Assembly (NCBI GenBank): GCA_020721965.1
Contig: DYLS01000024.1
Span: 108-48,307 of the forward strand
DNA length: 48,200 bases
Reading direction: 5' to 3'
From: Blastopirellula marina
GTDB lineage: Bacteria > Planctomycetota > Planctomycetia > Pirellulales > Thermoguttaceae
In this document: piece after piece, positions 1 to 48,200 of the stretch
How the letters are laid out: the number at the start of each line of letters is the position of its first letter
Position numbering within the stretch: the first letter of the stretch is position 1
Translations under genes and position numbers: made by a program
Notes under the pieces: generated by a model
The model's input: the letters and a program-made list of their open reading frames with translations, nothing else
Database searches by the model: none
Told to the model about the DNA's origin: nothing

Positions 1-3000
1 GAAACCTTCACTCAACCAGAAACCTTCACTCAACCAGAAACCTTCACTCAACCAGAAACCTTCACTCAACCAGGAACCTTCACTTAACCAGGAACCCTCA
101 GTCCAGCAGAAGCCTTCATCCAACGAGGAACCTTCATCTAAGCAAGAACCTTCGCCTAAGGAAGAAGTTTCACCCAAGCAGAAAGTGGCATCTAGTCAGG
201 AAGTTTCGCCCAGCCAGGAAGTTTCGCCCAACGAGGAACTTTTACCCAGCCAGTTGGTCCCGCTGGACCTGCGAGTCTTGGAAGCGACAGGCCGACACGC
301 CGCGGATGTTACGCTATCCACGGATCTGAAGAGCGAGCGGCAATTGCAAGTTGTAGGAAGAGTGGATGCCGAGCAACCTTTGGAGGTGCCAGCGTTGGAG
401 GAGTTCTTGTCGGGCACCCCGTCGGGCACGCCAGGCCTGCGATTCATGGATTTGGCGTCCCTGGACGGCGGCTGCGCCGTCAGGCTCATCCCTCGCGTCC
501 CGCAGCTCGACGTGCGTGGATTGTACCGAATTACTCTTGCTGCACAGGGCGTCAAGTCGGAACTCCGAGTCTCTGGCCGATGGGCGAGCGGCGTAAACGG
601 TCGCTTACGGATAGCGTTTATGGGGGGAATCGCCGCCCCAGCCCAAATTCAATGGGTTCTCCAGCGACCCGACGGCGTGGCCATGCCGAGCCAATCCCGC
701 CCGATTGAGGGCGGCCTCGAAGCCACTCGCCCCTCCAGCGAGGTTGCCGCCTCGACCGCCGTTTCCATGTGGGAAATGCAACTGCCGGAAGAGGCGGGCA
801 CCGATTTCATCTTGCTTGGCACGTGGGAAGGGGATCTGCCCGCAGGCCAGATCGCTCTACCATTTTTCCCCGATGACGCTGATGCCTCGGTAATCGTTCA
901 GTTGTTCCAATCGCGAGGTCAACGGTCGGGCCTGATGGTGCGCGGTTTGGAGTCCTTGCCGCTGAGCCTCGAAGATCAACCAGAGGGCTTTCTTTGGATG
1001 GGGACGTTCTCGTATGTGGCGTCCCCAGAAAGAATGGCCCCGACGGGCCGGGGCGCTCCCAGCATCATCATCACCCAAGGAGACCCGCCCTCTTGCGATA
1101 CTTGGGCAGATCAATACACCGTCCTGAGCGCGTTGGACGCCTCGGGCGGATTTCGTCACATCGTGCGCACCGGAGTGGATCGACTCTACGCGGAACGTCT
1201 TCGCTGGCGACTGCCCAGCGAGAGCGAGGAGTTTCGTGTGGTATCCGCCCGTATCAATGGACGTCCCGTACGCTGGAGGATTCGCGATACGGAGGAAGGT
1301 CGGGAGCTGATCCTGGAGACGTCATCTGATCCGCGGCGATGGGCGGTGGAAGTGGAGTGCGAGCAGTTGGCCCGGGGGGGCGGTATCCTGCATCGAACGG
1401 AAGCCGCTGTCCCGGTGCCGCTTTTCCCGGTGGCCTCGGTCCGTTGGATTCTATTTGTACCACCGGATCGGGAAGCCATATCGCCGGCCGACTTGACCCG
1501 GCTCAATCAGCGTTGGGGCGCGCTGCCGCAGCGATTGCTGGGACCCTTGAGGCGGCCGGAAGACCGTCCCATCTTCATTCTGGAGGAGATCAATCGCCTC
1601 CTGATGGACGCCCCCGCAGCCCCGCCGGACGCTGCTGTCCGCAAGGCAGATAACCTTTTGCGAGAGTTGGGGATGCAATGTCGGCGGTTGTTGGCCCCCC
1701 CCAGCGCGCGTTCCACAAAGCCCAATCCCACAAAGGTCGGCTCCCAAGAATCACCGTCCGGGGAGGGGCGTGCCGGAGGGAATGCCGTGGGACGAGCAAC
1801 GTTGATTACTTGGAGGGAGCTGTTCTCCGATTCGATGATCGAGGCTGCACACGGCCGACCGCCGTCAACCCGTGCCGTACTTTTTTTCGTCGACGCGGCT
1901 GAACTGAATCGGTCGGGAATCCGGCCGAGATCGCCCATCCCGCAGGTCATCTTGGAACATCTTCGTTCCGCTGTGGCGCGGGAACCGAATGACTTGGAGC
2001 TGGGCAAGACGGCGCTGCGAGAAATGGGATTGATTCTGTTGATCGGCCGCCGGTCTGTGCTTGTGACGGCCGAGGGGCTATTGCCGTTCTTGCGTGACGG
2101 CAACAATCTGGCCTGGAGCCGACCACCATTGTTCAAGCTGATCGCACACAGCGACTGGTGGGACCGCGTGGAACAAGCCGCTCTGGAGGACGGTACGGAT
2201 GGAATCTGCCGTATTCGGGCGTGGAACGAGTTGCCCACAATTGGACTGGAAAACGAAGAGGCGGAACTCGCCGGGGCCCAAGGCAGCCTCCTTTCCTTGG
2301 AGGTTCCCATCGCCAGCGGCTGGCGGGCCAAGCTGTTGGGAGAGGATTCCGTGTCGAATCCGTTGAAGGCGACGTTGTGGGTATTTCCCCGCGCCCTGAT
2401 AGATGCCTCGCGATGGGTCGGCTTGCTCTTTGCGCTGGCGATTTGCACAACGCTGCTCCGATCTCATCGTCGACTCATGGGGTTCCTTGCCGTGGCTTGC
2501 GTGATCGCCGAAGTGGTCGCACCGGATATCCTGATTCCGCTAATCTCCGGGGTATTCATGGGAACGGTGCTCGCCTTCCTAGGTTTGCTGTTGCTCCCGA
2601 TCGGGACAGGCCGCAAGCCGCATTGCCGCCGAACCGATAGTCAAGTCACGGGCAAGGTAGCCACGATCATGCTGATCGCGGCGGTCGCTACGTGCAGTTC
2701 AGAATCGGCTGATGCCGCCGAGGTTGCCAATACTTGGCGGCCCATGAATCAAGAACGGCTTTCTGCCGTCGCCTTTCCCGGGACGGATCGACGCGCGGCC
2801 GATTGTTTGGCCATGGCCGAGGATCAGCGGAGGCTGGAAGGCGCGCCCCCCCCGGCGGCTGGATTGGGAGCGAGTCCGGCCGCAGCACCCGTGGATAGCC
2901 CCACACCGCCTTATCGTATATTTGTGCCCACGGATGATCAGGGCCATCCCACCGGAAAGGAGATCTATCTCTCAGAAGATTTCTATCGAGAGATTCAGAG

Positions 3001-6000
3001 ACGAAAGAATGCGCTCTTGCAGCATATCCCGGCCTGGCTGTTGGTGTCGGCAGAGTACCAAGGAAGCCTCGTCTCAGGCATGGACACGGCCCAATACGTC
3101 TTGCCAGAACTCCGCGCCGTATGGGAATGCGTGACATTCAAGCCGGACGCTGAAGTCTCGTTTCGAGTAGGGGGAGATCAGGAGGGATCTGTTTCTGGGG
3201 GTGTCCTCGTGGATGGTCGGCCCGCCCTTGCGGCGGTCGAAGGGAACGTGGTCCGCTGCGTGATTTCCCAAGCTGGGCGGCATCGGATTCAGACGCAAAT
3301 CAAGCTGACTTCTCAGACCAGCGAATCGGCATCGGGCGTTCGCCTGCGGGTGCCGCCTGTCCCCAATTCTCGTATCGAGCTACAAATTTCTCCTGAGATT
3401 GCGAAGATCGAGGCGATTGGGGCGGCAGGGGCGGCATGGCGAGACCCCGAGGGAACGCACTGGACCGTGGCTCTGGGGGCGGCGGAGCTTGTTGTACTCC
3501 GCTGGTACGACCGCTCCACACTGCTCGGCAACGCCTTGTACGAGGCGGATGAGTTATCTCGACTTCAGATCGGTCCCACGGCTACCAGATTAGACGTTTT
3601 TTGGCGGTTGCGAGTGGTGGACGGTCGCCTAAGTCGCATCCGTGCGACCTTTCAGCCAGGCCTTCAATGGCTAGGCGTGGAAGGTCCTGCTCAGCCGGTG
3701 GCCCAGGTCATTTCGGAATCTGGGATCAGGCCCGTCTTGCAAATCGATTTTCCGCAGCCCGTGACGGATAGCACTTCCCTTCGCCTGATCTTCCAGGTTC
3801 AGGACGGCGGTGGATGGGGGCGAATGACGCTGCCCAGCGTTTCGCTCCTTGACGGCTCCGTCAACCGTCGCCGGTTGGCTGTGGCTACGGACTCGAGCAT
3901 TCGGCTTGGTTCCCAGGAGGTCCACGGTTGGGAACCGATCCCGATAGCCACGATTACCGATACCTGGCCGGAGTGCGGGACTGGCATCGTCGCGGCGTTC
4001 CAGGCTTTTTCGGGACGCACGTATTGGGCGGCGGTCACCGAACCCGTGCCGCGGGAACTCCTGGCCGATGAGACGGTCCAGCTTCGCGTTCGGCTAGATG
4101 CTGTCCTCGGTGGCTGGCAGTTCCTAATCCCCGCGGATCGCGATCCCCAGCCTTATTTTCGCATTCGTATCCCCTCGGAACTCAAGCCGCTGCGCATATC
4201 CTTGTATTACGGCGCGTCGGAACGACCAATACGCATCCCCGATTCCAGCGTGCTTCTGCTGTGGAACGAGACGGACTATCCGGGTGACCGCCGTATCGTT
4301 TTGGATGGAGAGATCGCCGTCTCCAGCAACGGGCAAGCCCGCGTGCCGAGGCCAGAATTGTTGAATGCCAAGCTGCGGACATCGAGCTGGAACATCTACC
4401 GCTCGCCCAAGACCCTGGCCGAAATCACCGAGGTGCGAGGATTGAACGCAGAACCGACCCAGCCCCCCGTCACAGAGGCTTCGGAGGACCTTCCTGTCGT
4501 CACGCTCGCCTCGCGTGATCCGCAAGACATCCAGGTCGTTTTGTCGGTGCGGCCCAATCATCCGCGAATTCGCGGCAAACGAATCCTGGTCCTGCAAAGA
4601 AGTCAGGACGAATGGGTTCTCGATGCCATATTTCCCCTGCTAGTAAAGGATGGGGCCGCCGATGAGCTTCGCTTGTCTCTTCCCCGCGGGAGCGTTGTCG
4701 AACTTCCGACCGCCTCCGCCGCGACCGTATTACCGGTGGAATCCGAGGAAAGCTCTGTTTATCGCCTTGTTGGGACGACTCCTTGGACCGGTAGTACCAC
4801 GGTGCGTGTGACGATGAAGTTGCCGGTCGGCTCAGGCGGGCGCCTGGTGATTCCATTTCCGGAGTTAGAAGAGGTCGAGCTAGAAGACTCCGTTCTTCTG
4901 TTGCCGCAGGAATGCACGCTGGAATCGCCCACAGAGGAGTTGGGTCAAGCCGCAATCCACGAGGTCGAATCGTTCACCGGCTTATCCCTGCCAGCATATC
5001 GTGGCTTTCGCTTGGAGGATAAGGAGTCCAGCAGCCGACAGACGAGCACGGAAGTACTGACCACCAGGACGCAGCAGGCACGCATCCCGTTCGCCCAGGT
5101 CATCGTAAGGCCAACGGGGGCAGATCGCTTCCTGGCGGCAATGACCCTTCATCTGGATGTCGGCGACTGGCAAGAGTTGCGAATCCACCTCCCGTCAGGG
5201 GGACGCATCATCCAGGCCTGGCAAGAGGGCAGTCCCTTGCCGATTCATACAACGATGTCAACCGGTCAGGTCAGCATTCCTTTATCGAAAAAGCCCCGCA
5301 CACGACTCGTAAACCTCGTATTCGAGGGCCGCTTCAACACCGCTAATGCTACTGGCACGGCACGGTTGGCGCTCCCACAATTCGACGTGCCTGTCGAAGC
5401 CTCTGTGTTCGCGGTGTATTCGGGTGAGAAACAACTGAGCACGCAGGGCAGTGCGTACTCAAGGATTCCTGCGTGGGAATACTATTCCGCGACAGCCCGG
5501 GCCTACCTGGATCGAATGTCCGAGCTTTTGGGTCATCCCAGCAGCGTTGACGAGGAGGCTCGCCGGCGATTCGAGTTCTGGCGGGAGGGCTTCGAATCCG
5601 CGAGAGAGGCGGCGAGGGCGATCCTTTTGCTCCGCGGTCAGCACCCGCAAGAAGGGGGATCGCCCGAGATGCGGCTAGCCAACCTGGAGCGAACGGCGTC
5701 ATCCATTCTCGAAAAAGCTCGCGAAGTCTTTCGCGGCGCCGCCTCCGAGCCGATGACGATCACGTTGCTGCCCCCCAGTGGCACGCTTCAAAGCTTTATC
5801 GAGGGCAATTTCTACGAAAGCTTGCGGGGCAACGCGGATTACTTGGCTGCATCCGAGTACCCTCGAGAACTGCGGATGATCTCCCCCCCCATTCCCCTGA
5901 CGGACAGAGATAGCCTTGTCCTCCTCGTAACGACCTCAGTCGTTGTGTTGTTGATCATGATTCCCTTGATCCCACGTCGGATCGCAACGGGTCTAGGACA

Positions 6001-6238
6001 CTGGGCAATGCGGTTCCCCCACCCTTTGGTCGTTCTTACCGGCCTGATGTGGTGGCTGTGGCTCAGCCCACCCTGGGTAGGTTGGCTATTCGTCGCCTTG
6101 GGGGTATATCTCGTCGTTCGCCCGAAATGGCGTCAGGTGCCCACAAAAGAAGCACCCGTGCCCATTATGTTGGATGACCCGCGGACGGGAACAATCTCAT
6201 CGGTTGGAAGCACGCTGGGACACGTTCCCAAACCGTAG
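1..6238 (+). CDS. Very large hypothetical membrane/exported protein, 5' end outside the window
   Basis: The frame of ORF 185..6238 is open back to base 2 (KPSLNQ KPSLNQ ... EPSPKE EVSPKQ), so the GTG at 185 is probably not the start. Hydrophobic segments occur mid-protein and at the C-terminus (LVLLVTTSVVVLLIMIPLIP; WLFVALGVYLVV). Confidence 0.85.
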   Translation, partial: KPSLNQKPSLNQKPSLNQKPSLNQEPSLNQEPSVQQKPSSNEEPSSKQEPSPKEEVSPKQKVASSQEVSPSQEVSPNEELLPSQLVPLDLRVLEATGRHAADVTLSTDLKSERQLQVVGRVDAEQPLEVPALEEFLSGTPSGTPGLRFMDLASLDGGCAVRLIPRVPQLDVRGLYRITLAAQGVKSELRVSGRWASGVNGRLRIAFMGGIAAPAQIQWVLQRPDGVAMPSQSRPIEGGLEATRPSSEVAASTAVSMWEMQLPEEAGTDFILLGTWEGDLPAGQIALPFFPDDADASVIVQLFQSRGQRSGLMVRGLESLPLSLEDQPEGFLWMGTFSYVASPERMAPTGRGAPSIIITQGDPPSCDTWADQYTVLSALDASGGFRHIVRTGVDRLYAERLRWRLPSESEEFRVVSARINGRPVRWRIRDTEEGRELILETSSDPRRWAVEVECEQLARGGGILHRTEAAVPVPLFPVASVRWILFVPPDREAISPADLTRLNQRWGALPQRLLGPLRRPEDRPIFILEEINRLLMDAPAAPPDAAVRKADNLLRELGMQCRRLLAPPSARSTKPNPTKVGSQESPSGEGRAGGNAVGRATLITWRELFSDSMIEAAHGRPPSTRAVLFFVDAAELNRSGIRPRSPIPQVILEHLRSAVAREPNDLELGKTALREMGLILLIGRRSVLVTAEGLLPFLRDGNNLAWSRPPLFKLIAHSDWWDRVEQAALEDGTDGICRIRAWNELPTIGLENEEAELAGAQGSLLSLEVPIASGWRAKLLGEDSVSNPLKATLWVFPRALIDASRWVGLLFALAICTTLLRSHRRLMGFLAVACVIAEVVAPDILIPLISGVFMGTVLAFLGLLLLPIGTGRKPHCRRTDSQVTGKVATIMLIAAVATCSSESADAAEVANTWRPMNQERLSAVAFPGTDRRAADCLAMAEDQRRLEGAPPPAAGLGASPAAAPVDSPTPPYRIFVPTDDQGHPTGKEIYLSEDFYREIQRRKNALLQHIPAWLLVSAEYQGSLVSGMDTAQYVLPELRAVWECVTFKPDAEVSFRVGGDQEGSVSGGVLVDGRPALAAVEGNVVRCVISQAGRHRIQTQIKLTSQTSESASGVRLRVPPVPNSRIELQISPEIAKIEAIGAAGAAWRDPEGTHWTVALGAAELVVLRWYDRSTLLGNALYEADELSRLQIGPTATRLDVFWRLRVVDGRLSRIRATFQPGLQWLGVEGPAQPVAQVISESGIRPVLQIDFPQPVTDSTSLRLIFQVQDGGGWGRMTLPSVSLLDGSVNRRRLAVATDSSIRLGSQEVHGWEPIPIATITDTWPECGTGIVAAFQAFSGRTYWAAVTEPVPRELLADETVQLRVRLDAVLGGWQFLIPADRDPQPYFRIRIPSELKPLRISLYYGASERPIRIPDSSVLLLWNETDYPGDRRIVLDGEIAVSSNGQARVPRPELLNAKLRTSSWNIYRSPKTLAEITEVRGLNAEPTQPPVTEASEDLPVVTLASRDPQDIQVVLSVRPNHPRIRGKRILVLQRSQDEWVLDAIFPLLVKDGAADELRLSLPRGSVVELPTASAATVLPVESEESSVYRLVGTTPWTGSTTVRVTMKLPVGSGGRLVIPFPELEEVELEDSVLLLPQECTLESPTEELGQAAIHEVESFTGLSLPAYRGFRLEDKESSSRQTSTEVLTTRTQQARIPFAQVIVRPTGADRFLAAMTLHLDVGDWQELRIHLPSGGRIIQAWQEGSPLPIHTTMSTGQVSIPLSKKPRTRLVNLVFEGRFNTANATGTARLALPQFDVPVEASVFAVYSGEKQLSTQGSAYSRIPAWEYYSATARAYLDRMSELLGHPSSVDEEARRRFEFWREGFESAREAARAILLLRGQHPQEGGSPEMRLANLERTASSILEKAREVFRGAASEPMTITLLPPSGTLQSFIEGNFYESLRGNADYLAASEYPRELRMISPPIPLTDRDSLVLLVTTSVVVLLIMIPLIPRRIATGLGHWAMRFPHPLVVLTGLMWWLWLSPPWVGWLFVALGVYLVVRPKWRQVPTKEAPVPIMLDDPRTGTISSVGSTLGHVPKP
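2..253 (+). repeat. 18-bp tandem repeat (~14 units) encoding the hexapeptide [K/E]-P-S-x-x-[Q/E]
   Basis: Units aaaccttcactcaaccag x4 (identical), then progressively diverged copies down to gaacttttacccagccag, all in one frame. Confidence 0.93.
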
Positions 6239-6752
6239 AGCACGGGCATCGAGGTGACGTTGATGTAGGCACTGCATGGAGGTGGGAACTCGCACGGGGG
6301 CGCGAGCACTCCGGGCAAAAAGTCTGTAGCCGATTCCGTGGCCTGCATGGTGGTGCCTGGGAGCGTGGTGTGCGTAAGCACGGAATCGCGAACGCGGCGA
6401 ACAAAAACTGGGCCGCGATGGAGGGGCACGCTCAGGATCACGAGGATTGCGATGGGGCGGGGTTTGTCTGCCCCGATTCCCGGCCGGGATTTCGTTTCGT
6501 TCGCGCGATCCTGTGCCTCGCAGTCCTTGTGCTCCCGGTGTTCGATTTCTTTTGGCGGCTGAGCTTCCGCCGGTTCGCGCGATCCTCTTCCGCTCAGCCC
6601 TGGTGCTCGCGTGAAAAAGGGAATTGCCGCCTTTCGCGTTTCGGGAGCCTGTCATGCGGCACGGCATTTGCTAATATGCAGTAGTCGGGATGAGAGATTC
6701 TCGCAACGGACCCTGTCGCGTACAACTCTCCGAATCGCTGTAAAGGTGAATC

Positions 6753-7484
6753 ATGAGTCGCGTGGTGGTTTTTCAGCAAACCTCCCATGAGCCGCTGGGT
6801 CTGCTGGATGACGTCTTCGCTGCATTCGGCCTGACCGTACAGGTCATCCCACTTTACAAGGCGGTGCCCGATGCTGTGGATTGGATGGGCACTCTAGGCC
6901 TGGTTGTTCTCGGCGGTCCGATGAACGTGGATGAAACGGACACGTACCCGTTCCTAAAGCGGGAGGTGCAATGGATCCGGGAGGCATTGGCGAGTCAGGT
7001 TCCCATTTTGGGTATCTGCCTCGGATCTCAACTCCTAGCGAAGGCATTGGGAGCCGCAATATATCCGAATAGAACGAAAGAGATCGGATGGTACGAAATC
7101 AACCTGACGGAGCAAGCGGCTGAGGATTTGCTGTTTCTGGGGTTGCCCGCCTCCTTGATCGTGTTTCAGTGGCATGGAGATACGTTCGACCTCCCGAAAG
7201 GGGCCGTCCTCTTGGCGACCAGTCCCCAATGTCGCAATCAAGCCTTCCGCATGGGCGATAATGCTTGGGGCTTGCAATTCCATCCTGAAATGACGACGGA
7301 TCTGATTGACCGTTGGTTGTCTTTGCCGGGCAACGCACAGGACTTGAGCGAGTTTCCGCCCGACCACGCTCAGTCCGTTCGCTCCCACAATGTGGTCATG
7401 ATGCGGCACTATCGGGCGTGGAACACCACAGTCCTGGAACGGTTTGCTGAAATCTGCACGCGGCGTAAGGCAACTTCTCTGTAG
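6753..7484 (+). CDS. Type 1 (class I) glutamine amidotransferase, GMP-synthase-like
   Basis: GICLGSQLLAKALGA nucleophile elbow, FQWHGD, LQFHPEM catalytic His/Glu motif. Confidence 0.9.
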   Translation: MSRVVVFQQTSHEPLGLLDDVFAAFGLTVQVIPLYKAVPDAVDWMGTLGLVVLGGPMNVDETDTYPFLKREVQWIREALASQVPILGICLGSQLLAKALGAAIYPNRTKEIGWYEINLTEQAAEDLLFLGLPASLIVFQWHGDTFDLPKGAVLLATSPQCRNQAFRMGDNAWGLQFHPEMTTDLIDRWLSLPGNAQDLSEFPPDHAQSVRSHNVVMMRHYRAWNTTVLERFAEICTRRKATSL

Positions 7485-7926
7485 TATGGTGCATTTTCTC
7501 CGGAGAATGGTGCCTTGGGCGTGCGCGTTCAGTCACGCTCGGGGCAAATACCGGAATCTTGTTCGTAGTGCACGATCTTCGGCATCCCTTCGTGGTGGGC
7601 AGAAACCCTGCCTGCCGTAACCCCAATGTGCCGGGGATATCCCTCGATCCGTGCCTGTGCGGTAGCGCCTTGCGAATGTCTGCGCCACGGGCATGCCCCA
7701 TTTTCCCCTCCTGGGCGGCTTTATTCGTGCAGACTGGCCAATTACACTGCGGTTTAGGGGCGTGGCGCTGGTGAAAGGGCTTGGGGGGCGGTGCTGGGGG
7801 AGGGCAAATACCGGATGATCCGATCGCGGGTGCCTGAAGATCGGAATCCTACGCCCGCGCGAAAACCTGCTTGCAATCGGTATCATTATCACTGGCGGAT
7901 GGGCTTCTGGACCGAGGGGGTGGTAC

Positions 7927-10900
7927 GTGAGTAACTCGGATCGGCCTGCAAGATGGAAACCCAACTGGCAGGCCTGGACCATACTTGTCGGGGTATTGCT
8001 TGGGCTGGGCCTGCTCATTCCGTGGTTGCACGCAAGGCAGCTTCGCTCGACGCAGGTGAAGATTCGCCAACGTGCGGAGCAGGCCGAGGCGGCAGCCGCC
8101 GCTGCTCGCGCCAAAGGAGACCGCGAGGCCTACTTGACCGCTCTTCGCGATGCGGTGCGCGGCTATGATGCCTGCTTGCGCCACGCCCCTGAGGATGTGG
8201 GCATCTTGACCCGCCTGGCGTCGGTTGTGGCGGAGCAGGCCGACGCCTCGCCCGGCAATTCCCAATTGCAAGCGAACGCCTACCAGGTTCTCAACCGTGC
8301 GGTCTCCAAGTCTCCCAAAGACGCCGTCCTGTGGCGTCGCCTGGCGGGCTTCGCGGAGCGGCAGCAACAGTGGTCGGAGGCAGCGGATGCCTGGCGGACC
8401 GTTGCCCAGTTGACTCCCGGCGATGTCGAGGTTCTGGTGCACCGCGCTCAGTGCTTGACGAAGTTGTCCCGCTATCGTGAGGCCATTCAGGTGCTGCGGC
8501 AGGCCATCCAATGGCAGCCGCGGGCGGTGCCGGCTTACATTCTGCTGGCCAAGTGCTACCGCCATCCGACCGTTGGGGATACGGCGGCGGCAGAAGGCGT
8601 GCTGGCCGACTTGGTACAAGCGTGCGGGGACGATGCCGTGGCGTATGCGGAACGGGCAAGATTCCGTTTATGGCTCCGTGTCAATACGCGTAATCCCCAG
8701 GAGGCAACGGAAGCCCTGCGCCACGCCGACGAGGATGTGGCCCAAGCTCTGCGACTCGCTCCCGACGGGGTTGCCGTCCGGATCGCCGCGGCAGAATTGG
8801 CCTTGGAAAAGGGGAACACGACGGATGCGGAATCCCATCTGTCAGACCTTGGCGTCCAGAACATCGAGGACCCCGCCGTGCTGGAGATGCGGCGCCGCGT
8901 GGCCGCGGCAAAGGGCGATTATGCCGCGTTGCAGGCGGTTTTGGCAAAGCTGGCGGATCGGGAACCTGTCCGGTTAGCGGAGTGGTTTCAAGTCTGCCTG
9001 GATCAAGACCCGCCGGATATTGCAGGCGCGGAAAAGCTGTTGGATCGGATGCGAAACGCATCTTTCTCGCCAGACTGGACCGAGTTCTTTGCCCTCCAGT
9101 TGCAGGGTGCCCAAGGAGAGTTGCGAGAGGCGGCAGCGGGCCTGGAAAAACTGCTCAGCAAGTGCCGTCGCGGCGAGCCTCTGAAGGCGGAAGTCGTGCT
9201 GGCACTGTCGCAACTATATCTGGAAATGCGGCAATGGGAACGGGCCATCGCTTTGCCCGCGGAACTGCTGCAAGAATCTCCCAATGCCCGCCGGGTGCGA
9301 CTCGTCTACGCCGGAATCCTGGCCTGCGTGGGACAGGCCGATCGGGCGATGGCCGAATTCCAACGCCTCGAACAAGAATTGGGGCTGGAGCGGTTGATGG
9401 CCTCGCAAGGAGTCGCTTCGGCATATTTGGAGACTCTGGTCCAGGCGGCGACCGCGCGCACGACAGCCACGCAGGCCAGGACCTCCGCGGAAGCCCTGCT
9501 GCGAAGGTACGGCGACCGGTTCCCGGAGCCGCAGCGGATCGCCGCCGAAGCCCGCTTGAAAGCCGTCAATGGGGACATCTCCAGCGCTTTGCAGCAATTG
9601 GATGATGCCTTGCAGCGGTTTCCCGACAACCTCATGCTGTGGTCCGCAAAGGTCGATGTGCAAGCCCTTGGGGGAGATGTTGCGGGCAGCGCAGCGACGG
9701 CCCAGGAATGGATCCGCAAGTCTCCTGGCTCTTCGGAAGCGGTGCTGCTTCTGATCCGCGCAGGCATCCAGACGAACGACCGGCAGGCTAGCGCTACGCT
9801 CCTTGCGGAGGCACGCCGTGCTGCCGAGGCCTTCGGTGACGCGAGTCGCATTTTCCTCCTGCGTACCCTAGCAGCGGCTTATCTCAAGCTTGGAGACACG
9901 GAGAGCGCCGCGGGTATCTGGGAGCACCTGGTGGATGCGGACTCGCAGGATCTTGAAAACCGTCGCTTGCTCTTCGAACTGGCACGCAGCCGACGTGACT
10001 ATGCCGCGATGGAGAAACAGGTCGCGACGCTATGCGCTGCTGCCCCGGAGAGCGCGGAAGCGGCCTTCGTCGAGGCAGGCTTTGCCCTGGCTCAGGCCGT
10101 GCGGCAAGGGACCTCGACCGACCGTCGCCGTGATTTCCTCGGTAAAGCAGAGGAGATGCTCGCTCGTGGTGAAAGCCTGCGCCCGCGATGGGCCGAGTTC
10201 GATCGTCTGCGGGCCGAGCTGGCCGTATTGCAAGGCCGTTGGGAAGCCGCGATTCGGCTCTTACAGGAATTGCACGCCCGGGGATTGGCCACGGATTCGC
10301 AAACCGCTCAGCTCGTTCAGCTCCTATTCTTGAGCGGCCGCGATGATGATGCGGAGGCCGTGCTGTCATCGATGCCGCTCGATCCACGCCGCCCGGAACT
10401 CCGCCGCATCCAAGCGGAGTTGCTGCTTCGGGAGGGCAAGGTGGACGAGGCCATCGCAGCGGCCGAGCAGGGGCAATCTGGCTCACCAGATGCGATCGAG
10501 TATTTGTGGCAGGCGCGGCTGTTGACGCGAGCCAATCGTTTCGTGCAAGCCGAGGAAAAGCTCCGCGCGGCTCTGGAATTGGCTCCCGATTGGCCCACAC
10601 CCTATCTCACGCTGACATCCCTGGCGGTCCTCCAAGGGCGGCCAGATGCTGCCAAGCGGGTTTTGCAAGACGCCTCAGCTCATCTGCAAGGTCCGGCAGG
10701 GCTTTGTGCCCTCGCGCTCGGATACGAGACGCTTTCGGACGCAAATTCAGCCGAACAATACTACCGCCGCGCTTTGCAGTTGGCCCCCCAGGACCCGGGT
10801 CCGAAGCTGGAATGGGCAGGTTTTCTTCTTCGTACACGGCGATGGGATGAGGGACGCCGCGCGCTCGAAGAATTGATTGCCACTCAGAATGAGGCACCGG

Positions 10901-12285
10901 AATCGCAGTGGATCGTTCGCAATGCGCGTCGCAATCTCGCGCAGCTCCTCGCCGCTGGTGGAGACTACCGCGGATTTCGTCGCGCTCAAGACCTGTTGGA
11001 TCAAAACCTTCGGGAAACGGACGCTCCCATGGACCGATTCCTGAAGATTCGCTTGATGGCGGGCAGGCCCGAACGATCGCTGCGAATGCAAGCCGTGGAT
11101 GCCTACGAAAAAGAGGCCCGGGCCGGCGTCGACCTGCCGGCAGAGGACCGCTTTCAATGGGCGGTGGCACTGGATTCGCTGGGCCGCTGGTCGGATAGCC
11201 GGGCACAACTCGACGAGCTGATGCGGCGTCGGACGCGGTCTGCCAAACACTTGGAGTTCTATATCCGAAAGCGCATCGAGCACGATTCGCTGGCCGGCGA
11301 AATACGCCCCTTGCTGGACGAATTGCAGAAGCTAGCCTCGTTGTCGTGGACGGTGGACGAGCTGAGTGCCCGCCTGGCGGCGCGGGACGGCGACTCCAGC
11401 GAAGCCGTCCGCCTTCTCGAAGGCTTGCTTCAGGAAGATTCCGCACGCTCCCGCCCGCGTCCGGCCGCAACCCTCGTCCTGCAATGGTTCGAGGAATTGG
11501 GACTTTACCAGGAGGCCGAGAATCATTGGCGTACGCTGGCAGCAGCGCAGCCTCCAGCAGTGCTCGGCTTGGCCGCGTTCCTGGGTCGGCGCGGTCGAGT
11601 CGATGAGGCTTTGGAGCTTTGCCGTACCGCCGCGGCGTCGTGCCCGCCGGACGCCGTCGTCGCTACCGCTGTCAACGTTCTTCGCAACCGCCGCCAAGAT
11701 TGCACGCCGGAGCGAATCGCTGCCGTGAACGAGATCTTCGAAATTGCCGAAAAGGCGGCGGGGCGCACGGCGGGCTGGCTGCTGACGCGGAGCAATTTCC
11801 TCAATTTTTTGGGGCGGCACCAGGAGGCAGCACCGCTTTATCGAGAGCTGTTGCAAAAGCACGACCTCCGCGAATCGCTACGGGCCGGATCCCAAAATAA
11901 TCTGGCGTACGTTTTGGCCGCCTCTGCTCCGGCGCGTGCCTCCCAAGATGCTCAGCCAGAGCTGCAAGAGGCCGAGGCACTCCTAAGGCAAGCCACCGAA
12001 GTACTCGGCCCGCTGCCGAATATTTTGGACACCTGGGCCTTGCTAGAGCTGCGGCGAGGACGGCCGGAATCCGCATTGAACTATGCCCAGCAGGCGGTCG
12101 CCGAAGCGCCGTCGCCACTGACCTATTTGCACCTCGTGCTGGCTTTGCACACGTTGGGAGATCGTGTCGCTGCCGCCCGCGAATGGGAAACTGCCCGACG
12201 CGTTTACGACCTGCAAGCAGAGGCCGTGCCACCTATCGAGCGAGGGGCATTCGAAAAACTTCAGGCCGAGTTGGAAAAGCGATAA
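7927..12285 (+). CDS. Large TPR-repeat protein with N-terminal membrane anchor
   Basis: N-terminal hydrophobic helix (AWTILVGVLLGLGLLIPWL), then many Ala/Leu-rich helical TPR-like repeats over ~1400 aa. Confidence 0.88.
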   Translation: MSNSDRPARWKPNWQAWTILVGVLLGLGLLIPWLHARQLRSTQVKIRQRAEQAEAAAAAARAKGDREAYLTALRDAVRGYDACLRHAPEDVGILTRLASVVAEQADASPGNSQLQANAYQVLNRAVSKSPKDAVLWRRLAGFAERQQQWSEAADAWRTVAQLTPGDVEVLVHRAQCLTKLSRYREAIQVLRQAIQWQPRAVPAYILLAKCYRHPTVGDTAAAEGVLADLVQACGDDAVAYAERARFRLWLRVNTRNPQEATEALRHADEDVAQALRLAPDGVAVRIAAAELALEKGNTTDAESHLSDLGVQNIEDPAVLEMRRRVAAAKGDYAALQAVLAKLADREPVRLAEWFQVCLDQDPPDIAGAEKLLDRMRNASFSPDWTEFFALQLQGAQGELREAAAGLEKLLSKCRRGEPLKAEVVLALSQLYLEMRQWERAIALPAELLQESPNARRVRLVYAGILACVGQADRAMAEFQRLEQELGLERLMASQGVASAYLETLVQAATARTTATQARTSAEALLRRYGDRFPEPQRIAAEARLKAVNGDISSALQQLDDALQRFPDNLMLWSAKVDVQALGGDVAGSAATAQEWIRKSPGSSEAVLLLIRAGIQTNDRQASATLLAEARRAAEAFGDASRIFLLRTLAAAYLKLGDTESAAGIWEHLVDADSQDLENRRLLFELARSRRDYAAMEKQVATLCAAAPESAEAAFVEAGFALAQAVRQGTSTDRRRDFLGKAEEMLARGESLRPRWAEFDRLRAELAVLQGRWEAAIRLLQELHARGLATDSQTAQLVQLLFLSGRDDDAEAVLSSMPLDPRRPELRRIQAELLLREGKVDEAIAAAEQGQSGSPDAIEYLWQARLLTRANRFVQAEEKLRAALELAPDWPTPYLTLTSLAVLQGRPDAAKRVLQDASAHLQGPAGLCALALGYETLSDANSAEQYYRRALQLAPQDPGPKLEWAGFLLRTRRWDEGRRALEELIATQNEAPESQWIVRNARRNLAQLLAAGGDYRGFRRAQDLLDQNLRETDAPMDRFLKIRLMAGRPERSLRMQAVDAYEKEARAGVDLPAEDRFQWAVALDSLGRWSDSRAQLDELMRRRTRSAKHLEFYIRKRIEHDSLAGEIRPLLDELQKLASLSWTVDELSARLAARDGDSSEAVRLLEGLLQEDSARSRPRPAATLVLQWFEELGLYQEAENHWRTLAAAQPPAVLGLAAFLGRRGRVDEALELCRTAAASCPPDAVVATAVNVLRNRRQDCTPERIAAVNEIFEIAEKAAGRTAGWLLTRSNFLNFLGRHQEAAPLYRELLQKHDLRESLRAGSQNNLAYVLAASAPARASQDAQPELQEAEALLRQATEVLGPLPNILDTWALLELRRGRPESALNYAQQAVAEAPSPLTYLHLVLALHTLGDRVAAAREWETARRVYDLQAEAVPPIERGAFEKLQAELEKR

Positions 12286-12868
12286 AATCCCTGCGGCGAC
12301 GGTCCGACGACTTCCACGGCACGCAATTGCCTCGCTCGGATCGAAGGCCCCGGCGGGCAATAGGCCACTGGCTTTAGGCGGCTGTGCGAACCGTGATCTT
12401 GGCATGGAGCTTCTTTATCGCGTGCCTTGAGGAACCCCCGCCTCGAATTGCATGATGAGATCGCTGCTGGCGACCTTTGGCTGACGTTCATGCGGCGGAC
12501 GTCTTCAGATACGAAGGCTTGCTGCATGTCGATAAGGCCTTCCGGATGTCGATCGCGAGGTCGTTGTGGTCTCCGGAGTCGCCGATCCGGGTGCTATCAA
12601 GATCACGACATGGCCGAGATCGCGACGTTGTCAGGGTAATCCCACCTTTGGAATCCGCGGGGATTTCGCTACCATGAATGAGAACCGGAAAGGGGGCACG
12701 CTCCGGGCAGGATTTCGCCTGAACCTAGCTCGGGATAGCCGGTCCAGAAGTTCAAAGCGAAACGGCTGGCGGGCATGGGCAATGGCTTAGGTTGAGCCTC
12801 GCAATTGCCCGGCGAGGCGGCGCCTTTTCCGGCTCGCGACAAGATCGCTCATGCAATGTTTGACTTGA

Positions 12869-12955
12869 GGATGGGTGGCCGAGTGGTCTAAGGCGGCAGT
12901 CTTGAAAACTGCTGTACCCGTTCGGGTACCGGGGGTTCGAATCCCTTCCCATCCG
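12869..12955 (+). tRNA. tRNA-Ser (anticodon UGA)
   Basis: 87 nt; acceptor GGATGGG/CCCATCC; anticodon stem GCAGT/ACTGC with loop CTTGAAA; long variable arm TACCCGTTCGGGTA; T arm GGGGGTTCGAATCCC; CCA not encoded. Confidence 0.96.
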
Positions 12956-12999
12956 CTCTATCCACCTGCGGACTGAAAGGTTGCGTTCCAACGGCCCGT

Positions 13000-13140
13000 T
13001 AGTGCTATATTGCTGGGTTGTTCTCAACATCTTGTGGTGATGGGAAACAACGCATTGCAACGTATGGTGGGCGCGTCATGCAGGCACACGGACTTTGCGC
13101 TGTAGGATCAGGAAACCTTTGCACTGTAGGGTTAGGAAAC
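13000..13140 (+). repeat. Dispersed TIR element family 1, copy A
   Basis: TAGTGCTATATTGCTGGGTTGTTCTCAACATCTTGTGGTGATGGGA...GGACTTTGCGCTGTAGGAT. The right end is duplicated as a 24-bp tandem (13093-13116, 13117-13140). Confidence 0.85.
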
Positions 13141-13554
13141 GGCCCTGGCCTGGGCCGTTCTTGGTGGTGAATCATCGGTTCGCCCGGTGGAATGTTCACC
13201 CGGGACTGTCAAAGGGGCACCAGCACGTGTCGCGGACAACGCGTTTGCGGATGGCGACTTCGCCGTCGTGGACCGGGAGCAGGAAGTTACGACGGCCCCA
13301 TGCCTGGCGGTAGCTGTGTGAAGCGGCTGGACCAGCCGATAGTTACGCGGGCGGTGATCCGGAGGGTGAGCAAAATCGTTCTCTGGAGCCGGTGCAATGT
13401 CCCGGTGACAGGTCGCGATTGACGCTCTTGTCTTGACACGTGGTGCACGCCCAGTTCACCCGTCGGGCTTTTTCCCGAGAGGGCAGCAAGACGGCACGCG
13501 ACTGGGATATCCAGGGGCTGGCACGCAGATTTCGTGGAGCAACAGCCCAGGTTT

Positions 13555-13701
13555 GTAACCGTTTACGGAACATGCGGGGTGTCACGGCGTTTTGGCCACG
13601 ACATCCTGTGCTTCGCTTCAGCGATCGGCGGCCACGAGCATGGCGTTTTTGCTATACGACTCGTGAAAGCACCACGTTTTCCGCCACCCGTGAACGGTTA
13701 C
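13555..13701 (-). repeat. Dispersed TIR element family 2, copy A (inverted relative to copy B)
   Basis: Ends GTAACCGTTTAC...GTGAACGGTTAC. The reverse complement aligns with 45478-45631 along its length by eye (gcGgaaaacgtggtg..., tgctcgtgg.cgcc). Confidence 0.8.
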
Positions 13702-14093
13702 CAGGTTCGTTTGAAAGCGGGGAGACACGGAGCCCCAAGTGAATCCCCCTTTGACACTCTGCCCCTTATTTACCTATAATCAATCGCAGATATTGAGCGT
13801 TTCATGTGCTCGCCACGCCATACCACGAGTCCTGGTGGTACAGAAGGACTTGGTAGGGCAGTCGGCAAGCGGCTACCTGGTATTCGGGTGGGCGCCTGGT
13901 GTGTATTCCCCACCATGCCTAAAAGCGATGGACTTCGCAGCATAGGTTGATCCACGCCTCGCTGCGTTTATGCTCACCGCGCATCCGAGTGGTGTAGGTC
14001 AGTCGCATCAGGCAGGCTTGTGCAGGTAGTTTCTGTAGGTAGTTTCTGTTGAGTTGCTAAATTGGGGGTAAAAGCCGGCATGGCGCATGATAG

Positions 14094-14166
14094 GGACAGG
14101 TAGCTCAGTTGGTAGAGCACTGGACTGAAAATCCAGGTGTCGGCGGTTCAATCCCGCCCCTGTCCA
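14094..14166 (+). tRNA. tRNA-Phe (anticodon GAA)
   Basis: 73 nt; acceptor GGACAGG/CCTGTCC; D arm TAGCTCAGTTGGTAGAGCA; anticodon stem CTGGA/TCCAG with loop CTGAAAA; T arm GGCGGTTCAATCCCGCC. Confidence 0.97.
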
Positions 14167-14345
14167 CTGGCCTCGAATGAGGCATGAGTGATTTCAACCC
14201 CACCGAAGTTCGAGCTGCTCTTGGGCGCAAAAGAGGCAACCCATCGGGTCGTAAATCCTAATTTGTATCAAAGCCCGGCTTGGGCGATGGCGATCATTGC
14301 GAGACAACCCGAGACAACCGTCGTTGGCCGGATTTGGTTTCCAAC

Positions 14346-14443
14346 TAGTGCTACAGGGCTGGGTTGTTCTCAACATCTTGTGGTGATGGGATGCAACGTA
14401 GGGTGGGGGCATCATGCAGGCACACGGACTTTGCGCTGCAGGA
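14346..14443 (+). repeat. Dispersed TIR element family 1, copy B
   Basis: TAGTGCTACAGGGCTGGGTTGTTCTCAACATCTTGTGGTGATGGGA...TCATGCAGGCACACGGACTTTGCGCTGCAGGAT. Shares 34-bp and 27-bp identical blocks with copy A. Confidence 0.87.
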
Positions 14444-14622
14444 TTAGCTTCTTCGCCAGGGAAAAATCTCTGTTTGCGCTCGCGTAGTTGCCGTGAAAAG
14501 GGCCGGCTCTTCCCTGAGCGGGAGCTTCCGATGGTGCTAGCTGCGAACGCTGGGCACACAACGCTCGTGGCTTTTGGACAAGAATCGAAGTGCGGCAAGC
14601 GGCCTTGGCGGTGCACGACGCC

Positions 14623-15468
14623 TTAGCCCAACCCCCCCAGCTCTTTGCGCAAAGCGGACAGATCATTCTGAAGGGCTCGCATCTCTTCCGACATCGCCCG
14701 CATCTCCTGGTGAATGGCTTCGACGGCTCGCTCTAGATGGGACATGCGAGCTTCCAGATCGGAATCCTGGCCAAGGGTCGAGGCGGTAGCGGCCGATTGG
14801 GGTGGGGAGGCGGTCGCGACGGACGATGGATCGGCCACCGGAGTGTTGGTCCAAGTTGCTGCAACAGCGTCCTGGGGCTGGATGGCGTCGAACGAGTTGC
14901 TCCATGCACCCTGGTATTGGGCACGGATTCGTTCCAATTCTTGAGGAAGATGAAAGGCATGCGTCACCGTATGTCCCCGGCCGGGCGGCGTCAACTGATG
15001 CAGCATCCCTTTTTTCTCCAAGGCGTCGAGGACGGTTCTGAGGGCTGGCAGGTCGGGGATCGGGTCCATGCGGCTGACGTGAGCGCGGAGTTCTCCCTCT
15101 GTTTGTGGACCGCGCAGGAGCAGTTCACATAGGACGCTCAGCTCCAGCTTATCCACTCCGAGCCATTCGTAGGCATAATGCCGATACTTGTCGACGCGGC
15201 CAACCCCCTGAATGATTCCCACCGCGCCATGCCGCCGGAGGGCCTCCAGGGCCGTTTCGACGGCAGAGTTATCGAGATGCATCTCGGGGTTGCGACTATT
15301 CTTTTGGTTGCAACCGGCCACGATTGCGTTGAGGGTCAGAGGATAGGCGTTGGGTGTGGCCTTGGCCTTTTCGATCAGTACACCAAGCACGCGCCGCTCG
15401 ATGAGACTGAGGGGGCGTCCACGGCCCGGGTATTCCTGTCTTTCGCTTGCAGTCTCGCCTTCGTTCAT
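14623..15468 (-). CDS. YceH/UPF0502 (DUF480) family protein
   Basis: SLIERRVLGVLIEKAKATPNAYPLTLNAIVAGCNQKNSRNPEMHLDNSAVETALEAL is characteristic of the family. Confidence 0.9.
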   Translation of the reverse strand: MNEGETASERQEYPGRGRPLSLIERRVLGVLIEKAKATPNAYPLTLNAIVAGCNQKNSRNPEMHLDNSAVETALEALRRHGAVGIIQGVGRVDKYRHYAYEWLGVDKLELSVLCELLLRGPQTEGELRAHVSRMDPIPDLPALRTVLDALEKKGMLHQLTPPGRGHTVTHAFHLPQELERIRAQYQGAWSNSFDAIQPQDAVAATWTNTPVADPSSVATASPPQSAATASTLGQDSDLEARMSHLERAVEAIHQEMRAMSEEMRALQNDLSALRKELGGLG

Positions 15469-15510
15469 GGGATGATGCCTCCGAATCAGTCGCCGACGCC
15501 GGCGCAGGGG

Positions 15511-17793
<2,283 letters not shown>

Positions 17794-17841
17794 CGGCAGC
17801 GTCTTCGATCAAGCCGCGTGCGGATTGGAATCGGGCAGCCG

Positions 17842-18948
17842 TCATCCGAGCGTATTGCGGTTCTCCTCGTGGAATCGCAACATGAAATCCCGCAGTGCGA
17901 CGACGCCCCGCCACGGCATGGCATTGTAAATCGAGGCGCGGCAACCGCCCACCGAGCGATGCCCTTCCAGGTTATACAGCCCGGCCTTTTTCGCCTCCGC
18001 CAGGAATTCCTTTTCGATGTCGCCGTTGGGCAAGCGGAAGGCGATGTTCATGGCGGAGCGGCTGCCTGGCGCCGCGTGCACGGTGTAGAAGCCGCCGCAA
18101 GACTCGATCGCCTCGTAAAGGAGATTCGCTTTTTTCTCGTTGAACTCTTTCAGCTTGTTGAGGTCGCCAAATTCGCGCAGCACCCAATCGGTTACCAATT
18201 TGACCATATATACGGCGAAGACCGGCGGTGTGTTGAGCAGCGACTTGTGCTCTGCCAGTTGCCGGTAATTCAGCATGACGGGCAAGTCGTCAGGGCAGCG
18301 ATCCAGAAAATCCTTGCGGATGATGACGACAGTTACGCCGGCGGGGCCGAGATTCTTTTGGGCACAAGCGAAGAGGATGCCATAACGGCGAATATCGAGC
18401 GGGCGGCTGAGCAGTTCCGACGAGGCGTCACAGACGAGCGGGACGCCATTCGTTTCCGGTTCGCGTGGAAACTGCACGCCCGCGATCGTTTCGTTGATGC
18501 AAATGTACAAATACAGCGAGTCGGGGGCGATTTGGATTTCCTCGTCGCGAGGTACCCGATCGTAATTCGTCGCCTTGCCATCCCATGCCGCATGGGCCTG
18601 CCCCTGCGTGGTCGCTTCCGCGAGGGCTTGCTTGCTCCAAGTGCCGCTAACGACGTAAGATGCCTTGCACCCGGTATTGCGCAGAAAATTCAGGGGGATC
18701 ATGCCAAACTGCAACTTGGCTCCACCTTGCAAAAAGAGGACGGCGTAGTCTTCTGGAATTTCCAGGAGCCTTCGCAGATTCTGCTCCGCCGCTTGTATAA
18801 TCTCAGTAAACGCCGCCGAGCGGTGGCTGATTTCCAAGATCGACATCCCAACACCCGGTAGGGCCACGAGATGTTTCTGGGCTTCTTCCAGTACCGGTTC
18901 CGGCAGAACGGCGGGACCGGGCGAAAAATTATAGACGCGTTGCGTCAT
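17842..18948 (-). CDS. serC: Phosphoserine aminotransferase
   Basis: YNFSPGPAVLPEPVLEEAQ, FACAQKNLGPAGVTVVIIRKD (PLP Lys region), GHRSVGGCRASIYNAMP. Confidence 0.96.
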   Translation of the reverse strand: MTQRVYNFSPGPAVLPEPVLEEAQKHLVALPGVGMSILEISHRSAAFTEIIQAAEQNLRRLLEIPEDYAVLFLQGGAKLQFGMIPLNFLRNTGCKASYVVSGTWSKQALAEATTQGQAHAAWDGKATNYDRVPRDEEIQIAPDSLYLYICINETIAGVQFPREPETNGVPLVCDASSELLSRPLDIRRYGILFACAQKNLGPAGVTVVIIRKDFLDRCPDDLPVMLNYRQLAEHKSLLNTPPVFAVYMVKLVTDWVLREFGDLNKLKEFNEKKANLLYEAIESCGGFYTVHAAPGSRSAMNIAFRLPNGDIEKEFLAEAKKAGLYNLEGHRSVGGCRASIYNAMPWRGVVALRDFMLRFHEENRNTLG

Positions 18949-19500
18949 CTCACCAGCTCCTGTATTTCCAAATCGTAAAGTACGCAGAATCCGTTATTAT
19001 CTTTCCACGCTCCCCGAAACCACAGGCGTGCCATCTCGTTCCTGTCTTCACCGCCGATCAAGACCAAAATGATATCGATTGAGACCGAAATGATATTCGG
19101 TATCAACTCTCCGTTTCTCAAGTCTTCGTTTCTTGCGTGAGCAAGGCAGAGTTTTCTGGGATTGACGCTATGTTTGCCGATCCTTCGCAAATCGAGACAC
19201 GGTTTTGCCGACCTGCGTTCGGTGACCCGCTCACGGAGCATTTGCTGCGGAGCATTCGCCGCAGGCACGCGATTCCGCTAGGGTATCCCCCATCACTGAG
19301 TTCTGCAATCGGGGGGAATTTGCTTGGTTGGCCCCGCCCATGCCCCTCCCCCGGTTTCCGATCCAGAATGGAACGGCGGCCGCTTATGCCTCTCAGGGCG
19401 AAGGCGCGACGAGAGAGGACGATTGTGTGGCGTATGGATATGGCGGAGGTAGTCGTTCACAGGACTTCTTGTCGTTACAAAAACGGCTTGTCCCCTTGTC

Positions 19501-19521
19501 ATTTCGAGCGAAGCGAGAAAT
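19501..19521. repeat. Short hairpin repeat ATTTCGAGCGAAGCGAGAAAT
   Basis: Imperfect palindrome in tGTCATTTCGAGCGAAGCGAGAAATCTt. Confidence 0.65.
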
Positions 19522-19994
19522 CTTGTGGCGTCCCACCGCCATTGCACACTACTATAGGTTGCGTCTAAGAGTCGATGGCGATGCTATATGCTGCGCCTCG
19601 ATGGACGTGTGCAATGAGAATAGGCCAGCGGGGAAATCTGCGAAGAGGCACGCAGAATACGGCCCAAACCGGGCGCGAATGGAGGTCCAAATGCCCGGCA
19701 CAACCCCCGGGGCATGAAAGGCCTTCGGGCCACGGAATGCGCGACGGTCGGTCGCCCCTCGTGTCAATTTCACGCCGTCAATTTCGCGCCGGACGCGGCC
19801 AGTAACGCACTTTGGCCAGATCGCGGGTCCGCGGGACGGTCATCCCAACGCCACGGCTCGTCCAAACGAATGCTTCCGCGCCAGGACGGAATGTCACTTT
19901 GAATGGCCCGCAGGCGCCGCTATTATTAAGACGAACTTCTCAGCATGCAAAAGTCGAGACCGTAATATTGGAATAGGCCACTGAGGCAGTAACA

Positions 19995-21242
19995 TTGGAA
20001 GAAATCATCGCCGGAGGCAGCATGTTTGCAACCGAATATCACGCAGGAGTTTGCTCTCGCAAGTGCGTCCCCACGCACGGCTGCCAGTGGTGCATTTGCG
20101 CAAGTAGTCGGTTTCCGGTTTTGGCAATCAGGTCTGCCATTGCTTGGGCCTGCGTCTTGTTGGGCGCCGGATGGCTTCACGGTATGGACCTCCTGCGGAT
20201 TCAGGATCCGGACGGCCAACGCGAATTGCGGGGCAAAATCCTGGCCGAAGGAGGAGATGGGGGCATCCTCTTGTTGGGGCAGGACGGTGGTCTGACCGCA
20301 GTCCTGCCCGACCAAATCCTTTCCCGAGGCAGTGACAAATCACCTTTTACGGCCTTGAACGCCGAGGAAATTTCCGCCTTATGGTTATCGCGGCTGCCAG
20401 CGGGATTCGAGGTCCATCGCACGGCCCATTACGTGGTTTTGCACAATGCCTCGCGCGAGTATGCCCGATGGTGCGGTGGCCTGCTGGAGCGACTTTATAC
20501 ATCGTTCACGAACTATTTTACACGGCGAGGTGTCACAATCTCACCGCCCGAGTTTCCCTTGGTCGCCATCGTGTATGCCTCGCGATCGGAATACATCGAG
20601 CAGTGCCGCGAGGAGGTGGGGCCAGCAGTCTCTCAGGTTCACGGTCACTTCAACTTGCAGACCAACGTGGTGAAGATGTACGATCTGACCGGTTCGGGAG
20701 GCAAGGCGTCCGCTGCGGATCTATCGCGTTCTTTGGCCAGACCGGAGACGCAACACAACATCGCGACCGTGGTCCACGAAGCGGCACATCAGTTGGCCAA
20801 CAATTGCGGGCTGATTTACCGGTGGAATGATACGCCGCAGTGGCTGAACGAGGGGCTGGCCATGTTCTTCGAAACGCCGGACCCACGCAGCAGTCGTGCG
20901 GTGACGGCCGTGGGACTGGTCAATGCGGCCCGGCTCTCGCAATTTCGCAGCTATCTTTCGCGCCGCCCCGCCGATTCGCTGCAAACGCTGCTGAAAGATG
21001 ACCATCGCGTACAGCACACGGATACCGCCGCCGACGCTTACGCCGAGAGTTGGGCCTTGGTGTATTACCTTCTCCTTCAGCGGCCTAAGGAGTTCAAGGC
21101 CTACGTCGAGCGAATAGCGTCCAAGCCGCCGTTGGTGTATGCGGATGCCGAAGAGCGGATCCGCGACTTTCGCGAGACGGTATCCGAGGATCTGGAGAAG
21201 CTGGATGCCGATTTCGTCCGCTTCATTTCGCGATTGAAATGA
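19995..21242 (+). CDS. DUF1570 family protein (gluzincin-like, secreted)
   Basis: TVVHEAAHQLANNCGLIYRWNDTPQWLNEGLAMFFETPDP: HExxH-like metal motif plus downstream E. N-terminal hydrophobic signal; exact start uncertain. Confidence 0.82.
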   Translation: MEEIIAGGSMFATEYHAGVCSRKCVPTHGCQWCICASSRFPVLAIRSAIAWACVLLGAGWLHGMDLLRIQDPDGQRELRGKILAEGGDGGILLLGQDGGLTAVLPDQILSRGSDKSPFTALNAEEISALWLSRLPAGFEVHRTAHYVVLHNASREYARWCGGLLERLYTSFTNYFTRRGVTISPPEFPLVAIVYASRSEYIEQCREEVGPAVSQVHGHFNLQTNVVKMYDLTGSGGKASAADLSRSLARPETQHNIATVVHEAAHQLANNCGLIYRWNDTPQWLNEGLAMFFETPDPRSSRAVTAVGLVNAARLSQFRSYLSRRPADSLQTLLKDDHRVQHTDTAADAYAESWALVYYLLLQRPKEFKAYVERIASKPPLVYADAEERIRDFRETVSEDLEKLDADFVRFISRLK

Positions 21243-21434
21243 AAATGAAATAGCCAGGCAGGCCCTGACGCTCACCGCCCAAGGCAGACCTGCGGTCGGC
21301 CAGCGTGGACCGCGAGCTGCTTGTTTTCCGAAAGTTCACACCGTATCATGTGGGGCGTTCGCTCGGCGGCGAGATCGCCGTTAACCCAGCGATTCAAGAT
21401 TACACGTTTGGCACTTGCGATGAGGGATTGAACC

Positions 21435-22787
21435 ATGAAACGACTGCACTCTCAAGCGGCTAACCATGGCCAAAACCAGGCTGCTCGTCGAGTAGGAGCC
21501 TCTCGGCGGGATTTTTTGCGCACAACGGGGATGGCCGCGGCGATCGGGATGGGCGGGCTGAGTTTGGCTCGGGCTGTGCACGCAGCGGGCGAGGATCCCA
21601 TCCTGGAGATCGCCCTGATCGGCTGTGGTGGACGCGGCACGGGTGCGGCGGCGAATGCCATGGATGCTGATCCACGTACTCGCTTGACGGCAATGGCCGA
21701 CGCCTTCGAAGACCGGCTTAATAGCAGCCTGGCGGCCTTGAAGGAAAAATATCCGGACCGCGTGGACGTCACACCGGAGACCTCCTTCGTTGGCCTGGAT
21801 GCCTACGTCAAGGCCATCCAGAGCGACGTGGATGTGGTCCTGCTTTGCGAACCGCCGCACTTCCGACCGATTCACCTGCGGGCTGCCGTGGAAGCGGGAA
21901 AGCACATCTTTTGCGAAAAGCCCGTGGCCGTCGATGCGCCAGGTTATCGCTCCGTACTGGAAAGCACGGAGATGGCCCAACAAAAGGGCCTGTCGTTAGT
22001 CTCCGGTTTGTGCTGGCGCTATCACAATGCTACCCGCGAAACCGTGAAGCGGATTCAAGACGGGGCGATTGGCGACATCGTGACGATCCAGGAGACGTAC
22101 AATACCGGCCACATCGGCGGTCGCCCGCGCGACCCCGAACTTACGGAAATGCAATTTCAAATTCGAAATTGGTACTGCTTCACATGGCTCTCCGGAGACC
22201 ACAACGTGGAGCAGCACATCCATAGCTTGGACAAGGCATTGTGGGTGATGCACGACGAGCCTCCAGCCGCGGCCTGGGGCTTGGGTGGGCGGCAAGTACG
22301 GACGGAGATGCCTCGTTTCGGCAATATCTACGACCACCACGCCGTTTGCTACGAGTACGCCAATCGTGTGCGGGTCTATTCCTACTGCCGCCAGCAAGCC
22401 AATTGCTGGAACGACACTACCGACCACGTTTTCGGCACAAAAGGACTGGGGGTTATTCTGAACGAGTTCCGCGTCGAAGGCCCGGAAAAGTGGCAATATC
22501 AGGGCGAAAACACCAATATGTATGTCGCCGAGCACCAGGCCTTGTTCCAATCCATCCGTTCGGGGCAGCCGATCAATAACGGCGTCTACATGGCCCGCAG
22601 CACCATGATGGCGATCATGGGAAGGATGGCCACCTACACCGGGGAGCGAATTACTTGGGAGCAGGCCACGCAATCCGAAGAGAACCTGTCGCCTTCTTCC
22701 TACGAGTGGAATGCCACGCCGCCCATCGTGCCGGATGCCGAGGGACGTTATCCGGTAGCCATGCCCGGCATCACCAAGTTCGTCTGA
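21435..22787 (+). CDS. Gfo/Idh/MocA family oxidoreductase, exported (Tat-type signal)
   Basis: SRRDFLRTTGMAAAIGMGGLSLARAVHA signal; IALIGCGGRGTGAA Rossmann; HIFCEKPVAVDAPGY. Confidence 0.92.
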   Translation: MKRLHSQAANHGQNQAARRVGASRRDFLRTTGMAAAIGMGGLSLARAVHAAGEDPILEIALIGCGGRGTGAAANAMDADPRTRLTAMADAFEDRLNSSLAALKEKYPDRVDVTPETSFVGLDAYVKAIQSDVDVVLLCEPPHFRPIHLRAAVEAGKHIFCEKPVAVDAPGYRSVLESTEMAQQKGLSLVSGLCWRYHNATRETVKRIQDGAIGDIVTIQETYNTGHIGGRPRDPELTEMQFQIRNWYCFTWLSGDHNVEQHIHSLDKALWVMHDEPPAAAWGLGGRQVRTEMPRFGNIYDHHAVCYEYANRVRVYSYCRQQANCWNDTTDHVFGTKGLGVILNEFRVEGPEKWQYQGENTNMYVAEHQALFQSIRSGQPINNGVYMARSTMMAIMGRMATYTGERITWEQATQSEENLSPSSYEWNATPPIVPDAEGRYPVAMPGITKFV

Positions 22788-22859
22788 TCTGCCTCCGGGA
22801 GATCGGCGGGGCAGGTTTGGCAGATACGCTCCCGCCTCTATCCGAGACGTTGACATGGC

Positions 22860-22897
22860 ACGCCACGGTCGTGGACGAACGGCCGTGGCGTTGTTTC
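22860..22897 (+). terminator. Putative intrinsic terminator between convergent genes
   Basis: ACGCCACGG / CCGTGGCGT 9-bp perfect stem followed by tgtttctc, between the Gfo/Idh gene and dnaA. Confidence 0.55.
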
Positions 22898-22929
22898 TCG
22901 CAGCCAGTGCGATTCGCTGTCGCCCGTCG

Positions 22930-24735
22930 CTAGCCAGCGCGCAGTCGCCGATGCACTTCCTCGACGACATCCGCCACCTTCCAGGTGCGGTGGTCGCCAC
23001 GCAACTCGGCATTCTGGACCAACCACAGATCCACTCGCTTTTTCGCGGAGATCACCGTGGCGTGGCTTTTCTTGCCGAAATATTGGCCGATCTCGTTGAG
23101 CGGCGCGTGGGTATATTTTCGCGCTAGCCACATGGCCAGCATCCGCGGCTGACTGATGCGGCGATCCTTGGTATCGGCGCGGAGCGAGTTGTCGGGAAGC
23201 CCCAAGGTGTGACAGAGGGCTTGCTCAATCTCTTCGATCGGCACCTCGCTGGGAGTTGCAGCCGCGAGATCGGCGAGCAATTCCTCGGCTTCCTTCCGCC
23301 CGATCTGTGCCCCGGATGCCTCGGCGAAGGCCTTCAGGCGGCAGACCGCGCCCATCAGTTGCCGTACGTCTCCAGGGAGGCGTTGCGACAGCCAGTGGCA
23401 AACGCTCTCCGGGAGATTCAGGTTTACCGCCCCAGCGGCCCTGGCCACGATTTGCAATCGCGTGGCAGCATCCGGCGGGTCCAGCCGGCAAACCATTCCG
23501 CTTTGGAGGCGGCTGATCAGCTCGCCCCCCAACTCCCCCAACTGCTGGGGCGAGTGATCGGCGGCGCAAATGACCTGGCTTCCATTCTTGAGTAGGGCGT
23601 CGATGGTATATAGCAATTCGATTTGCGTCTGGCGCTTGCCCCGGAAGAACTGGAGGTCGTCGAGGATCAGGAGCCGCACCCCGCGATACCTCATGCGGAG
23701 TGCCGCCACGCCCCCTCCTTTGATGGCATCGATGAACGCGCTGGTGAACTGCTCAGCCGACAGATACAAGGCCGGGATATGGCGATGGCGCCGCCGCACT
23801 GCCGACCACACACCTTCCAGCAAGTGCGTCTTTCCCGTCCCCGTCGGCCCGAAGATCGTCAGCGGCGAATACTCGCCCAGGTTCCGAACGACCGTCTCGG
23901 CCGCAGCAAAGGCAAGCTGGTTGCTCGGCCCTACCACGAACTCGGAAAGCGAGGCAAATCGTCTGCCGGGACGATTACCTCGGGATTGCGTTGAAGAACC
24001 CGGCAGCTCGGCATCCCGGCTGGCGGCCGCCCCATTGCCTACGCTCCCTGATAGGGACGGGGTGACTACCGGTGCGGCGGAATCGCAGGGGGCGGGTGAT
24101 GGGCAGCCATCGGAAAATCCTTCCCGTTTTCCGTTGCCGTTCCGCGAGGCGACCTTGCTTCCCCCCTGAACGCAGGCATCGTCAGCGTGCATTGGAAACA
24201 GGAAGCCTTCTGGGGCCAACAGGCCGGGTTTGGCAGGCACTGCATTGCTTGCCTTTTCCCCCGCCTCCGCCGCGGATGGCAGCCAACGCTCCCCATTCGT
24301 ACGCGTTCCGCTGCCATCGCGCGATTCCTCGGTCTTCCCGTCGGGAGCCATGCCCGGCATGGGCGGTTCCGAGGGCTCGCCCGGTTTGCTCGAATCTGCC
24401 GGACAAATCCCTTCTTGCAACCCCACAGGGGACCGCAAGACGTCGGATTGGGCAAATAGGGAGGGATGGCGATTGGTTTTGTCGGGCGGCTTGAGGCGAA
24501 AGTCGATGGGCGGCGAGTAGCCTAGTACTGCCGCGCAGCCGTCATTGACGTGTTTGTGAAATCGTGTTCGCAACCAGTCCAGATAGAACTGATTGGGTAC
24601 TACCACGAACACGCGGACGCCGTCCCACAAGAACTGGGCGCTATCTCCGAACCAGAGATGAAACCGCTCGCGTCCGACCCTGTCAGCGACTGCTTGCCGC
24701 AGTGCCGACACGATGTCCATATCGTCCTTGGCCAC
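22930..24735 (-). CDS. dnaA: Chromosomal replication initiator DnaA
   Basis: GPTGTGKTHLLEGVW, LLILDDLQFFRGK, C-terminal PRMLAMWLARKYTHAPLNEIGQYFGKKSHATVISAKKRV (domain IV). Domain II linker unusually long. Confidence 0.93.
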   Translation of the reverse strand: MAKDDMDIVSALRQAVADRVGRERFHLWFGDSAQFLWDGVRVFVVVPNQFYLDWLRTRFHKHVNDGCAAVLGYSPPIDFRLKPPDKTNRHPSLFAQSDVLRSPVGLQEGICPADSSKPGEPSEPPMPGMAPDGKTEESRDGSGTRTNGERWLPSAAEAGEKASNAVPAKPGLLAPEGFLFPMHADDACVQGGSKVASRNGNGKREGFSDGCPSPAPCDSAAPVVTPSLSGSVGNGAAASRDAELPGSSTQSRGNRPGRRFASLSEFVVGPSNQLAFAAAETVVRNLGEYSPLTIFGPTGTGKTHLLEGVWSAVRRRHRHIPALYLSAEQFTSAFIDAIKGGGVAALRMRYRGVRLLILDDLQFFRGKRQTQIELLYTIDALLKNGSQVICAADHSPQQLGELGGELISRLQSGMVCRLDPPDAATRLQIVARAAGAVNLNLPESVCHWLSQRLPGDVRQLMGAVCRLKAFAEASGAQIGRKEAEELLADLAAATPSEVPIEEIEQALCHTLGLPDNSLRADTKDRRISQPRMLAMWLARKYTHAPLNEIGQYFGKKSHATVISAKKRVDLWLVQNAELRGDHRTWKVADVVEEVHRRLRAG

Positions 24736-25171
24736 AGTCTACCGCTCCCGATGCGCGCAAGTCCAGCGCTAACGCAAAGCGTTCGGCTGAAATTCCGATT
24801 CCGTAAGGGCAGGCCTGCGCAGCAAGATGAGTTGCGCCTGAGCGACGGCGTTGCCGCCGTTGCCTGCCATGTGTCACCCGATGAGCATGATTGTACCGGT
24901 GCAAGCACTGCCGTCAAAGCCCCGCGATGGTACGGCGAGCTAAAATCTTCTGTGGTCAGGGCGGCACCGCACGCACTCACGGAAAAGCGCCCTTGATCGC
25001 TAAAACATCGTCATCGACAATTCTGCTCAAGGCGAATCGTGGCCGGTGGATGAGTTGTTGAGGAACGGATATTCCGTCCCGGCTGGCGTGCCCGGATCGA
25101 AGCCATAAGTACCATAAAAAGCAGACGTTACGAATTCGTCATTCGCTTGAGATGCAGCCTCGCGGCCAAAT

Positions 25172-26152
25172 CTAGACCCCTTTGGGATTTCCTGAAATTC
25201 CAGTGTCGCGAGGTCGCAACACCCTCAGAAAAACGCTTCGCTCGTCCAGTGGCTGGAAACCCAGCCGAAGGTAGGTTTTCATCGCGGGATGGTTGTTCGC
25301 ATCTACTGCCAAGAGAAGGGCATCACGATCGCGACAGCGTGCCAACCATTGGGCATATCTTACCAACTCGGCTCCTCGACCTCGGCCACGCTCTTCGACC
25401 AGCAGCCCCATGTACACCAGCTCCATCTGGTTCGTTTCCGCATGATCTGCCAAGATCAGGCATCCGACCGGCAAGTTCTTATGCTGGAGGACAAACCACA
25501 AGTCGGGAGAGTACGGGCTGGTGGCCCGATAGCTCGCAAGCACGTCGCTGGTTTGCCGCATACCATTGAGCTGTGGGCAGTCGAGAGTTCCTTGGTAGGT
25601 GGCCTCCACGACCTCGGCGAATTGCGAGGGATTCGTTTGGTACGTGGCCTCGAAGAGGTAGTGCGTGGCCGGCGGCTCGGAAGGAAAGTCCGCCTTCATC
25701 GCCGCGAGGTACACCAGTCGTGACAAATACCCGAAGCCGCAATCTTGGAGCGGTTGGATGACTGCCTGCTGCTCGTCGCTGAGGCTGGTGAAAACCAGTT
25801 CGGCGGTCGTAGCGCTCAAATTTTCCGCAGCGGCCCGATAGAGCGCCCTCAGAGCGTCCCGATTCTCCATCGAGGTCACCCCCGGCGCGGAAAGGATGGC
25901 AATCTTGCCGGGATAGATGGTCCACATCAGGGCCGCGACCAGCAGGCCGTGCCGTTCCACGTGCAGCACGCCGCTAGTACCCGGCGGCGCCTTGCGGAGA
26001 TGCGAGGATAGGACGCGGAAATGGTCTTCCCGATACTCCTCGGGATATTGCGTACAGATCAGCTCGATAGCAGGACCTAGCCGCTCGCCCTTGGAACATT
26101 GGACCGTCAAGTCGGTAGGCATGTTGTTTTGGTTTGGCTCGCTTGCAGGCAT
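25172..26152 (-). CDS. GNAT family N-acetyltransferase
   Basis: VYMGLLVEERGRGRGAELVRYAQWLARCRDRDALLLAVDANNHPAMKTYLRLGFQPL acetyl-CoA binding pattern. ATG abuts the nnrE stop codon. Confidence 0.87.
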   Translation of the reverse strand: MPASEPNQNNMPTDLTVQCSKGERLGPAIELICTQYPEEYREDHFRVLSSHLRKAPPGTSGVLHVERHGLLVAALMWTIYPGKIAILSAPGVTSMENRDALRALYRAAAENLSATTAELVFTSLSDEQQAVIQPLQDCGFGYLSRLVYLAAMKADFPSEPPATHYLFEATYQTNPSQFAEVVEATYQGTLDCPQLNGMRQTSDVLASYRATSPYSPDLWFVLQHKNLPVGCLILADHAETNQMELVYMGLLVEERGRGRGAELVRYAQWLARCRDRDALLLAVDANNHPAMKTYLRLGFQPLDERSVFLRVLRPRDTGISGNPKGV

Positions 26153-26980
26153 TTACTGCCTCCGTGCCTCAGGCTCCCCGCCCTCCGTCCACATCGCATT
26201 CTGGCGCATCTCGTGGAGGATGTCTTCCAGCAATTTCCGCGGCGCCCCGATGTCCAAGACATGGACCTGGCCGGTAAACTCCGCGGCCCCCGGCATGAGA
26301 AATCCCGGCTTCATCGCGACGAATGTCGCCGTGGCGTTGGCACGGACGATAGGCTGCGAGATCGGGCCTTCGTCGCAGTCGAGGCCACTGGGCAGGTCCA
26401 CGGCCAGGACCTTGTTTCCCGCTTGATTGATTTGGAGCACCACATCGTCCAGAGGCGGTCGGACTGGTCCCGACGCCCCCGTGCCCAGCATGGCGTCGAC
26501 AATCCAATCGGCCGAGCCAATTGCATCGGTCCAGGCGCTTTCGAATTGTGAACCGTTTAGCTCACGAATGGGAACCCCGCTTCTGCGGAGGATTTGGAAA
26601 TGGATCTCCGCGTCCCCTTTCAATGCCCTTGAATCCGAGCAAAGCAGGACGCTCACCGAGAAACCTCTCAGATCGAGATGGCGCGCGATGACAAAGCCAT
26701 CGCCCGCGTTGTTCCCTCGCCCGCAAATGACGACTACAGGTCCTCCGATACCCAGACGGGAGAGGAGGTCCGCCACTCCCCGACCGGCGTTTTCCATCAG
26801 GATCAGGCTGGGGATTCCATATTCCTCGACCGCACGCCGGTCGACTTCCCGAACCCATTTGCGGGAGAGGACTAGATTGGGATGCATGTCAGGGTACGAG
26901 TGTGGAACGAGGTTCATGCCACGCGACCGCCCACTGTTGCAGGACGAGACCATTTCCGATCCCGCTATGTTTGCGGGCAC
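26153..26980 (-). CDS. nnrE: NAD(P)H-hydrate epimerase (YjeF_N domain)
   Basis: MENAGRGVADLL, VVICGRGNNAGDGFVIARHL, DWIVDAMLGTGASGPVRPP, VDLPSGLDCDEG. Confidence 0.93.
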   Translation of the reverse strand: MPANIAGSEMVSSCNSGRSRGMNLVPHSYPDMHPNLVLSRKWVREVDRRAVEEYGIPSLILMENAGRGVADLLSRLGIGGPVVVICGRGNNAGDGFVIARHLDLRGFSVSVLLCSDSRALKGDAEIHFQILRRSGVPIRELNGSQFESAWTDAIGSADWIVDAMLGTGASGPVRPPLDDVVLQINQAGNKVLAVDLPSGLDCDEGPISQPIVRANATATFVAMKPGFLMPGAAEFTGQVHVLDIGAPRKLLEDILHEMRQNAMWTEGGEPEARRQ

Positions 26981-27216
26981 CGATTTCAGTATCGCACGAG
27001 AATATCAGCCAGGAAACCACCAACGCCCTTAAAATCCTTCAACAAAGGCATCGGATTTCGGATTATGGTTCGGCACAGGCAATTTCGAGCGATGGCGCTG
27101 TGAGAAAAAGGCTGTCCCTGCGGTGCTGCGGAACTCGAAAAGACCGGTTCGTCACAGCGACGCCGAGGCATCTGGCCGGCCATCCTGCAAGTTCTGAAGC
27201 TTCCGGGTAGCCTCGT

Positions 27217-27327
27217 ACTACAGCGCAAAGTCCGCCCGATTGGCTGGATGTGCGCAGCTCGGATTGCGAGGCGGCATTTCCCATCACCACAAGATGTTGA
27301 GCCGAGCAAACAATCTTGCGCTGTAGT
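27217..27327 (-). repeat. Dispersed TIR element family 1, copy C
   Basis: Perfect 12-bp TIRs ACTACAGCGCAA (27217-27228) and TTGCGCTGTAGT (27316-27327). Minus strand contains CTCAACATCTTGTGGTGATGGGAAA, as in copies A and B. Confidence 0.88.
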
Positions 27328-27428
27328 GGTAGCTCGCTAAAAGAGGACGCAATGGATTGTGTGCCGCAATCGATTGTGGATTGTCAAGGACTGCGATGCC
27401 TCGGCGGCCGGGTTCGTGAGGTCATTTG

Positions 27429-28376
27429 TCAGGCTTGTTCATCGGCCCAATGGGCGACGAAGGACCTGTATTCTGCGACCTCGCGTTCGAGATGCTCGGA
27501 ATCGTGCTCGTATTCCACGCTCAGCGCCCCGCGGAAACCTTGCCGGCGGAGTTCGTTCAAGACCTCGGGATACCTGGCTTTCCCTTGCCCCAAGGGGACG
27601 TCCCGGGCCTCGGGCACGCCCCATTGGGCGACATCCTTCAGGTGCAAGGTCTTGACCCTGCCCTCCAATGTCTTGAGGCATTCGACGGGGTCGAGGCCGG
27701 ATCGCACCCAGTGTCCGGTGTCGCCACACGCGCCAATCCTGGTGCTGCGCCCGTGGCATGCCTCCATTACTCTCTTGGGGTGCCAATAAAGCGACTGGGG
27801 TGATTTGGGGTGATTGTGGATGGCCAGATCGATACCGAATTTTTGCGTCAGGTCGTCGAGCATTCCCAATGCCTCGGCGGGAGGCTCGGCCACGATCGTC
27901 CGCACGTCCAAGCTCTTGGCGAATTCGAAGACTGCCTTTGCCTTGGCTTCGTCCGCCCCCAGATCGGCATAGAACTGAAGCATGGGCAAGCCCAGCGATT
28001 GTAGCCGCTGCTTAAGCTCGGCCCGTTTCTCGGCCGACAACGTCTCATTCACCACCAGTCCCGGCTGATCCTTGTCGAGCGGCAAGAAGAAGCACGCTTC
28101 CACCATGGAGAAACCCAACCTGGCCATGATCGGCGCGGCCTCGTACAGGGGGTATCGGCGGAAGGTGTAGTGTTGGCATCCCAGTGTCCAACCCAGCTTT
28201 TCCAGCCCACCACGACTCTGGCTAGCGTCTGTTCCTGTCAAGCCCAAGGCTCGCTCGCCTAGAATGAAGGTACCGGCGGCACTCAGGACGCCGCAGGTCC
28301 CGGACTGCAACCATGCCCGGCGGGTTTGCAGGCGGTCCACTTCAAAGGCTGGAAAAACTTTGTTGACCATCGTCAC
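27429..28376 (-). CDS. Sugar phosphate isomerase/epimerase (AP endonuclease-2-like TIM barrel), exported
   Basis: LDVRTIVAEPPAEALGMLDDLTQKFGIDLAIHNHPKSPQSLYW, GACGDTGHWVRSG, LHLKDVAQWG, GALSVEYEHD. Confidence 0.88.
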   Translation of the reverse strand: MTMVNKVFPAFEVDRLQTRRAWLQSGTCGVLSAAGTFILGERALGLTGTDASQSRGGLEKLGWTLGCQHYTFRRYPLYEAAPIMARLGFSMVEACFFLPLDKDQPGLVVNETLSAEKRAELKQRLQSLGLPMLQFYADLGADEAKAKAVFEFAKSLDVRTIVAEPPAEALGMLDDLTQKFGIDLAIHNHPKSPQSLYWHPKRVMEACHGRSTRIGACGDTGHWVRSGLDPVECLKTLEGRVKTLHLKDVAQWGVPEARDVPLGQGKARYPEVLNELRRQGFRGALSVEYEHDSEHLEREVAEYRSFVAHWADEQA

Positions 28377-28647
28377 GTACTCCTAAGGGAAATAGCTCGT
28401 CGGCAAAACAGGGAATGGTGCACCGAACCGTCCGCATCTCATGCGATGACACGACACCTGGTATGATACAAGGAATACGACAAGATGCAATTGTCGGATT
28501 GTTGCGCAGTCTATTTCACGTTCACGGCCTATTTCACGTTCGCGGCGGCGAAGCGGCATTTCCCAGCGACGAAGCGCCGTATCCGACACGCGTCGGCCCC
28601 TTGAAGGCAGTCCCAGGTACCGCTAACGGCAGCTCGTTCCCGCATCC

Positions 28648-29472
28648 ATGAATTCGGCAATCTGGAAGAAAACGTTCTGGGACGGTTGGTCTCAGTTTGC
28701 GATCAGCGTGCTGCTGCTGTTCGCTTTCGCCTGGCTCTTTGTCTGGCTCAATACCCTGGTCAATCTGGATTTGTGGGTAAAGTTTTTGGACTTCTTGCCG
28801 CCCTTCGCAGTCCGTTTGATCGGCATCCCCATCCAGGCTTTGGCGTCCGCTCCGGGACGCATCAGCGTGATTTTCGTCCACATTGTGCCGCTCCTGATTT
28901 TGATGGGCTGGGCGGTCGGCCGCAATTCAGAATTGGTCAGCGGCGGTATCGCCAACGGAACGCTGGAGGTTTTATTGACCGTTCCCGTCCAACGCATCCA
29001 TTGGATTTGGATTCCAGCCGTGGTCTGGGCTGTGCAAACCTGCCTGCTGGTGGGCGCTTTGTGGTTAGGACTGATCGTGGGATTGCACGTGGTCGGCACG
29101 GCGGAAAAGATCAGCTACCAAGCATTTCAGCCGGGCGTCGTGAATCTGATCTGCATGACGTTTTGCCTATCCGGGATCACGGCGGGCCTGTCCGCAGCCG
29201 ACAGCAACCGCTGGCGGACCATCTGGCTGGCCACGGGAATCTTTATCCTGGCCACCATCATCAAAATGGTAGCGCGGCTCTGGGAACCGGGAGCCTGGCT
29301 GGCGTACCTGTCGTTTCTCTCTGCCTTCGAGCCGCAGCTATTGATTCTAGTCCCCGAAGAGGCTGCCCGCTTGGCGTGGATTTACAATGGCTCGCTCTTG
29401 GGGCTGGGGCTGATTGGGTATCTGGTGGCGGCGGTGTTGCTTACCCGGCGAGACATTCCCGTTCCGCGCTGA
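28648..29472 (+). CDS. ABC-2 type transporter permease subunit
   Basis: Six or more hydrophobic helices and ELVSGGIANGTLEVLLTVPVQRIHWI (ABC-2 'GTLE-LL-TPV' motif). No ATPase gene in this window. Confidence 0.8.
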   Translation: MNSAIWKKTFWDGWSQFAISVLLLFAFAWLFVWLNTLVNLDLWVKFLDFLPPFAVRLIGIPIQALASAPGRISVIFVHIVPLLILMGWAVGRNSELVSGGIANGTLEVLLTVPVQRIHWIWIPAVVWAVQTCLLVGALWLGLIVGLHVVGTAEKISYQAFQPGVVNLICMTFCLSGITAGLSAADSNRWRTIWLATGIFILATIIKMVARLWEPGAWLAYLSFLSAFEPQLLILVPEEAARLAWIYNGSLLGLGLIGYLVAAVLLTRRDIPVPR

Positions 29473-29498
29473 GCGCGGTGCCGGGCGTCGCGCAGCCC

Positions 29499-31001
29499 TC
29501 AGCGTGCGCCTGCCGCTCGCACCGTGGCCGCGATGTCGTCGTCGAACAGGGGAGTTTGCAATCGCAAAATTCCGTCCTTGGAGGCGACCTGCTGCTCCTC
29601 GCTCTGTCGGCCAGACTTCGTGTCCGTCCAAATCACCGTATAGAGACCGTCCGGGACTTTCAGCTCCACGTCCACCTTTGCGCCGATCCGTCGGACTTGC
29701 GTTAAATCCTTAACCTGATGCGGAATCGGCGTGTGCAAGTACAAAGCGTATGCCTTGCCGTGCTCGGCTAGGACGTATGCCGTGAACTTGGGCTGAACGG
29801 CGTGGACGACACTTGCGTCGGGTTGCATCCGGACAAAATTGAGATCCTCGAGAAATCGCTTAAGAATCGCCAATTGTTTTCTCAAGGCCGGGCTGCCACC
29901 GCCAGGAGAGCGGTAGTCGGCAAGGTCACCGCGCGGATGGTCGGGGGTGAATGAGTAATCGAGATTGTTGTACAGCCCGCCGCCGGCGAGCATGAAGGCC
30001 CAGCCCTCCGTGCGGTACAAAAGATCGTCCTTTCCGCGAAAGCCCGTCTCGTTTTCGCCGATCACCACATTCCAGTGGTAATTATCAGCAACGGCGACGG
30101 GTGGGACGCAATAGTGAAAATTGAGTATTTTGACGGCAGGATGCAGGCGTTCCACTTTCTTGGAGCCATTCGCAATGTTCATGGAAACCAGGTGCTTGAC
30201 GCCGAGCGACGCTTCCGTCTCCGCAATGACGTCCACGATCTTCCACTGCCACTCTTCCGTAACGCCCCCGAAGTAAGGCTCGTTGCACACCTCGTAATAT
30301 AAGTTGTCGAAGTCTTTTAACTCGGTGACCACCTTGCGGACAAAGCCCGTTTGAACTTCCGTCAAATCCGCGTGTTTCAGGGTGTAGACCTCCTCATGTG
30401 GGCAAGTGCCGATCCCGTTGATATTGTTCGCGACGTTCATGGGATTGGCGTTCCACAAATCGTCGTTGTAGAAAGGGCAGAAGAGGTTGAATTCCACAAC
30501 CACGCCGTGTTTTTTTGCGGTCGTGAGAAATCCCCGGAGACGGCGGAAATAGTTTTCGTCCCAGCGTTTCAGATCGAATTTGTTTCCACCATCGAAATAG
30601 CCGGGTTGAGTGCTCCGTGCCCAAGGGGCGATGTAGCGGTTCGGCTTAGGCGCCAGTGGATTATCCGTGATTCCGAAAGAGGAGGGAATCTCGCGGTACG
30701 TTCCCGAAAAAGTTCGCGTGTGGTTCAACCCATCGGCAGCCAAAGCCTCGAGGTAGGCCGCGAAGTCGAAGTCCAGGTTCAATACTGCGCCGTAGTGCTC
30801 GCCGGACGTGACCAATACCGTGGGTCTGCCGCGCCAAAGCAAGTAATGCGGATTGTCGGGACAGATCGCAATTGGGGCGTCCTTTCCCGCCGCACGCACG
30901 GTGGACATGTCGCAGGGTTGGGCGAGGATGGCGGTAGCAAACAATGTCGTCACCCCAACCCATCTTTGAACGGCGTGAGAGACAATCGTTGGGAAAGACA
31001 T
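29499..31001 (-). CDS. Putative secreted glycoside-hydrolase-like protein (TIM-barrel, cellulase-like)
   Basis: NPHYLLWRGRPTVLVTSGEHYGAVLN, LKRWDENYFRRLRGFLTTAKKHGVVVEFNLFCPFYNDDLW, NLYYEVCNEPYFGG (acid/base E in NEP). N-terminal signal region. Confidence 0.78.
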   Translation of the reverse strand: MSFPTIVSHAVQRWVGVTTLFATAILAQPCDMSTVRAAGKDAPIAICPDNPHYLLWRGRPTVLVTSGEHYGAVLNLDFDFAAYLEALAADGLNHTRTFSGTYREIPSSFGITDNPLAPKPNRYIAPWARSTQPGYFDGGNKFDLKRWDENYFRRLRGFLTTAKKHGVVVEFNLFCPFYNDDLWNANPMNVANNINGIGTCPHEEVYTLKHADLTEVQTGFVRKVVTELKDFDNLYYEVCNEPYFGGVTEEWQWKIVDVIAETEASLGVKHLVSMNIANGSKKVERLHPAVKILNFHYCVPPVAVADNYHWNVVIGENETGFRGKDDLLYRTEGWAFMLAGGGLYNNLDYSFTPDHPRGDLADYRSPGGGSPALRKQLAILKRFLEDLNFVRMQPDASVVHAVQPKFTAYVLAEHGKAYALYLHTPIPHQVKDLTQVRRIGAKVDVELKVPDGLYTVIWTDTKSGRQSEEQQVASKDGILRLQTPLFDDDIAATVRAAGAR

Positions 31002-31174
31002 GGAAGTCCCCCTCTCATCTCAATAGGCGGAAAACGAGCAGTATAGAACGCAACCCTTGTCCGCGAACAACTTGCTCCGCCCCAACAGGTGGTTGCAAGA
31101 CGGGTGGGTTTCCGGTGACCGCGTTCGGATGCCGTCTTTTTTCAACAATGGGAATGGGTGCGCATCATGCGTGT

Positions 31175-32515
31175 TCAGACGTCCCAGCCCTTACGGTAAT
31201 CCGGCTTCAGGTACTGGTTCAGTTCGGGATGGTTTTTTACAGTCCGAGTTTCGGCATCCCATTCGATTTTGCCACCGCTCTTGAGTGCCAGATTACCGAG
31301 CAAATAGGCCTCTGTCAGGGGTCCGGCGTAACTGAAGGGGCAACTGGGACGTTCCGGATCGCTCTCACGGATGCCGCGGAGCCATTCGGTGTACATGTCG
31401 TCATAGCGGCGCAAAGAGGTGGGGACATCGCTGAAGTCGTCGACGGACTTGTGCCCCACGCCAATCGCGGCCTTGGTGCCCACCACGAGGGCGCCCCCGG
31501 CAGGCGGTTCCTTGATGCCCAATACGTCTGGGGAAGGAGTCTTGCCGCCGTCGTACCAATACAAATCCACGGCCGGTCGCGAACCTTTGGCCGGAAAGTT
31601 GAACTTGAGGATAGTCGCGAGCGGGAACATCTCGGTGACCGGTCCGGACATTTCGACCACTTCCACGGACTGCGGTGCGCCCAATTCCAGTCCCCAGAAG
31701 GCCGAGTGCCACATGTGCGGCGCGATGTCGCCGAGAGCACCCGTCCCAAAACCCCACCAACCCCGCCAGACGAAGGGGTGGTACACAATTCCGCCATGCT
31801 GCCGTTGAGGCGGCAGTTGATAGACCGGGTGCCCTTCCGGCCACTTTTCGCGGTAGGGGCGAGGTCCCGCCACGCCTAGCCAGTTCTCCCAGTCGAGATA
31901 GTCTGGAATGGCGTCTTCACCTTCAGGTCGATCGAACCCCTGCGGCCAAATCGGGCGATCGGTCCAGTAATGCACTTCCTTGATGTCCCCCAAGGCCCCA
32001 GAGCGGATGATTTCTACGGTTCGAACCGTTCCCGCGTCTCCACGCCCCGGCGTACCCATGTGCGTCACCAGTTTCTTGGCGGCCGCCAGCTCGGCCATGC
32101 GCCGAGCCTCTTCCACGGTACGAGTGAGCGGTTTTTCGCAGTAGCAGTGCAAGCCCAGCTCCATGGCGGGAATGCATATCGGCGCGTGCATGTGGTCCGG
32201 CGTGCTGACCACGACGGCATCCAGATTCTTTGCCTCGTCCAGAAGCTTTCGGTAGTCGGTATACGCTCTCGCCTGCGGGAATTGCCTTTGGACGTTCTCC
32301 AAAGGGCGACGATCGACGTCGCAGATTGCCACGATGTTCTCGTTCGAGACACCCTGCAAGTTATCGCCGCCGCGGCCACCGACCGCAATCACAGCCAAAT
32401 GAACCTTTTCGTTGGCCTCGAAGCCGCGGACCAGGCGAGCGGGCAGGAACACGGCAGCCGCCACTGCTGCGGAGGACTTGATCGCATCGCGACGGGTGAT
32501 TGTGGATCGTTTCAT
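31175..32515 (-). CDS. Gfo/Idh/MocA family oxidoreductase, exported
   Basis: TRRDAIKSSAAVAAAVFLPARL signal; LAVIAVGGRGGDNL; HCYCEKPLTRTVEEAR; GTPGRGDAGTVRTVEIIRSGALGDIKEVHYW. Confidence 0.92.
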   Translation of the reverse strand: MKRSTITRRDAIKSSAAVAAAVFLPARLVRGFEANEKVHLAVIAVGGRGGDNLQGVSNENIVAICDVDRRPLENVQRQFPQARAYTDYRKLLDEAKNLDAVVVSTPDHMHAPICIPAMELGLHCYCEKPLTRTVEEARRMAELAAAKKLVTHMGTPGRGDAGTVRTVEIIRSGALGDIKEVHYWTDRPIWPQGFDRPEGEDAIPDYLDWENWLGVAGPRPYREKWPEGHPVYQLPPQRQHGGIVYHPFVWRGWWGFGTGALGDIAPHMWHSAFWGLELGAPQSVEVVEMSGPVTEMFPLATILKFNFPAKGSRPAVDLYWYDGGKTPSPDVLGIKEPPAGGALVVGTKAAIGVGHKSVDDFSDVPTSLRRYDDMYTEWLRGIRESDPERPSCPFSYAGPLTEAYLLGNLALKSGGKIEWDAETRTVKNHPELNQYLKPDYRKGWDV

Positions 32516-32681
32516 GGGCAGGCTCCATCGATGGAAGGTGGGGACAGGGGAGCAATGGTGGCTTCACCATTGCGACGGTCGCAGAGGTAGTGATCCGGCT
32601 GGTGAGCCAGCCGAAACCATTATGATGATGCGCCACGGCACGGCCCGCGTCAATAGTCCGCGATCGCAGATCGCGAAGATT

Positions 32682-34424
32682 TTAGCGGGATCCCTCCGAA
32701 TCTGGCGGCAATTCAACCACGCGTGCCAGCCAGATTCCCTGCCGTCGTACCTCCGCGACCGGCTGGTGATCGAGTATCGAGGCTGGCACTTCGGCAAGAT
32801 CGGCGCGGCGATGATACAGGACGAGTAACCTGGGCCGCTGATCCCGAGTCCAGCCGATCAGCCGCACCTGCCGTTCCGCCAGAGAAGGCGATGCCAACAC
32901 GAGAGCGGGGGCCTGAAACGGTGCAAGACTGGGAGCGAAGCCGACGACCTCCCCCTCTTGGCACCTTTCGGCGACCTGCCGAAGCAGGTCTTCTGTCACG
33001 CCGTCTCCCCAGTAATTGACCTCGAAACCGAGATACTTGGCCCCGCAAAGGCCGCCCACCAAGCCGTTGTAGTAGCTCAACCAGGCTGGTCGAAACCAAA
33101 GAATCCCCAAGCCTTGCAGCAAGAGAAAGCTGGCCACAATCGCCCAGCGCCGCGAGGCTGGCCAGACGGCCCATCGGCGCGATGGGAAGTTGACGACAGC
33201 TTTGGCACCCATCCCCACAAACACGGCCCAAAGCGGAAAGACGGGCAGCAGCAGCCGTTCTCCATCATAGATGGGCACGCCCGGCGCCGAGAACAAGACC
33301 AGGAAAAACACAATTGCTCCAAGGAGTAACCAGAAACTGCGAGAGCGCCGCTCGGCTTCGCGTGGGTTGGCCCCGATATCCGGGGACGCCGCCGCTCCCG
33401 TATTTGTAGCCGCGGTTATCCGTGTAGCCGGTGCCGTATCGGTAGTTACTGTTGTATCTGTGAATAGTACGGGGCGAGCCCGGAGGGCCGCGCAAACGCC
33501 GACCGCACCCAGGACGAGGAGACCGATCGGGATCGTGACGGCGAACGTGACCCACGGATAATGCCACGGAACCGCGATGTCATTCCACGCCTGGCTGGCA
33601 TAGAAGGTGTGGATGGGCGACCGCACGGTAGACCCGACGATGTACAAGCGAAGATTGCCGAACGGATTCAGCCACAACCAAGGCCAGCCCACGAACAAAG
33701 TGAGAACCCCGGTGATCCCCCACAGAGCCAAGGCCCTCAATCGCCGGCGCTGGGCTGCCCAAAGAATCCAAATGCCGATCGGGATGCCTACCAATAATCC
33801 GTGGAATCGGGTCAGCAGGGCCAATCCCCAGACTCCGCCTGCCAAGGCGTACCACCACAGCGAATCGCTCCGTCGGTGAGCCTCCGATACCATAATGACG
33901 GCGGCGGTACAAGTCAGCGCGGTAAAGATGTCCAAGGTCGCCAAGTGGGCATGGCCGAACAGACGCGGCATCAGCACGGTTGCCACGGCGGCTGCTGCCC
34001 CCGACGCCATTCCGTATTGGTTCGCTACAAACCAACTCACAAGACAAACGAGCACTCCCAGGGCCAAGGCCGATGCAAACCTGGCGGGAGTGATTGCCAG
34101 TACCGTAAGGTCCAGGGGATCGGGATCGAAAATCCAGTGCGTCCAGCCGAGAAGCCAATTCCCTAGCGGGGGATGCACGGGCGGCCCGTTGGATGTCCAG
34201 GAATACACCTCGCGGATGCGATCGGAATTGGTATTCCAGAGGCCATGTTTCAAGGCGGAGGCGACCAACCGCTTGCCGTAGCCAATGTGGTATAGCTCGT
34301 CGCAAGTGACGCCGGGGCCGGTTCGATCGGGCGCAAGGTCGACCATCGCCAGCACTGCCGCAATCAGGCCCAAGACCAAGAATACCGGAATGCGTGGGGC
34401 TTTTTCGCCGGGCTGAATGTGCAT
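32682..34424 (-). CDS. Glycosyltransferase family 39 / PMT-like integral membrane protein
   Basis: TCDELYHIGYGKRLV (DE motif in first loop), many TM helices, MPRLFGHAHLATLDIFTALTCTAAV. Confidence 0.82.
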   Translation of the reverse strand: MHIQPGEKAPRIPVFLVLGLIAAVLAMVDLAPDRTGPGVTCDELYHIGYGKRLVASALKHGLWNTNSDRIREVYSWTSNGPPVHPPLGNWLLGWTHWIFDPDPLDLTVLAITPARFASALALGVLVCLVSWFVANQYGMASGAAAAVATVLMPRLFGHAHLATLDIFTALTCTAAVIMVSEAHRRSDSLWWYALAGGVWGLALLTRFHGLLVGIPIGIWILWAAQRRRLRALALWGITGVLTLFVGWPWLWLNPFGNLRLYIVGSTVRSPIHTFYASQAWNDIAVPWHYPWVTFAVTIPIGLLVLGAVGVCAALRARPVLFTDTTVTTDTAPATRITAATNTGAAASPDIGANPREAERRSRSFWLLLGAIVFFLVLFSAPGVPIYDGERLLLPVFPLWAVFVGMGAKAVVNFPSRRWAVWPASRRWAIVASFLLLQGLGILWFRPAWLSYYNGLVGGLCGAKYLGFEVNYWGDGVTEDLLRQVAERCQEGEVVGFAPSLAPFQAPALVLASPSLAERQVRLIGWTRDQRPRLLVLYHRRADLAEVPASILDHQPVAEVRRQGIWLARVVELPPDSEGSR

Positions 34425-34469
34425 GTACGGCTCCCATCACAGATGGATCGGGCGGCTGGGACGATGCGT

Positions 34470-35048
34470 CTAGCCGTGCGATTCCTCGATCCCGAAAGGC
34501 AACCGCACGCGAGGCCGCTTGCATAGGCCAGGGTCCAACTCTTGAAACAGCAGACTGGGTTGGATGTCCTTGTTATCCTGGTATTTTCCATTGCGGTATT
34601 CTTCGTGTTCACCGCGAATCTCGTGGTAGAAGATCTGGCAGATGGCCACGCCAGGATAAATGCGAATCGGCTGTACCGCGAACATCTCCAGGGTCCAGTA
34701 ACCGCGGAAGCCGACGTCTCCGAAACCCGCCGTAACGTGCACGAACAGCCCCAGACGTCCGACGGAGGATCGGCCCTCGATCATCGGCACCAGGCCGTAG
34801 GTCTCGGTCCTCTCGATCGTTCGGCCGAGGTAGAGTTGGTTTGGCGTGAGCACCAATCCGTCCTCCGGAATGACCAGACGGCGGACACGGTTAGGCTTTC
34901 GCATATCCAGCACCACCTCCTCGTACAGCAACAGCTCGTGGTGCAGCGTGAGATCGTAGCTGTTTGAATTCAGGTGCTCTTCTCGAAAGGGATCGATGAC
35001 GATCCTGGTACCCAAATTGGAAAGAATTTCTTTGCCGGAAAGAATCAT
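34470..35048 (-). CDS. dcd: dCTP deaminase; start reassigned from 35204 to 35048
   Basis: MILSGKEILSNLGTRIVIDPF, LNSNSYDLTLH, MIEGRSSVGRLGLFVHVTAGFGDVGFRGYWTLE. The 52 aa upstream of this Met do not resemble the family. Confidence 0.92.
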   Translation of the reverse strand: MILSGKEILSNLGTRIVIDPFREEHLNSNSYDLTLHHELLLYEEVVLDMRKPNRVRRLVIPEDGLVLTPNQLYLGRTIERTETYGLVPMIEGRSSVGRLGLFVHVTAGFGDVGFRGYWTLEMFAVQPIRIYPGVAICQIFYHEIRGEHEEYRNGKYQDNKDIQPSLLFQELDPGLCKRPRVRLPFGIEESHG

Positions 35049-35163
35049 GGCTTTTCTCGTATCAAGAATGAAATGGCAGGAAAAGGTTCCCAGAAAAATG
35101 AATATTCCTTGATTACCAGGCGACAAAGTCGCATGGTACTGGCTCGCCCCTGTATTGTCGCTA

Positions 35164-35934
35164 TTATCGCTTGCCCTTGCCGCTTCCGCGACTCCCCTTG
35201 CCACGGGTGGGAGCGTCGGGCGAAGCGGACGATTCGGATCGAGTTCGACCTTGTCGCACGGGCGGCTTGGCCGATTTCCCTGGCGGCTGCCGAGGCGACA
35301 TTACCACGCCCAGCTTGGGGCAGACCTCGCCCAGGGGGCAAGCCTGGCAGTTGGGCTTTTTCGCTTGGCAATACCGTCGCCCGTGTTTGATCATGCGGTG
35401 GCTGAAATCGATCCACTCGGACTGCGGAGTGATTGCCATCAGATCCTGTTCGATTTTGACGGGGTCGTCGTTATGCGTGAGTCCCAAGCGTTGGCTGATC
35501 CTGGCCACATGCGTGTCCACTACGACCCCCGAGGGTACGCCAAAGGCCGTGCCCAGGACCACGTTGGCCGTCTTCCGACCGACTCCCGGCAAGGTTACCA
35601 GGACTGCCATATCCTCAGGGACGCGGCCGCCGAACTCGCGATCCAGACGCTCGCAGCAGGCTTGGATGTTTTTCGCTTTGTTGCGGAAAAAGCCGGTGCT
35701 TTGAATGTCCTTTTCCAGCTCTGTCAGGGGACTCGATGCATAGTCCCTTGCCGATCGGTACTTGCGAAACAGCGATTTCGTGACCTGATTGACCCTCTCG
35801 TCGGTACATTGGGCTGACAAAATCGTCGCGATGAGCAGCTCCAACGGCGAGCGGAAGTCCAAAGAACAGGAGGCATCGGGGTATTCTGTGGCCAGAAGGG
35901 TCACAATCTTTTGGATTCGCGAATCGACCGACAT
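35164..35934 (-). CDS. nth: Endonuclease III with basic C-terminal tail
   Basis: LPGVGRKTANVVLGTAFGVPSGVVVDTHVARISQRLGL (HhH and catalytic region), CQAKKPNCQACPLGEVC (4Fe-4S). Confidence 0.95.
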   Translation of the reverse strand: MSVDSRIQKIVTLLATEYPDASCSLDFRSPLELLIATILSAQCTDERVNQVTKSLFRKYRSARDYASSPLTELEKDIQSTGFFRNKAKNIQACCERLDREFGGRVPEDMAVLVTLPGVGRKTANVVLGTAFGVPSGVVVDTHVARISQRLGLTHNDDPVKIEQDLMAITPQSEWIDFSHRMIKHGRRYCQAKKPNCQACPLGEVCPKLGVVMSPRQPPGKSAKPPVRQGRTRSESSASPDAPTRGKGSRGSGKGKR

Positions 35935-36035
35935 CGGGAATTCTCGAGCAGAAGTCGCCCGCTCATGACATTTACCTGAATCAACTCTACCGACGTGCCA
36001 AAAGCCGGATTCTGACGGCAGCGTCTGGGGTTGTC

Positions 36036-36224
36036 AAGACTCTGGACCCTGAAGACTTTGGACCCTGAAGACTCTGGGGACTGAAGACTCTGGAACCTGA
36101 AGACTTTGAGGTTTGAAGCTTCGGAGGCTGAAGCTTCGGGGGCTGAAGCTTCGGGGGCTGAGGCTTGGGGGGTGAAGCTTTGGGGCCAGAAGACTCTGGC
36201 GACTGAAGATTTCAAGGGCTGAAA
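36036..36224. repeat. Minisatellite, ~12 units of 14-16 bp (consensus CTGAAGACTCTGGAC / TGAAGCTTCGGGGGC)
   Basis: gaagactttggaccct|gaagactctggggact|gaagactctggaacct|gaagactttgaggttt|gaagcttcggaggct|gaagcttcgggggct x2|gaggcttggggggt|gaagctttggggcca|gaagactctggcgact|gaagatttcaagggct. Confidence 0.95.
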
Positions 36225-36270
36225 ATGATGCCAGGTTGATTACGCTGCCAACATCCGTTACTGCGCGGTC

Positions 36271-36453
36271 ATTTGTTTGCCAATCTGAATGGCAGGTCCA
36301 GATGTGGAGCCTCCAGACGTCGCCCCATAATCGCGATACGGCGCCTGATAGGCACGGGATTTGGCGTCTCATCATCGCAATACGGCTCTCCATCATCGCA
36401 ATACGGCGGCCCCCAGGGTAGACTTCCATTCAAGGAGGGGCTGGCAAACAAAT
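36271..36453. repeat. Candidate TIR-bounded element with internal CATCATCGCAATACGGC repeats
   Basis: ATTTGTTTGCCA (36271-36282) vs TGGCAAACAAAT (36442-36453). Inner motif cat(a/c)atcgc(g/a)atacggc at 36326, 36370 and 36391. Confidence 0.5.
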
Positions 36454-36724
36454 TGCCACGGCGGCGTCCCTCGTCTCGGATTCTGAGCGTTTGTGAAATC
36501 CAATGGCCGCCAATAGCGACGTCTTCAAGGGATTGCGTCTTCGATGGATTCCCCCCAGCGGATCGCGACGCTATACTGCGGGGGCATATGTGAGTACTGG
36601 CGAAGACCGGCCCCCCGAGGTTGGATCAACACGAAGCCTCGCCTCTGGCGAGCGCGTTGCGACTCCGTTTTCATCGCATCCCATGCCTTGATCCCTTGGC
36701 TCTGACATTTGGAGGAAAGGCCCC

Positions 36725-38263
36725 GTGAAACCAATAGGACAGTCGGATTTTCGGCGATCTTGGTCCCGGCATACCATGGCACGCCGCGGTTTTTTGGCGG
36801 CAAGCCTGACGATTGCGACGGCAGGTTGCCGGTTTTCCACGAATCCCAACGCCGCCGAATTGAATCCCGCCGGGGTAGAGGGGGGGTGGATTCCTCTGTT
36901 CAATGGCAGGGATCTCGACGGATGGCGGGCTTCGGAGAACACGGGCAGTTGGCAGGTCCGCGATGGCGTTTTGGCCGCCGACGGCCCGAGAAGCCACCTC
37001 TTCTACGTTGGCAAGGCGGTGTCCCTACCCCTCCGCAACTTCGACTTTACGGTCGAGGTCATTACGGAAAGGGGGGCGAATTCGGGAATCTTCTTTCACA
37101 CCGACTTCGTGGAGAGCGGATCGCCGCCGAAGGGCTACGAAGTGCAGATCAACAATTCGTATCCCATGACCGGCCGCAATCCAGAGTTTCGGCGAACTGG
37201 CGGCTTGTTTGCCATTCGCGACATCTATAAGCCCTGGCTGCCGGATGATGCTTGGTTTCGCGTCCGCATTTGCGTGATCGGCAAGCGGATTCGCGTTTGG
37301 GTCAACGAGATCCCCACGGTCGACTACATGGAGCCGGAGGATCCACCGCGTGCGCGCAATCGCAAGCTGCGTCGAGTTTCCGAAGGGACGATTGCCTTGC
37401 AGGCCCACGATCCTGGCAGTCGCATGAGGTTTCGCAATCCCCGTATCCGCCCGTTGCCCGACGATGCGGACCCGCTGGCCGAGCCGAGGGCCGCGGAAGA
37501 TGGTTTTGGACTCAAGCCGGGATGGATCGACCAAATGGCGGCCTTGGGGGTGCCGATTACGGACTTCCACGTTCATACCCGGGGGGGCATGAACGTCGAA
37601 AAGGCCGTCCTGCGGCAGGCCGTGACCGGCATCAATTGCGGCGTCTTGGAGAACGTGGGACGCGGCTGGCCCATCGACGACAACGACAAGTTGCGGGCAT
37701 TCATCGAGAGCGTCTCTGGGCAACCCGTCTTCGTGGGCGTGCAAGTCAACGACCGGGGTTGGGCCGAGACCCTGTCGCCCGACTTGGTGGCCAAACTGGA
37801 TTATGTCCTGGGCGACACCATGATCATGCCCATGCCGCACGATGACAGCCCGCCCGTCAAGCTCTGGATCACGGATAACTACACCATCGCAGATCCGGAT
37901 GCCTGGATGGAGCGCTACGTCCGGCACAACCTTCGCGTTCTCTCTGAGCCGATTTCCATCCTGGCCAATCCCACCTGGTTGCCGCCGCCAGTTGCGTCGC
38001 AATACGATCGCCTGTGGACCGAGGAGCGGATGCGAAAGATCATTGGCGCGGCCGTGGAACGCGGCGTGGCGCTCGAGATTAATGCCTCGAGTGGTTACCC
38101 GCCGCTGAACTCCCTGCGGCTGGCCAAAGACATGGGGGCAAAATTCAGCCTGGGTACCAACAACTTCGACGACAAGCCGATCGACATGACACGATGTTTC
38201 GAAGTGATCCAAGAGCTGGGCCTGCGATTCGAGCACATGTTTCTGCCGCGCCCCAAGGTGTGA
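36725..38263 (+). CDS. DUF1080 (3-keto-disaccharide hydrolase-like) domain fused to a C-terminal PHP-like domain, lipoprotein/Tat-type signal
   Basis: MARRGFLAASLTIATAGC signal; WIPLFNGRDLDGWRA...GNSGIFFHTDF-type DUF1080 core; then ITDFHVHTRGGMNVEKAVLRQA...VALEINASSGYPPLNSLRLAKDMGAKFSLGTNNFD. Confidence 0.83.
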   Translation: MKPIGQSDFRRSWSRHTMARRGFLAASLTIATAGCRFSTNPNAAELNPAGVEGGWIPLFNGRDLDGWRASENTGSWQVRDGVLAADGPRSHLFYVGKAVSLPLRNFDFTVEVITERGANSGIFFHTDFVESGSPPKGYEVQINNSYPMTGRNPEFRRTGGLFAIRDIYKPWLPDDAWFRVRICVIGKRIRVWVNEIPTVDYMEPEDPPRARNRKLRRVSEGTIALQAHDPGSRMRFRNPRIRPLPDDADPLAEPRAAEDGFGLKPGWIDQMAALGVPITDFHVHTRGGMNVEKAVLRQAVTGINCGVLENVGRGWPIDDNDKLRAFIESVSGQPVFVGVQVNDRGWAETLSPDLVAKLDYVLGDTMIMPMPHDDSPPVKLWITDNYTIADPDAWMERYVRHNLRVLSEPISILANPTWLPPPVASQYDRLWTEERMRKIIGAAVERGVALEINASSGYPPLNSLRLAKDMGAKFSLGTNNFDDKPIDMTRCFEVIQELGLRFEHMFLPRPKV

Positions 38264-38544
38264 CTGGTGCGAGTGCCGGGATATGTGTCTCCGGGATATC
38301 CGGGGTATTTCGTACGCTCTGAAAAAGCGTGGCCCCCGGTCTTACCCGTTCGGTGAAAGCACTCTTCCCCGGCGGATGCTACCCCTGCCAATTGACTTCC
38401 AAAATCCCGCCAATTGACTTCCCAAATCATTCTGCGAAAAATCCAAATGCGGCGGAGGTCGCCATCGCTGCGGCGTAACCGGCATCTCCGCTATGGCTGT
38501 CGGCGGACGGCCATATTATATCCATAACCTTGCAGGGGCTTGCT

Positions 38545-38655
38545 GATGCGACAGCGAGATGTTTGCTTCGCTCAACACCGTGTGGTGGTAGGATATATCG
38601 CCTCGCAAGATATGCTGGGCAAGTCGTGGAAGCAGCCAGACTTTGCTTTGTAGGA
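38545..38655 (+). repeat. Dispersed TIR element family 1, copy F (degenerate)
   Basis: TGATGCGACAGCGAGATGTTTGCTTCGCTCAACACCGTGTGGTGGTAGGAT...CAGACTTTGCTTTGTAGGATC. Confidence 0.7.
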
Positions 38656-38676
38656 TCATCAAAAAGTGTGGACGGC

Positions 38677-39603
38677 ATGAGCTTAGACAGGGCGGCACAT
38701 CCCATGAATGCATGCGGCCAACCGGCATCGCCCGAGGCGGGCGGGGTGGACCTGGATCTGTCACAACAATTGCATGAAAAGAAAGAACGATTGTTGCAGC
38801 TCCTCCGAGGGTTCGGGAGTTGCGCCGTCGCCTTTTCTGGCGGTCTGGACAGCGCCGTGCTGGCCAGGGTGGCCTTCGAGGCATTGGGGGATCGAGCCGT
38901 CGCGGTCACCGGTATCAGCCCGAGCCTCGCGGCGGGGGAATTGGACGAGTGTCGGCGATTGGCTGCCGAGATCGGGATTCGTCACGTGACCATCGAGACG
39001 GAAGAACTGAATAATCCGCTCTATCAACGCAACTTGGCCGATCGCTGCTACTTTTGCAAGACGGAGCTGTTCACGAAGATGGGGGATTGGGCGGAGCGGC
39101 TGGGAGTTGCCGTGGTAGCCGATGGATCCAATCGCGATGATCGCGGCGATCATCGGCCCGGTTTGGCCGCGGCAAGGGAACGCGGTGTCCGTAGCCCGCT
39201 CTCCGAGTGCGAGCTTGGAAAGGACGAGATTCGCCAATTGGCGAGACATTGGGGGCTCCCCATCTGGAATAAACCGGCCTCCCCATGCTTGAGCAGTCGG
39301 ATCGCGTATGGCGAACAGGTCACACCCGAACGCCTCGCCATGGTGGAACGTGCCGAGCGGTTCCTCCGGGCTAGGGGCTTTCGTTTGCTGCGGGTCCGCT
39401 ACCACAAAGGCGACCTCGCGCGGATTGAGGTACCAGTCGCGGAATTGCCTCGTTTACTGGAGCCGAGCCTGCGTGAAGCGATCATCCGGGAATTGATGGA
39501 GGCGGGATTCAAATTCGTGACGCTCGATTTGATGGGTTTTCGATCGGGAAGCCTCAATCAGTTGGTCCCGGTGGAGAGTCTGCAAATCCTGGAAAGGCGG
39601 TGA
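38677..39603 (+). CDS. larE: ATP-dependent sacrificial sulfur transferase LarE; start reassigned from 38530 to 38677
   Basis: CAVAFSGGLDSAVLARVA (PP-loop), NNPLYQRNLADRCYFCKTELF, KPASPCLSSRIAYGEQVT. The 38530 start would read through repeat copy F. Confidence 0.93.
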   Translation: MSLDRAAHPMNACGQPASPEAGGVDLDLSQQLHEKKERLLQLLRGFGSCAVAFSGGLDSAVLARVAFEALGDRAVAVTGISPSLAAGELDECRRLAAEIGIRHVTIETEELNNPLYQRNLADRCYFCKTELFTKMGDWAERLGVAVVADGSNRDDRGDHRPGLAAARERGVRSPLSECELGKDEIRQLARHWGLPIWNKPASPCLSSRIAYGEQVTPERLAMVERAERFLRARGFRLLRVRYHKGDLARIEVPVAELPRLLEPSLREAIIRELMEAGFKFVTLDLMGFRSGSLNQLVPVESLQILERR

Positions 39604-39733
39604 TCGCCTGTGGCTGACGGTCCCACACATGCCACCCCGGCCGTTTCTCCCACATCTGGGTGAATCCATGCCCCCCTCATCCCCTTCAATCGCGGGCGAA
39701 GTCGCCCCAGGCTATTCGCTCAAGTAACGGGCG

Positions 39734-39756
39734 TCACCGATTTTTTGACTCGGTGA
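39734..39756 (+). terminator. Possible stem-loop terminator after larE
   Basis: TCACCGA ttttttgac TCGGTGA; weak T tract after the stem. Confidence 0.35.
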
Positions 39757-39803
39757 TTTCCCCTGGACTCGTCGCAGCTCGACGGAATCTCCATATAGCA
39801 TTT

Positions 39804-39943
39804 CAGCGTAAAGTCCGCTTGACTGCATGTCATGTGCAGCTCAGATTGCAAGGCGCAGTGTCGCATCGACAATACCAGCAAGATAGCAACAACAACAAGA
39901 TCGAGATATTGAACGAGGCAAACAACCTTGCGCTGTAGCACTA
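39804..39943 (-). repeat. Dispersed TIR element family 1, copy D
   Basis: Minus strand: TAGTGCTACAGCGCAAGGTTGTTTGCCTCGTTCAATATC...TTGCAATCTGAGCTGCACATGACATGCAGTCAAGCGGACTTTACGCTG. Confidence 0.8.
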
Positions 39944-40963
39944 GCGCGATGGTGCGGTGGGGGGGCCCACAGAAGACGGATTCCATTGCCACCACGCGGC
40001 GGGAGTAGCGTCCGGGGTAGAGGCCCCTGGTTGAGAACCGGTTTGGTGCGGCGGGATACCGGGGGGCGAGGCCCCGGTCGCCGGAAAGATTGGGCCGCCT
40101 TGCGAGCCTTGGGGACCAGCGTCGGGGATTGCACCATCTTGGCCGCCCGCCAGCGATGGATTCGACTTTGCGTCTTGCGGGCCGCCGTCGCCAGGCTGGG
40201 AATCTGGCCGAGTGCTGAAGTGCCCGGAAAAGAAAACCTCGTCCGTGGCGGAGACCCTCCTTTCCGGACGATCGAAATTGACGAAGGGGATCTCCAAAGC
40301 ATCACCTGCCAATTGCGTCCGATCGTAGATGTCGCCGCGTTGGAAAGGCCCCGCCCCGAGAATCCAGATGTCTTGCGCCCAACTCCTGGCAAGCACCTGC
40401 CCGGATTGCCAAAGCGGTCGCCCACTTTCGCGATGATAGGCGAAAAGCAAGATCTTGGTAACGGCTGTTTGTTTCGTTCGCTTGACGAACGGGATCTCGG
40501 GGATGTTGGACGGGGCGCCAATAGCTGAAAGCGTCGCAGGGAGGTTTGTTTGTGGAACACCGACCAGGAGGCTATGCATGTCTGTTCCAACCGCCCCCGA
40601 GCGGACCTCCAGGACGTACTCGGCCTGATCTTTTTTCTCGGCCAGGATGGCCCCCCCAGCCAGCAACTGTTGGCGAAGTGAGCTGATGAGGTAAGAAGAG
40701 TCCACAACGTCTTTGAGATAACTTTCGTCAAGAAAGACGGTCTTACCAACCAACGCGCGAAAGTCAAGCTGGCTGACAGCCTGATCGATCGAGGAAGATA
40801 TCAATAGTTGTTCCGTCGCGGTACGCCGTGTTTCCGTCCATTTGGTCGTACCGCACCCCACGCAAGTAGATAATACTGCGGCCACGCAGACAGCGCTGAC
40901 AGATCGGAGCTTCTCGGCGATTTGGACCAAACTCCCCATGTGCTCAGGCTTCCACCTTGCCAT
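39941..40963 (-). CDS. Putative lipoprotein of unknown function with Pro/Gly-rich C-terminal tail (possibly DUF6655-like)
   Basis: Hydrophobic stretch then CVGCGTTKWTETRRTATEQLLISSSIDQAVSQLDFRALVGKTVFLDESYLKDV. The family name is a guess from memory. Confidence 0.72.
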   Translation of the reverse strand: MARWKPEHMGSLVQIAEKLRSVSAVCVAAVLSTCVGCGTTKWTETRRTATEQLLISSSIDQAVSQLDFRALVGKTVFLDESYLKDVVDSSYLISSLRQQLLAGGAILAEKKDQAEYVLEVRSGAVGTDMHSLLVGVPQTNLPATLSAIGAPSNIPEIPFVKRTKQTAVTKILLFAYHRESGRPLWQSGQVLARSWAQDIWILGAGPFQRGDIYDRTQLAGDALEIPFVNFDRPERRVSATDEVFFSGHFSTRPDSQPGDGGPQDAKSNPSLAGGQDGAIPDAGPQGSQGGPIFPATGASPPGIPPHQTGSQPGASTPDATPAAWWQWNPSSVGPPTAPSR

Positions 40964-41089
40964 GCTACGAAATGACGATCAAGAGGACGAAGCGAGAGTA
41001 TATGGATCGCTCCGATGCGGGGGAAGCCAGGTTTTCTTACGCGAAGACAAGATGGGAAGTGTGGGGTATCTGGATTTGGGTGCGAGAAT

Positions 41090-43162
41090 TCAGTCGTCTT
41101 CCGGCCCGGCCGTGTCGGACGGGAATGACTCTTCCTCCGAGAACGGCATCTGCTCGGGCCGCCGCGTGGCGGGTGGGAGTATCTGAGTCGGCTCCGCGCC
41201 GAAGACATCGATCGCCTTCCGCACCAGGGGATTCTGCACGATGTCGAATAGCTGCTGATGTCCGACTGGGCCGGAAGTTCGCTTGGCCTGAGGCGAGGAT
41301 GTGGGCGCTGGCACGAATTCTACGGCAACATGGGTGCCAGCGGATCGCCGTAGCGCTGCCTCGATCCGTGTCCTATTTTCTGGACGATTGCAAAAATTCA
41401 GGCTGAACTCTGCTTGCGGCCGAAAGAATACCGTCAGGCGTCCACCCTCCGCCCACGCAACGCGATCGAATTGACGCGCTTGTTCTGCCAGCATCACCGG
41501 GAGCGATTCCACCGCGTTGGTCCACAACTCCAGCGGATTTTCCGCCGGTCCCTGCCTGACGATAGGTTGCGGGGTCTGCGGGATATGCGGGGCCTCTGCG
41601 ATTCCGGCGGTCTCGGCCGACGGTTGCCCTCCTTCGACCGTTTTATGAGATGCGGGGGGGGCGGGGCGTGAAGGTCGGGAGGTGTCACCAGCAGCCGGTA
41701 CAAACGTCGGACGGGTTTCCTTCGACAAGGCCGCCGCCAAGCTCGACTCATTTTCCGAGCGAGGCGCTGACGCTATCTTGGGCAACGACGGCTCAACGCG
41801 GGAAAGGACGCCGCTCAAGCTCTCGCCGTGGCGATGTCCAGCAGACGCGGGCGAGGTACTGGTGGGGGGGGCGATGCTTCGGCCGGGGCGGGATCGCAGC
41901 TCCGCCAATATCTGCTGCAAATCCTCCATCTCATCCAGCATTGCCAACCGCACCAAGGCCAATTCGGCGATGATTCGATCGTGCGTGACTAACCGCATTC
42001 GTGCGAGGGCGTGGTCCAAGACTTGCATGGACGCCATGAGACGATGGAGGCCCGTCGAGCGTCCGAGTTCGCTGGCGCGGTCCAATTGCCCCGCCCCCAG
42101 CGTCAATAGCACATCCGCCTTGCAGCCGAGAGTGGCCACCAGGCAATCGCGGTAGAAGGCCAGCAATTGTTCCATCAAGATGGCCGCGTCCGCGCCGGCA
42201 TCCAGCAGGCGGTGCAACTCGGTCAGCGCCGCGGCGGCATCGCGTGCCATGAGGGAGGCCGCCATCGCCTCTATCGCGTCTGTGCCGGCCAAGCCCAGCA
42301 AGCGGTTGGCGTCGTCCAATGTCAGCCGGTCCGCGGCGAAAGAGAGGAGCTGCTCGAGAAGCGACTGGGCATCGCGCATGGATCCCGCGGCTTTGCGGGC
42401 GACCAGGTCGAGCACGCCGTCCTCGACCGCCACGTGTTCGCTTTCGGCGATCGTGCGCAGACGATCGACAATCTCCGTGGTACGAATTCCGGCAAAATCA
42501 AATCGCTGGCACCGGGAAAGAATGGTGATCGGAACCTTGTTTGGCTCCGTGGTGCAGAAAATGAATTTCACGTGCTCCGGAGGCTCTTCCAACGTCTTGA
42601 GCAGGGCATTGAATGCCTCCTTCGTCAGCATGTGGACTTCGTCGATGATGTAGATTTTGTATCGGCTGCGGCTGGGACGCACGGCGATACTTTGACGCAA
42701 CTGGCGAATCTCCTCGATCCCCCGATTGCTCGCGCCATCGATTTCCAGGACATCGACATCTTCTCCGTTGGAGATGCTCATGCATATCTCGCAACGGTTG
42801 CATGGTTCTGGCGCGGGACCCTGCTGGCAGTTGAGGGCTTTGGCGAAGATGCGAGCGGTGGAGGTTTTCCCCACGCCGCGGGCACCCGTGAAGAGATAGG
42901 CGTGACCCACGCGACCGTGCCGGATCGCGTTCGAGAGGGCCGAGGCTACGTGTTCTTGCCCCACGAGATCGCCGAACGTTTGCGGCCGGTAACGTCGGGC
43001 GACAACCAGATAATGGGATGCGGCGGCGGACTGCGCACCCTCCTTCTCGGCCGGTGCGGCTATGACTTCCTGATCGGGTTTGGCTTTGGTTCGCCTAGGC
43101 CCCATGAAGTACTTCGCCCGGAGGTCCTGCTTGCGTCTTTTACCGGCATGGCCTTCCGGCAA
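41090..43162 (-). CDS. dnaX: DNA polymerase III subunit gamma/tau
   Basis: RYRPQTFGDLVGQEHVASALSNAIRHGRVGHAYLFTGARGVGKTSTARIFAKALNC, CNRCEICMSI zinc site, YIIDEVHMLTKEAFNALLKTLEEPPEHVKFI. Confidence 0.96.
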   Translation of the reverse strand: MPEGHAGKRRKQDLRAKYFMGPRRTKAKPDQEVIAAPAEKEGAQSAAASHYLVVARRYRPQTFGDLVGQEHVASALSNAIRHGRVGHAYLFTGARGVGKTSTARIFAKALNCQQGPAPEPCNRCEICMSISNGEDVDVLEIDGASNRGIEEIRQLRQSIAVRPSRSRYKIYIIDEVHMLTKEAFNALLKTLEEPPEHVKFIFCTTEPNKVPITILSRCQRFDFAGIRTTEIVDRLRTIAESEHVAVEDGVLDLVARKAAGSMRDAQSLLEQLLSFAADRLTLDDANRLLGLAGTDAIEAMAASLMARDAAAALTELHRLLDAGADAAILMEQLLAFYRDCLVATLGCKADVLLTLGAGQLDRASELGRSTGLHRLMASMQVLDHALARMRLVTHDRIIAELALVRLAMLDEMEDLQQILAELRSRPGRSIAPPTSTSPASAGHRHGESLSGVLSRVEPSLPKIASAPRSENESSLAAALSKETRPTFVPAAGDTSRPSRPAPPASHKTVEGGQPSAETAGIAEAPHIPQTPQPIVRQGPAENPLELWTNAVESLPVMLAEQARQFDRVAWAEGGRLTVFFRPQAEFSLNFCNRPENRTRIEAALRRSAGTHVAVEFVPAPTSSPQAKRTSGPVGHQQLFDIVQNPLVRKAIDVFGAEPTQILPPATRRPEQMPFSEEESFPSDTAGPEDD

Positions 43163-43252
43163 AGGGTCCGGTTGGCCATGTCGGGCTGCCGAGGATTGTG
43201 AGCCGTCCGCTGAGTCACGTCACCTTTTGCACCCGTCCGTGCGCACCTGCCC

Positions 43253-43366
43253 GCGACGCCTGGCGAGGAGCCCGCCGCACATGAAGATGACCGCTTATGG
43301 CTGCTGACTTTCGTCCCTGACCAGGTTCGCGGCTCCCCATTGCGGGGACCCCTCGCCGGACGCCGC
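43253..43366 (-). ncRNA. ffs: Bacterial signal recognition particle RNA (SRP/4.5S-type)
   Basis: Minus strand gcgaacctGGTCAGGGACGAAAGTCAGCAGCCataagcggtcatc carries the SRP Alu-less apical motif (GGUCAGG...GNAA-type tetraloop...AGCAGCC). Flanks close into a helix: GCGGCGTCCGGCGAGG with CCTCGCCAGGCGTCGC. Confidence 0.9.
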
Positions 43367-43475
43367 ACAGGCAGATCGCTCTACACCCGACAGCATCGGT
43401 ATTCCCCTGTTTTACGCGATCCGATATAGGCCGTCAAATGGGGTCGTGTTTTTCGAGGTGGCCCTAGCAACGGAT

Positions 43476-43640
43476 TAGCGCCACAACGCAAGTTTGTGCG
43501 ATTGGTTCAACACATCGCGGTGATGGGACATGACGCCTTGCAATCCATGCCGTGCCTCTCATGCAGTGGGACGGCCTTTGCGCTGCAGGACCTTTGGACT
43601 AAAGGGCCTTTGCGCTGTAGGGCTTTTGCGCTGTAGGATA
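43476..43640 (+). repeat. Dispersed TIR element family 1, copy E, with right end amplified four-fold
   Basis: TAGCGCCACAACGCAAGTTTGTGC...TTCAACACATCGCGGTGATGGGA, then four 16-bp units cctttgcgctgcagga/cctttggactaaaggg/cctttgcgctgtaggg/cttttgcgctgtagga (43575-43638). Confidence 0.85.
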
Positions 43641-43736
43641 GTTGGGACGCGAGTCGGTGCTTGTGGGCTATGATTGAGTATGGCTTTGCGGACGGCCTGT
43701 GAATGGCAGAGTAACCTTGCGTGAGGACGCCAGAAA

Positions 43737-44855
43737 ATGCCACGTGTGATTGGCTGCGTTGTTGGTGCTCGCCCGAACTTCATGAAGATGGCCCCGCTGC
43801 TGCGGGCATTGGAGCGGTACAAAGACCTCCGGACGGTGCTGATTCACACCGGCCAGCACTACGATGCGCAGCTCAGCGACGTCTTTTTCCAAGACCTGGA
43901 GATGCGCCGTCCGGATGTTCACCTTGGCGTCGGCTCGGGAACGCATGGGCAGCAGACCGCCCGCGTGCTGGAGGCGATCGAGGCGGAATTGAGCCGAGCC
44001 ATCGCGGAGCATCGCCCCTTGGACCGGCTCCTCGTGGTAGGCGATGTCAACTCCACCATGGCCGCCGCGCTGGCAGCCGCCAAGTTGCAGATCCCGGTAG
44101 CCCATGTCGAGGCCGGGCTGCGGAGTTTCGACCGCACGATGCCTGAGGAAGTCAATCGCCTGGTTACCGATGTCATCGCCGATCAACTTTTCGTTTCGGA
44201 GCCATCCGGCATGGAGAATCTCCGCCGCGAAGGAAAGCCGCCAGAACAAATGTTCCTTGTGGGGAACGTGATGATCGATACGTTGCGCTCGCTGTTGCCC
44301 AAGGTTCAACCTCGGGAGACGTTGAGGCGGTTGGGCATGGATTTCGAGGAGTACGGCGTGGTTACAGTGCATCGGCCGTCCAATGTCGACCGGGCGGAAA
44401 CACTGGGGCCTTTGTTGAAAGTCCTGGCGGAGGTAGGGAACGCGATCCCGATCTTGTTCCCCATTCATCCGCGGACCCAGGCCAGGATTCGGGAATTCGG
44501 CCTGGAAGGGCTGCTGCGGTATGAGGGCGAGCGAAAACGTGGGCTGATCCCACTTCCGCCGCTGGGATATCGCGATTTTCTGGCCCTGACCTCGTCGGCC
44601 AAGGTCGTCATCACCGATTCGGGAGGCCTGCAAGAGGAGAGCACCGCCCTGGGAATCCCCTGCTTGACGCTCCGGCCCAACACGGAACGTCCCATCACGG
44701 TCGAAGAGGGGACAAGTACCTTGGTCGGCAGCGACGCGGATCGTCTCCGCTCCCTTCTGGAGGATGTCTTGCGAGGACGATACAAAGAAGGGCGCTGCCC
44801 CGAGCTTTGGGACGGGCACGCGGCGGAGCGAATAGCGGCCATCCTCTTGGGCTGA
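43737..44855 (+). CDS. wecB: UDP-N-acetylglucosamine 2-epimerase (non-hydrolyzing)
   Basis: GARPNFMKMAPLLRAL, HTGQHYDAQLSDVFF, HVEAGLRSFDRTMPEEVNRLVTD, VTVHRPSNVD, TDSGGLQEESTALGIPCLTLRPNTERPITVEEGT. Confidence 0.96.
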   Translation: MPRVIGCVVGARPNFMKMAPLLRALERYKDLRTVLIHTGQHYDAQLSDVFFQDLEMRRPDVHLGVGSGTHGQQTARVLEAIEAELSRAIAEHRPLDRLLVVGDVNSTMAAALAAAKLQIPVAHVEAGLRSFDRTMPEEVNRLVTDVIADQLFVSEPSGMENLRREGKPPEQMFLVGNVMIDTLRSLLPKVQPRETLRRLGMDFEEYGVVTVHRPSNVDRAETLGPLLKVLAEVGNAIPILFPIHPRTQARIREFGLEGLLRYEGERKRGLIPLPPLGYRDFLALTSSAKVVITDSGGLQEESTALGIPCLTLRPNTERPITVEEGTSTLVGSDADRLRSLLEDVLRGRYKEGRCPELWDGHAAERIAAILLG

Positions 44856-44963
44856 CGGGCTACGAAATTGCCCCGCGTCGGCAATTTTATTATACTTCGA
44901 GTGAGAATGTGGACATGGCTTTTTGCCGACAGACGTGACCACTTTCAAAGGAGGCCCCAACCC

Positions 44964-45407
44964 GTGACGGCGATTCGTGAAGTCTTGACGCGCAAGGGGA
45001 CGCACGTGTACACGGTGGACCCCCACGCCACGCTACAGGATGTTGTGGACGAGCTGGTTCAGCACAATATCGGGGCCGTACTGGTTTGTCACCGTGATCC
45101 CTCCGCGGGAGAGCAGTTGCTCGGAATCGTCTCGGAACGCGACATCCTCAGGCGGTGTGCGCTCTTGGAAAGGCCGCTCCGCGAATGGCGTGCGGAGGAA
45201 GTCATGATCCGAAACCTGGTCACCGCTGGCCCCGACGACTCCGTGAGCGACGTGCTCAAGGTCATGACTGTCAATCGGGTTCGCCACTTGCCCGTCCTTC
45301 AGGACGGCAAGTTGGTAGGGATTGTTTCGATCGGCGACCTTGTAAAATCGCAATTGGACGAACTGGCCCTAGAGAACCGCTTTATGAAAGACTACATCCA
45401 GGGCTGA
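44964..45407 (+). CDS. CBS-domain protein; GTG start preferred over the 44868 ORF start
   Basis: AAAGGAGG Shine-Dalgarno just before GTGACGGCGATTCGTGAA. Two CBS repeats: DVVDELVQHNIGAVLVCH...GIVSERDILR and DVLKVMTVNRVRHLPVLQDGKLVGIVSIGDLVK. Confidence 0.9.
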   Translation: MTAIREVLTRKGTHVYTVDPHATLQDVVDELVQHNIGAVLVCHRDPSAGEQLLGIVSERDILRRCALLERPLREWRAEEVMIRNLVTAGPDDSVSDVLKVMTVNRVRHLPVLQDGKLVGIVSIGDLVKSQLDELALENRFMKDYIQG

Positions 45408-45477
45408 ATCATCCGGTTGCGATCCAGGGGATGGTGCGGTCGTCCAAGGAAACCGGTGTGGGACCCATTGTGAAACT

Positions 45478-45631
45478 GTAACCGTTCACGCGTAGAACAA
45501 TGCAGAAAACGCGGTGTTCTCGCAAGCCATATGGGGAAGACGCTCTGCTCGTGGGCGCCAGTTGCTCCAGGGAACTACGACATGTTGTGGTCGATACGGC
45601 TTGGTACCGCGAATCTTCTGTGAACGGTTAC
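45478..45631 (+). repeat. Dispersed TIR element family 2, copy B
   Basis: Perfect 12-bp TIRs GTAACCGTTCAC (45478-45489) and GTGAACGGTTAC (45620-45631). Interior alignable to the reverse complement of 13555-13701. Confidence 0.82.
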
Positions 45632-45711
45632 GTGAAACTCATGGGGATCGTATTACGTGGATATTGCGCGACACCCTGGGATTGCCGAAAGCCCTGGCTC
45701 GTGAGGGCGGA

Positions 45712-47034
45712 TCACTTCTCGGCCCGGCCAAAGTGCTTATCGGCAAAGTCCAAATAGCACTGCCAATCGAACGCCGTCAGATCGTGCTCGCCAGTGCGAA
45801 CGTGGTAGCCGATGGTCCCTTGCACGGGATGATCCGGTGGGGGCATATCCTCGGCTGGCAACCCTTCTTCACCAAATAAGCGGTACACCGGCGACGCGGC
45901 CTTGGCCGCCAGAAATTCCCCCTTCGGATCCGCCCACAGGTCTTCGGTCGCGCTGGCGACATAAACGGGGCGGGGGGCCATGAGCGCTATCAACTCGTGT
46001 TGATCGAACGGAAGCGAATCCTCGCGGTTGCTGAATTTCTTGAAATTCTCGCAAAACCAATGCGGGAATGTGGCGTTGATTCGGGCTACGGTCTCACCGA
46101 AGCGGCGGCGGCTGAGGGCCGCGCCACCGCATCCCGAATCGTTGGAGATCACGATCGCGAACCTCTCGTCTTGCGCCCCGGCCCACAATGCTGTCTTGCC
46201 CAAACGTGAATGCCCGAGCACTGCGACCTTTCGGGCATCGATGTCGGGATCGGTTTCGAAGTAATCCACAGCTCGACTCAGGCCCCATGCCCAGGCGCCG
46301 ATGGCCCCCCATTCATCAGGAGCGGGCTGCGTCTGCCCCTGGTGATAAAACAGGGGATGGACCCCATTTTGAAAGCCGTCATCGAAATCCGGATCAACGT
46401 CGCCGTAGTAAATGGTCGCGAGTCCGTACCCACGCTCGATAATCATTTCTACCGGCCAGCGACTTGCGGAAGTTCCGCGGGAAGCCTCGGTTGCACGATG
46501 ATTCACGATGCCCTTGCCGGGAGAATCACGCATCCAACTCTGCGATAAAGTGATGCCGGGGTCGGAATGGATCGAGTGATTCCCGTTGAAATTGAGACCT
46601 AAGAAAACAGGGACCGGCCGGCGGGCCTGCTTCGGCAGGTAGATCAATAGGTCCATCTTGGGGCCAGGCTCTTTCGCAGCGGAAAAGTACACGACCACCT
46701 CTTTCCGGACTGCCTTGCCGCCCAGTGCCTCGTCGTCGGACGATCGCAGGTGGAAAGACATCTCCGGCGGGCGGCCCGGCGACTTCCCGTACATCTCTTG
46801 GGCGAAAAGGGCGAGCAATTCCGGGCGGCGTTTTTTGATCCAGGTGCCAGCATCCGAAACGGGGGTCCCGTCCTCGCAAACCAGCGGGTCCGGCAAGGTA
46901 TAGCTTGGGACCCGGCTTTCATCATAGTTTACGTCGGACTGCTCGCAACAATCGCGACCTGCGTTAGCTCCCCAACAAATGGGGACGGCCAGCAGAGCCA
47001 GCCCCCCAAGCCTTCTCAGGTTTTGAATCATCAT
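45712..47034 (-). CDS. Secreted alpha/beta hydrolase, CE15 glucuronoyl-esterase-like
   Basis: [41 protein letters not shown] (GxSRxGK), [48 protein letters not shown]. Start moved to the Met preceding the signal peptide [26 protein letters not shown]. Confidence 0.85.
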
Positions 47035-47321
47035 GGTCACAATCCCTCCGAGAGGCATGGAGATTCCCTCCGAAAATCGATGCACTTCCCTCATGTCCGG
47101 AAACATCAACCGCCCTTATGCTAATCGCGAACAAAAGGCGCTGCTAGACGGTTCTCAGAACCGCACGGCTCGTGCTGCATCGGCATTGGCTCGTGTTATA
47201 TCGGCGCATCATAGTTTCGCTGAAAGAGCAAGCGGGCCGCGGTAGAACAAGGAGCTGATAGCTTTTGGTCCTGCTTGTTTCGCAAAGAGCGAAGCAAGTT
47301 GAGCGGTGCGGTCGCTGCTAG

Positions 47322-47337
47322 CGCCGGTTTGCCGGCG
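47322..47337. repeat. Hairpin CGCCGG TTTG CCGGCG
   Basis: Perfect 6-bp stem inside GTCGCTGCTAGCGCCGGTTTGCCGGCGAC. Confidence 0.6.
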
Positions 47338-47632
47338 ACAAAAACATGGCATTTCGTCGCTAGATGAATTGTTTCAACCGTAATGAGACACTTCCGGGGG
47401 CCGATTAAGCAACGACTCCACTCGCTTCCAGTGGCAGCGTGGGCTGCCGCAGTTTCAGGTTCTTCTCCCGTCTTCGATGTTGGGCGGCGGCCAGTTTTCG
47501 CCACCCCTCGCCCGCCACGCCCATCGCTCCGCTCTGGGCGTGCCAGCCAATCTGGACGTGCCACCCCAGCCGCCGTCAACCAAAATGATGTGTACCCAAA
47601 ATGCTGCACGCAAGAAGCGGGCGTCATTTGCT

Positions 47633-47877
47633 CTCTCCCTTTGGGAGAGGATGGCGAGCGCCAGCGAGCCGGGTGAGGGAAATCCAGCGCCGCTACCCCT
47701 CGCGACTGGAAGACGCGCGAGCGCACGAGCCTCGGGCGTAAGCCCGAGGTGGAGAAACCACCAAAACGTGATGTTTTCCGTCGCGGCGGTCATTACACCA
47801 CCACCAGCTTGCGCTGGTGGCTCGCGTGTCATTTTCACAGCCAGCTGACGCTGGCCGCTCGGGTGTCGGGGTGAGGC
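47633..47877. repeat. Cluster of REP-like hairpins
   Basis: CTCTCCC-TTT-GGGAGAG (47633-47649); CCTCGGGC-GTAA-GCCCGAGG (47730-47749); CCACCAGC-TTGC-GCTGGTGG (47801-47820); GCCAGC-TGAC-GCTGGC (47840-47855). The last two lie in a 37-bp tandem unit (47804-47840, 47841-47877). Confidence 0.8.
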
Positions 47878-48200
47878 GGCCGAAAGCATCGTAAGCCTGG
47901 GCGATCCGCTTCTCAACCATCGGGGGGCTGAAAACGGCTTACCGGCGAACTTTTTGGCAAGCAGGCCTGGCATGGTCAAACGGGCCTGGCTGATGACCAT
48001 CAACGAACACTTTGACGCCGCCAGGAAGAGGGCGCAACGCGCGGCGTGCAATGCGCGGTGCACACAGCGGGGCCAACGAACCTGCGTAGACGTGGATGGA
48101 TCACGGCGCAACCCGCCGCATACAAAGGGCGTCGCAGACACGCCGCGCTATTGAAAGGGGGAACCGCAAACGGCAGCGGACGCGCAAAAAAAGAACCCCG

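Follow-up and report, generated by a model that had tools for sequence, protein, structure and literature searches.

Decayed copies of a MITE family in an uncultured planctomycete and the short tandem duplications at their right ends

The tandem arrays that end copies A and E of a short interspersed repeat, called here family 1, are very probably explained by the decay of MITE relics and by ordinary short tandem duplication in place. Family 1 adds a new family to a known kind of element, and its mutational history is ordinary. It was found in a 4.95-Mb draft genome (380 contigs) of an uncultured planctomycete; the wecB protein encoded next to copy E has its best relatives in Thermogutta, Thermoguttaceae, and other Pirellulales metagenome genomes, at 69–70% identity. 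Both copies lie in the window, i.e., the whole stretch of 48,200 nucleotides that was analysed.

The consensus of family 1, a 115-position profile, is 115 bp long and has inverted ends AGTACTACAGCGCA...TTTGCGCTGTAGTAC, with terminal inverted repeats of ca. 12 bp; judged by the element length alone, its coding capacity is at most 38 codons. The terminal motif described in the initial annotation is the right terminal inverted repeat of this repeated element. A profile search found 103 copies in 789 kb, 52 on the plus and 51 on the minus strand, and none in a reversed control. The 789 kb were sampled as stretches picked on contigs known to hold copies, and scaling up suggests roughly 600 copies in the whole genome, a number which may be somewhat high because of this choice of stretches.

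The 4-mers flanking a copy on the left and on the right are identical in 14 of 72 copies, where shuffling gives 2.6 and never more than 10 in 10,000 rounds. Their positions 1 and 4 match across the two sides 46 and 43 times, respectively, compared with 28 and 26 in shuffles, while positions 2–3 are mostly TA. The matching 4-mers are target-site duplications of 4 bp, NTAN and mostly YTAR; a duplication of TA only, as in IS630-like elements, is out, since the outer positions, 1 and 4, agree across the two sides as well. With its inverted ends, constant 4-bp duplication, small size, dispersal, and many copies, family 1 is a MITE. The window holds the following copies apart from copy E:
13003..13107, plus strand, MITE copy A, of a shorter subfamily (nhmmer), with the left target-site duplication TTAG at 12999–13002
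14349..14443, plus strand, MITE copy B, of the same subfamily as A, with target-site duplication CTAG/TTAG and a right end that is not duplicated
27216..27327, minus strand, MITE copy with single ends (nhmmer)
38548..38655, plus strand, MITE copy with single ends (nhmmer)
39803..39942, minus strand, MITE copy with an internal insertion and a degenerate right end (nhmmer)
The shorter subfamily (beginning GTTGTTCTCAACATCTTGTGGTGATGGGAAACAACGCATTGCAACG...) is shorter by about 8 bp close to the left end and comprises, besides copies A and B (13001–13107 and 14347–14443 when aligned as members of it), those at L079:7626-7519 and L073:1441-1546, and others. It is apparently younger, its copies being visibly more alike and their target duplications mostly intact.

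The copies of family 1 are decaying relics, with a mean pairwise identity of 69%. No covariation across the inverted repeats was detected (818 paired cells versus 809 expected); the paired ends have changed independently, so nothing is maintaining the inverted repeats. As the MITE itself has no Rfam match either, a functional RNA or a selected hairpin was rejected. Family 1 had no match in 39 relatives, including three congeners, and its core was absent from a public genome collection scanned for the exact core 24-mer.

Family 1 shares with the bacterial MITEs NEMIS/Correia, RUP, and Nezha the short non-coding sequence, inverted ends, target duplication, high copy number, and mostly intergenic location, but its copies are strongly decayed, a search of relatives did not turn it up, and no partner IS was found. 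The RAYT (HUH) mechanism is not expected to generate a target duplication. GTAG-tagged REPs and REPINs with RAYT, reported from planctomycetes (PMC3733652), are also intergenic with inverted ends, and the right end of family 1 happens to contain GTAG; however, they are palindromes of 20–40 bp, unlike family 1 with its long inverted ends, and the 4-bp target duplications of the latter led to the rejection of a REPIN or GTAG REP identity.

The target site resembles those known from the IS5 family: the target-site duplication motif of IS5 is YTAR (PMC10359306), and IS711 duplicates TA within YTAR (PMC2266754). The 4-bp YTAR duplication is common to IS5 and family 1, a link by target site alone, as no IS5-family transposase with matching inverted repeats was found in the draft genome. 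The transposase search covered three Pfam families: PF01609 gave three weak or broken matches, the best-scoring one interrupted by a stop and another containing four stops, with only 3-mismatch resemblances to the family 1 ends nearby, while PF13546 and PF13586 gave no matches. A survey of solo ends at 20 loci did not reveal an autonomous partner; one candidate pair of ends, L076:7501-9675, was discarded, the longest frame enclosed by it reading like a Ser/Thr kinase.

Copy E and its surroundings comprise the following features:
41090..43162, minus strand, dnaX-like open reading frame for DNA polymerase III gamma/tau (Pfam PF13177, PF12169, PF22608)
43259..43357, minus strand, gene for the bacterial small SRP RNA, flanked by dnaX and copy E (Rfam RF00169, 66 bits, cut-off 40)
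43475..43478, plus strand, left target-site duplication TTAG of copy E, read from the sequence and in keeping with the 4-bp NTAN duplication known for the family
43479..43590, plus strand, body of MITE copy E, tandem unit 1 included (nhmmer match 43478–43590/43591)
43575..43638, plus strand, right terminal inverted repeat as a tandem array of four 16-bp units (TRF and unit comparison)
43639..43641, plus strand, TAG after unit 4, probably a remnant of the right target-site duplication TTAG
43737..44855, plus strand, wecB-like UDP-GlcNAc 2-epimerase open reading frame (Epimerase_2 PF02350, 1.8e-97)

The array of copy E is reported by TRF at 43575–43638 with period 16, 4.0 copies, 77% matches, and a score of 72. 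Arrays scoring at least 72 number 40 in 440 kb of real sequence and none in 440 kb of a block-shuffled control; as this score is never reached in the control, the array is not a product of chance. The initial annotation gave the motif CCTTTGCGCTGTAGGG as four consecutive 16-bp units, and both the coordinates and the period hold, but an exact match to the motif is confined to unit 3. In order, the four units read CCTTTGCGCTGCAGGA, CCTTTGGACTAAAGGG, CCTTTGCGCTGTAGGG, and CTTTTGCGCTGTAGGA. Units 1, 3, and 4 agree pairwise in 14 of 16 positions, and unit 2 (CCTTTGGACTAAAGGG) agrees with the others in 10–12 of 16, a likeness still above that expected by chance (p about 1e-4 by letter shuffling). 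The left inverted repeat of copy E is degenerate (CGCCACAACGC).

Units 1–3 carry copy E's own CCTTT variant in place of the ACTTT that is the norm of the family, which indicates that the array arose in place after the insertion. Nested or repeated insertions into the same end, which could also have left four units, have precedents in MITE copies that adjoin elsewhere (e.g., L073:1441-1647 and L066:10666-10900), but the sequence between the units of copy E contains no target duplication of the NTAN type and no interior or left-end sequence, the 16-bp period is constant, and units 1–3 share the private first base of copy E, all of which makes this origin highly implausible. Even less credit can be given to an assembly artefact, for which the draft state of this short-read metagenome bin with its 380 contigs might speak: the units differ by 2–6 bases and thus cannot stem from the wrong joining of an identical repeat, comparable arrays are spread through long contigs, and the relatives contain them at varied rates. 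The divergence of the units suggests that the array is probably old, and gives no sign of present length variation.

At the right end of copy A the terminus is duplicated as a 24-bp unit, as initially annotated, the two quoted units agreeing in 21 of 24 positions:
13093..13140, plus strand, right end of copy A, duplicated in tandem with a 24-bp unit (TRF and unit comparison)
TRF reports this array at 13093–13140 with period 24, 2.0 copies, 87% matches, and a score of 75. Each unit consists of the terminal inverted repeat, the target duplication (TCAG in one unit, TTAG in the other), and 5 bp of flank, GAAAC. Since the unit spans the target duplication and 5 bp of the flank, this duplication arose after the insertion. 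Copies A and E belong to different subfamilies and have units of different length, that of A including its own flank; the view that they were amplified independently is upheld.

Duplication of the terminus is also found in other genomic copies: 7 of 89 intact right ends are followed by another terminal motif at a distance of no more than 80 bp (1 of 89 with a reversed-motif control), and 4 of 88 intact left ends have one upstream (2 with the reversed motif). The duplications detected by TRF affect right ends, left ends, and interiors of family 1 copies, with periods of 13–25 bp, as in these examples:
L095:2306-2421, copy C196, right-end duplication with a period near 16
L091:785-973, copy with a right-end duplication of period 24
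L072:19253-19362, copy with a left-end duplication of period 20, in 3.2 copies
L071:11909-12050, copy with two duplications, an internal one of 16 bp and a left-end one of 15 bp
In all, 15 arrays are touched by the 103 copies; for random non-coding segments of equal length the figure is 11.2 ± 3.4, and a count of 15 was reached in 85 of 500 random sets. With left ends and interiors duplicated as well and no excess over non-coding DNA, a special amplification of the right terminus is not borne out, and the element, its right end included, is not shown to be a hotspot.

The numbers for the two ends constitute a counterpoint to in-place duplication as the explanation, the right ends (7/89) standing somewhat above the left ends (4/88) and the reversed control (1/89); there may be a mild preference of duplication for right ends. 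That the searches made yielded no autonomous partner is a further point on this side. One reading, which we regard as very unlikely, makes the right terminus a mild hotspot, where a transposase or a replication-blocking hairpin of the inverted repeats repeatedly duplicates the terminal repeat; if true, it would place variable numbers of transposase-binding sites beside genes. A little less likely still is that the repeats were made by the transposase or at insertion, through aberrant end processing or one-ended transposition, the terminus being a true hotspot. The excess of right ends over the reversed motif and the 16-bp period shared by copy E and C196, another counterpoint, would fit such an origin, as opposed to the duplicated left ends and interiors, the lack of enrichment over non-coding DNA, the host sequence within the copy A unit, the differing unit lengths (16, 18, 23, and 24 bp), and the absence of target duplications between the copy E units. 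Were the terminal duplications transposase-made, they would be an easy way for binding sites to become clustered near genes.

Short tandem arrays occur in the sampled genome at a density of 20.8 per 100 kb (789 kb sampled) versus 2.5 in the finished congener G002, the values for other relatives being about 4 to 38 per 100 kb in small samples. The periods of non-coding arrays are mostly 11–25 bp. Periods divisible by 3 are found in 61 of 103 coding arrays and in 23 of 61 non-coding ones, a bias expected of random duplication followed by the removal of frame-breaking events. Longer diverged arrays unrelated to the MITE are present in the window at 1–253 and 36036–36192 (18-bp and 15/16-bp units). 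The genome also contains a second interspersed repeat, ca. 105 bp in size and beginning with ACTGGACTTTTGCAAATTGGGTTCACAAGC, with 37 matches in the 789 kb and none in the window (L064:18823-18930, L093:6118-6222, and about 35 more places); it sometimes adjoins or interrupts the MITE, e.g., at L067:7510.

Copy E is flanked by dnaX and the SRP RNA gene, both on the minus strand, on one side and by wecB on the plus strand on the other. The distance to wecB given in the initial annotation, about 100 bp, is accurate, with 98 bp between the array end at 43638 and the wecB ATG at 43737. The SRP RNA gene on the other side of copy E (43259–43357, minus strand) was absent from that annotation. The wecB locus of a congener has different upstream neighbours, so that it offers no empty-site counterpart of the copy E locus.

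This position, between the divergent wecB and SRP RNA gene/dnaX and 98 bp from the wecB ATG, raises the possibility that the terminal repeats have been selected as binding sites or a hairpin regulating wecB or the SRP RNA gene, as a phase-variable or regulatory array. A precedent is offered by BrickBuilt, a minisatellite-bearing MITE of Porphyromonas gingivalis with promoter activity (PMC4596501). BrickBuilt and MITE464/PgRS of that species are MITEs with 23- and 41-bp arrays near genes; the BrickBuilt segments contain promoter elements, and the inverted repeats of these MITEs are like those of IS5-family elements (PMC4596501). They resemble copy E in joining a MITE with a short tandem array near genes, but their array is a regular interior part of most copies and varies in number between strains (PMC4596501), while the arrays of family 1 occur sporadically, vary in unit and position, and seem to have arisen separately in single copies. 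Identity with a minisatellite MITE of the BrickBuilt type was rejected, only 7 of 89 right ends having an extra terminal motif, with differing periods. As for regulation, a scan of 43160–43760, with the sigma-70 consensus as the only promoter model, found no sigma-70-like promoter and no terminator-like site, the units have diverged, and family 1 shows no covariation, so we consider a selected regulatory array very unlikely. The effect on wecB through promoter or 5'UTR sequence that had been proposed for the amplification found no support and is speculation.

The history that best accommodates the decayed copies and their duplications starts with a non-autonomous DNA transposon of ca. 115 bp, with ends TACTACAGCGC...GCGCTGTAGTA, which would have entered NTAN/YTAR sites and duplicated 4 bp there, presumably by the action of a DDE-type transposase. 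Long ago, it would have spread in the lineage to an estimated several hundred copies, now probably decaying without constraint. After insertion, single copies, like the rest of the genome, would have gained short tandem duplications, mostly of 13–25 bp, most probably by replication slippage or illegitimate recombination, and the right end would have been included by chance in the stretch duplicated in copies A and E. On this history the array of copy E is, we infer, neutral. A repeat that had been unexplained is now classed as a MITE with a 4-bp target duplication of the YTAR type, and the apparent amplification of its end becomes part of a genome-wide tendency to short tandem duplication, so that no special mechanism is needed for what might have seemed a regulatory array.
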